Origin: Onthophagus taurus
Lineage: Eukaryota; Arthropoda; Insecta; Coleoptera; Scarabaeidae
Assembly (NCBI RefSeq): GCF_036711975.1
Contig: NC_091970.1
Location: 5,339,501 to 5,403,500 of the forward strand
DNA length: 64,000 bases
Direction of reading: 5' to 3'
In this document: positions 1 to 64,000 of the stretch, one piece after another
Position numbering within the stretch: position 1 is the stretch's first letter
How the letters are laid out: every line of letters begins with the position of its first letter
Program-made: the position numbers and the translations under genes
Notes under the pieces: generated by a model
Seen by the model: only the letters and a program-made list of their open reading frames with translations
What the model was told of the DNA's origin: nothing
Databases searched by the model: none

Positions 1-319
1 GCCACAGACTGAAAACTGCAAATAATAGCTGTGGGAAACGCATTATCGCTACAAATTGATGTCGAAGTTTGCAGAATGTATCCTGAACTGCATACTGAAT
101 GTTAATTATAGACTAATAAGTGTTTGGTCACTCATACAAATGTCGACATCTCCTGTCAAAATGTCCATCACGCGCTCCATCGTGTTATTCTGAATTTGGA
201 AGTTGAGTGGTGATTGTCACAATATTCCCTGAGTGTGCAGACTCACAAAACTTTGAGATAGAGCCTGGCGAGGTCAAAAAAAATTTCTGCAACTAGAGAA
301 ATCAAGGGTAAAAATAGAC

Positions 320-1440
320 GTCCAGATACCTACAGTGCAGGCTCTGTCTAATCTATCTTGTTTTCCATAAGTAGTATCAAGTCTTCTGTCAGTAGTGTCT
401 ATTCATCTTCCTGCAGTACATAGGCTTCTACCAACAGTATCTAAAGTTCCATTAATAACACTAATTAACAGTGTCTAATCTTCCATAAGTCGTACAATAG
501 TATATTAAAAAACAAGTTTCGTAAGACACGCTTGAAATGCACGAATTCAAGTTGAAAAACGAGTGGCGAAGCCACGAGTTTTTTAATGAATGAGTGCTTT
601 AAGTCTTATGAAACGTGTTTTTTATGCTATTTTTTGTAATTCGCGTTTTTATCCTTTTTTTTTACAAAAATAAAATAAATTTTGACAATGTAGGGAAATA
701 GGTATGCAGCAATTGGTAACACCGTAACACTTGAAAATAGAAATTTGAATTGACAATTAGAAACTGTCAAAACACAAAATGTATTCACCTGAAAAAAATG
801 TTTCATGTACACCTCCCTAATAAGAGAAAGTGCTCAGTGCTCAATGTCCTCATCATTGTGGACCTTGTATTCGATGCTAAGAACGTGTTTAAACATCCAT
901 AGACAAAAATTGTCACATTGACAACTAGAAAAATTAATGACCCAATGTCACCAACTTGAACTGGTTCCATAAAATGTTACTAAAATCTCATTACAGCATC
1001 GGATGCTGTAAGGAGTCTCATTACAGCACCCGTTTGAGTACTGTTAGAGCTTTCGTTACCGTCGCGAATTACAAAAAATCTTTTAGAAGTAGTATCTAAT
1101 CTTCTTCATTCAGTATCTAGTCTTCTGGAAGCAATAGGTAGGCTTCTGCAAGTAATATCTCGTCCTCTGTTAGCAGTATCTAGTATTCCATTAATATAGC
1201 TATTTATTAACAGTGTCTAATCTTAAAATAAGTTGTACAAAATCTTCTCGTAGTGGTACCTAGTCTTCTACATTCAATATCTAGTCTTCGGGAAGCAATA
1301 GGTAGACTTCTGCAGCTAATATCTAGTCCTCTGTTAGCAATATCTAGTGTTCCATTACTATCACCCTCTATTAATAGTGTCTAATCTTCCATAAGTTGTA
1401 CAAAATCTTCTGGTAGTGGTATCTAGTCTCCTACATTCAT
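320..1440. repeat. Degenerate ~177 bp tandem array, split by an insertion
   Basis: Phrases such as TATCTAGTCTTCT, CCATAAGTTGTACAAAATC and TCTAATCTTCCATAAG recur in the same order in about three units (roughly 320-494, 1074-1260 and 1261-1440). The last two units align along their whole length. The first is interrupted after CCATAAGTCGTAC by a separate insertion and resumes near 1074. There is no open reading frame through the array. It looks like a low-copy local tandem repeat. Confidence 0.6.
495..1073. mobile_element. Palindrome-rich insertion in the tandem array (MITE-like)
   Basis: This block interrupts the array. It starts with an imperfect inverted repeat (about 505-530 against 590-625, arms around AAAAAACAAGTTTCGTAAGA) enclosing a perfect small hairpin, CGAGTGGC-GAA-GCCACGAG. 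A second 17 bp inverted pair, ATTTTTTGTAATTCGCG at 629-645 and its complement at 1063-1079, brackets the rest. There is no credible transposase frame. A non-autonomous DNA element, possibly two nested ones, fits best. The superfamily is unresolved. Confidence 0.5.
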
Positions 1441-2559
1441 TCTTTAACTTCAAATATTGTTTTCTCAAAAACTAAAAGTTTTTTTTCAAAACAGGTTGGT
1501 TCATTTAACATAATAATGTAACATATTTTAGAAGGCATATAACCAAATATCAAAAAACAAAATCAAAAACGAAAAATATGTTTTAATTTACCATAAAATG
1601 TCTCTAAAATAAAAGAACAGATGTTGAGTTTCTTTTGAAAATCCCCTATAATATCCTGATTTATTTGAAAATTCGTTTCGGTACTTAAAAAAATTGAAAG
1701 TTGAAAAAGGGAGAAGAAAGAAATTGTTGTGAGCTCTAAAAAAAGGAGGATGAATCGAAAACCACAAATTTAATTAATCACATCTTATTCGAGCTCACGT
1801 CTAGATGATACTAAATTGATGTAATTGGTGACGGTTTGTTTGTTTTTCTGCTATTATAGCGGGGAGTGTTGTTTCTTTTTCCCCTTTTTCTCTTCATCTC
1901 TATCGTTTCCTTCACCATTCTTAATGGCCTACATAATTCATTGATCACGTTTTAATTTGTTGGCGAACGTCGCCGCTAGTGTCCTAAAAGTGGGCGTTTG
2001 TGTGCCCACGCAATTAACTTAATAACACGTCGCGGCGCGTCGATCGTCCTTATTGGATCAATTCATCAAAAGGTAATACACAGGGAGGTAATTTCTATAT
2101 GGAGTTAAAAAAAAATAATAAAATACGTCCCTGTTTAGCATAAAGCGCGCACATTATGCATGTGACCCGGTTATTCAAGCGAAATGACACGCTCAGATCG
2201 TATAACCGGTGAAATATTTTCTGTAATTTTGTGTTCGTGTCGCCCTTTTTCCACGAGATCAATCTCCCTTTTTCAAGAAGCAGGCAACATTTAATATTTA
2301 CACGCAATAGTTTATGCAAAAAGAAAATCTAAAAGAAATTGTGTTATATTCACTAAAAATTTGACACAAACCACAAAAATTGACGTTGACTCATTAGAAG
2401 TGTCAAAAATAAGTATTACCAACTCATTAAAATTAACCTAAAAAAACTAAATATTCTAACCTAAAAAAAAAAATTAAATCAAAAAAAAATCTTAACAAAT
2501 CATCAAATATCGTGCAAAACTGTAATTAACAAAACCCGTTGTAACGTCGAAAAGACACT
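1441..2559. other. Spacer; one dispersed repeat fragment, otherwise nothing seen
   Basis: AT-rich non-coding DNA. The only recognisable item is a copy, near 1447-1500, of the phrase AACTTCAAATATTGTTTTCT with its CTCAAAAACTAAAAG tail. The same phrase occurs twice near 40100-40510. Short frames here show no domain or coding bias. Confidence 0.5.
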
Positions 2560-2945
2560 ATACTAGTCCCCCTTTCGCACGTCGACGAGGAATAGAGGGG
2601 GACGCTAATTACTTCGAGGCCCCATTTTTCCTCGAGATTCGCAGCGGGCGTCGATTCGAATTTCCCGCGTCGGAAGTGCGTGTCGCGACGGTCGGAGGAC
2701 GCCGCTAATCTTCCGGTCGTCGAGGACGTCGCGTGTCCCCTCGTAATCTAACCGCATATCTTCGTCCCCATTTAGAAGTCCCTTTCTTGACCGACGTTAT
2801 TGTTATTAAAATAATAGCCTCTGCGACTTTGGCGCTCGTTTAAATGCAAATCGATTGTGAAATTGCCACCTCGAGGACCGTTTTTGTCGTTATATCGTGA
2901 GGAAATTGCATTTCGATAAGAAATCGAGTTAAGCCGAGGTTACTT
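2560..2945. promoter_or_regulatory. GC- and CpG-rich island of unknown role
   Basis: About 390 bp are clearly richer in G, C and CpG than anything for 2 kb on either side, with many TCGA, CGCG and CGTCG steps and no long frame. Non-repetitive islands like this in an AT-rich insect genome are usually conserved regulatory DNA or a non-coding first exon. No gene in the window obviously uses it, and RpL37A ends towards it. The role is inferred only from composition. Confidence 0.35.
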
Positions 2946-3055
2946 AAAATTAAAATTATTTTAAATTCAAGTGACATCTATTATTGAGTAGGTGAAATTA
3001 AAACTAAATTATTTTTTTTTTAATTTTTTATTATTAATTAACTTAAGTAACAAAT

Positions 3056-3614
<559 letters not shown>

Positions 3615-4318
3615 TTTGACAGATGTATTTTGATGAAGGAGTAATTCCGTGCGAATAAGGCGCCCTCTATCAATTTTGTTGTGTTGTTATTACGTTAGAT
3701 GGCGATGTTTCTAAGTAATAAATGTATTAAATTTATAGTTTTAAAGCGAAAAATTGATTGGAATTTATTACTACTATTAAACGTTATTATTTTTAGTACT
3801 ATTTAAATAAATAAGAAATATTTTTTAATAAAACAAAGAATGTGCAAAGAATTGTTTACAGTTTCAATCTTAATCGATAGATGTCGCTAACAGTATTATT
3901 TTAAAATGTACCTCTTAATATAAATATTTAATTATATATATATAGATTAGTATTTATTATTACTAATAAGAATTATTATTTTATTACTATTTAAATAATT
4001 AAGATAATTTCTTTAATAAAGCAAAGATTAATAATTTTTTGATAGTTCCTAACTTAATTGAGAGATGGTGTTATTTGTGTTATTTCAAAATTTATTTCTT
4101 TATTATTATAAGTAATTTATAATTAATTGTTTATTTTTAATTAAATTGTTATGATTGCGTTTACTTTTTATAAATTCAACGGTTTGTTTAATTGGGTTCG
4201 ATTTATTTTGACGTAACTTAAATAACATCAAAAAAATTCTTTGTTTACGTCCACATTGTTGATTTTCTTCCTACATTTTCATTGATTTTCACGCGTTTCC
4301 GCACATTTTAATAAAAAA
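3615..4318. other. Divergent spacer between RpL37A and Ate1
   Basis: About 700 bp of AT-rich DNA separate the two start codons and must hold both promoters. Three degenerate copies of a repeat carrying a GATGGCG- or GATGTCGCT-like core (near 3698, 3880 and 4063) are spaced about 180 bp apart. They look like eroded relatives of the array at 8640-9600. No other gene is visible. Confidence 0.5.
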
Positions 4319-8340
<4,022 letters not shown>

Positions 8341-9685
8341 TAACGAAGAGGTTATGACAAAAAATGTAACCTCAAATTCGTGGAAAAAAAATTGTAAAAA
8401 TAGGCGTAAATAGAGAATAATGCAATAAAATAATGTATATTTTTGGTTTTTTGTGTAATTACTGTGTTAACTATTATATTTAAAGATATTTAAAAAAAGC
8501 ATATAATATATTAGATTAATATTAGATGTAGTTCATTAATAAATGTTATAAAAGTAAAATCTTAATCATTTCATTCTTATCATAATGTAATTGTATTATT
8601 AAATCAAATTGTTTATTAATAAATTATTATTATTTAAATTAATATAAATTAAATTATTTTCAGCGCCATCTAGCGATATCATTAATAATTTTGTTAATGT
8701 CAAAGTGAGTTCTAATAATATTAACAATTAAGTCATTATTTAATTCTTATTTATGAATATTTAAATTAATAATAATATATAAATGAGTATGTATTAATTT
8801 TCTTTTTAAGAAATTAAATAAATTTGTTTTAGAGCCATCTTGTCACATAAATAATTTTCTAAAAGTCAAATTAAGTTTTAAAAATAATTTTAATAATTAA
8901 AGCATGTTTTAATTTAATTCATACTTATCAATACTTAAATAAATAAGAACAAGAGCAGAATCTATTTGTTTTAATTTACTTTTAAATAAATATAAATTAA
9001 ATTAGTTCCAGCGCCATCTAGCGATAAAACTCTTAATTTTGTTAATATCAAAGTGAGTTCTAATAATAATTAAGTCATAATTTAATTTTTATTTATGAAT
9101 ATTTAAATAAATAATAATTAATAAATAATTGCGGAATCTATATGTATTAATTTTCTTTTTAATAAATTAAATTAATTTCTTTTAGCGCCATCTAGTGACA
9201 TAAATAATTTTCTAAAAGTCAAAGTGAGTTTTAAAAATAATTTTTATAATTAAAGCGTAATTTAATTTAATTATTATTTATTAATACTTAAATAAATAGC
9301 AAGAATAAGTGGGGAATCTATTTGTATTAATTTACTTTTAAATAAATTAAATTAAATTGATTTAGCGCCATCTAGTGATACAACAAATGATTTTTTTAAA
9401 GTCAGAGTGAGTTTTAAAAATAATTGTAATAATTAAGGCGTAATTTAATTTAATTATTATTTATTAATACTTAAATAAATAGCAAGAATAAGTGGAGAAT
9501 CTATTTGTATTAATTTTCTTTTAAATAAACTAAATTAAATTGTTTCAGCGCCGTCTAGCGATATACCTAATAATTTTTGAAACGTCAAAGTGACAGTTCT
9601 AAAAATAATTTTATTTAATAATTAAAACGTAATTTAAGTTTATTCTTGTTTATTAATTAGACAAATATTTAAATAAACATTAAAA
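8341..9685. repeat. ~175 bp tandem array with a GCGCCATCTAG core
   Basis: After the Ate1 3' end (AATAAAATAATG near 8425), about six units run from roughly 8640 to 9600. Each begins with the core GCGCCATCTAGYGATA: positions about 8664, 8834 (degenerate), 9010, 9185, 9365 and 9548, steps 169-183 bp. The core is followed by GTCAAAGTGAGTTCTAA and an AT-rich tail with TTTATTAATACTTAAATAAA. The array stops about 90 bp before the Syf2 start codon, so the Syf2 promoter lies inside or against its last unit. Confidence 0.8.
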
Positions 9686-10387
9686 ATGAGTGCGGAATCA
9701 TCGTTAACACAAGAAAAACCAAAATCAGCGGCTCAAAAAAACCTAGATAGACTAAAACGACTTTCTAACCTAAAAAAATTAGTAAATGATGCACGAAAAG
9801 ATAATCATCAAGAAGTTCTCGCCGAAGATGCTAGAAATAAACTCCCCGCAAACTTTGAAAGTCGAAAACGACAAGCCGAGTGGTTACTAAACGATCAAAA
9901 AGCAAGATCAGAGGCGCAATCGAAAGGTTTAGATTACGATAGGGTGAAATTGCTGAGTGTTTCAGCTTTGGAAGCGGAAAGTTTGGAGCGTAAGAAGAAA
10001 AAGAAGAATCCTGATAAAGGGTTTTCCGATTTTGAGGCTGCCACTGAGAGACAATATAAACGATTGGTTAAAAATATGGCTCCGAAAGACATGGAGAGAT
10101 ATGAAGCTGAAAAAGAACGATACGGAGATTTGTTTTATGGGGGTCCAAATGTAATTATCCATGGAATGCATGAAGATCGAACCGATGCTATCGATAATAT
10201 GGTTAAAGACCTCGAGGATCAAATTTCGAAGAGAGATAAATATAGCCGGAGAAGAACTCATAATGATGACGCCGATATTGATTATATCAATGAGAGAAAT
10301 GCTAAGTTTAATAAGAAATTGGATCGGTTTTATGGGGAACACACAGCGGAGATAAAACAGAATTTAGAGAGGGGAACCGCTGTTTAA
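9686..10387 (+). CDS. Syf2: Pre-mRNA-splicing factor SYF2
   Basis: Component of the Prp19-associated (NineTeen) splicing complex in the nucleus. It is a single exon of 233 residues, normal for the family. It is almost wholly charged and helical: the N-terminal [24 protein letters not shown], the middle [20 protein letters not shown] and [16 protein letters not shown], a short lysine-rich stretch, then [30 protein letters not shown] and the signature [11 protein letters not shown]. It ends [20 protein letters not shown], which is highly conserved. The start is the first ATG after the AT-rich array (AAAAATGAGTGCGG). A polyadenylation signal, AATAAA, lies a few bases after the stop. No introns interrupt the frame here. 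Confidence 0.95.
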
Positions 10388-11354
10388 TTGGAATAAAACG
10401 ATTCTTTATATTAAAATAAGCTTTTATTTTTCTTTTTAATTTAACATAAATAAATCTAAAATAAGATAAACAGTAACAAGATAAAATTTTTTTTTGGTTT
10501 ACTTTTGAAATAAATGTATATTTTTTAATTATATACAAGACTTAAATAAAAAATAATAAAATTAAAAAAAATCATCACTGTTGCTTCTTTTTGCTTTTCG
10601 AAAATCCTTTTTTCTATCTCCCTCGTTTTTGGGGGATATTTAGGAATTTAGTCTTATATTGATTTGGCTTCTCGTATCACTAAAGAACCCAAGAATGCAC
10701 TATTCCTAAATTAAAGAAGATTTATTAATAATTAAATAAATTATTTTTTTTAATTTTAGGTTATAACACAAATTGGCAGATTTTAAGTCAAATAATATGA
10801 TAGGTTAAGTAAAATAAATTGAGGTTATGTGGAAAATTTAGGAATTTGGCTTCTCGAATCACTAAAGAACTCAAGAATGCACTATTCCTAAATCACAGAG
10901 TACCTTTGTACTCTGTGTACTAAATTAAAAAAGATTTATTAATAATTAATTTTTTTAATTTTAGGTTATAACACAAATTGACAGGTTAAGTCAAATTTGA
11001 CAGATTAAGTCAAATAATTATGATAGGTTAAGTAAAATAAATTGAGGTTATGTGGAAAATTAGTTAACTCGACAACGAAAAAACCACTCAGATTCTTACG
11101 TCTCGATATTCTGGGTGTAACATGTATATGAATATTATCACCAGGAGCCGCTGATACTACAACAAAAAAATTTAGGATAAAGATTAAAAAATAAACTTTA
11201 TTTAAATAATAATTAATAATAAAATCAATATACATATATATAATATACAATAAAATTTTTAATACAACAATCTCATAAACCATCCATAAAAATCATCACA
11301 GCAATCACAATCGTTAATTAATCATTAAATTTCTACTCTAACCATAAAATTAAT
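10388..11354. repeat. Spacer with a ~200 bp tandem duplication
   Basis: The segment 10655-10840 is repeated at 10848-11062. Both start GGCTTCTCG-ATCACTAAAGAA, contain AATGCACTATTCCTAAAT and GGTTATAACACAAATTG, and end GAGGTTATGTGGAAAAT. The second copy has gained a short perfect hairpin (CACAGAGTAC-CTT-TGTACTCTGTG, about 10896-10920) and an extra ~20 bp. The remainder is 3' flank of Syf2 and Tab2, which converge here. Confidence 0.7.
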
Positions 11355-13884
11355 TTAATTGAATGGGTTATAAACGGGGTAATTATTTAGTGGGGTGCGA
11401 GGACTCCTCGCAAAGCTTGCTGGAGAACTTCTTTGCGTATTATACAAATTTGGGATCATATAATCGTAATTTCGCACCACTTGGGGCGCGCTATATTGTT
11501 GTTGCAAAATCCTATTACTTCTGTCGTCTTGTCGAGGACTTGGAGCACCCTGAGGGGTCTTACCATGGAGAATCCGCGGCATATCGCATTGCTCACACCT
11601 GTCCAGCAACGGGTGGTTCTGGAATGTACACATATGACAGCTCCATTTGGGGCCATCATTACCGAAACTTTGTTGGTGTTGAAGAACATACGGAGGATGC
11701 TGTTGGGGTGTTGTAACTTGTTCCGTAGGAAAACCCAAACCTAAAGGGGTACCACCTCTTTGATCTTGATACGATAAAGGCGGTGGTGGGGGTCTCCTTT
11801 CAACAGGAGGAATTGTTTCTAAAACAAATCAAAAATGAATGATTTTAAGATTATTTTAAAAATAAATTTACCTTGTTCTGTATGCCGATCGATTTCTTGC
11901 GTAAGCTTCTTACAGGCTTCTTGTAACTCTTTAACTTCCTCTTCAAGTTGTTGAACTTGACTTTTTTCTTGGTTTTTAGTTAAAGTGTTGGGTTGATTCG
12001 TTTCTAACGAGGCTACTTCCCGCTGCATCGCAATCAGTCGACATTTTTCAGTCTTCAGTTCTACTTCTAAGTTATTTATTCGAATTTGTTGTTTAACAAC
12101 TATTGGAACTAAAAAAAATAATTATGATTAAAAAAATTTAAATTTCCCGCGCAATTTTGAATTAATCGCCATTAAAAAAAACTAGATGCCGCTAGTGTGT
12201 TTAATAAAAATTATTAACCCCAAAAAAAATTAATCACTTAACGAAAGTGTATTATATTATTAATCCACTTAAAGATAACTAAAATAAAGATAATAATAAC
12301 GAATTAAACGTGGAGATAACATACCACGAATTTCTGAGTTAAATAACAAATTTAATGAAGGTTAAAAAAAATTGTAATAAAGTGAGGTTAGATTTAGATT
12401 AATTTTTGATTTCTTTCTTTTGTAGGAATCGATGTGGTAAAATAGAGCATTGTTCGTAAGGGGAGCGCTAATTTTAGCGCGGATTTTTGTGCCATTGCGA
12501 TTGCAACCTCGCAACCAGCCGCTGGACAGTGCGTGAAAGTGTCTGTTTTGGAACCGTACCAAAAATACACTATAGATACGTTTTCGAGGCCCTCCCTTCG
12601 TTGAAAACGAACGCCTTTTTATTATTTTTTTCAGTTATATACGCTTTGAATATATATTTATTCAAATAAAAAAAAATTAAGTTGGCAACACTAAATCAAT
12701 TTTTAGGTTAAATTACCTTCTTCGTGATTTTCCGTACTATTATTATTATTACGCAAATCCGTCATAGACCCCGCTCTATTTGCAGGTAATATACTTTCAA
12801 GATTATTTTCATCAGGATGATAACTACTCCTCGGCCTCGTTCTCATTGAAGAAACTCTCCCTCCACTTGGCCCAACGGTAATTTGCACTTTACTTTGTAA
12901 TCCCTTTTGCGGATCAAAACTACTTGTGGAATATGTTAGACTTGAATTTTGTGATGTAATATCAATGGGGGGTTGAGGTTCCGAAGATGGGGGCCTCAAC
13001 GTTAAATTAACGCTGGTGAAACTTCTTGGAGATGTAACTTCTTGGCACCACGGTTGTTGGGGAACGACTTGTAACGATGTTGTACATTTCGTTTTGTTGG
13101 TTGGGGTTTGTACGTCCATCGAACAATTAACGTTTAATGAAACGTTCATGTTTGGGGAAACATTTTTTTGGAGCCCCAAAAGGGTGTCTGTCGTTTGTGT
13201 TGGGGTATCCGCGGTTTCTTTTTTTTCGATTATTGGAGATTTTGTTGGGGATGTTTTAGTTGGTGAATTTTTAACGTTGGTGAACCTTTTATTGCTTTGG
13301 GGCGACCTCGGGGGTTTATTAACCAACTCAGAATTTAATAATTTATGAACATCACTACACTTTCCACTTGGTTGAATGTTATTAAAACGTTCCTGAGACT
13401 GTTTGGAGGTGTTTAAATTTAAAGTGTTTGGTCGTTTTACATAAAACGAACTATTTCCGACATTCAACTCCGAACCGCACTCCGCCTCAACACTCTCGTT
13501 CTTTTTATTATATTTAACACCACTCATTATCTCGTTTTGATTTTTGATTAGCCTATTAAAGGGGCCACCCTGTAACGATTCGGTGGTGATTTTCAAGTTG
13601 AGATTTTCACCGGGAAAATCTTGCGTTTGATGGTGGGAGGTGATTTCGGTGGTTGGTGAGGGCAGGTCGATGTCCTGCGGGGGTTGAATCCGTCCCATTA
13701 GCTCTTGTTGCGCCAACGCGTCCTCCAAAGACTCGATCAGCACCTTTTTATTAATTTTCGACGAGTGGCTCGCGATGCAAGTGGAAACCACGTGATCTGG
13801 TAACGTTGGAAATTGTTGTTTTAACTCGTGGAATAACTGCATCGCTCTCACGTTAGACGATTTCCGTCCGACTCCACCGAACAT
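11355..13884 (-). CDS. Tab2: TAK1-binding adaptor TAB2/TAB3 (Tab2)
   Basis: Adaptor that links K63-linked ubiquitin chains to the TAK1 kinase in IMD/TNF-type innate immune and stress signalling. Exons 13884-12717, 12108-11872 and 11818-11355 join in phase to 622 residues. An N-terminal CUE domain (residues about 12-55: [21 protein letters not shown]) is followed by a long low-complexity, Ser/Thr/Pro-rich linker. Next comes a coiled coil (about 400-460: [33 protein letters not shown]), then a C-terminal NZF zinc finger, [20 protein letters not shown]. Its four cysteines and the TF pair used for ubiquitin binding are intact. The upstream ATG at 13894 is in another frame and gives a 13-codon uORF overlapping the chosen start. 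The 5' leader probably begins in a separate exon near 17.7 kb. Confidence 0.9.
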
Positions 13885-13939
13885 GGCAGGCCATTATGAT
13901 TGAAAACCTATAGATTAAAAAGAAAATAATAATATAATC

Positions 13940-15085
13940 TAATCAAAATAATTTTGACGTTTACTAAGTTTACTTTAATTAACTCCATCTAGCGGTAACG
14001 AGTTACATTAAATCCCATTTTTGACATGTAAAATATTAATTTTTATTAAAATCATCAAATTTAACAAAAAAAAAACGTATAATTGAACTAAAAATCCATC
14101 AAAATACATTTTTGAAAGTATATAAAGTAATTTTAGGTACCACGAAGACCACATAAAAGAGTTAATCGAATTCACTAGAAATAACCTAATTTTTAACATG
14201 TCAATTTAATTTTTTTTTTATATTTTAAAAAACGTATTATTAAAACAAACACAGTAAGTCGATTAATTTTATTACTTTTAAATCATTTAATCTTTTTAAT
14301 TATTCTGTAATTAATAAAATAATTAAATTAATTAATTTTTTTATTTACAAAACAGTTGCTTGCTCCATCTAGCGGTAATAACCCATATTAAAACGTATTG
14401 ACATCTTTATTTTTTATAAAATTATTAGGTTTTACGAAAAAGGTAATAAAGTTGAACCAAAAACCCATTCAAATTACATTTTTCAACGCCAAAACTATTA
14501 ATATAAAGTGATTTTAGGTTCCATGAAGAAATATTCACCCCCAAATTAATCAACATAACCTAACTTTTAACCTGTCGATTTAAATTTTATGGATATTTTT
14601 AAAAATCGTTTTATTACAACAAAGACACAGTAAGTCGATTGATTTTTTTTAATTTTAAACCATTACTAATTCTATAATTAATAAAACTTATAAATTAATT
14701 AAGTTTTTCTTTTTAAAACTGTTGCATACTCTATCTAGCGGTAATAACCCCTATTAAAACGTATTGACATTATTGACAACCTCAACTGTTTATGAAATTA
14801 TCAACTTTAACGAAAAAGGAAATCAAATTGAACCAAAAACCCATTCAAATTACATTTTTCAACGCCCCAACTATTTATATAAAGTGATTTTAGGTTCTAT
14901 GAAGAGATATTCGCCCCCCAAGTTAACTGAATTCACCAGGAACATAACCTAACTTTTTAACCTGTCAATTTAAATGTTACGGATATTTTTAAAAATCGTT
15001 TTTTAAAGCAGAGTAAGTTGATTGATTTTATTTATTTAATCGTTAATTAATTGTATAATTGATAAAATTTTAATTAATTTTTTCT
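13940..15085. repeat. ~370 bp tandem repeats upstream of Tab2
   Basis: Three units begin at CTCCATCTAGCGGTAA-like cores near 13985, 14362 and 14731 (steps ~377 and ~369). Each continues with an ACATTTTT, GATTTTAGGT and AACATAACCTAAC block, then CACAGTAAGTCGATT and an AT-rich end. The steps are about twice the ~180 bp period seen in other arrays of the window. The array sits in the presumed first intron of Tab2. Confidence 0.75.
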
Positions 15086-17439
15086 TTTCAAAACAGATTC
15101 TTATCCCATTTATTTTTATTCAATTATCAAGTTCAAAAGAACTTAATAAAATTACATTTTTGATGGCATTTTTTATGTTCTCATATAAGAAAACTTTGCC
15201 TTCATGGAAAGTTCCCTATCAAGTCGAGCAGTTTTCCATATCAACGAAAATATCACCACCGACAAGTTACACTGTTTATAATATTTTATAAACAGTAAGG
15301 TGTTCGTTAAGAAGGAGCTTATTTGAGATACTATGTACTTCTATGCTAAAAATTCCGCCATCTATTATCACAAACGCGAACATTAAAAAATGTCAATTTT
15401 TGACATATGTCAAAAAATTCACAAAAAAATTAAATATTTCTAAATTATTGTTCGATTTAAGCAATTACTCAAAATTTTTATGTAACAAACGCAATAAATT
15501 TTATATCCTTTTTATATTTACAACGTTGCTTCTATAATTATCCAATAAATTTCAGATTTACTCGTTTTACACCTTTTGGGGAGATAAGAAATAATTTGTA
15601 ACGCATTCAAGGAGACTAATGGAGTTATTTACATGTTTTAAAACGTTAAACTCGCCTCAAATTTATCAACTCGCCCGTCCAAGAAATTTAAAGGGGACCT
15701 AAATACCAGAAATTCCACTCGTATTTTACAAATTTAATAAAAGTTAAAAATTAAATATTGTTTTTTACTATGTACACGCAAAAGAGTCAAGGTTAAACCA
15801 GTTGCACGGACAGTTGGGTTTTGAATTTTATTAGGAGGCTTCCACCTGGATGACTCACACCTCGTTTCTTTTACCAAAGGAAAAAAGAAAAACATAAAAT
15901 CACGTTGTGAAAGCAATGATAATAATATGTAACAATTTGATGACGTTTTGGTGGGAAAACCCAAACGATTTAAAACACTTTTCCTTGATTGTTTTGCAGC
16001 ATAATAGATAATAAAAAGGTAAACTTAAAATATGGGATTATAAAAAACCATGGTACGATATTGATTGGGGTTTTGAAAGAATTATGTTTCTAGCGTCGAT
16101 AAACACATTGCTCTCGCGACTATATTTAAAGCGGGAGACTTTGAACTTAACATTTAACCGCTTTTTTTTTTTTATTTTTTCGCGTTATCGCAAACTGTGA
16201 GCGTAGATTTTTGCGAGTTACATACATCACAGGGACATCGTGAATTAAAAAAAAATACTCGAATTGCGATAAAATAAGATATAAATATCTCGTTTTGTTT
16301 GTTCGTAGATAAGAAAATGATTTCCCGGAAATATTTTTTTGCAATTAACATGTTTTTAGTTAATAAGTTAACATAACCTTTGACGCAAGTCAATTAAATG
16401 ACAGAAAGTAAGGTTAGGTAACATTGAAATAATTAAATCCCTATTTTTTAATTAAATTTGATTCATTTTTGATTAAATGAAATGATTTGTAGCGTAAACA
16501 TAAAAGAACTTGAGTATTGTGTACTCCTGGATGTAACATTCCTAATTCGCAATCTGTTTGCATCCAAATATAACGTAGCTTAGTTATTTTCGGTATGCTC
16601 TAAGTAGAACTTTCCAATTTCGTATTATACGTTTCTCTGTGAATATTTCTCAAATGGATTCCTTGAAATTGGTTATTTATAAATGCTTTTTAAACAAATA
16701 AAATGTCAACCTCATTATACAACCTTATTAACCAATCTTTCCCTTTTATGCGATTTATTTTTATTTATTCTGTTTCGTCTCGATTATTATCGTTGAATAA
16801 ATTAACGATATCTAGACGTCGAGGTCGTCATGCGACTCGGCTGCTACGTGCCGATGGATTTATAAAATCGAGGAAAAACGGGTCGAGCTCTCTCAATACC
16901 ATCCGCTCGAATTTGATCAATCCGTGCAATAAATTCACTAACGCACCTGCGGCTAACAAATTTCGCGCATAAATCTCCGGTATATTTAGATTCCTAACGG
17001 TCATGTGCCAAAATGCATGTAGTTCGGAAAACTAGCTCAAAATCCAATTGAAAAAGTTGTGGGTGTTTGAGACATCCATTTTTTTCATCAACAAAAACAC
17101 CAATTTTATTGATTTACCCAAATATACCCACATTTCCAATTAATTTTTTTGACATTTACTTTGACATTTCAATTTTGACGTTTGAACTTCACACCATAAA
17201 AAGATTTTATAACCTTAACAAATTTACAAAAAAATTAAATCAAAATAAAAAAATCATTCTATTATAATAAAATCTAAAAATAATTTCGCCTTATTTCATT
17301 TAACATTTAATCGTTTCGATTAATAATAAAAGGATAACGAAAACATCGACACAACTAAAGACGTAGTAAACAAAGCGATTAAATTATGTTGGCAACACTG
17401 TTTACATTTTGACGTTTCTATGCACCCTTCATTTGGGGG
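15086..17439. other. Presumed Tab2 first intron; a hairpin and a GC-rich patch
   Basis: No gene is supported. A palindrome, ACTGTTTATAAT with its complement (about 15283-15308), belongs with the TTGTTTATAG hairpins at 37250 and 41975. A CpG-rich, non-repetitive patch at about 16795-16975 stands out from its AT-rich surroundings and could be regulatory. The 89-codon frame across that patch has no recognisable similarity. Confidence 0.4.
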
Positions 17440-17960
17440 TTATTTAAATAAAATTCGTTGTGATTTTAGATTTATTGTCGGTTTCTCCGCGCACCGTCGA
17501 ACGTGGAGGCGTCGTTGACGTCAGAATCTTCTGACGTTCGCGTGATTTTGGAACAACGCCGGCCGAGAGAAAATTCCCGTTCTCAGGTGTAAAACGTCGA
17601 GCACGAAAACAACAATAACGAGGCGGATTTAAAAATAATTGAGTAAATCTTAGAAACAACAAGAAAAGGGATGATACGTACCTGCGCAACTGAGCAGCAT
17701 CCGATTTCGTTAAAAAAAGAATTTCGTTCAACAAACAACACCTAACCTAACTTTAATCACTGTTGACGGGAGGGGGGCGCGCACTCTACGTTTGGCGTTG
17801 TCGCGATGTTTCCTCACGATACAGGATCGTTTTTATTTTTGGGAGAGAGGAAAAAGCAACCGCGCGAATCGCACTCACCTATCAAACTAATGTAACACAA
17901 ATAGTACCCAGATTTCGTCATTTTAGAAAGTCGATCGTCGCGGTTACTAGCGGCCAATGT
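17440..17960 (-). promoter_or_regulatory. CpG-rich region, probable Tab2 promoter and 5' exon
   Basis: The sequence is CpG-rich and contains TGACGTCA, a perfect CRE-type palindrome. It also has a strong minus-strand donor, GCGCAG|GTACGT, at 17682/17681. That donor could join the acceptor TCTATAG just upstream of the Tab2 start, giving a ~3.8 kb first intron. No other minus-strand gene lies between. Transcription of this exon is inferred. Confidence 0.4.
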
Positions 17961-17989
17961 CCAAACTAAATTTAATATCTATTTAATTA

Positions 17990-18530
17990 TTATTATTAAA
18001 AATTAATTAATTTTATTAATAAAAACATAATAATTATAAATAAATCATCTTATTTAAACAATTTAATTAGTAATTAATTCAAAAATTAATAATTGTGAAT
18101 TATATTAATTTACTTTATCCAAAAGATGGCGATACTATATGTCAATGTTTAAATGACATTTATTCTTTTTAATATTAATCATATTAATTATTATTATTTA
18201 AAATTAATTATTTTCGTTAATAAAAACTTAATAAATCATTTTATTTAGTTATTTAAACAATTTATTTATTAATAAATTAAAAAATTAATTAATTAAATTA
18301 GTTTATTTTACTAAGAAAGATGGCGCCATTATATGCAAATGTATTTAATTTTTTCAATATTTACAAATTATTATTAAAAATTAATTAATTTAGTTAATAT
18401 AAACTTAAAAATCATAAATAAATCATTTTATCTAGTTATTTAAACAATTTAATTATTAATAAATTAAAAAATTAATTGAGAATTAAATTATTCACTTTGC
18501 TCAAAAGATGGCGCCACTCAATGTCATATA
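17990..18530. repeat. ~190 bp tandem array with an AAGATGGCGCC core
   Basis: Three units have cores AAAAGATGGCGATAC, GAAAGATGGCGCCAT and AAAAGATGGCGCCAC near 18122, 18316 and 18504. Each is followed by ATGTCA- or ATGCAAATG-like sequence and long TTAATTAATT tracts. The core is the reverse complement of the GCGCCATCT core of the 8640-9600 array. It ends at the transporter's stop codon. Confidence 0.7.
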
Positions 18531-18552
18531 ATTTTTATATTTTCAAATTAAA

Positions 18553-20274
18553 TTAATTTTCCACTTCTAAACTATGTGTTGATATAATAGGCCATGTATC
18601 ATTATATTCATCAATATCAACAGATGTATAAACACACGACTTAATTTCTGTAACGCTCCGTTTTCCTTTCGTTTCGGGTAAAAAAACGACCGCGAAAACG
18701 GCCCCCAATAAACATTGAGTCGCAAAAAACCACATAATAACATGTACCCCAACCAAACGACTCATCCATTTATAAATTTTAGTTACTATAAACGCAATTA
18801 TTCCCTCAAAAGTGGTTGTGGTTGCTAACATCATGATCCGAGTGTTGGGTGGGAACAATTCCGAGCATGCCATATTTATTTCGGAACCAATTCCGAGGTT
18901 GTAGAAGATTAAAAAGGCGGCGATTCCTCCAGTTGGGAGCCAAGCGATTTGTGAGGTGTCGATTTTTGAAATATCTTGGAAATAAAAGTAGGAACCTTCT
19001 AATGTTAAGGCTACACCTGCAGCTATCGATGATATTGCAATCACCGGTTTGCGACCGAACATGTTTATGATTGACCCAACAGATATTGCTGATAAATAAA
19101 TTAAATTTATAATTATTTTTATAAATAATTCAATTATTTACTCGCAGGGATTAAAACGCCCCCAAAAATCAAACTTGAGTCGTTCCAATGAAACATTGAT
19201 GTGGTTAAGTTAATGATATCGGGCATATATCCGCTTATTGCAGTCCAACCACTACATTGTTGCAGAATTTTCATCCCTACAATTACTATTAATAATTAAA
19301 TGAATCAATTTTAAATAAATTTTACCGGCAACAACGATTAAAGGATGCCTAAATTTAGAGCCGAATAAAAAATCTATCGTTGTAATCTTGTGTGTTAAAT
19401 TATAATTAAGCTTCTTTTGGAGCCTCTTAATCGGAGATACCAACAAATACCCTGAAAGTGTTTGCACGCTTGCGATGCTGTTCATGGCACTTAACGCGCC
19501 TTCTTTATCTCCCTTTAACATTAAAAAATAAGGCGATTCCGGAATAAGAAGTAATAAACAAAAAAGTATGATGGGTTGGATGGCGCAAATCACAGCGAGG
19601 ACTTGATACGAGATATAAGGATTCGTCAATAATATAAACGCAGTTCCTAACATTTTATAAGAGACCATATACGATTCCAATTGATCCATTCCTTGTCCTT
19701 CAGGGATTATTTCGTTGCAATAAATCATCGCGGCCTAAAAAATAAATTAGCTAAATAAAAAAAAAAATTGTGATTGTTTTTTACAAAAACTAAAAGAGAT
19801 CCTGCCATTCCGGCTAAAAATCGCGCGACGTAAATCACTTCGGTGTTTATTGCGAAAGAGATAAGAATCCACGGGGGGCACAATAAAAATGAACAGCATA
19901 AAAGGACGGTTCTTCTACCGATTCGGTTTAATAGGAATCCTCCGAAAACACCGGCCGGGATTATTCCGAGGAAATAACTTGAAACGACCCAAGCTCCTTC
20001 TTCCTTTATGATTAAAATTAATTAAAAGAGAAAAAAGGAGATTAAAAAGGTACTACTTCGGTTATGAATCTTCCTAATGGGGAGTTTGAGGAATGAAAGA
20101 TTGATAGTGACGGTGAAGCCCATGTTGTGAACATTGCGACCATTCCAAACGGGAAAATTCCTAAAAAAAATTTTGGTTTATCTAATTTTATTGATTATTT
20201 ATTGTACCAATAGCCACACATATTCCTTGTCGATCACTTATCCCAAATAATTCCAATAATTTCTTTAAGACCAT
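18553..20274 (-). CDS. MFS sugar transporter, trehalose transporter (Tret1)-like
   Basis: Plasma-membrane facilitator of the SLC2/Tret1 family, expected to move trehalose or another sugar. Six exons join in phase to 489 residues: 20274-20208, 20160-20057, 20003-19785, 19734-19326, 19276-19142 and 19088-18553. Family signatures appear in order: loop 2-3 NRIGRRTVLL; PESPYFLMLKGD after TM6; QQCSGWTAISGY in TM7; FGRKPVIAISS in loop 8-9; GSEINMACSELFPPNTR before TM11; and PETKGKRS after TM12. Twelve membrane spans are expected. The start is the only ATG ahead of the first in-frame donor. It lies directly against an interspersed repeat that must contribute the leader and core promoter. Insect genomes carry many paralogues, so the substrate cannot be fixed. 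Confidence 0.88.
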
Positions 20275-20860
20275 TTATCAAATTTTTGACGTTTTATAAA
20301 TGTCAAATTAATTTTTGTTAGGTTATGGTTTCTTTTTGTGGTTATAAAGGAATTACACTTAAGATGCAATATACAATAATATATTATATACTTACATATT
20401 TTGTCCACGACTAATATTGAAATTGATTCCATAAATCTATTTTTGAAATAAATTTTTGAATAAAATTTAAACGTCAATGTGACACAAATTCAATGTCACC
20501 AACTGTAACCAACTTCACAATTTATCAAAATTAAATGTCAATTTTATGAAATGTCATGTTTTTTTTACGAAAATTAATTAATTTATGCTTAAATCATACG
20601 AAAAAAGGAATTTGTTTACGTTTTTTTAATGTCTAACCTTTAGAAAGCCCTAAAAAAATTAAATTAAATTAATGTTTTTTGAAATTTTTTCTTTTTTGAA
20701 AGTATCGCTAAACCAAAATATTTCTAGTTCTAGGTCTAGTGTTAGTTCTAGTTTTAATTGTTATTCAGCGTTAGATTGTGGTATATTTTATTGAATGAAA
20801 AGTAGAACTAACACTAGACCTAGAACCGGAATTAAAAATATTTTTTAAATAAATCAATTT
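20275..20860 (-). repeat. Inverse copy of the ~430 bp repeat plus CTAG palindrome
   Basis: 20275-20700 is the reverse complement of 6360-6800. They share ATTTGACATTTATAAAACGT, TAGTCGTGGACAAAATAT and the AAATTCC-TTTTTTCGTATGA block. 20718-20850 is a palindrome of CTAGTTCTAGGTCTAGTGTT around CAGCGTTAGATTGTGG. It abuts the transporter's start codon. Confidence 0.75.
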
Positions 20861-20911
20861 GTTTAATGGATTTTAATTATTACAATTTTTTAGTTATAAA
20901 GTATAAATTAG

Positions 20912-21427
20912 TTAATCTGCTTTAAATGGATTAACAATATTGGGCCCAGGAACAATACCGCATGGTGCCAAATGTCGTTCTGGTCGTAATGGACATGGAC
21001 ACGTAGATTTGTGAACTTCAACGTCTTTGTATAAACACGTGCGCTCTTCTTTGGGAGCCTTCAAATACAGCATGCAATCTATACAGTCCAATCGAGCGTC
21101 CACTTTATCTCCATCGTGGGTTATCGGAAGGATGTAGTGCAAATCAACGCGATGAAAACTACTATCAGTACCATTATTCTCTTTTTGTAAAGCGTGTATA
21201 TGGATGACGGTCATTTGATGAGTTTTCACGGTGATGTCGTCCATTCTATAGTTTCCAACGTTCAAAGATATGTGGTAAGCATCATCGGTTATTGATTGCT
21301 TTTTGCAGAGGTTTGGGCACGGAGCTGTAAAACTTGGTAATTTGGTGTTTTTTCGTAGTGATGATCTTAAGATGAGTGGGAAGCGAAGTTTAGAGTTGAG
21401 TCGTGATGCGCTTCTTAAAAGAGACAT
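20912..21427 (-). CDS. Divergent alpha-crystallin/HSP20-like protein A
   Basis: 171 residues from the ATG at 21427, single exon. The central part, YHISLNVGNYRMDDITVKTH, a short MTVIHIHALQ strand, FHRVDLHYILPITHDGD and VDARLDCIDCMLYLKAP, follows the beta-strand order of small heat-shock proteins (DV..F....I.VK ... R...LP ... L...GVL.V.AP). The identification rests on pattern, not on invariant residues. The N-terminus, MSLLRSASRLNSKLRFPLIL, is arginine-rich and free of acidic residues, like a mitochondrial presequence. The C-terminus carries CPCPLRPERHLAPCG, which is odd for the family. It is paired head to head with a paralogue. A frame upstream of this ATG has no ATG of its own. Function is unknown; a chaperone-like or structural role is inferred. 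Confidence 0.65.
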   Translation of the reverse strand: MSLLRSASRLNSKLRFPLILRSSLRKNTKLPSFTAPCPNLCKKQSITDDAYHISLNVGNYRMDDITVKTHQMTVIHIHALQKENNGTDSSFHRVDLHYILPITHDGDKVDARLDCIDCMLYLKAPKEERTCLYKDVEVHKSTCPCPLRPERHLAPCGIVPGPNIVNPFKAD

Positions 21428-21620
21428 GGTTTTATGATAAAAATGTTTTTTATATGTTTTCGGTACAGACAATTTTGGATGATGTTGACGTAAACAAAAA
21501 CAAAATTAAAAGTAAATAAATATTATAACGTTGCTAAGCATCTTGTTTGTTTTTTTTTTAAATTTATTACTTTCAATTTTCGTTTTCATCATCATCAAAA
21601 ATTCGTTGTACCGAAAAATC
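21428..21620. promoter_or_regulatory. Shared bidirectional promoter of the crystallin-like pair
   Basis: Only 193 bp separate the two divergent start codons. Both leaders carry GTACCGAAAA shortly before their ATGs, in opposite orientation. This indicates that the duplication copied the promoter-proximal DNA as an inverted repeat. The rest is AT-rich, with AAATTTATTA and homopolymer runs; no TATA box is obvious. Confidence 0.55.
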
Positions 21621-22181
21621 ATGTCTTTTTTAAGATCTTTATCACGATTCAATTTCAGACATCAATTCCCCATCACCTTAAGATCAGTAGTACGTAAGAA
21701 CAACTCTGAATGTAAAAAGAAGAAAGGTGGATGCAAAAAAGAGACGTTAGGTGGGTACCCAACGTTTACAGTCCCGTGTAAAGTAGACCCGTGTCATCCC
21801 CCGGAAGAAATCGACGATTGTTATCGGGTCATTTTGAACGCATCGACGTTTAAATTGAGCGAAATCCAGGTGAAAACTCATAAATTAACCGTCATTAACG
21901 TTCATGCGATTCAAGAGAAGCGTAACAGCAACAGCCTTCATAACATCGATCTGCAATACGTAGTTCCTTTAACACACGACGGGCAAAAATTGGATGTGCA
22001 GATAAATTGTCAGAACGGGATTATGGATATGAGGGCTCCTAAACAAGAATGCCCCATTGAAATGTTGTACAAACACATCGATATTCAGAAAACTACAGAG
22101 CCGTGCCCAACACCTTGTAAGGTAGTTCCTAGGCGGGAGTTGAAACACTGCGATTGTAAATTGTTGAAAAAGAAAGATTAA
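21621..22181 (+). CDS. Divergent alpha-crystallin/HSP20-like protein B
   Basis: 186 residues from the ATG at 21621, single exon. The frame extends upstream without an ATG, and MSFLRSLSRFNFRHQFPITL matches the start of protein A (MSLLRSASRL). It has a basic, cysteine-bearing insert (NNSECKKKKGGCKKE) that A lacks, then YRVILNASTFKLSEIQVKTH, LTVINVHAIQ, LHNIDLQYVVPLTHDGQ and LDVQINCQNGIMDMRAP. These align strand for strand with A and with the small heat-shock fold. The C-terminus is again Cys/Pro-rich (CPTPCKVVPRRELKHCDC). Roughly half the core is identical to A, so this is an old tandem inversion-duplication. Function and location are inferred at best; a mitochondrial presequence is possible. 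Confidence 0.65.
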   Translation: MSFLRSLSRFNFRHQFPITLRSVVRKNNSECKKKKGGCKKETLGGYPTFTVPCKVDPCHPPEEIDDCYRVILNASTFKLSEIQVKTHKLTVINVHAIQEKRNSNSLHNIDLQYVVPLTHDGQKLDVQINCQNGIMDMRAPKQECPIEMLYKHIDIQKTTEPCPTPCKVVPRRELKHCDCKLLKKKD

Positions 22182-22453
22182 AAGATAACATCTAAGTTGA
22201 TTTTATTCTTTTTAATTAAATTTACGTATTATAACAATTATAATAAATTTTATTTAAAAAAATCTCAGGACCAATAATATACATAATATTATAATTAAGA
22301 TACTCTATGTTACATTTACATCGTTAATCAACTTACAAAAATAATTCTATTTTATACTTGATGCGTAACACAAAAATTAAAATAAAAACAAAAAAAACTT
22401 AATATGGATTAGGTAAAGGCGGAAACGAGCAATTATCTTTTTTTTTTCGTTTC
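22182..22453. other. Convergent 3' flanks of crystallin-like B and Sec31
   Basis: 270 bp of AT-rich 3' flank. Nothing beyond AT-rich termination and polyadenylation-type sequence is seen. Confidence 0.5.
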
Positions 22454-25400
22454 TTACCTAATATACACCTGTAATTGTAAAGCACATTGTAATAGAACTT
22501 TCACCCCCGGCATAAAACTGGCTATTTGGGCGAAATCCGGCCCTGATACCATTTGCGTATGCAAATTTAAACCATTCGAATAATCCCCGTTTTGAACTAT
22601 TTGAACCATTTGATGTAATAGTTGTAAAGTGTTTGGAGATAACTAAAAATAAAGCAATAATTAAAAACAAATAATTAAAAGCTTATAATAATTACTTTAT
22701 GTTCTCTTAATAAATCGTATAAACTCTCCAATTTTCTTCCAACATCTTCTAATTTCCTTTTAGTTTGTGGGTTATTACTAGTAATGGAACACTTATTTCT
22801 TAGCTCGTCAAAAACCGTTTGCATATGGATGTGTTCCTCGGGAATCGGAGGTTTTTGAATCATCATTGGTTGACTGGGCTTTTCAATTTGTTGAGTCGTT
22901 AAAACTCTTTGCCCTCCTAACGGGGATGCCGTAACAGCTTGAGTATTAAAATTACTTGGGTTAAAACCACCTTGATGTTGTTGTTGTTGAGGAGGCATCA
23001 TTGGTTGGAAGATATTCGATGGGGGTGGTTCTTGAATTTGGGGTTGTTGATTAAATTGATTTGGTGGAGGGAAGTTTATGGGGGCTACGGGTGCTGAACC
23101 ATAAATTGGGTGTGTTATCGGATCTTGAGGGAGAATTTCTTGTTTTTGCTAAAAATAAATTAATTTAATAATTAACCTCAATCTGTCAAACGTCAAATAA
23201 AAACTAAAAACACAAACATTTGTATTATAATTTTAATTCAAAATGAATTAAATTATTGAATTTTTACCCAAAATTAGAAAAATAAACCGATAAAGTTTTT
23301 AAATAATATTAAAATGAAAGTTTTCCAATTTTATTTGGATTTCAATTTTTTTTATATTTCGGTTGGTACTGATTAAGTCAAATCACACTCTAACCTCACT
23401 TTTTTTAGTCCACCTGTCAAATAATAACTTTAATAATTAAAAAATCTTATTATGATTTTAATTTAAAATGAATTAAATTATTGAATTTTTACCCAAAATT
23501 AAACAAATAAACCGATAAAGTCTTTAAATAATATTAAAATGAAATTTTTCCAATTTTATTTGGATTTAAATTTCTTTTTGTTCGGTTGGTACTGATTAAG
23601 TCAAACCACACTCTAACCTCACTTTTCCTAGTCCACAATCTCAACCCGGAATGTTGAGCGGACATTTGAACCCCTTCGCCATACTTTAAACATTAATTTG
23701 TAATAAATATTCTTTTAAATAATTGATTTTTAAATATTTTAGAAACTAACCTGTGGTCTTGATTTGCTGAAAAATGGGGGATCATTCCATCCGGGGGCGC
23801 TAGTTTTCGGCAATGTATTAATAGCTGATTGTCCCATTTCGATCGGGGGTTGTCCTGGGTAATTAGCACTCGAAAAAGTATTTCCCGGCACATAAGGAGT
23901 TGGAATAACCGGATTTAAAACGGAATTTGGCATCCTCGAAACCTCCGAAACCACCGGAAATTGAGATAAATTATTTCCAAATTGTTGTTTAGAAATATCG
24001 TTAGTAAATTGATCGTGATTAAATTGATTTTGTCCTAAATTTGATATCGGATTAGAATTAAATTGGTTTCTTTGATAAGTGTTGGATTGAACGGAAGGAT
24101 CAACAACGTATTTAGCGCGATTTCCTAAACCACCACTTTGATTATTAGTTCCGGTGACGCTTGGAGGGCGAGGTGGTTGAGTTGGGGGAGCTGGAGAAAA
24201 CGGTTTCGGAGGAGCTTGCCACGGCTGTTGTTGTTGTTGTTGATTAATGGGGTTCGTATTAAATTGATTGCTAAATGGAACTGGAAATTGATTGTTTTGA
24301 ATCGGCTGTGGAGCGTAATTGCTAAACGAAGTTCGAGTGCTGCTGGTTCGTTGCTGGGTTCGTTGAACATAACCTGGTTTTTGACCCAAACTGACGTGGA
24401 GGCGATTTCGGAGTTCGGCCACTTTTTCGTTTTGAGATGAACCAAGGTAATTTAACGCTGATTGGAGGCTTCCTTGGGAAGCTAAGATGAAGGCGTAATT
24501 TGATAATAAATCGGCTAATCCACCAGTAATCTAATAAAAAAGAAAATTTTTTTAACCTCAATCTGTCAAATTTTTGTCAAAAATTAATCTGTCAAAAAAT
24601 TCTTCGATTTTAATATTACCTCAACAGATTTTCCTTGTCTTTCTATACTTCTTTGTAAAAACATAACTAATTCAACTAATTCTTGTAAATCATCGCTAGA
24701 AAATCGTTCTTTTCCACTCCAAGAATGCACCAAACGGTCAAAACTTCCAGAACAAATGTAACAAAGTTGCGCATCTTTAGCAAATTTAGGATTTGTGGCA
24801 CTTTCTTGATCTAAACGATTACCCAACATCTCTAAAATTAGCGAATTAGACTCGATTTCTTAATAACCATGTAAAAACGCACCACATAACCTAGGATAAT
24901 CCTCGTCGTTACAATGCGTTAAAATTCCAACGAGAGCTTCCTTCCAACAATAAATATCACAATTTTCCACAACTGTGTTCCAATCCTCCGACACTAAAGC
25001 CGAAATTAAGGAAGAAAGGTAACTGCTTTCTTGTTTCAAATAACGACTTTGAGTTTTTATGAATAAATCCGGAGTTCCTGCATAAAAAAGTTTTTAAATA
25101 AAAAAGATTGTTTATTAATTTATTAAGTACCAGTTCTTGCTATAATAATAGCCTCCGTGTATTTATTCGCTTTAATGCATAACTCAACGGCAGCTTCGAC
25201 ATTTCCCATCAAAATAGCTTCCGTTATTAATCCATTCGAATCTGAAGGTAATAAATTAATTAATTTTAATTATTCATTTATTAGAGAGAACTCACCATCA
25301 CCCGTTTCTATTTTAAACTTCGCTTGGTTCTTTTTTTCGATCGATTTCGAAATCATTTCAAATTCATCTCCTTGCTAATAATAAAAAATTGATTAGTTTT

Positions 25401-27543
25401 ATTAATACATAGTTATTAATTAATTTTAATTTCAATATTAAAGATTTCTCGATAACGCTTAATTTGTTTGTATTGTATTGGCTTCGTCGCTATGGCAACG
25501 AGGCTCATCTCAGCTAATTGCGCATCACTTAAATAAATAATTATTAATTTTTATTCATAATTGCGTATTATTATTGAAATATACTTAAATTAGTGAAAAA
25601 AACTTAAAAAAAAAAAAAATCTATTTGTTTGTTAATATTGGATTAAAAAAGTAATTGGTTCATTTGAATATTAGATGTGACGTCATTGACGCTTTCTAAA
25701 AATCTAAACATAACCTAACTTAACAATACTTTTGGAATAATTTAAAGTTAATTCTTGAATTATACCGTTATTAGTGTATTTACAATTTTAATCAATAAAA
25801 GCAAAAAGAAAAAAAAAATAAGACGAATTAGAGCCATTTTTTAGGTTACATTAATTTGACAACTAATATAACCTAGAAATTTGACAACTTAAACTGAATT
25901 AATGAACGTAGCCAAAATTAATAAAAATAATGTAATAAAAATTAATTACCGCATTAATATTATCAAATCCATCCGTAATTTGGTCGATATCATGTTTATT
26001 ATTAACAACACCATTCAATTTTTCATTTAAATCATCGATTCGATACCCCAATAAATTTAAAATTTCAGCTCTAGGATTTTCCTCGAAATTAGCCCGAATA
26101 AAATGCCAAATAAATTTTTTGTGTTGATCCGAACTAAGATCCGCCTTATTTCGGCAATAATCCAAAAAGTTTCCGTACTCTAAAGCACTCTCTAACTCCA
26201 TGGATTTATTAATTAAATCAGTTTCTGTCACAACTTGACTAATTGTAACTAAATGTGTTGGAGTTTGAACGCCAACGTTAACTCCTGGTTGAGGTTTTTC
26301 GTTCAAAAACGTTATTAATTTCCCACCAAACTAAAAATAAACCAAATTAATACAAAAATGTATATTAATTAAATTAATTTACCCCAAACGAAGCTCCAAC
26401 AGGCCGTTTTAACCACTTTGGAGGTTTGCTTAAATCAACACTAATTGGGGCGACGTTTTGTTGTTGAACAGGGGCTTGAACATAACCATCCATCCCTGGA
26501 AAACTATCAGCGATCTTATTCGTGGTTTGAATTTGCGCAACTTTTCCCCCCATCAAAGAAAACACAGAAACATGCCCATCGAAACCAGATGTAGCAATTA
26601 AAGCGGGATTTTTTGGGCACCAAGTAACATCAAAATTCCACTGACTCGTCCTTGAAATTTCTGATAACACCTCACCCCCTTGTCGGTCAGAATTTGGGTT
26701 CCAACACAAAATCCGCGAATCTTTCCCACTCGAAATTAAAAGATCTGCGTCTCTTTGACACCAAGCGATTGATAAAACTCCCCGTTGATGATTCTCCAAC
26801 GTTTTTAAAGGAGATGTGGCGAATCGTAGATCCCAAAGTTGAATGATCGGGGCTTGATCTTCCTCGGAAGCCAAACAAAGTTGGGTTGCAACTTCCGGAT
26901 GCCAAGCAACCGTTTTCCAACGAATCCTCGATATCGTATCGGTTAATTTAATGATTGGCTCGTTTTTTCTTAAATCCCAAACAACACATTTCGAATAAAA
27001 AGTTGACGCTAATATGTGCTCAACCTGTTTGTTCCATTGGATCGAAACGACGTCTTCGGGGGGTTGCGATTTCGCGCCGGGAGTCATCGGGGAATTTGTA
27101 TTATTTAAATCCCAAATGTAAATTTCGCTATCACTTGCTCCAGAAGCGATTAAATTTCCTTGAAATGGATTAAAATCGATTGTGCTAACAGGACCGTTAT
27201 GTTTATGTGGGGAGGCGCTTAAACCCGGCTCATTTTTTAATAATTTAGACGCGTTATAAATTTGGATAACACCGTTATCGCAACCGCCAATCACAGTTCC
27301 ATATTCACCACCGCTTGGCCCCCAAATAATTTTATGAAAACGATGCTCACTTTGGACGTTTGATTTTTGCTCCATTTCCGAGCTAGGATCGCAAAGATTT
27401 AACGAAAATATTTCTAACGCTGCGTTTGTACTGAACGAGGCGTCGAATTGTTGAGCCGCCGTTCCGGAAGCTAAATAAATCGGGGTTATGGTGATTGGGG
27501 ACCAGGCGATATTCGCCATCCTTTCTAAGTCTTTTACTTTCAT
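22454..27543 (-). CDS. Sec31: COPII outer-coat protein Sec31
   Basis: With Sec13 it forms the outer cage of COPII vesicles at ER exit sites. Nine exons in phase give 1186 residues: 27543-26383, 26330-25950, 25374-25296, 25241-25131, 25077-24883, 24831-24620, 24530-23751, 23148-22696 and 22642-22454. An N-terminal seven-blade WD40 propeller (MKVKDLERMANIAWSP, ASGASDSEIYIWDLNN, KCVVWDLRKNEPI, ISSGKDSRILCWN, TSGFDGHVSVFSL) is followed by FGGKLITF, the start of the helical ancestral coatomer element. An alpha-helical solenoid (LMGNVEAAVELCIKANKYTEAIIIA) comes next, then a long Gln/Asn/Pro-rich linker and a conserved C-terminal helix bundle (SLYDLLREHK, LSPNTLQLLHQMVQIVQ). The message ends ATT-AGG-TAA; a possible donor overlaps the stop, so a further 3' exon cannot be fully excluded. 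A GTTGCCATAGCGAC motif lies in the intron near 25490. Confidence 0.95.
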
Positions 27544-29578
27544 CTTGTTGTGTTTTTTTTAGTGCTAAAATTAAAAGGATTAGGTTAATTTTGTGGATTT
27601 TTCGGCGAAATTAAAGCGAAGGTTATGTTTTATTCTAATCGGAGTTTGTACCTTATTCGGATTCAACCACTGCATTTAACAAATAATTAATTTTTTACTT
27701 TTAAAAGCCGCTTTTGAATTTTATTTTAACACTTCCAACGTGGCTAGAGTTTTATTTACTTTTTGACATTTGATGTAAACGTCAACAAATTCAGTGGTAC
27801 CAACTTAATTTTAGTTATTTTTGTTTAGTTATAAATCTAGTATATCTATAAACGAGGTTGTTATTATTCGGTAAATTAATTAAAATTAAATTATCGCACG
27901 GTTTAACGATTATAAATAATATTGTTACCTTTTTGTCTTGTAAAAATGATTGATTTAATATTTAATTAACATGGAAGAAATGAGATGGCGCTAAAACTTG
28001 TCAAAGTTCAAAATTGGGCCGTAGAAATTCGTGCCGTAGGTTGGTAACGCTAATGTCTATCTTTGAAATTTGAATCATTTTGACAATTAAAAAAAATTTT
28101 TAATTGTTTTAAAAATATACTACAATCTAACGCTGAATAACAATTAAAGCTAGAACTAACACTAGACCTAGAAATATTCAGGTTTAGCCATGCGTCTCTT
28201 AAGACGGCTAAACCAGAATGTTTCTAGTTCTAGGTAAAATGTTAGTTCTGCTCTATACTGTATATTTTTATTGAATTAAAACTAGAACTAGAATGATTCT
28301 AGTTCTAGGCCTTGTATTAGTTCTAGTGACAGTACTAGTGTAAAGCTAGAGTGTTTCTATTTCAAGGTGTAGTGTTAATTCTAGTTTTAATTGTTTTTCA
28401 GCGTTAGATTGTGGCATATTTTTATTGCACAAAAAGTAGAACTAACACTGGACCTAGAACTAGAAACATTTGGGGTTGGTTGCCATGGTTACACATTGCT
28501 ACTACTATTTTTCTATCTCAAATGAATGGGAAATAATGAAAGTTTAAGATCATTTTTCTCGAAAATTGACTGTACTAGATTCAGAAAAAAGTCCTCTTTC
28601 ATATTCCGTAATAGAAATGCCGAAATGGGAATTATTGAAAAGAATTAATTTTAAAGAATAACTTAAAAATTTGTTGAGAATCATAAAGAAAATTGAAAAT
28701 CCTTTAATTTGACACCCAACAACCTATATAAATTTCGACAATTTCTTTTTATCGGTGTATTTTAATTAATAATTCCTTAATTTTAGGATAAAGTTAGGAA
28801 TTAAAAAGAATTGCAATTTTATAAATTTGTATTCTTAAATGTATATACAGGAAATAACAATTCTAATTGAGTTTTTCACTTTGTTTTCGTTAAGGAATAT
28901 TGTGCTAGTGCAATAATCGAACTGATTATTAATTTCTTTTTATCTTAAAGAAAATAACATCACTTAAATCATTTATACAGTAACAAAAATAAGCTTTTTT
29001 TAGTAAATATTGTTTATGACGGGGAAGAAATATACAAAAGAGTATTATCGCGTAAGAATTGCCAAAGTAATAAACTAAGTTACTAAAAAAGAACATTCCA
29101 TATTTAGTTTATATTGTAAGATCTTGCTTAAAAGGATATTTTTATAGGTTTTTTTTAAATTAACATTCTGGCAATGCTTACTTCTGCTTCAAAACTACTT
29201 TGTATCTAGAGGCGTGCGCTACATAAGACAGGCATACAATAATTATTTATATATTAGAAAAAACTAAGCATTCAAATCCACTTATAAATCGTCGTCATTT
29301 GAATGGGAAGCTTTTTCGTTCCAAATTTTATTAGGTTTTTACTAGATTAGGAGAATTTATAATGTATGTTTACTTAAAAAAATATCAAACCACCTTTGAG
29401 GTAATCCGATTAAAAAAAAAAAAAAAATAACTTTACATAAATTACGATCTTAAATAAGTTACATTCCCTTAAGTATTACTTCGATTTTTTTTAACAAAAA
29501 AGGAAGAAATTGCATTTTAAAAAACAATAATTACATCCATAATCCACTTTTCCTCCTTTTTTTAATCTTTTCTGATGT
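27544..29578. other. Spacer between Sec31 and Lis-1 with CTAG palindromes
   Basis: The first few hundred bases hold the Sec31 promoter. An isolated AGATGGCGCTAAAA motif lies near 27985. About 28119-28475 is a compound palindrome: three rounds of CTAGAACTAACACTAGACCT and its complement, with CAGCGTTAGATTGTGG at both ends and GGCTAAACC inverted repeats inside. One copy of the CCTTTAATTTGACACCCAAC repeat typical of the Lis-1 intron sits at about 28700. The rest is AT-rich 3' flank and possible 3' UTR of Lis-1. Confidence 0.6.
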
Positions 29579-32500
29579 TTAACGGCACTCCCATACCTTC
29601 ACCGTTTGATCAACACTTCCAGATATAACATAAGGATGTGACCTATGAAAATCTAAATACACACAACAAAAAGTATTTAATTACATCAAATTAATTCAAA
29701 AATTATAACTCACCTAAAGACGTACAGAAATGTTTATGAGCATTAATAACTTTCATACAGCGTTTATTTCTCAGATCCCAAACGCGTAGCGTTTTATCAT
29801 CACTAGCAGAAACCAAAAATTTCCCTCCAGGATGAAAAACGACTCCTCGAACCCAATTATCGTGCCCTTGAAGTAAAATCAAACAAACCGCCGCTGTTAC
29901 ATCCCAAATACGTATCGTTTTATCTCGCGATCCCGACACCAAAAACGGCCCCGTATGCGAGGCTTTTCGATTATCGGTGGAGCCGACAGCCTCGTTAATA
30001 GCTGATGAAGCAGATTCTGGGGCCCAAGCTATACATTCGATTACGTGTTCGTGGGCTCGTAACTCAGCTCGACATTCCCGGGTCGAAACGAGCCACACTC
30101 GAACGGTTTGGTCGTTCGAACAACTTGCCAACATTAACCCATCGGGGGATGGCCGAACCATTCTAACCTAAAACATAGTAGATTAAAAATTAATAACACA
30201 AAATTGTTTTTTTAATTTATTACGAACCCATTCTCGATGCCCAACAAACGTCCTAACCGAATACCCGGTGGTTACATCCCACATTTTAATCGTCTTGTCT
30301 CGACTGGCTGAAACGACGAAATCCCCCGCTGGCATAAAAGCGACGCTCGATACATTATGGTCGTGCCCGAGCATCGTTCGGACGCAATCGAACGTTTGCT
30401 GGAAATCCCATAACTTAATCGACATGTCCGCGCTGCAAGAGACCAATGTTTTTCCTGTTGAGTCGAAGGCGATGTCTTGAATCGAATCGGTGTGACCCTT
30501 GAGGGTGCGCTCGTACTCGCCCGACTCGAAATCCCACACTTTGATGGTTGCGTCTTCGCTGGCCGATACCATCACGCTAAAAAGCGGGTGGAAAATTACT
30601 CGTGTCACGGGGGCTCGGTGACCTGCAATTAACAAATTAAGTTAAAAAGATTCATAAAGGAAATTAAAAATCTTTTAATTTGATATCCAACAACCTATAT
30701 TTTGAGTAAAGGGTATATTTTAACCTCTAAATGTGACATTTAATAATATTAAATATCAAAAATTTGTTCAGAATCATAAAGAAAATTGAAAATCCTTCAA
30801 TTTGATACCCAACAACCTATATCAATTTAAGAATTTTTTTATTACAACCGCCATTTTGTTTTTCAATTATTTTTTATCGATCAAAAAATATCAAAATCGA
30901 AGAATGTATCAAAAATCCTTTAATTTGATACCCAACAACCTATATTTTGAGTAAAATTTCAAAATATTACTTAAAAATGTGACATTAATAATATTAAATA
31001 TCAAAAATTTGTTCAGAATCATAAAGAAAATTGAAAATCCTTTAATTTGATACCCAACAACCCATATCAATTTCGATTTTTTTTATTACAATCGTCATTT
31101 TGTTTTTCAATTATTTTTTATCGATCAAAAAATATCAAAATCGGAAAATATATCAAAAATCCTTTAATTTGATATCCAACAACCTATATTTTCAGTAAAA
31201 TAATACAACATAACCTAAAAAATGTGTCAATTAATAGCCGCCATCTCTAATTTTAATTTTTTTCTTTTAATTTTATATATCTTTTGGTAGAATTAAGGTA
31301 AAACCATGGTGTTTGGACTTAAATAACTTAATCTTTAATTTTGAACCGAGTACAAATAAATTTTGTAAATTCTAATTAATTTTTTGAAAAATTAAAGAAT
31401 TAATTTTAAAAGATAACTTGAAAATTTGTTGAGAATCATAAAGAAAATTGAAAATCCTTTAATTTGATACCCAACAACCTATATTTTCAGTAAAATAATA
31501 GAACATAACCTTAAAAAATGATAACATAATGGCCGCCATCTTTAGTTTTTTAAATTTTGTATATCTTTGAAAGTAATTGAGATAAAACCATCATGTTTGG
31601 ACTTAAATAACTCGATTTTTAATTTTAAATCGATTAAAAATGATTTTGATTAATTTTATTTGTTTTTTTTTTTAATTAAAGTATTAATTTTAAATAAAAA
31701 TTAAAAAATAAAATAAGGATCATTAAGGAAATCGAAAATCCTTTAATTTGACACCCAACAACCTATATAAATTTCGAAAAATTTTCATTGAAGCCGCCAT
31801 TTTGTTTTTAATTATTTTATTTTTCGAACGTAAAAACATCAAAATCATAGAAGGCATCAAAAATCCTTTAATTTGATACCCAACAACCTATATTTCGAGT
31901 AAAATTATAGAACATAACCTTAAAAAATAATGACATAATAGCCGCCATCTTTTTTTTTTTTTCATTTTTATCATCTTAGGAAGTAATTGACACAAACTCG
32001 TCGTGTTTGGACTTAAATAACTCTATTTTTAATTTTAAATCAATTAAAAATGTTTTTTGTTAATTTTATTAAATTTTTTGAAAAATTAAAAAGTGATTAA
32101 AAATCCTTTAATTTGATACCCAACACTCAATATGTACAAAAAAAAGATAAACAATAACCTTTAAAAAAAAATGACATTATAGCCGCCATCTTTATTTTTT
32201 TAATTATGTTTATCTTTGGGTGTAATTAAGATAAACCCATCGTGTTTGGACTCTAATAACTCGATTTTTAATTCTAAATCGATTAAAAAGAAAAAAATCG
32301 CTTCAAGTTTTAATTTTAAATTTAAAAAAAAATTTAATCGTTACCGCTTAGTGAGAACTTTTCGGGCGGTCTTGGAATCCATTCAGACGGGCATCGTTTC
32401 CCTCTAGTCGGGGCTCCTTCGATATATTCTTTCTCGGCCTCGCTCAATTTCGTTTCGAGTTCCATCACTTTCTTTTGAAGGCGAATGACCGCCGTCCATT

Positions 32501-34377
32501 TCTTTTCGAGAAGACCGCCAAACTTTCGATCGACTTCTCCGGGCATATCCGCCTCCTTTTTAAACGCCTGCAAGGCATCTTTGTAGCCATTGCTATTCAA
32601 ATAGTCAGCGATCGCCTTATTACTGTAAAAAATAAAATTTTATAATCAAGTTTATTTTTAACAATTAGATAATAACCATCAATTATATAGATATAAACCA
32701 AAATTTAGATAAGATTGTTGGTTCAAATTTTATTTTATTGCCAAAGAGAGAAAGGAAACTCCAAAATCCAATCGAAGTATGTCATCGAAAATATGACTAA
32801 CAAATAAATTACGTAATATCTTTGAATAAACTTAAAAGAAAAGTATTTTAAACCGTTTAATAATAATTAATTTTTAAGTTTACCGAATCATAACGAAGAT
32901 TGAGAATTGTTCGCTTAAATGCACTTTTTAAACGATTATGACTCTATTCACAATATGAGTCATCACCCGTTTTATTTCAACAACAAAAAATTGTATCATT
33001 TTAAGGTGCTCATATTGTTATCTGTCATTAACTTTAATAATTATCAAGCATAAACTTTAAAATATACACCATGAAAAGTCCTTCAAACAACCGTATTGAG
33101 TGCCTATTTATGATTATTTCGCATTCTATTTCAAACCAAGCCATTTCAAGATTAATTAATCCTCATAATTAGCAACAATACATTAAAAAATAATAAGATT
33201 TAATCCTTTACCTTCAATTTAAGACACAAACAGTTTCTTAACCTACTAAAAATAACCTCGATACGACTTATTCAATTTTATTTTTTCTCGTTTTGTGATA
33301 ACCTCAGAGAAATCAATTCAAATTAAAAACACTTTGAACTAAGGCAACAACTGTCTAAGAATAATTTAAAATTTTAATTAAAACGCGTAAAAGATTAAAT
33401 TGTGTCAGGCGAGAAATAAATTTCATTTAATTTCCTAAAAGCGATTAAATCGAGGTGATCACCTCCGAAACAGCTTCAACGATGACCTACCTTCCATAAC
33501 CAGAATGAATTCTTTTACTTTATAAAACAAGACCGGGTTAAAATTCCCAGAAGAAACTTGAAAGGTCATTTTACCGGATTAAGTACAGCTAGATAACGAT
33601 TTAAATGAACCACACAACGCTTTTATAATAATTTATTTATACACTTCTTAATTAATCCGTTAGTTTCATCCAAAAATATCCACATTCTTTGCGCTGTTAG
33701 TATTTATAGAAAGGACCCCGTTGAAATTCTCGGGGGATAAATCGTGATTTACTCAAAATCACCAAAACATATTTTAAAGTATTTGCTTTGGCGTCGCGAC
33801 GTCCCCTTGGCATTGGCGTCGCTTGTGACGTCACAACGCCCCAAAAATCAATACAGGAAATGCAACTCAACTGGCACTCACAAAAAATAAACACTCAAAT
33901 TAATTTTCTTTCGAATTACCTTCTCCACCTTCTCTTTATACGGTTAAAAAAATTAATAATAAAGCACGATTTAGCACATCACGATCGGAATAGAAACACA
34001 ATTACTTTCTCTTTCACAACACAACAACGCCGAGAACAAGACTCCGACCGCTACAAATACCGGAATTCCTAGAAAACGGTTTTTAACACAATCCTCGAGA
34101 TAGACCAATAAGAGAAACTGTACTTTAACCGTAAATCTTGCGAGAATTAAACGTTTAAAAAACATTTTTAAACAATTCAAAAAAAAATAACCTAAAAATC
34201 ATAAACGTCAAAATTAAATGTCAAAGAATACAATTAAAATAGAATACAATAAAAACGTTGGTAATTCTGATTTTTGACATTTCCGTAAATGAAAGAAAGA
34301 AAAAAAAAATGTCAAACGTCAAAAACATTTTGTACTTACAGCTCTTCTCGCTGCCGTTGGGACAAAACCATTTTCAT
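29579..34377 (-). CDS. Lis-1: Lissencephaly-1 homologue (Lis-1), dynein regulator
   Basis: Binds cytoplasmic dynein and NudE and controls nuclear migration, spindle positioning and axonal transport; it is also the non-catalytic subunit of PAF acetylhydrolase. Exons 34377-34340, 32622-32345, 30622-30228, 30167-29714 and 29652-29579 give 412 residues, the normal length. It starts [20 protein letters not shown] (LisH dimerisation motif), continues with a coiled coil ([20 protein letters not shown]) and seven WD40 repeats (for example [64 protein letters not shown]), and ends [14 protein letters not shown]. The second-last intron uses a GTTCGT donor after EW. A probable non-coding 5' exon ends at donor AACT|GTAAGT (34614). 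The large intron 2 is filled with repeats. Confidence 0.97.
30660..32200. repeat. Repeat array in the Lis-1 intron (CCTTTAATTTGATACCCAAC)
   Basis: A ~31 bp phrase starting ATCCTTTAATTTGATACCCA and ending ACAACCTATAT occurs at about 30672, 30795, 30916, 31038, 31159, 31456, 31738, 31862 and 32104, and once outside at 28700. Several steps are ~121 bp. Longer units (~280-410 bp) also recur, each with AATAGCCGCCATCTT, CATGTTTGGACTTAAATAAC and a tract of T. All copies keep one orientation. No coding capacity. Confidence 0.8.
32623..34339. other. Lis-1 intron 1; a CpG-rich block inside
   Basis: No gene is seen. Around 33785-33845 a small CpG-rich block contains GTGACGTCAC, a CRE-type palindrome, and could be an internal promoter or enhancer. 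Short frames on both strands show no family resemblance. Confidence 0.4.
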
Positions 34378-35154
34378 GTTAGAGTTCCTTAAGCAAGAGA
34401 AAATCCTACAAAGGATATTGCATTACCTAAACAGAGAAATGAGAGTAATATTGCGCTTAAAACGAAACAAAAAAAACAAATTAAAAACCCCAACTCTGGG
34501 GGAAAAAATCAATATCAGCCATTTTGGTTCGGAATTAAAGAAACCGGTTGGAATTAATTTTTGAACGTTCGTTGCGGTTTGTAATGTTGCAAGTTACATT
34601 CGGGGGTACTTACAGTTAAACAGGAAACGTATTGCGGGTAAAAATCCTCTTCGTACACGATTAAAACACTGAAAATCAACACGAACGATACACACCTCTC
34701 GACGACACTCTAATAACTGATTATCACTAGTGCAATACCAACTGTTATACTTGATTTCCCCCCCACCCAAAAATCAAGAATTTATTTATTGATTTTCGCT
34801 TTTATTAAATAAAATTTATAATCATTAAAATTAATCATAATATTTTCGTAATCAACGCAAATCCTTTAATACATTCATTAATAATTAAAAAGAAACAACA
34901 TAAAAATTTAATTCGTAATTTAATACCAACATTAAAATCAAACAAAAAAGATATTTTTATGAAACAAAATTAATTAAATTTAATCAAAATTAATCGCAGA
35001 TAATTAATTAAATTGAATTCAACATTATTAACTTTACTTTTATCTTTTAAAATAATTTAATTTTTTAATAAATAATTCAAATAAATCCGAGGAAATAATT
35101 GAGGTTATGTTAAAACGTCAAAATTAAATATTTATTTCAAAATTGATTAAAACC
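34378..35154. other. Divergent spacer Lis-1/MINPP1
   Basis: Holds the Lis-1 promoter and a likely non-coding Lis-1 exon ending at 34614. The right half is AT-rich flank ahead of the MINPP1 gene. The phrase GAGGTTATGTT near 35100 is one of many scattered in the window. Confidence 0.45.
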
Positions 35155-36678
35155 ATGTTACTTCTTTGGATAATCTTTTTAAATTTCTATTTAAGTATTC
35201 ACTCCGAAGAGTACATCGAAAATTATCTCGGTACGAAATCTGCTTATCGATACGTTGCGAATCTAAATAATTTCGAAAACCACGACCAAGAAGGATGTGC
35301 GACTAAAATTTGGATGTTTGTAAGACATGGAACGCGATATCCTGGAATTTCGGATATTAAAGTAATGCGAGAGCATCTTCCTAAGTTGCAAGATGAAATT
35401 ATACGTATTAATGAAGATGAATCATTAAAAATTGATCATCGGTTATCAAAATCCGATTTGTTATTGTTTAAAAAGTGGTATCCTCGCGTGGAGGAGTACG
35501 AGGCGAAAATGTTAACTGTTGAGGGTGAAAAGGAGATGGTTGAGTTAGCCGAGAGGATGCAATGGAGGTTTCCAAACTTGTTAAAACCTTTTTATAGCAA
35601 CACATCTTATGTGTTTAAACACACTAAAACTCAAAGAACTAAAGAAAGTGGGAAATATTTTGCAACTGGTTTGTTTGGGAAGAGTGTTCATGGAGGTGGT
35701 TATTATCCGATAGCTGTAAAAAGGAATTCTATATTAAGGGTAATTTATTTATGGTTTTATTTGAATTAAATTTTCATTAAAAAATTAGTTTTATAAGTTA
35801 TGTAAAAAGTGGATTATTTCTGTGAAAAAAAATGCTCAAACTTACAGTGAAAGAAATAATTTTTATGATACGGAAATTATGAGGGAAGCTTTGGATAAAG
35901 TATCGAGTAAACTTGGATTAGATAATTTAACTGTATGTAAGTAAATTATGATTATTATAAATAAAAATATATTAATTTCTTTTTTTTTACAGCCGATTTA
36001 CACTCAATGTACGTAACCTGTGCTTTTGAAAGCTCTTGGAGTAATCGTAGAAGATCTCCATGGTGTATTCCTTTTGATATAGAAACAATAAAAGTTTTAG
36101 AATATGCTGAAGATTTAAAATATTATTGGGTGGATGGATACGGATATGATTTAACATGTAATCAAGCATGTCCCGCTTTTAATGATATGTTTAATTTTAT
36201 TAACAGGTAAATAACTCCATAAGAAATTTTCAATTAATAATTATTAATGTTTTAGTGAAGAAAAATACCCAAATGCTTTATTTTATTTCACTCACTCAGG
36301 TTCATTACTAAAAATGTTATGCCATTTGGGGATTTATCGCGATCATAATCAGTTATTGGCGAATAATTTTGAAGAGAACAAGAACCGGCAATGGAAAGTT
36401 AGCAAAATTGATCCATTTGGAAATAATTTAGCTTTTATACTTTATACGTAACTTATTCTTTATCTAATTTAAGTCAAATTTTTATTTCGATTAATTTTAG
36501 ATGTAATGGGACCAAAAAAGTTTTAACAATGCATAATGAGAATATCATTCGGCTTCCGGCTTGTCCAAAAAGTGATTTTTGCGATGTAAAAACGATTGAA
36601 GATTATTATAAAAATAGTTTAACGTGTGGTTTCGATGAAATGTGCGAAAATAACTTAATCAATATTACATCTAGTTAA
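35155..36678 (+). CDS. Multiple inositol polyphosphate phosphatase 1-like (MINPP1)
   Basis: Histidine acid phosphatase family, normally removing phosphates from InsP6/InsP5 in the ER lumen or outside the cell. Exons 35155-35739, 35789-35936, 35993-36206, 36256-36447 and 36501-36678 give 438 residues. It has a signal peptide (MLLLWIIFLNFYLSIHS), the catalytic RHGTRYP, the family segment SWCIPF-like SPWCIPFDIETIKVLEYAED, and NNLAFILYTC near the end. The proton-donor motif is altered: where human MINPP1 has HAET the protein reads FTHSGS, so the histidine stays but the glutamate is glycine. Activity is therefore uncertain. The annotated start is the first true ATG; a longer frame starts only at TTG. 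Shuffled copies of its last two exons lie 350 bp downstream. Confidence 0.85.
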
Positions 36679-36939
36679 TGTAATAAATTAATATGTCAAA
36701 AAGAATGTAGGTAAAAAAGATTTCTGTAATATACTAAAATATTTTTAATTTTCTCAAAAGTTATGAGGTAATTAATCGTTTTTATATTATGAGGTTTAAT
36801 ATGATTATAAAAATAATGTGATTATGAAATTAAGGTTTAATTTTGATAAATTAATACAATTATAATTGAAATAATAGTGGTATATTATTATGTGAGGGCT
36901 ATTAACTAACCTGAGTGAATAATAGCTTATTATATGTGA

Positions 36940-37500
36940 CTAGAACACTATACTTTGTCCACAATTATTATTGAAATTGATTCCATAAATTTATTTTTTT
37001 AAATAAATTTTTTAATGTTTAAACAAAAAAGTTTTAACAATGCATAATGAGAAGATCATTCGGCTTCTGGCTTGTCCAAAAAGTGATTTTTGTGATGTAA
37101 AAACGATTGAGGATTATTATAAAAATAGTTTAACGTGTGGTTTTGATGAAATGTGCGAAAATAACGTAATTAATATTACATCTAGTTAATGTAATAAATT
37201 AATGTCAAAAAGAATGTCGGTAAAAAAGATTTCTGTAATATACTAAAATCCTTGTTTATAGATATCTATAAACAAGGCCCAAATGCTTTATTTCATTTTA
37301 TTCACTCAGGTTCATTGCTAAAAATGTTATGCCATTTGGGGATTTATCAAGATTATAATCAGTTATTGGCGAATAATTTTGAAGAGAACAAGAATCGTCA
37401 TTGGCAAGTTAGCAAAATTGATCCGTTTGGAAATAATTAAAAATATTTGTCAAAAATGTCGGTAAAAAAGATTTCTGTAATATACTAAAAAAAATTTTAT
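36940..37500 (+). pseudogene. Shuffled copies of MINPP1 exons 5 and 4
   Basis: 37024-37189 copies exon 5 of the upstream gene (VLTMHNE.IIRL.ACPKSDFCDVK to the stop). 37278-37440 copies exon 4 (PNALFHFIHSGSLLKMLCHL to DPFGNN and then a stop). The order is reversed relative to the gene and there are no introns or shared splice sites. Between them sits a perfect 28 bp palindrome (37250-37277). Both copies carry the TAAAAAAGATTTCTGTAATA tail found after the real gene. On the left the block joins a fragment of the interspersed repeat (36955-37022). Probably non-functional. Confidence 0.75.
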
Positions 37501-37935
37501 TGTGTTTAAATTTTTTTATTTCTATTTTAGTTTTAACCGGTTTCGGTATCAATTACCATCCTCAGAAAACACCTAAATATTAAAAGTTTACAATAACTTA
37601 AGCTAGAATTCTTTATTCAATTACACTGCCTAACAACTAAGGGGCCCAGAAAGTTATGATATTTAAACACTATAGAAGAAATTGTTAATCATCCTCGTTC
37701 TTTCTGTGCTACAGGTGCCTTAAATAATTTCTTAGTTTCCATAAATCTCGTTATTTTTAAATTCAATTCTGGTTCCTGAGGATTAATTCTTTGGAGATTA
37801 ATTACAAGCTTTTAAATGTTGTAAGTAATAAAACACAAAATTTAATGCTGCTTAATTTAATGATTTAATGTTTCAAATAATAAATAAACACGAATAAAGA
37901 TAATGGATAACAATGATAATAAAATGGTTCAAAAT
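37501..37935. other. Spacer before the GH1 gene
   Basis: About 37530-37590 contains TTTTAACCGGTTTCGGTATC followed by ACCATCCTCAG, a phrase type often seen at the ends of insect interspersed elements. No further structure is resolved. The rest is the 3' flank of the GH1 gene. Confidence 0.3.
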
Positions 37936-39683
37936 TCAAGGAGCAGTCATATTACTTATGCCCCATTTACACGTTTTGTACCCCTCCGGGCTGTAATCCC
38001 AATCGATTCTGCGTTGTTTTATGATATTCGTGTACACCATTGAAGATAATCTCGGCGATCTAGTTCTTTCCATAGAATTAAAGTCGACGCTATAAAGACC
38101 AAACTTTTCACTGAAATAATAAAGGTTAACTTAATAAGGAATTAGATTATAAAACATAATTTCTTACGTATATCCTTGATACCATTGGAAATTGTCCAAA
38201 AAACTCCAAACTGTATAAGCAGAAACATTGCACTTATCTTTGTGTATAGCTGCGAGAATGTTTTCCAAGTAAGACTAAAAAAAATAATGAAAAACTTTCC
38301 TTTTTAAAGAAATTAACTCACGTTAATATAATGGACTCTGCGACAATCATTTTCATCCTCAACATCGGAGAATCCATTCGCTGTTATAAGAACTTCCGGG
38401 TTGTCATATTCTTTTTTGATCCAATTCAATAATCTTCTTAATCCCCAGGGGACAACTTTAAGCCATGAAGAAGTTCCGTTCTCCCAAGACTCGTTTTGGA
38501 CGCAAAAATCAAGTGCGAACAAAGGAGTTCCTTCAGCACTCATTTTTGGAAGGCTAACGTCACAAATTTTTGTGGTATAATGACTCAGTCCGAAGAAATC
38601 AGCGCTTCCTCGTAAAAGCTCAACATCTGCAGATTCAAATTCTGGTACTTTAAACGTAGACGTTTGTATTTGTCGACTGAAGTAATCTAATTGTTCGGAT
38701 GCCATTTTTGGATAATCCCCAATTCTTGAAAAAATCGGATTGGCAAACCATCCAAGCTATAATAAATAATTAATGGTTCAAATAACATTTAATGTTTTCA
38801 AAATTACCTCAAGCTCCATCGCTAATTCACTTAAATCTTTATCGGCTTCGCCTCGAATACCAGGTTCATTCCACGCGGATCCAAACGAAATACCAACTCG
38901 TCCATGTTGTCTTTCTCTATAATTAAAGTTGTATAATCGGTAAACTCTTGCGTGAGATTTCAAAATGGCGTGAGCACAAAGATAACCGACGTTTCCTTCC
39001 TCTTTCAGACCATCGGCAAACGAAGCTTGATCAAAATAAGGGTCAAAACAAAATTTACCAGGATCATCAAACGTAATCCAATCTCTAACTCTGTTTCCAT
39101 AAATAGAAAATAAAAGATTTGCGTACTCTTCAAACGCAACGATTAATTTTTCATTCATCCATCCGCCTTTTTCTTGTAACAGTTGAGGTAAATCCCAGTG
39201 AAACATTGTGGCGATTGGTTTAATACCATTCGCAATTAATTCGTCAATGAGTTCATTGTAATATCTAACACCATCTGTATTGACCTTGTTAGTGTATCCA
39301 TTGGGGAGGATTCGAGGCCAAGATATCGAGAATTTGTAGAAATCGACGTCCATTTCTTTTAAAAGTTGTACGTCCTCAAGGACCTTGTGGTAAGAATCGC
39401 ATGAAACGTCAGCGTTGGATCGGTCTTTTATTTTCTTGGGTTTTCCGTGCGTCAATCTATCCCAGATACTTTCGCCCTTTCCACCCTCATTCCAAGCTCC
39501 TTCGACTTGATAAGCTGAAGTTGCAACGCCGAATTTAAATTCGTTGGGAAATGTGTCTTCACTTGAAACACAAGTACTAAAACAAATATATCAGAAAAAA
39601 ATAAGATAGTTGCAAAAAAAGAAAAGTACTCACCTCAGAAGTAAAATACAATTGATTATTCTAAGTTTAATTTTCAAATACAT
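37936..39683 (-). CDS. GH1 beta-glucosidase/myrosinase homologue, catalytic residues lost
   Basis: Secreted glycoside hydrolase family 1 fold. Exons 39683-39634, 39576-38808, 38756-38322, 38274-38168 and 38110-37936 join in phase to 511 residues, normal length, with a signal peptide (MYLKIKLRIINCILLL). The fold signatures are well kept: FGVATSAYQVEGAWNEGGKG, FYKFSISWPRILPNG, MFHWDLPQ, GYLCAHAILKSHARVYRLY, TVWSFLDNF and EKFGLYSVDF. The active site is not. The acid/base motif TFNEP reads TFDDP, the nucleophile motif ITENG reads ITANG, the sugar-binding DNFEW reads DNFQW, and GLNHYTS reads GLSHYTT. With an intact long frame and clean splice sites, it looks like an expressed pseudoenzyme (binding or signalling role inferred), not a decayed gene. 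Confidence 0.88.
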
Positions 39684-41416
39684 CGTTGAGACTTGAAGTT
39701 AGAACCACTTCTGAGTGGAAACGACGATTTCTGCGGTATTTATACGATTTTTGGTGGAAGAATTTTGCTTACGAACACTTTTTATCAACTCATGAATCTT
39801 TTTTGGTATTTTAGGGTGTATGGTATTTCCTTTGGTATTTTTTTGACTAACATTGGAGTGTGATAAAAGCTATCGCCAAATTGTTTTCCAATTAAAGAAT
39901 TTCCGGCGATTAAAAGTGTAATTTTGGAAACAATTTTTATGAGTAATATCGAAAAGAATCATTTCTACCTTATTTTAAGGAGTTTAGATCATATCTAAAC
40001 TTCTTAATATATATAGATACTTTAATTAATAATTAGTGATATTTCCACAAGGATCCTTCAAGAAATGAATTTTATAGCGAATATTGAAAATTATCGAAAA
40101 TTTAAACAAAACTTCAAATATTGTTTTCTCAAAAACTAAAAGTTATTTTTCAAAACGGGTTGGTTCATTGGAAAGAAGACACTTTTATTAACACTTTGGG
40201 AAATGTCCATACTCATATTCCAAGAACTGGATTTTATATGAATTTTTAAAACTTAATCAGCGAAAATTACGAAATTCGAAAAAATTGTCGTTCATTTCAA
40301 AAATTTATTTCTCAAGAACTGAAAGTGATTTTTCAAAACGGCTTTTTGCATTAAAAATAGGATACTTTAATTAATAATTGGTGATATTTCCACAAGGATC
40401 TTTCAAGAAATGAATTTTATAGCGAATTTTGAAAGTTATCGATAAAAACTACAACATCGAAAATTTTTTCAAAACTTCAAATATTGTTTTCTCAAAAACT
40501 AAAATATATATTATATTTACATAATATATAATATACATAATAATATAAAAATATTATTATATTTTTTTCACGATTCCTTTAATTTATATAATTTTTTTAA
40601 ACAATCTCTTAATGTTGAAACAATAAGTTTTATATATCCTAAAAGAAGAGGTTTTAAGCTTTAATAGCTTCCATAAGTTGGGCTATTTTTTTGTTGATGT
40701 TTTTTCGAAAATCTAGTTAAATCGCCGATTAAAAGATAGTTATTCGCCGATTAGATTATGAATAGTTTAGAATTAATCATCGATGTTGATTTATATCAAA
40801 TATTAACAAATTACAATAAAAACAATCTTATCAAACTACTTCTCTAAAATCACCCCATTCAAATAATGCAATAACAAAAACACTTACAAAATACTAACAA
40901 TAAGTGTATTATCACACCCATATCTAAATTATTGATAAATATTAATAACATTTTAAGTAATCAGTTCCGATAAATTATTTCACGGTCACATGTGTCGAAA
41001 ATTGGTTAATTTTTAAGTTTTTAAACCCATGGCAATGAAAAGTGGAGGACGTCTCGGTTACTTTCGAATAAAAAGCAAGTTCAAGCAAACGTAAGTAGAC
41101 TTTACTTAGTTAAAATCGAGTGAAAGTGGCGTCGAAACGCATTCGCAGTCACAACTTGTCCAATCTTATCGAACAATTGGATTAAGTGCGTTATACAACA
41201 TAGATTTTTATTAATAAATCTAAATCAACGTCGATTATTGATATAGATGTCCAGACATAAACAAGGCGTCCACGTTTTTGGAGGCATCACGTGAGAATAA
41301 GAAATGTTTGTGAAACCATCAAAGTAAGTTATTTATTTGTTTTTTTCTTGTCAAAATTGTCAATGTTTTGAAATTAAAAATTCCCAGTAAACATCAAATA
41401 ATTTTTCGCGTAAAAA
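39684..41416. repeat. Spacer with two copies of a ~150 bp dispersed repeat
   Basis: A block starting ACTTTAATTAATAAT and including GATATTTCCACAAGGATC, AAGAAATGAATTTTATAGCG and AACTTCAAATATTGTTTTCT occurs at about 40018-40160 and 40365-40505. A third partial copy is near 1447. An AT microsatellite follows at 40500-40570. From 41090 on, the sequence is probably promoter and 5' leader of the next gene, with a 5'-UTR intron (41324-41387) ending TTCCCAG. Confidence 0.6.
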
Positions 41417-41812
41417 ATGTCTGTGTTTAACCTGTACATGACATCGTTGCAAAAAAATTTTTACAGGATGAGTAAAGTGGATGAAGATAACAAATACGTC
41501 GTGTTGCTTTTGGGCTTCGTTGCGGCATCTTTAAGTCCGTTTTTGTTGGTGTGGTACGCATTGCATTGCACCACTTACGTCGTAAGCAAGATTTTAATAC
41601 CAGTTTTTGGATTGGCCATAGTATTCCTCGTCGGTTTTCCACTTCTTTGCACGATGAAGTGGATTTACGCAACCTACGCGTTCATCTATAATATGGTTAT
41701 TAATTTTATTTTAGCCATCGTTCAATGGATGGAAGAAAATAAAACTAATTCACCTATTTCGACGGAAACGAGAAGAATTTATGCTTCTTCTAACGATTTT
41801 GATTTTAAATAA
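41417..41812 (+). CDS. Small multi-pass membrane protein, unknown family
   Basis: 131 residues in one coding exon from ATG 41417. A 5'-UTR intron is predicted just upstream (donor AAA|GTAAGT at 41323, acceptor CCCAG at 41387). Three hydrophobic segments stand out: about 28-52 (YVVLLLGFVAASLSPFLLVW), 59-80 (ILIPVFGLAIVFLVGFPLL) and 84-104 (WIYATYAFIYNMVINFILAI). They are followed by a polar tail with ENKTNS and ending SSNDFDFK. There is no cleavable-looking signal peptide. I do not recognise the family. Codon use and the good splice sites support a real gene. It could be an insect-specific membrane protein. No function is claimed. Confidence 0.6.
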   Translation: MSVFNLYMTSLQKNFYRMSKVDEDNKYVVLLLGFVAASLSPFLLVWYALHCTTYVVSKILIPVFGLAIVFLVGFPLLCTMKWIYATYAFIYNMVINFILAIVQWMEENKTNSPISTETRRIYASSNDFDFK

Positions 41813-43150
41813 TGATTATTTATATTAATTAATCATTTATTAAGTTTTACATCCTTTAATAAACTTTTAATTATTTTATGTTAAGGATTTTTTTATTGTT
41901 TTTAATGAAATTAAAATAAAAACTTAAAAAAACTTAAAGTGTTCCACTATTGCTGAATATTACAGTTAACTAAGTATAACCTTTGTTTATAGAGAATACT
42001 CTATAAACAATGGTATAACTTAGTCATACTATTATTATTAATCATAATAACTTTTAATTGTTTACTAAATATCCGATACTTTCCATTAGCATGAAGAATG
42101 TTTAAATTCTTTTATGTAGGTTATATTAATATAAGAAATTTAAAGTATCGTATCTCGATGACCGATTGAGATATCACGATAAAATAAGAAGCAATTTAAA
42201 GGAAATTTAATCGAGTTTTAGTGTACCAAAAATTATTTTTTAGTTTCCATATACATAGCTGCAATGATTTTTTTAACCAAAATCCGAAAATATTTGATTG
42301 AGGTTATTTTCAAAATTAAAGAAATCGTATCTCAAAGACCGATTGAGATATCACGATGAAATAATATGCGATTTAAAGGAAATTTAATCTAGTCTTAGTG
42401 TTCTAAAAACTATTTCTTAGTTTCCATAAATATAGCTGCAATAATTTTTTTATCCAAACTTCGCAAATATTTGATGTTGAGTTTATACTCAAAATTAAAA
42501 AAATCGTATCTCAAAGACCGATTGAGATATCACGATGAAATAAGAAGCGATTTAAAGGAAATTTAGTGTAATTTTAATGTAATAAAAACTATTTCTTAGT
42601 TTCCATTAATATAGTTGCAATGATTGTTTTAACCAAACTCCGCAAATATTTGATGTTGAGTTTATATTCAAAATTAAAAAAATCGTATCTCAAAAACCGA
42701 TTGGGATATCACCATGAAATAAGAAGCGTTCTAAAGGAAATTTAATCTAGTTTTAATGTAGAAAAAATTACTTAATTTTAATTAAACCAAACAGAAAATT
42801 AATCTGATGGTGGTATATGCAACCAAACTTACTTTTAATCGGTTAAGTCTAACTTGCGGATATAAACTTTTGTTCAATTTTAGAAATTTGTTGCAATAAT
42901 ATTTCACAATCATATTAAATAAAAATAAATTTCAAACTTATTTATAAATTTATATAGAAATTCAATATTTTTTTAAATTTCTAAATGTCAGTTTTAAATT
43001 ACGTCAAATTAGTAACCATAAAATCGAAACAATTAAAAATAACTTTACAAAAGTCAAATTAAACAAATAAAATTAAGCTTTTTAATTGATTTAAATCTAT
43101 AATTATAAATAATTGATTCGTTTGAGTGTCCCTGGTATTTTTTAAAGATA
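41813..43150. repeat. Palindrome and ~178 bp tandem array
   Basis: Near 41960-42025 an imperfect palindrome has arms TTGTTTATAGAG and CTCTATAAACAA inside longer ACTAAGT arms. About 42140-42780 contains four units starting TCGTATCTCAAAGACCGATT at about 42149, 42327, 42505 and 42683 (178 bp steps), each with GATATCACGATGAAATAAGA and TTCTTAGTTTCCAT. No gene is seen. Confidence 0.75.
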
Positions 43151-43154
43151 TGAA

Positions 43155-43288
43155 GTTATCGCGCATGCGCATTGCGCGTTTTCAGTTCAGTGACAGGATG
43201 GAGAAGTGATTCGACGGTGTATTTCTGTGTATATTTTCGACTTTCCGCGCTAATTACCCCGGTTTTTTCATCCCGTTTCGTCTCAACT
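43155..43288 (+). promoter_or_regulatory. Cytohesin upstream promoter with an NRF-1-like site
   Basis: GCGCATGCGC at 43161-43170 is a perfect NRF-1/Ewg-type palindrome. It is followed within 15 bp by TTCAGTTCAGT, which contains the insect initiator TCAGT. The region is GC-rich relative to its surroundings and lies ~120 bp ahead of the ATG. Confidence 0.5.
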
Positions 43289-46200
43289 ATGTTAAAAGAA
43301 AAGCAACTTTACAATATGGGAACAACTGGACACACCATCGATACGTTCAACACTTCCGGTAAGTTTTTAACAACCCTCCAAATCATTTCCTGTGTTATTG
43401 TTTACATCTACACTTTTCTAACCAACACAAAGAATTAAGTGGGTAATCAACCCCTCTTTTACGACAAAACCCCTTCAAAATTGAATTTGCATTATTAAAA
43501 AATTAATTAATATTGTTGAAGTAAATTGTTGACATAAATGACAGTTGTGGGCGGTTGATTTTAACTTATTTTTTGTTTTAGAACTTACCCCGGAACAACA
43601 AAAACAGTTAATTGAGATTCGTAGAAGGAAAACGGAACTGCTATTGGAGATTCAGGTAGGTTAAATTACCGTAATAACCCGTATTTGGAGATTTTTCTTG
43701 GAAATGTCAAAACGCCATGTCAATTAATTACAGGGTTCTGTAATTTTTTTGATTTATTTGTTTTTATAATGATTTTTTTAATTTTGATTTATTTAACAAC
43801 AATTAAAATTAAATTTGATTTTATTTAAATTAATAATTAAATCAAAATTAATTTTTATTAAAAAAAAGAATAATATTTTATGTGTATGCAACCGAATCAA
43901 CTTAACGTGTCAGTTGGTTGCCTAACTTCATTTTTATTATTTCAATTATGGTGGAGGTGCCAATTAATTATTTATTTTATTACATTAATAACGATATCGA
44001 GATGATTTAAATCAATTCTTTTTAATAATTAAAAAGGCCACGTTACTTTAGAAATAATCGTCCTTGTTTGTACGTCGTAATCAACAAGGTGTGTCTTTTT
44101 ACCTTCATCGAGCGTCATTTTATCGCTATTCTCGTTCGTATAATGTCGATTATCGCGTTTCCCGTGAATAAACACAGACACATACACACGAACGGCGCCA
44201 CGTTGTGCACAAAAAGCGATACTAATGGAAGTGGAGTCCATTAAAAAGATTGAGGGTGTTTCGCTTTTATTTCCGGCAATAAAAATACAATATTCAAAAA
44301 GGGGAAGTACAAATTCCTTTCGAATTGAGTAATTTAAGGTTGTAGTATCGATGTTTTACTTGGACGCATAGGTACGATGACCTCGCGTGGTTTTGCTCTT
44401 CGTTTTTGGTCGTCGAAGTTGGCGTCCAGACGTAGCAAAAAAAAGTAAAAATAAATCGCAAGGTTTTGTTTTAATCCCTACGTATGACGTCATATCCGGT
44501 TTTAAGCCGTGCGAAAGAAGGGCTGCAGGATGTCGCAAGACTTCGCTATTACAATTAAACCAATAAATAGTAATAAATAAATGACGTTGTAGAGAATTGA
44601 ATGGAAATTGAACGAGATGGTCGGTCTTTTCTTTAATAAGTAGTAAAAATTGAATAAAAAAGTGAATAAATAAGTTGCATTTCTGGCATATTTGGCACCG
44701 AGCTCTTGGTTCCTTAAAATAAACTCACGTACTAAATAGTCGCTTATCAAGGAACAAGTGCGCTGGTTTACTGTTAAAAACGGATTTGAATCGATCGGTT
44801 TTGCACGAGTTTCGAGGTCATTAAATTTAAATAAATATTTGTGTTCGACTATCGAACAAGTTTCAATAAACATCTTTTAAATTCGAACTCCATCCATCAA
44901 AGTTCAATTTTATATTTTCAATTTTGCTAAGTGGTATTGCTTTTTATCTCAATTTTGCTAATAATATTTAAAAGTCAATCACACAGCACATCTAAATGGT
45001 AGGCACTTGAATTCTCATCTTTTTAGAGAGAGGCGTCCTAAAGAATTTAGATATATTAAGGTTGTTGCAGACGTAAACAGCTACTAAAATCGCTAATAGA
45101 TGAGATAATCTTTAAAAAAATATCAGCGAATAACAACTTTTAGATTGCCGTTATCGTTGATATCTCAACTTTATCCCTGGTGTTTCTTAACATCATCTTT
45201 GATACCCTCCAAAATGATTTATTGGATCTTTCTACATGTTGTCACCTCCTAACATCGTCCTGATCTCGTTTAACATCTACATCATCTATTAGTACTCTCG
45301 TGTTGTCTCATATTTTTGTGAAACATTTCTTTTTCACTACAATATGCATTCTGTAAGAATTCCAGAGTTGGGTTTTATCCGTAAGCATTATTAACCATTA
45401 TTTTATATCTCAGCTTACATTACGTTCATGTATTCTGCTAATTTGGCCAAAATTATCAGTACATTAATTAATTTTGACTTTTATCAAGACTAAACTGTAG
45501 AATGACTTCGTTAATAATCTTACACGCTTATTGCGCTCGGTACAAGGTCACAAAAAGAATTTCTTTTCCTCACCTGTCCTTAAGACACGCGGATGCGGGC
45601 ACAGGTGCATCTTTAAGCGCGAGATTCAACTTCAAAAGGTTATCGTTTAAAATTAACAAAAAAAAACTTGATTTTATTTTAAAGAGAAAGAAAGGAAGGA
45701 AAAGAAAACGTTACGGATAAGCAAGGAGTGTTACCGAGCGATAACAAAAATAAAATCGAGTTTACAGGATGTCCTTTTTTGATAAAGTTGTGTTTTATGT
45801 TCGCGGTCTTTGTGTTAAACAAATTTAATTTTTTAGGTTTGGCATTTACAAATAATTTTCATTCATCTATATTTCAAAATACAATTTATTTTTCTTTTAT
45901 TTTAATTTTTAAGAGTAGAACTAGAAAGTTTTCTGCATTCTTTATTTTTAACACTTTTGTCGCAGGTCAGTTTTTGGGACATGTGTTTCTTTTCAAGAAA
46001 GATTTAACGATTTTTAAATGCCTCCGAAATTGACCTGGAAGGCGTCCTTTAAAAGCTTTCAAAACAAATCTGGTTTCGATTTAATATTTAACAAAAACCG
46101 TTTTTTACCCTTTCACCTTTTCGAATTAGTCGCGTGCTTGACGTCACAAAACGTGATACATAAAAAAAACCGTTTGATAATAAACGCGTAGATTTTACTA

Positions 46201-49200
46201 AAAAAATAAACATGTTTATCGCCTTTATAACGTCGATAATAACTTGTGTAAATAGTTTTTAACACAAAAAAAAATTTAATTAATCAGCTTCAACGTGTAA
46301 TACTTGTTTTTCTTCACTAACATCTTCTTCGCCCGATGTTTCTTCATCACCGTCTTCTTCGTCATCGATATTATCGATATCATCGTAAGCATCCAAAGGG
46401 ATATCATTGCTAATGTTTTCTTGTTCGTCGTTCGAGTCATCTTCGTCGCGCCATTTATTAAAATCGACTTTGAGCCAATGATGTTTTTGCTTATCTTGGG
46501 TTAAATAAGGCCAATAAGGTTCTTCGTGATTCTTTTTCATCAAAATCATCTCAACGCAACGTTCCCTATTGATGGTTTTGCAATTTTCCGGGTCGATTTT
46601 GTTGAATAAAACTATTCGAGCCTCGTAGTTGCGGTCGTTGTGTTTCGTGGAACCTTTAAAATGGACCGAATCTTCTTGATACGTCACAATCGGGTCGATT
46701 ATATCCTCTAAAATCACCGTTAAGTAAACCAAATCGGATCTTTGAGCCCAAATCATCGGCGGCGGATTCAATTCACCATCAGCCATCGTTTTAATTAACT
46801 TTTTTTTGATATTTTTGAAGGGGTTTTATTTTATATTTGTCAATAAAATTTGACAAGATTTGATTTGACAGTTAGAAAAAGTTAAAAAGTTTTTTTAATT
46901 AATTTCTGAGAGAGGGTTAAAGTTCACGAGACGGGTTTAATTAAGCTTAATTACGGTGGGATACCTTTCAAATCTTTTCATATGAAGCCATTAGATTAAT
47001 AAAATCGTGTTGTGCGTAAAATGGGATGTATAAAATAGGAAAGCCGAAAATAGATTGAAAATGATAAATCTTTAAATGTTTGATGTTCATTTTGATCTTG
47101 AATAGGTTTGGAATAAGTCCAAAATTGTTAATTTTTTTTGCTTCGACCGTTTCGCATTCGAAATGCTAAGTCTTTAAAGTCTATTTTTGGATGAAATGGA
47201 GTTTTTGGATTTGTTCCAAAATTATTTAATTTTTAAATCAATATTAATTCACGTTCGAATTTATAAGAAGAATTCTTTCTTTAAAACTACTGTTCTTTGA
47301 TCTACTCTACTTTTACTTACATTTTTGATACCTGAAGATCATAAGTTATCTACCAAGATTACAATTACAATTAAAAAGTGTAATAAAAAATGTAGCATTC
47401 CATTTAAAATAACGAAGTTATGGTCTACTTCCGGTAGACCGGAAGTGGCAGCCATCTTGAAAATACCACCAAAATTTCAACTGTATGTACAAATAGTGGA
47501 CCCTAAAAAAGTCCTAATGAATCAGTTACGTGAGACACCCTGTATACACTGTGTACATAAAGTATGATATCAATTCGATAAAAATTTGAGGAGTATTCTT
47601 CCAGAAAATATTCTTGAATATCTATGTTATATTTTTTAAAGCGCATTTTTTGAGATAAACTTGAAATGTCCAGGTGTCCCAAAATTGAGATACCATATGT
47701 TGACATTTTAAAATAATTTTTTTATTTGCAATAATAAAAATTATTTCTTTCTTCATCATTTTCAAAGCAGAGAAGGGTTATAAGTTCTTCAGAAAAATCT
47801 GTATTATTCCTTGATTTCTTGCTATGAAATGATGTTATAATTGGGTCTGAAGATATTAATAGTCTGTTTAAAATGTCACTGTTATTGTGTATTCTAGACA
47901 TTTTTCTGGAAAAGTTCTCTCTATACCTTCTAAGGTCTTTATTCCGAGTTCCTTGCGCATCTTCTGAAAGCAGGCCATTCTGGATACTTAATGATTTTAT
48001 TATTAAGTGGCCATGCACAAGAATTTTATGCACTACCACAGGCATATAATACCAATTATACAGGGTGTCACACAAAAAACGCCCCAACCTGTAACTCTGT
48101 CATTTACATTCCGATTTTCATGAGCGGGTTATCAAATGAAATGGTTTCATGAATACTATGATTCATGCTACAAATAAATTTTTTCCAAGGCCGTCTTCAA
48201 TTTTAAGCGATTATTAACTTTTGCTTTTCAAATTGCTCTATATATTTTTCTTTACGTCATTGGATAGAGATTGTTTTTCTGAATCCACTGATGTACAATA
48301 CATCCATTTTGAATATAATTTTAGTAGAGAAAAGACACCTGTATATACAGGTTGCCACATAAGAACGCCGCTAGCTGTATCTCTGTCATTTACCTTCCAA
48401 TTTTCATGACCTAGCTATCAAATGAAATGGTTTGATGAATACTATGATTCATGCTACAAATAAACTTTTTCTAACGCCATCTTCAATTTCTAGCGATTGT
48501 CAACCTTTGATTTTCAAATTGCTCGGTATGTTTTTCTTCACGCTATTGGATAGAGTTTTTTTTCTGAATCCATTAATGTACAATACATCAACATTCATTG
48601 TAATTGTAGCATAGAAAAACATTAAAATAGTTTCTGAACATTCTCTTAAAGTCGCTTGTGTTATACTGTAGTGTGCCATGGGATAAATGAAAAACCAACT
48701 TATAAGTATCATTTACAACTGCTTGGGCATTGAAATAGCATTTAATGACTGTTATCAGTTTTGCGTGTTATTTTTTTCCATGGCACACTGCAGTATTACA
48801 GAAGTGACTAAGACAATGTTCGGAAAATGTTTTAATTGTTTTTCTCTGCTAAAATTACAATTAATGTTAATGTATTGTACATCAATGGGCTCAGAAAACA
48901 ATTTCTATCCCATAACGTGAAGAAAAACATACCGAGCAATTTGAAAATCAAATGTTGATAATCGCTTGAAATCGAAGATGGCGTTGGAGAAAGTTTATTT
49001 GTAGCATGAATCATAGCATTCATCAAACCATTTCATTTGTTGCCTCGTTCATAAAAATCGGAAGGTAAATGACAGAGTTACAGCTTACGGCGTTCTTGTG
49101 CGACAACCTGTATATACAGGTGTCTTTTTTCTGCTAAAATTACATTCAAAGTGGATGTATTGCACATCAGTGGATTCAGAAAAACAATCTCTATCTAATG

Positions 49201-52200
49201 ACGTGAAGACAAATATATGGAGCAATTTGAAAAACAAAAGTTAATTATCGCTTAAAATTGAAGATGGCCTTGAAAAAAATTTATTTGTAGCATGAACCAT
49301 AGTATTCATCAAACCATTTCATTTGATGTCTCGGTCATGAAAATCGGAATATAAATGACAGAGTTACAGCTTGGGGCGTTTTTTGTGTGACACCCTGTAT
49401 AATTGATTGTATAATAGACTTGTGTCGTTTGCAAAATTTTTAAATGGAGTAGTGTTCATTTCTTGACAATAATTTTTGTAAAATAGGCATCCGGTTTGGC
49501 ATTTTAACGCGTCATTAATTTTCTTTTTTATTACTGTGTGTTGGATAGGTATTTTTTAACTAAAAAATTATTTCGGATTTGTTTGGGAAGAAGGTTACAA
49601 CATGATATCTGAATCGTGACTCTTTTTTAAAGACTTTTTTTAAGCCCGAAAGCTTCTAGATCTAATAATAGAGGTAGTACTAATATTAATTCATAAAAAC
49701 TAGTTATTCTGAAAAATTGTAAACGATTGATAGTTTCAAAACTAACTTTCAGTATTCATTATCGAATATCCGTAAATACCACCCTGTATATTAGCCATTT
49801 TTTTGAAAATGTGCAAATATGCGCAATTTATTTTTTTGAGAACGGAAAATATAGACTTGAAACTACATAAAAAACAAATTTCAACCTGGGATCTTGTTGG
49901 ACTATTTTTGTAGCTTAAATTAAAGTTTAACATTGCAAATAAAATCTGTTTATGAACAGTGTTGAGAAAAAGATAAATAAATCCAGCATTCAAGAAGCTA
50001 TTACAGTGTTACATAAACACAAATTTCATAAGGGTACAACTTTTAATATGTTTACAATCGTTTCTCAATATTAATCAAATGTTTTTGGAAATTGATATGC
50101 AAAATAAGTGTTAACTTTATATGTCATTTTTATCCAGAGTTGAAGTTAATAAAAAGTGGTTATTGCGGAGTAGTTAGTTCTTAGACCTATGATGCAAATC
50201 GGACTTGAAATCGTATAACGTGATTGTCGCTTAACTTTATCCTTTAAAACAAATGGTATTTTAGGTTTTTCGGTATTCTGCATTTTTTCTAAGATAAGTT
50301 ACACCTTTACTTACCAGACGGCATGAAAATCTCTAAAAACGATAAAAAGTCGCTTAGTCAAGTGATTATCAATTATTACCACAATTTAATAATAAGGGCT
50401 TATAATGCTACAAATTACTTATTAAACTTATTGGTTTATTGTATAATAATTCCGTGATTTTCTCTGGGTGCCCACATCGAGTTATTTTTTGGTTCTCAAG
50501 TTCATTCTTCGTACATACTACAACAGTAGGTAGTTTTCTTTTTGTTGTTCTTTCTGTTTTTATTACGACCGTGCTGGGTCGTCTGGTAACCTTGCCACAG
50601 GCCAAACTTCATCGAAACGGTTGCGTTTCGTTCGAAAATTGCTCTGCGCGGTTCAGTATACGTCAGAACGTCGACGGAATAACATCCGTACGCTAACTGC
50701 AAGTTTCTCACAAACAAAACACGTTTTATTTTATTTTTTTTTGAATCGACTCAATATGTGTTATTTTTAATTATTAATAATTTGTGACGTGGAATATGAA
50801 TCCATGGATAGTGCACAAATTTATATTTTAATTAATTCAATTCTATTTAATAAAAATTTAATTTGATAAAGTGTGCTGTGTGAAAAATAACTAAATATTT
50901 AAAAAAATTAATTCATAGTTCGCGTAAAATTTTCAAAAAGATAGTGAATTTTTTTTTGTTATTGCAAAAATGCAGTTTAATACGATCGGAAGGGACCGAA
51001 AAGGTTCGATAACGTCGGTGAACTCGGTGACCAATTGGTTCTCGTCCTTGAAAAGGACCCCGAAGAAATCGAAGGCCCAAAATAAGGCCTCTTTGACGTC
51101 GCGGAGCGAGTGGGATTTGCGATTTTCAACTAGAAACCTTGCGGGATCACGTTTGGTACGTTCTTATTGCGAAATTGTTATTGAAAAATTGTTTGTTAAA
51201 TGTCAAAATGACATTTTTTTTTTATTTTGAGTTAATTACAATGTTACCAACTACATATTAAATTAAGATTTCGAAAAATATTTCTTGGAAATAATTAAGA
51301 TAATCGATACATAACTTGAAGATTCATTTTATGTTGACTTCTTGGAAATGGTTAAACGATGAATCACGCTTGAATGAAAGTTTTTGACTTTGAAAGTTAC
51401 GATTAATTTTAGTTAATTAAATTTTTATCTAATTTAAATTTAACAGTTATGTTCGTGTCATATTTTATTACATCTTGTTACATCCTGTTCGTACACACGA
51501 CATTCTCGTATGTCGGTGGCCTGTCAGTGACATTCGAGTCCCTTATACGGAGACAGCAAAACCAAAGTCCCCCAACTATATCTCCATCTTCATCTTTTCC
51601 CCTTTAACTTGCATTCGTGGAGAGAGAAAGAGGGTCCCATTTAATATCTTATCACGTTTTCTTGGAAGAAAATTTTTTCTTATTAAGTTTTCTTTGCACG
51701 TTTACGTTTCCTTCTCGGATTTATCGAATTTTTTCATAAATTTTCTTATATCCATTGTATTTTGAGTGGGAAAGCAACGTGTTGATATTCTCATGGATAT
51801 CAAAGTGTTATTTGTGTAGAAAACAATCTTTTTTTCGTTCCGATTTTCCGTTTGAAACATAATGAGATGATATATCAAAGCCTCGTTGTGATTCATTAAC
51901 CGTTGTGTGAAGTCCATTGTTCCAAGTTCATTTTGCTGGGAAAATTTCGCAATAAATAGGCCGCAATTTCCAAACAATCTCGGTCTTTCCATCATATTTT
52001 TTTATTTTTATTTGTTTGAAATAAAATAAAATTGGGTTATAAAAAAAATTCATGCCCTATTTATTTTACGGTTGATTTCTAAACTGTTTCCTTCTTAAAT
52101 TCATAACAAATTCCGCTTTCTTCATTCTTGTCTTAAACCCATTTCCTGTTCGAGTTAATAATTGTATTTCTTCTTACAGCTGCAGTTTAAATTTAAAAAC

Positions 52201-55200
52201 GACCACAAAATTAAAAGTAATCGATAAGAAAATGGCTATGTTTTAATTTTATTCGTTTCAATTTGCATTAATTGATTTTTTTGTAGATTAAATCTCATTT
52301 TCCAGTTATATCGAAAAAAAATTGTTAAAAACAAAATAATCGTTGTAAAAGCTAGTTTAATTGACTTTATTTATTGTATATTAGTCATGTTAAAACAATT
52401 TGATATAATTGCATAATAGATGCAAATAAATTTGTAATGTCTAGGTAACAGGTAAAAATAACCGTGATTTCATAGAAATATTTTGTACTTTTTTATTAGT
52501 TATTTGATAAAACTATTTTTTTAATTTAAATCTTATCATTTGGCGTTTGTCGTATTTCCTCTGAAACGGTTAGGAAGTAAGTAATGAAACTTTTTGAGCT
52601 TATAAAATAACGTTTGAGGTTAGGTTATACCAAATATTAAATTTCCGATATCACCACTTTATTTAATATTAAATTATAAAAATCGTCGATTCAATTTGAC
52701 GTTTGTTAAAAGCGGGATTTAACAAAAAAATTATTTTCTCTGAAACGGTTAGGAATTAAGTAATGAAACTTTTTGAGGTTATAATATAAAGTTTAAGGTT
52801 AGGTTATAGCAAATATTAAATTTCCGATATCACCACTTTATTTAATATTAAATTTTAAAAATCGTCGATTCAATTTGACGTTTCTTAAAAGTGGGATTTA
52901 ACAAAAAAATTATTTTCTCCGAAACGGTTAGGAGTTAAATAATGAAACTTTTTGAGGTTATAAAATAAAGTTTGAGGTTAGGTTGTACCAAATTACTAAC
53001 TTCCGTGATGATCACTTTATTTGGTATTAAATTTTGAAAATCGCCGATTTAATTTGACGTTTGTTAAAAGTGGGATTTAACAAAAAAATTATTTTCTCCG
53101 AAACGGTTAGGAGTTAAATAATGAAACTTTTTGAGGTTACAAAATAAAGTTTGAGGTTAGGTTGTACCAAATTATTAACTTCCGGGATGATCACTTTATT
53201 TGGTATTAAATTTTGAAAATCGCCGATTTAATTTGACGTTTGTTAAAAGTGGGATTTAACAAAAAAATTATTTTCTCCGAAACGGTTAGGAGTTAAATAA
53301 TGAAACTTTTTGAGGTTATAAAATAAAGTTTGAGGTTAGGTTTTACCAAATTACTAACGTCCGTGATGATCACTTTATTTGGTATTAAATTTTGAAAATC
53401 GCCGATTTAATTTGACGTTTGTTAAAAGTGGGATTTAACAAAAAAATTATTTTCTCCGAAACTGTTAGGAGTTAAATAATGAAACTTTTTGAGGTTATAA
53501 AATAAAGTTTGAGGTTAGGTTTTACCAAATTACTAACGTCCGTGATGATCACTTTATTTGGTATTAAATTTTGAAAATCGCCGATTTAATTTGACGTTTG
53601 TTAAAAGTGGGATTTAACAAAAAAATTATTTTCTCCGAAACGGTTAGGAGTTAAATAATGAAACTTTTTGAGGTTATAAAATAAAGTTTGAGGTTAGGTT
53701 TTACCAAATTACTAACGTCCGTGATGATCACTTTATTTGGTATTAAATTTTGAAAATCGCCGATTTAATTTGACGTTTGTTAAAAGTGTGATTTAACAAA
53801 AAAATTATTTTCTCCGAAACCGTTAGGAATTAAATAATGAAACTTTTTGAGGTTATAAAGTAACGTTTGAGGTTAGGTTGTACCAAATTATAAGCTTCCG
53901 CTATCACCACTTTATTTACAATAGTAAGTTTAATAAAACTTGAAAGAAAAAAGTTATTTTCTCAAAAACGGTTAGGAATGAATAACGAAAGTTTATAGAT
54001 TATAAAACAATATTTGAGGTTAAGTTATACCATATTTTCAGATTTCCGGTTTAACCGCTTTTTTACAATAGAATATTTAAAGGATATAACTTCACATCTC
54101 AGCGTTGATGCATTAAGCGTAATCTGCTTCTGTATCTTCATTAATTCTTAACAATAATAATCGACCTTCATTGTTTAAATTTTGTTGTGTTACTAATTTC
54201 GCTTAATTCCATCATCAGAGGCAAAAGTCGGCTTATTCACAAGCAATACAATTTCATTTACAAATACTGTTTTTTGAAAATAACATTACTTTTTGACGCA
54301 GTGTCGTAATCATTTCATTCTTTTTAAATTTCCTTTGAAGTACGCCTCAATTTATGTTGAGCAATAAATGATTTAAATGACATTGTGTAAAGTTATCTTT
54401 GTTGTGAAATATAATCTTAAATTTTAATTACAAACACTAATGATTCTTAAAATTTATTTGTTTTTGTTAATAAATGTCAAATTTAATGATTTTCTCTGGC
54501 AATATTTCAAATCACTTTCTCAATGTAGTGATTTTGAAACATGACAGCTACTAAACGGTCAATTAGTTAAATGTCAACCACAAAATATTAAAATAATCAT
54601 GGCTGAAATTTGCAAAAAAGAATAAATAAATTTGTTGAGTAAGCAAAAATCGACTTTAAACTTTATGATTAATACTTAATTTGTTGTTTTAATCATTGTG
54701 GTGATAAATAAAACCGGAATTTCATCAAAATTGTTTACGAATTACTCATATGCATCAAGTGCAATGATAAATACAATAATGTAAAAACCAAATAATTAAA
54801 ATAATCGCTAAAACAAAACTTGTGGTTTTGAATTTTAATGAAAATCGCCCTCTTGCCACATTTCACTCAGCCACGCTACTGGAATATTCAATGACTGAGT
54901 TAGAGGGGCCCCTTTCAGAGACGCACGCACAGCCAGACACACGTCCGTAAACGGAATTTCGGAAATTCGGAATTTAAACCTTGAGTCTGCGTTTAATATT
55001 ACCCCTTTCGAGGGTAAATTGATGCCGTGTGATGGTTTTAACGGTGGTTTTCGGGGTGGGAATTCTAAAGGGATGATAATATCTACCCTACGTTCATTTA
55101 TTAATTCAAACTATTAAATTTTTATAACCTAAAATAAAGAAATTCTTGGAATTATCAAATATTTCAATAAATTTTTATTATTAAATTTTTAGCCAAATTT

Positions 55201-58200
55201 GTAATGTATTTCAAACAAACTTCAGTGAAACCTAAGAAATATTATGAAATTTGATTACAATTTTAATTTCTATCAAAAAATGTATTAATTACCTAAATAA
55301 ACTTTATCCCAACCTAACGAAAGTCAAGAAACTTCATCAAAACCTCAATTTCTAGACAAAGTTACAATGTATATCAAGCAAACTTAAACATTAATGAACA
55401 TTAATGTAAATCTAGCCGATGATGATTTAAATTTTTTATTAAAGCATTTTAAATCGATTCAAATCACAGATTAATTCATGAAACCGTTTGAACTTCGTCA
55501 TCGTCGATCTTGGCACAATAACAAATGGAATTGAACTAAATCCCATTGTTGCCAGGAGAATTTAGATCACCACTCTAATTATATTACATCCTGGGGTACG
55601 ATCCGCGCATAAAGAAGCACTTTAATTCCCTAAGATTATCCGATTTGTACTTTATTATTAACATTACAATATTCATTTTAACCCAACTTTTTTATCTTTT
55701 TAATCACAACACATCTGCCCGGGAAATGACTCAAAAATTACTCTAATTACATTAACCCCATTAACACGAAAGAAAGGGTTGCTTTTTTTATGGTTTACAC
55801 ATCTGTTCCGTGTTGAAATCAATTAGATGAAGTACACGCTTCGGAAATAGACTTGACTGAGTGAGAAAAGGAAGATAATTCCCTGATGACCGTCATCACG
55901 CAATCATCCAATTGCAGAGATAGAGTAGTGTAGTTTATTGCCCTTATGGTGTAGCGCGAAACCGGACCTTACAAGCGTTGTTATAAAATGCAATTTTATT
56001 TATTGTTATTTTGCAATCAACACAACAAAAAAAAATAAAAAGGAAATTGCTGCGAGCTACGTGGTACTCTGCTATGACGCGATTTTCTATTTTTGGTACA
56101 TTGACTTGACATTGATTCTATTTGAAGGCGCCTTTTTGTGTTAACAATTTGTTTTATTAAAATCTTATCGATTTAGGAGGAATTTATTATTTATATTATC
56201 GTCCTTGGATTAACTTTTTATGGAAAGCAAAAAAAAGGAATTATTTATACTTTATTCACGTCCCATGTCCTTATCAAATTCAAATAGACGAGGCTTGATC
56301 GTAAATAATTTAAAATGAGTCTTTGTTTTCGAGATAAGATATCGCAAAAATTTCGTTTCAATTCCATTCGGAACCATATTGTTATTCACTCACGTATTTT
56401 ATGAATATTACTTAATAGCCCACCCAAAAGTTTCTTTCAACACAATTACACAAAATTAAAATTCTTCCATTATGATTATAACCCAATCGTGAGTATCATG
56501 TATTTAAACATAGTTTAAAAAGTTAGTTCTGGAATTTGTTCGTTGTGATTCGAATTATTTAATAAATGGCGACAAAAAAAGAATTTGATTTATAACCGGT
56601 GTTTTTTTATATCTTTAGTGTTGACGGTTGTTTGATGCTGTTAACATCCGTTGGATCAAAACTGAAAATGTGGTCTTCGATAGTCGTTTGCTCGAAATAT
56701 TGCGTTTATTGCGTGTTTCCTTGTTTCAATAACGAAGCGCCCGATCAAATGGTAAGAAACCAACAAAAAAAACTCGATCGTGTTTGATGTTCGTGAAAAA
56801 TCTCCTTAATTCATCCTTAACAACCAAATTTTCTTGTGTGACTTAAAATTTAACTTAAAATTAACGTTTTTGTTTAATTTTTTAACTTAATTTTCTTTGC
56901 AGCAACTCAAAGATGAGCTATGCGAGGTCGTCTCCGAAATGGAATCGCTGGATTCGGGGGAAGACGGCAAAAACAGCAACAAAACGAAGATGATGTCGAT
57001 GGGGAGAAAAAAGTTTAATATGGACCCCAAGAAAGGCATCGAATTTTTAATCGAAAAAGGTTTGCTGCAACAAACCCCCGAAAGCGTCGCCCAATTTCTT
57101 TTGAAAGGAGAAGGACTCAATAAAACTGCAATCGGGGATTATTTGGGCGAGAAAAACGATTTTAACGAGAAAGTTTTGCAAGCTTTCGTCGATTTGCACG
57201 ATTTTACCGATTTAATCCTCGTACAAGCTTTACGGTAAGTCACACAACTTATTTGACCACAACTACCTTGTAAACATACCTTATAAACTACCCATGTTTA
57301 TAAGGTACTTGACAGACTTGAATAATTATTTGAAACGTGAAAATTTCAAAAAACATCAATAAAATTTAATTTTTTTAGAACTTTCTAAAAAACGTAAACA
57401 AATTCCTTTTTTCGTACTCCCTCTGTCCCAAATAATGGTATACATTTCTCTAAAATCTTCAAGATTACGTTTTTTGTTATGTCCTTTAATCGTTAGTTTT
57501 TTTAAATAATTTTTTTATTCAAAATAGATGTTGGGAAATGAAAGAAAACTAAAAATGCTTTAAAATGAGTCCAAACTCGATGTATTTCCCTGTATTTGTT
57601 GTTGATATATTAATCAAATAAAGAAAATTTGACAGTTGACAGTTCTTAACCTAACTTTTTTAATTTTTAACGGAAATATGTCGAGTTTGGTATTAAATTA
57701 ACGGACATTTAATGATCTTTAAGTTACGTTTTTTTGTTGTCCATAAATCGTTAGTTTTTTTTAAATTCAAAATAGATGTTGGGAAATGAAAAGAAAACTA
57801 AAAATGCTTTAAAATGAGTCCAAACTCGAAGTATTTACCTTTATTTATTGTTAATATATCAATTAAATAAAAAAAATTTGACACTTGACAGTTCTTAACC
57901 TAACTTTTTTAATTTTTAACGGAAATATGTCGAGTTTGGTATTAAATTAACGGACTTTTAATGATCTTTAAGATTACGTTTTTTGTTGTCCTCCAATCGT
58001 TAGTTTTTTTTAATAATTTTTTTATTCAAAATAGATGTTGGGAAATGAAAGAAAACTAAAAATGCTTTAAAATGAGTCCAAATTCGAAGTATGCTGTGAT
58101 ATCAATTAAATAAAGAAACTTTGGCAGTTGACAGTTCTTAACCAAATATAATTTTAATATCTGTTTAATATCTTGTATCTTTAAAACCGGAAGAGATGTC

Positions 58201-59405
58201 GATATGCGGTTTTCGCCATTAAGTTTCTTATAAAAATCGAGCCTCAGATGATGGTATCATTTTTTCTTTATCTCTTATAGAAAGAGGAGTTTCCCTTTAA
58301 AAGTGTCCAATTTGGCCCACCCTGTACATATATTTAAATGAAGTTAAATTGAAGTACTAATTTTGCAAATACAATAAAGCAGTTTTCTAAGTTTTGTATA
58401 CCATAATTTGGGACAGAGGGAGTATATTTTATGCATAAATTAATTAATTTTCTTAAAAAAAACGTTTCATAAAATTGACATTTAATTTTGACAAATTGTT
58501 GTGAAGTTGGTTACAGTTGGTAACATTGAATTGGTGTCACATTGACGTTTAACTTAACCTTAGTGAATAATAGCCCTCATTATATGCTCATATAATAATT
58601 AATAATGTACTATTATTTAAAATTTACTTAATTAATTTTTAGTCAATTCCTTTGGAGTTTTCGTTTACCCGGAGAAGCCCAAAAAATCGATCGAATGATG
58701 GAATGTTTCGCAAAACGATATTGCGACTGTCAAGGTGAAAACAACATCTTCCAAAATTCCGATACATGTTACGTCCTTTCCTTCGCGATAATCATGTTAA
58801 ACACGAGTTTGCACAACCCAAGCGTAAAAGAAAAACCAACCGTGGAACAATTCATCAATATGAACCGCGGGATCAACATGGGGCAAGATTTACCGCGCGA
58901 ATTACTCGAAGGACTCTACGAAAGCATTAAAACCGAGCCGTTTAAAATCCCTGAGGATGACGGAAACGATTTAATGCACACATTTTTTAACCCCGACAAA
59001 GAGGGGTGGTTATGGAAACAAGGTGGGCGCTATAAAAGTTGGAAACGACGCTGGTTCATCCTTAACGATAACTGCCTATATTATTTCGAATTCACAACCG
59101 ATAAAGAACCGCGAGGGATTATTCCGTTGGAAAATATTTCGGTGAGAGAAGCAACGGATCGGCAAAAACAACACTGTTTCGAACTATACGCTAGTGGCGG
59201 TGCTGATTTTATAAAGGCGTGTAAAACGGACTCCGAGGGGAAAGTCGTCGAGGGAAAACACACCGTTTATAGGATGTCGGCGAGCAGCGAGGAGGAGAAA
59301 CAAGATTGGATCGCGAGGTTAAATCAAAGTATTAGTCACAATCCGTTTTATGATATGTTGGCTTCAAGGAAACGCAAAGCTCAACATAATCACGGAAAGA
59401 ACTAA
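43289..59405 (+). CDS. step: Cytohesin/steppke, ARF guanine-nucleotide exchange factor
   Basis: Activates ARF GTPases at the plasma membrane; in flies the orthologue acts in insulin signalling and membrane growth. The main isoform uses exons 43289-43358, 43582-43655, 56903-57234 and 58643-59405, 412 residues. It has an N-terminal coiled coil ([36 protein letters not shown]), a SEC7 domain (about 60-245) with the catalytic glutamate loop [19 protein letters not shown] and [20 protein letters not shown], and a PH domain (about 260-390; [37 protein letters not shown] at the linker). It ends in a polybasic tail ([12 protein letters not shown]). All joins keep phase. Two further first exons (50970 and 56635) splice in phase to 56903. 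Introns carry a nested gene, a foldback element, a satellite and a Stowaway-like element. Confidence 0.95.
43656..46279. other. Cytohesin intron, left part
   Basis: No exon is supported. A 123-codon minus-strand frame at 44502-44873 and plus-strand frames near 45500-46030 show no recognisable domain. TATGACGTCATA near 44482 is a CRE-type palindrome. Confidence 0.4.
46280..46786 (-). CDS. p23: HSP90 co-chaperone p23 (PTGES3-like), intronless, nested
   Basis: CS-domain co-chaperone that stabilises the closed, ATP-bound state of HSP90. 168 residues, single exon, on the strand opposite to cytohesin and inside its intron. The CS domain covers residues about 8-110. It has [20 protein letters not shown] at the start, the family's central [17 protein letters not shown], and the diagnostic [20 protein letters not shown], followed by W and a long acidic tail ([26 protein letters not shown]) as in all p23 proteins. 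The frame is clean, so the gene is probably active. Absence of introns suggests either a retrocopy or an ancestrally compact gene; no poly(A) tract or flanking repeat that would prove retroposition was recognised. Confidence 0.9.
   Translation of the reverse strand: MADGELNPPPMIWAQRSDLVYLTVILEDIIDPIVTYQEDSVHFKGSTKHNDRNYEARIVLFNKIDPENCKTINRERCVEMILMKKNHEEPYWPYLTQDKQKHHWLKVDFNKWRDEDDSNDEQENISNDIPLDAYDDIDNIDDEEDGDEETSGEEDVSEEKQVLHVEAD
47722..48048 (-). pseudogene. Fragment of an unclassified repetitive-element ORF
   Basis: The minus-strand frame reads [40 protein letters not shown], then [20 protein letters not shown] and DPIITS. This has the look of the C-terminal part of a multi-copy insect protein I associate with DNA-transposon-derived families, but I cannot name the family. 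It is a fragment with no start of its own, cut off at the foldback element that follows. Confidence 0.35.
48061..49397. mobile_element. 1.3 kb foldback element with nested palindromes
   Basis: Begins CAGGGTGTCACACAAAAAAC and ends with the exact-type complement GTTTTTTGTGTGACACCCTG, flanked by TATA on both sides. Within it, blocks carrying TCATTTACATTCCGATTTTC, TTTCAAATTGCTC and GTACAATACAT appear four times: two in one direction (about 48061-48345, 48355-48650) and two complemented (about 48820-49115, 49125-49397). Internal CCTGTATATACAGG junctions separate them, and a central CCATGGCACACTGCAGTA palindrome is present. The whole could fold into one long hairpin. There is no transposase. It is a compound MITE or foldback of moderate age. 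Confidence 0.8.
49398..50400. other. Cytohesin intron, no feature recognised
   Basis: AT-rich intron sequence. A single ACCCTGTATA phrase near 49790 may be the end of another copy of the preceding element. Nothing else is resolved. Confidence 0.4.
50401..50969 (+). promoter_or_regulatory. Probable internal promoter for cytohesin exon 1b
   Basis: A CpG-richer block at about 50560-50700 contains GCGGTTCAGTATACGTCAG, with an initiator-like TCAGT at about 50651 and AACGTCGACGG at about +30, where a DPE would sit. It lies 300 bp before the ATG of the second alternative first exon. This is a position-based inference. Confidence 0.4.
50970..51155 (+). other. step: Cytohesin alternative first coding exon 1b
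   Basis: 186 nt from ATG to donor TTTG|GTACGT, phase 0, so it joins in frame to [10 protein letters not shown] at 56903. It encodes 62 residues ([60 protein letters not shown]), Ser-rich and strongly basic. It replaces the coiled-coil start of isoform a. GC content and codon use exceed those of the surrounding intron. Confidence 0.65.
51156..52540. other. Cytohesin intron after exon 1b
   Basis: No exon or repeat is recognised. Short frames near 51475 and 51700 have no similarity I can support. Confidence 0.4.
52541..54070. repeat. 179 bp satellite-like tandem array
   Basis: About eight monomers begin at GAAACGGTTAGGAGTTAAAT-like phrases near 52562, 52742, 52921, 53100, 53279, 53459, 53638 and 53817, steps 179-180 bp. 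A diverged half-unit lies near 53966. Each carries GAGGTTAGGTT, TCACTTTATTTGGTATTAAA, AATTTGACGTTTGTTAAAAG and TGGGATTTAACAAAAAAATT. The middle five are nearly identical and the outer ones are diverged, the pattern left by recent unequal exchange inside the array. Confidence 0.92.
54071..56634. other. Cytohesin intron between the satellite and exon 1c
   Basis: Mostly AT-rich intron. A less AT-rich stretch at about 54880-55050 may be a regulatory block. No gene or clear mobile element is recognised. Confidence 0.4.
56635..56751 (+). other. step: Cytohesin alternative first coding exon 1c
   Basis: 117 nt from ATG to donor AAATG|GTAAGAAA, phase 0, 151 bp before the common exon at 56903. It encodes [39 protein letters not shown]. 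This is a short, cysteine-rich, hydrophobic N-terminus, unlike exons 1a and 1b. Four closely spaced cysteines suggest lipid modification or membrane contact (inference). Confidence 0.6.
57325..57416 (+). repeat. Left part of a ~430 bp interspersed repeat
   Basis: Matches 6360-6455 (AAAATTTCAAAAAAC, GAACTTTCTAAA, AACGTAAACAAATTCC, TTTTTTCGTA). The match stops at the TA where the next element begins and resumes at 58423-58560 with TATTTTATGCATAAATTAAT and ACGTTTCATAAAATTGACAT. Confidence 0.8.
57417..58422. mobile_element. Mariner/Stowaway-like element, 1006 bp, TA target
   Basis: The ends are inverted repeats of 27 bp with one mismatch, starting CTCCCTCTGTCCCAAATAAT and continuing GGTATAC. TA lies outside each end, and the uninterrupted sister repeat at 6360-6800 has a single TCGTATG at this point, so TA is the duplicated target. 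Inside are three direct repeats of about 250 bp (from about 57461, 57720 and 57965) carrying AATCGTTAGTTTTTTT, AAATAGATGTTGGGAAATGA and CTTAACCTAACTTTTTTAAT. There is no transposase. It is a non-autonomous Tc1/mariner-class element. Confidence 0.85.
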
Positions 59406-60239
59406 AACATTTTTTTATTTTGTTGTTTATGAGAAATTAGAACTGTGATCGAACGATTTATGACGACGACGACGAACATTTTTAACTAATTAACCACGTG
59501 CCTCGATCATCATCCCTCACGTTTGTATAACTAGTCGAATATCATTTATTAAGTGTAAAACAATGTTATTTATTTATTTTATTATAATTATTATTTTTTT
59601 TTCGTTTTTAGTTAAGCTAAATTTGGAAGTTTTTTGAAGTTGGTGTTTTAAATAATATCAATTTTTAAATTATTAGTTTCCTGTTAAGATTTTGACGTAG
59701 TGATTAAATTTATAGATTATTTTTATATTGGGAGGTCTAAAATGATTTATCATATTTTTTTGGGTCATGATTTCTTGCATTAATATGGTGCTATTTATTA
59801 ACCTTTATAGTAATTAAGCAATAATAATGCTAGTAATTCAGATTTGACCAAATATCAGTTTATAAGAAGTATAGAAACATGAGCATCATCTTAATACACT
59901 TTTCTCAGACACAAAATCCTTGCATAACTTGTTTTTAGAATCTTGTAAGTTTTAACAGAGTCTTGAATGGAGCAAAATTTAGAGTTATGTTTTGTGGCTA
60001 TGTTTTGAGTTCTACATAAATGATTTTGTCAACTGTCATTACAATCTAATCTCATTAGGATGAAAGCAAGAATAGCAGGTTCAAAAATATTTCCAATAAA
60101 TCGATTGTGCTCAGATATTCTCTCCTTAATCACACTGTACAATGTATTAATGAACTGTTTCTGATATCTAAATATACAACAAGATCGATTCTCTTTCCAC
60201 TACTGGGATCACCCATGACTCATGGCATGAAGTTTGCTA
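59406..60239. other. Cytohesin 3' UTR and flank
   Basis: AT-rich sequence after the stop codon. The message probably ends within a few hundred bases. Nothing else is resolved. Confidence 0.4.
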
Positions 60240-60620
60240 ACGCCGCTTGTTTCTGGTCTTTGTCAAGGTACATTTCAAGTCTTCTTTTCTGCCAGTAATA
60301 GTCTCAGTTTTTTCAACGTCCTCTGTACCTTCTTTATGGAATGCTCCGCTCTGCACTTCATCTCATCCCCATTCCTATCCTCCATGACTACCATTACGTC
60401 ATTGGTATACTCCACAACAATGGCCCTGACATAATATATATTCTACAAAGTTCCCAAAATCCCTGCGGAATGCCAAAGGTGACAACTCTATCCTCTCCTC
60501 CTGGTAAAATACTCTTTCTCTTCAAGAGATAAAACATAACTTTAACATAACCCAACCTAACTGAACCCAATCTATGCCAAGCATGCATGTGACGGTGTGT
60601 GAGATAGATACTGTGCAATA
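60240..60620 (-). pseudogene. LINE reverse-transcriptase remnant (R1-like)
   Basis: On the minus strand RVVTFGIPQGF is followed by SGPLLW, then, in another frame, TNDVMVVMEDRNGDEMKC and HSIKKVQRTLKKLRLLLAEK with KT. These match, in order, the GVPQGSVLGPLLW and ADDVAVV boxes and the LxLAxxKTE stretch of R1/Jockey-type non-LTR retrotransposons. A frameshift, an insertion between QG and GPLLW and several lost residues show that it is long dead. Only about 130 codons survive. Confidence 0.6.
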
Positions 60621-61879
60621 CATTAATAAACTTTTTTTGATCTCTAAATGGTTATGCAATGAGAATTCAGATTATTCTAAGTATAAATAGAGCCTCCTAT
60701 CAACGCCTCCATTTGTTGGATTGCTTCATTATTGACATCTTCTTCAAGATGCATAATCTTGTTACTTTATCATCTGGTAGGGTTGATTCATCATCGTCTG
60801 ACTTGGGTTCAGAACCTATTTCAACCAGTTATTGTTCTAAAATGCACTCCCACAACTTATACTCTAATACTTTTCTCTCCTTATCTCATTCTTCCTAAAC
60901 GCTGAAGTTTGGAAGTTAACGAAATCAATAACTCTAGATCATTTTGTCAGAAATATCTAAAACATATATTATGTTTCTAGCGATAATTTTGGAAGATATC
61001 ATCTTTGATATCTTACTACTACCAATAATGATGTGGAGTTATATCAGAGATTATATTAGGGAAGATGTTGATGAGGATAATCTTGTGAGGTCATGATTTG
61101 GGCCGCCCCAACTATCACGAACAATACTTAAGACTTCGAAGACGTCGGTCGAGATTATTTCTTCCATAAACTTAGAAGACTTAGATGCTGAAAATCAGTA
61201 ATAAAAGAGATATCAGGAATGTGATATCAAAGGCAAAATTTATAGATGATGGAGAAGATAGTAAGGAAAGCCAGGACGAGATATCAGAAACTATGCAAAT
61301 CGACGTAAACTATGTTGAGGATGATAAGATAAGATAGGAAGGTATCAATGATGAGGAAGATAGATGTTAGATACTATCAAGGACGATGCTGAAAGATATC
61401 AGTAATAACGTTGAGTGATATTGAGAATAATGCCTTTCTAAGAATTGGCACCATCGCTTAACTAAGTTCTTCAAAAACTCCTAACATCTTAGAAATGTTA
61501 CCTAAACTTCCCAAAACTTTCAAAAACAATTCAAATTAAAAAACGAAACTTAATTTTTTAAAACTAGCATTATAATTGTAAATAAAGTTAGATTAAAATC
61601 ATTTTAGATCTAAATCCACAACAAAAATCGTCTCGGTTTATTTCAATAAATTGCGATTTGTAAATTTCAATTATAAATTGAAAACGTATCCCACAATTTT
61701 ATTTAAAACATCAACTCCAAAAGAAAACCAAAAATATTTTTTTTGGTTATTAAAAACATGGTCTATTTTAATTCATTCTCAAATCGAAATCGAGAATGAC
61801 CATTGTAAATAAATTCTACAATTAGTTAATTAAATTAATTAAGTAATTAAAAGCCTCCCTCCACGTTGATTAAAACATA
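60621..61879. other. Spacer with purine-rich simple sequence
   Basis: About 60950-61440 is enriched in GATATC, GATGATGAGGA and AGAAGAT words on one strand, without a clear unit. No gene is seen. Confidence 0.4.
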
Positions 61880-61997
61880 CAGTGTGTTAATTAATTCTCG
61901 TACCCGAGTATGCAACAATAATCACAGTATTGGTATTGCAATACGCATACTGTGATATTGGTTGCATACTCGGGTACGATAATTAATTAACACACTG
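61880..61997. mobile_element. 118 bp Tc1/mariner-type MITE
   Basis: Almost entirely palindromic. CAGTGTGTTAATTAATTCTC and CGTACCCGAGTATGCAAC are matched by their complement ending ATTAATTAACACACTG, with a short loop around TATTGGTATTGCAATAC. TA flanks both ends (61878-61879 and 61998-61999). There are only a few mismatches between arms, so it is young. Confidence 0.85.
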
Positions 61998-62672
61998 TAC
62001 AATGAATAGAAAAGAAAAAGTCGTGAAATAAAACGCTCGGTCTTTAATTTAAATTTTATTTTTTGATTCGGAAAGGCTGTGAAACGTTTCTATTTATCGT
62101 TTTTCGAATCAGTATTTAATAGTTGTATAAAAATTAAATTTAGGCATTTACAACAACAAAAAAAAAATAATTATTTCGGATTCAAAAAGTAAATTAATTA
62201 GTTATTAATAAATAAATAATTTAATTCGTATTTTTTTAGTACCTGACGAAGCAAAGTTTTTTTTATTTTTACCCCAACGAATCTAATACCGCCACACATT
62301 TTTAAATCGATTTAAATTAATTTTGTGTGTAAATATTAATATGTACATTTTTAAATCTGTATAAATATGAGATTAATTTTTTTTGTTGTATTTCTCGTCG
62401 CATTGTTTATGAATAATTGTAAATAATAAAAAATATTTGTAAAAAAAATTTTTTTTAACTAATTTTATTGCATATCAAGATCCTTTTCTAACACTTTTAG
62501 TGGTCATTGTCCATTTTGATAACGTTTTGTTGCAACAACAGGTCAAAAAGTTAAAACGACAGAAACGCGTTCTGATAACGATATTTAATATTTACTTGGA
62601 TTTCAACCGGATGATGATGGCATTTCGTTCTTAATATAAATCGGTTTCTAATCGGAATATTCCCAAATAGAA
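61998..62672. other. Upstream region of the acyltransferase gene
   Basis: AT-rich. It presumably contains the promoter and leader of the next gene. A minus-strand frame at 62551-62763 overlaps the gene's first exon and is not supported. Confidence 0.4.
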
Positions 62673-64000
62673 ATGAAAAAATCTTTAGGAAGTGATGAAA
62701 ATACATTTTTTGATTTTTTATTAACACTAATCTTGTTTTGGGTTTCAATTTGTTTAACACCATGGATTTTTTTTAGCTACATCGGTAAGTTATTAATTAA
62801 TTAATTAATAAAACATTAATTTTAAAATTGTTTTTTAGCAATCCAAACTTTTCATACTTTATGGATCGCATCTGTATCATTTTTATACCCAGAATTAACA
62901 TTTTTAAAACGAACAACTTTAAGGACTTTGGTTGAAACTCATCGAAATCAAGGGATTATTACCATTTTATTAACGGTGAAAGGTCCTCCGAATCCCGCAT
63001 CGGTTAGAATACATTTAGAGGTAATTCAAACATAATTCTTTTATTTATTAGTTTTAAAAATCATTTTCTAGGAATTAGTTCGGCGCAAAGACAAAAACGG
63101 GAAATTAGTTTTCCCGCATTTAAGCGACTCTTTAATCCGAAGATGCGGAACTTACGCTTGGAGTAAATGCAACTTTGATTTGAATCAAAATTTAATTCTC
63201 GCGCCTTATTCGTTTCGTGGAAGAGCAATTAATGAATTAAATGTCCAAGTAAAAATAATGTTTTCTTAATTTAAGAATTAATATTATTATTATTGCATGT
63301 TTTTAGGATTGTGTAAGCGATTTAGTTTGTAAACTACTTCCAAATAATGTACCACCATGGCAAATGGTAATCATCCCATCTTCTGAGAATAAACATTACA
63401 TCTTATTAAGATTACATCATATTTTGTTGAGTGAAGGATTAAATATTGCTGATATGTTACCTTTAATACCACCAGTAAGAAACAATATGAGCGAGTAAGT
63501 ATCTTTTTTGTTGTAAGTAACTTATAAAAACATTATAACACATAACTCGGCTCAAAACTATATTATCGCATCGTATTAAATGATGAGTAATTTTAAAATC
63601 TAATATAAACACTCCTTTTTACTAATTATGATCTAAGGAGCACTCATTGATCAAGAAGTTAAAAATTAATTTGACCTATTTTGACACACACCAACAAGCT
63701 TTTTTGATTTCCTCATACCTTTGAAAGACTTTAAAATAAAATTTAATCTAATAAATCTTTCTTTTTAGATCGTCTCTAAACAAAACAACTTTAACATCAG
63801 TGATGAAACCACCAAGTTATTTACCAACTTTAAAAGAACGTTTAACTGAAGATTTAACAAACCATTGGAACGAATTCATATCGAACAACGATCCTTTAGA
63901 AAAACCAGAATTGTTTAAAAGAAAACCCGATTTTTTCGAACTTTTATCAATCATCCTAATCGTTTTCGTTTCAACATTAAAAGAGACCCGAAAGAACTTT
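62673..64000 (+). CDS. WS/DGAT-like acyltransferase, 5' part (runs off the window)
   Basis: Probable wax-ester synthase/diacylglycerol acyltransferase-type enzyme of the CoA-dependent acyltransferase superfamily, acting at the ER. Exons so far: 62673-62784, 62839-63020, 63072-63248, 63307-63494 and 63769-64000 (open). All are in phase, about 296 residues. An N-terminal membrane anchor (FFDFLLTLILFWVSICLTPW) is followed by TVKGPPNPASVRIHLEELVR, RCGTYAWSKC and the candidate catalytic motif LRLHHILLSEG, which fits HHxxx(D/S)G with a variant spacing (HH, four residues, EG). A second hydrophobic segment (FFELLSIILIVFVST) lies at the right edge. Annotation rests on this motif and overall layout, so the family assignment is moderate. 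The C-terminal half is missing. Confidence 0.6.

Follow-up and report, generated by a model that had tools for sequence, protein, structure and literature searches.

A clade of five GH1 genes without the two catalytic glutamates in Onthophagus taurus

Is a GH1 gene whose catalytic glutamates have been replaced a dead copy, or is its product kept for something other than cutting glycosides? The question is raised by a gene of Onthophagus taurus, here called P1, whose coding region (ATG to stop) occupies positions 37936..39683 on the minus strand of the window, i.e., the whole stretch of 64,000 nucleotides analysed, which is part of contig C5. A preliminary description of this DNA had presented P1 as an intact, secreted GH1 protein of 511 residues with clean splice sites in which every key carboxylate is changed, and had argued for a new non-hydrolytic role such as glycoside binding, a Klotho-like co-receptor function or the masking of plant glucosides.

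The target gene and its relatives

Spliced alignment returned exactly the 511-residue product with 0 frameshifts and 0 internal stops, from five exons at 39683-39634, 39576-38808, 38756-38322, 38274-38168 and 38110-37939, followed by the stop codon TGA at 37938-37936. All four introns have GT-AG borders, as do all four introns in each of the five P genes described below. Residues 23-487 match Pfam GH1 (PF00232) with 468 bits (E 2.4e-140, cut-off 22.6), and this is the single GH1 stretch within the 511 residues, tandem GH1 domains as in Klotho being absent. Exon 1 (39634..39683, minus strand) carries the putative signal peptide MYLKIKLRIINCILLL, recognised by eye, and is followed by a phase-2 intron that is the same in the four paralogues. 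In the spliced model, exon 2 (38808..39576, minus strand) encodes Q40, H143-W144 and the DDP site D187-D188, exon 3 (38322..38756, minus strand; 435 nt) S331, Y333 and TANG with A399, exon 4 (38168..38274, minus strand; 107 nt) W441 and Q448-W449, and exon 5 (37939..38110, minus strand) the C-terminus; exons 3 and 4 have the same lengths in all five paralogues. No membrane anchor or transmembrane segment is visible by eye in P1. The intact, presumably secreted GH1 protein with clean splice sites was thus recovered as described, and the four motif changes are all present in the alignment: NEP to DDP (D187-D188), TENG to TANG (A399), NFEW to NFQW (Q448) and GLNHYT to GLSHYT (S331). That every key carboxylate has changed is correct for the nucleophile and Glu448, which are gone, and goes too far for the acid/base, which is still a carboxylate (Glu to Asp) and has a second one beside it in place of the adjacent Asn.

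Two further observations concern the window itself. On the 3' side of P1, an open frame at 35128-35766 (plus strand) matches His_Phos_2 (histidine acid phosphatase; E 3e-11). Open frames at 18556-19734 (minus strand) probably belong to a sugar transporter gene; a Sugar_tr match was obtained in 18556-19137, the part covered by the Pfam scan, and a second frame is at 19252-19734. In the genome as a whole, the telomere repeat TCAGG, which is of the beetle type, had no match, and TTAGG was present as one internal array only.

Although P1 had been treated as a lone odd gene, it proved to belong to a clade of five genes. When the whole genome (290.8 Mb, 33 contigs) was searched with Pfam GH1, at least 52 exon-level matches were obtained, and the spliced alignment of 16 regions yielded 15 gene models free of stops and frameshifts, several of them incomplete at their ends. 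In addition, C1 carries two broken relics and C7 a short fragment. Region L014 holds two genes, L016 was left out as the same gene as A4, and L018 is without a model. The P genes are P1 (C5:5378k), P2 (C5:5635k), P3 (C5:5840k), P4 (C8:4978k) and P5 (C8:5148k); the ten other models, A1-A10, lie on C7 and C3. The tree and the dN/dS analysis did not include the stop-containing fragment of 73 aa at C7:23781k or either of the C1 relics. P3 and P4 stand in the alignment without exon 1, and columns before 29 were left unused for all genes; the models of A6 and A7 are without exon 1 as well, so that Q40 is unseen in two of the ten A models.

In a protein tree of the 15 models (LG+G4+F), the five P genes are split from the ten A models with support of 100/100 (SH-aLRT/ultrafast bootstrap); the closest A genes are weakly resolved, with 93.7/74 for A1-A5 and A10 apart from P and A6-A9. 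The nucleophile position 399 is Ala in all five P genes and Glu in all ten A models. At the acid/base position 188 every P gene has Asp, while Glu is found in eight of the ten A models and Asp in A3 and A5. Position 187 is acidic throughout the clade (D, E, D, D and D in P1 to P5) and Asn in each A model, and at position 448, Glu in ten of ten A models, the P genes have Q, Q, Q, N and D. Beneath the shared residues the codons vary synonymously (Ala399 is GCG in four genes and GCA in one; Asp188 is GAT, GAC, GAC, GAC and GAT), and since the same state recurs in all members of a clade spread over two contigs with such variation beneath it, it is more than chance. The candidate explanation of an isolated loss in one gene was ruled out by the four further genes and the 100/100 clade, and a sequencing error, which the preliminary description had allowed for, by the same residues at four further loci. 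The simplest history is that both catalytic glutamates were lost once, before the clade duplicated.

Among the A genes, A3 (L015, C7:8869k) and A5 (L017, C7:11236k) have the acid/base Asp in the form NDP yet keep the nucleophile, and A5 also has R441 for Trp. The two broken relics on C1 (L024:3058-3511 and 4445-4909) belong to the P clade, are in inverted orientation and share 82% identity with each other; FDDPSKF is still readable in one of them.

Selection on the clade

If the P genes were dead copies in which decay has not yet begun to show, free variation at position 448 would be in line with this, as would the broken clade relics on C1 and the fragments on C14, C15 and C3. The codon models (own script, F3x4 frequencies) speak against it. 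Omega on the five-gene tree was 0.131, with omega = 1 rejected at 2dlnL 644, and the terminal branches gave 0.065 for P1 (2dlnL 67.6 against 1) and 0.173, 0.100, 0.133 and 0.202 for the others, each below 1 with 2dlnL of 13.4-92.9; constraint on P1 was tighter than on the remaining clade (2dlnL 8.9). Pairwise omega was 0.090-0.133 in six of the ten P pairs, and dS from P1 was 0.8 for P2, 1.0 for P3 and above 2 for P4 and P5. Moreover, none of the five genes has a stop or frameshift, and the P1 branch shows 0 nonsense changes where approximately 29 would be expected under neutrality, a number obtained by applying a nonsense-to-synonymous mutation ratio of 0.29 to the estimated 99 synonymous substitutions on that branch. 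The dN/dS values, proposed earlier as a check against neutral evolution, are thus far below 1 for the clade and for P1. We are nearly certain that the clade is being maintained instead of falling into decay, and a neutral relic is rejected.

The nucleophile-keeping genes provide a comparison. Omega was 0.063 for A6-A7, 0.151 for A2-A3 and 0.111 for A3-A4, all recent pairs, and by group 0.125 for A2-A4 and 0.047 for A6-A9, the latter maybe depressed by the near-saturated A8 and A9 (the A8-A9 pair is saturated, with dS 91, and both genes are included in the A6-A9 model and in the combined one). The combined model covers nine genes; its omega was 0.058 for A6-A9, 0.118 for the P crown and 0.288 for the branch between them, and three classes were favoured over one (2dlnL 21.9), which suggests that constraint eased on the branch of the loss and is looser in P than in A6-A9, while being far from neutral. 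Given a single basal loss, as parsimony has it, the measured constraint acted after the loss. In simulations at omega = 1, retention in all five genes had P = 0.0036 for Ala399, 0.0001 for Asp188 and 0.0014 for an acid at 187; at clade-average constraint the corresponding values were 0.41, 0.15 and 0.23. Neutrality is therefore rejected for these residues as well, but their invariance is unremarkable at average constraint and a role for them in particular is unproven.

Promoter and inverted GH1 fragments

The promoter and 5' UTR block at 39684..39911 (minus strand) is conserved in the clade, with identities of 63-81% in the ten pairs. About 225 bp before the ATG can be aligned among the five P genes, and identity drops to 34-47% upstream of approximately 40003. 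Mean identity was 0.73 in the promoter (0.42 in shuffles), 0.68 in introns 2-4 (0.54) and 0.51 in the 3' flanks (0.44), which makes the promoter the most conserved non-coding part, though the introns are not fully randomised. The core promoter AAAATCGTATAAATACCGCAGAA lies at 39729..39751 (minus strand); the motif TATAAATA at 39744-39737, which we take to be a TATA box, is followed 32 bp on by TCAG, presumably the initiator (Inr), whose A at about 39712 is 29 bp before the ATG. This TATA-to-TCAG spacing is 32-33 bp in all five P genes. A genome-wide pattern search with the core AAAATCGTATAAATACNGCAGAA gave ten matches at no more than two mismatches, five at the P genes and five elsewhere, and the reversed pattern had no match in the genome at the same tolerance; of the five matches elsewhere, three belong to loci whose GH1 content is limited to inverted fragments, and the other two share a locus without a GH1 match. 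The conserved TATA/Inr arrangement argues for the P genes being expressed, as far as can be predicted from the promoter, an argument weakened by the C14 locus, which is without an intact gene and keeps the P promoter too, at 61-72% identity. A GATA-like block, present in the promoters of P1-P4 and missing from P5, might at a guess hint at gut or fat body. On C5, at 9.06 Mb, two copies of the P-clade promoter with ATG (L046:4599-4823 and 8443-8667) lie 3.8 kb apart, and no GH1 match was found after either copy.

Three loci, L043:2394-3606 (C14), L044:3432-4739 (C15) and L045:3289-4475 (C3), are 90-97% identical to one another, and in each of them a promoter and start of the P-clade type precede two GH1 exon-2 fragments that are inverted relative to each other. 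A long hairpin is predicted for the C14 copy (480 nt, -216 kcal/mol). Between the C14 and C3 copies, identity is 94-97% in the arms and loop, as compared to 92-93% for the promoter, 89% for the downstream part and 83% for the linker. That a hairpin RNA from such fragments controls the clade was considered and is not claimed: the longest exact match to any of the five P genes is 18 nt, and of the differences between C14 and C3 at paired positions, 16 break the pair, three keep it by a one-sided change and one is compensatory, which leaves a hairpin function unproven.

The pocket and possible functions

In Ss-beta-gly, eight contacts to the sugar are named, namely a Gln, a His, three Trp, an Asn and the nucleophile, both at the C2-OH, and a Glu that contacts the C6-OH and in galacto ligands also the C4-OH (PMC6522968). 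According to the alignment, Q40, H143, W144, W441 and W449, which form the glycone clasp, are kept in all five P genes, and the remaining three contacts (N187, the nucleophile and E448) are changed. The clasp varies among the A models, with N143 in A10, Phe, Tyr and Phe at 144 in A2-A4 and R441 in A5. The ten A models share 80 invariant columns, of which 61 are the same throughout the P genes and 19 are changed. The changed columns include five of the six pocket columns of the invariant set (Fisher P = 0.0025), and when only columns that no P gene has kept are counted, the loss is 3/6 in the pocket and 4/74 elsewhere (Fisher P = 0.0076), both values being descriptive as the pocket set was picked with the finding already known. 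Nineteen residues are fixed in the P genes and occur in none of the A models with a residue at the position, among them the clade-specific F194, D195, N212 and G214 directly after the DDP site.

Because the clasp is unchanged, holding a sugar without cutting it appears the most likely action, and we give a probability of roughly one half to P1 being a secreted, non-hydrolytic GH1 barrel that holds glycosides, within a clade that was maintained and radiated. With the nucleophile absent, the double-displacement (retaining) cycle would be blocked, and ordinary beta-glucosides should not be hydrolysed. The sugar-holding side walls (Gln40, His143, Trp144, Trp441 and Trp449) could still hold a beta-glycoside or oligosaccharide uncut, and P1 would then act as a carrier, a buffer or a competitor of active beta-glucosidases. 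The variable residue 448 together with F194, D195, N212 and G214 may tune the ligand held by each paralogue, and with N187 and E448 changed, weaker binding of plain sugar is to be expected. Of the non-hydrolytic role proposed at the outset, the part that rests on an intact GH1 signature and on residues expected to preclude normal hydrolysis stands; of the particular roles named, glycoside binding or masking would fit the kept clasp.

GH1 pseudoenzymes are already known elsewhere, namely Klotho and domain 1 of akuBGL from Aplysia kurodai (PDB 8in1). Among the solved relatives of P1, akuBGL is top by summed score, and the best single domain is that of 3ai0, which we take to be a termite beta-glucosidase, with 475.7 bits as compared to 439.2 bits for akuBGL domain 2. 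Like P1, akuBGL domain 1 is a GH1 with DDP for Asn-Glu-Pro and GLSH; unlike P1, it keeps the nucleophile (TENG), forms a tandem fusion with an active GH1 domain and comes from a mollusc. For the recombinant domain no hydrolysis of O-PNG is described, with an effect of glycosylation not excluded, and its residues for glycone binding and catalysis are given as unconserved (PMC10619976), whereas the P genes keep five of the eight named contacts. A chaperone role was proposed for this non-catalytic domain (PMC10619976), and the P barrels might likewise act through protein interaction, as a scaffold, a chaperone-like partner or a decoy for active GH1 paralogues or plant inhibitors, sugar binding being irrelevant. 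The 19 clade-fixed residues, known as sequence positions only, are in line with this, and so are the GH28 pseudoenzymes of the beetle Phaedon cochleariae, which resemble the P clade as members of a duplicated insect plant-glycan family with catalytic residues lost, act in the pectin-digesting pathway with large effects of silencing (PMC6549527) and owe their recognised importance to such gene silencing (PMC6549527, PMC8213348). GH28 is unrelated to GH1, and the one tested, PCO_GH28-3, is reported to bind pectic substrates no longer (PMC8213348); by analogy, a kept fold need not imply kept sugar binding in P1 either. Against protein interaction stand the sugar-holding residues kept in five of five P genes, the lack of a known partner and the single-domain state of the five genes, which are unfused to an active domain; a simple decoy is further disfavoured, if the analogy holds, as the GH28 pseudoenzyme tested was bound only by PGIP-like proteins and not by classical plant inhibitors (PMC8213348). 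We regard protein interaction as possible, though clearly the less probable option when set beside the holding of glycosides.

Both other functions considered appear improbable, and to about the same degree. The change of Asn-Glu to Asp-Asp (or Glu-Asp) and of the nucleophile to Ala could be read as a site of the GH20 and GH84 kind, which would act on 2-acetamido glycosides by substrate-assisted, neighbouring-group catalysis; GH84 has an adjacent Asp pair, and the comparison draws on the active-site geometry of GH20 and GH84. An acid at 187 (D, E, D, D and D), Asp188 and Ala in place of the nucleophile occur in all five P genes, position 187 is that of the Asn contacting the C2 group (PMC6522968), and one GH20 enzyme has two invariant acidic pairs, Asp-Asp and Asp-Glu (PMC4752478). 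However, akuBGL domain 1 is DDP too and is described as inactive, though the assay concerned was on O-PNG and the domain keeps its nucleophile (PMC10619976). Retention of these residues does not go beyond the average constraint of the clade. We know of no GH1 of the substrate-assisted 2-acetamido type. Klotho is an FGF co-receptor, and a co-receptor or hormone-binding role was suggested for P1 by the likeness of Klotho and beta-Klotho as extracellular, GH1-like proteins that have lost catalytic residues and come second by summed score among the solved relatives. This rank arises from summing domains, the best single domain of beta-Klotho reaching 221 bits as compared to 475.7 for 3ai0, and P1 has a single domain and no membrane segment by eye; in the alignment, KL1 of beta-Klotho has HNP at the NEP site with AENG kept and KL2 has TASG at the nucleophile with NEP kept, so that each of the two tandem domains keeps one glutamate, whereas P1 lost both in one domain. 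Nothing specific was found in favour of the co-receptor named in the preliminary description.

Two further systems can be compared with P1. Plant myrosinase is likewise a GH1 without the normal acid/base glutamate (PMC6522968), but it hydrolyses by substrate-assisted catalysis with only the acid/base replaced, whereas P1 is without the nucleophile too (A399). The insect GNBP/beta-GRP proteins (GH16-like) are a case of a glycosidase family in which activity was lost and sugar recognition gained (PMC3981738); unlike P1, they belong to another family, have their own N-terminal glucan-binding domain and play an immune role.

Expansions of GH1 in insects have been read as digestion or detoxification (PMC9500737, PMC12295287), and GH1 copies losing important sites were taken as a sign of pseudogenization (PMC9500737). 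The P clade is the other outcome, in which both catalytic glutamates are gone, yet the gene multiplied under strong purifying selection; in the open-licence literature consulted, no insect GH1 clade that lacks both glutamates and is maintained was found to be described. The domain alone is therefore insufficient for counting insect GH1 genes as beta-glucosidases. If the substrate-assisted reading were true, a GH1 barrel would have switched from double displacement to substrate-assisted cleavage, for instance of chitin fragments, and radiated into five genes. The beetle GH28 case indicates that plant-glycan enzymes without activity can still be important for an insect (PMC6549527), and the five paralogues, with their nucleophile-keeping cousins in the same genome, form a set in which it can be asked what a non-cutting glycosidase barrel does.
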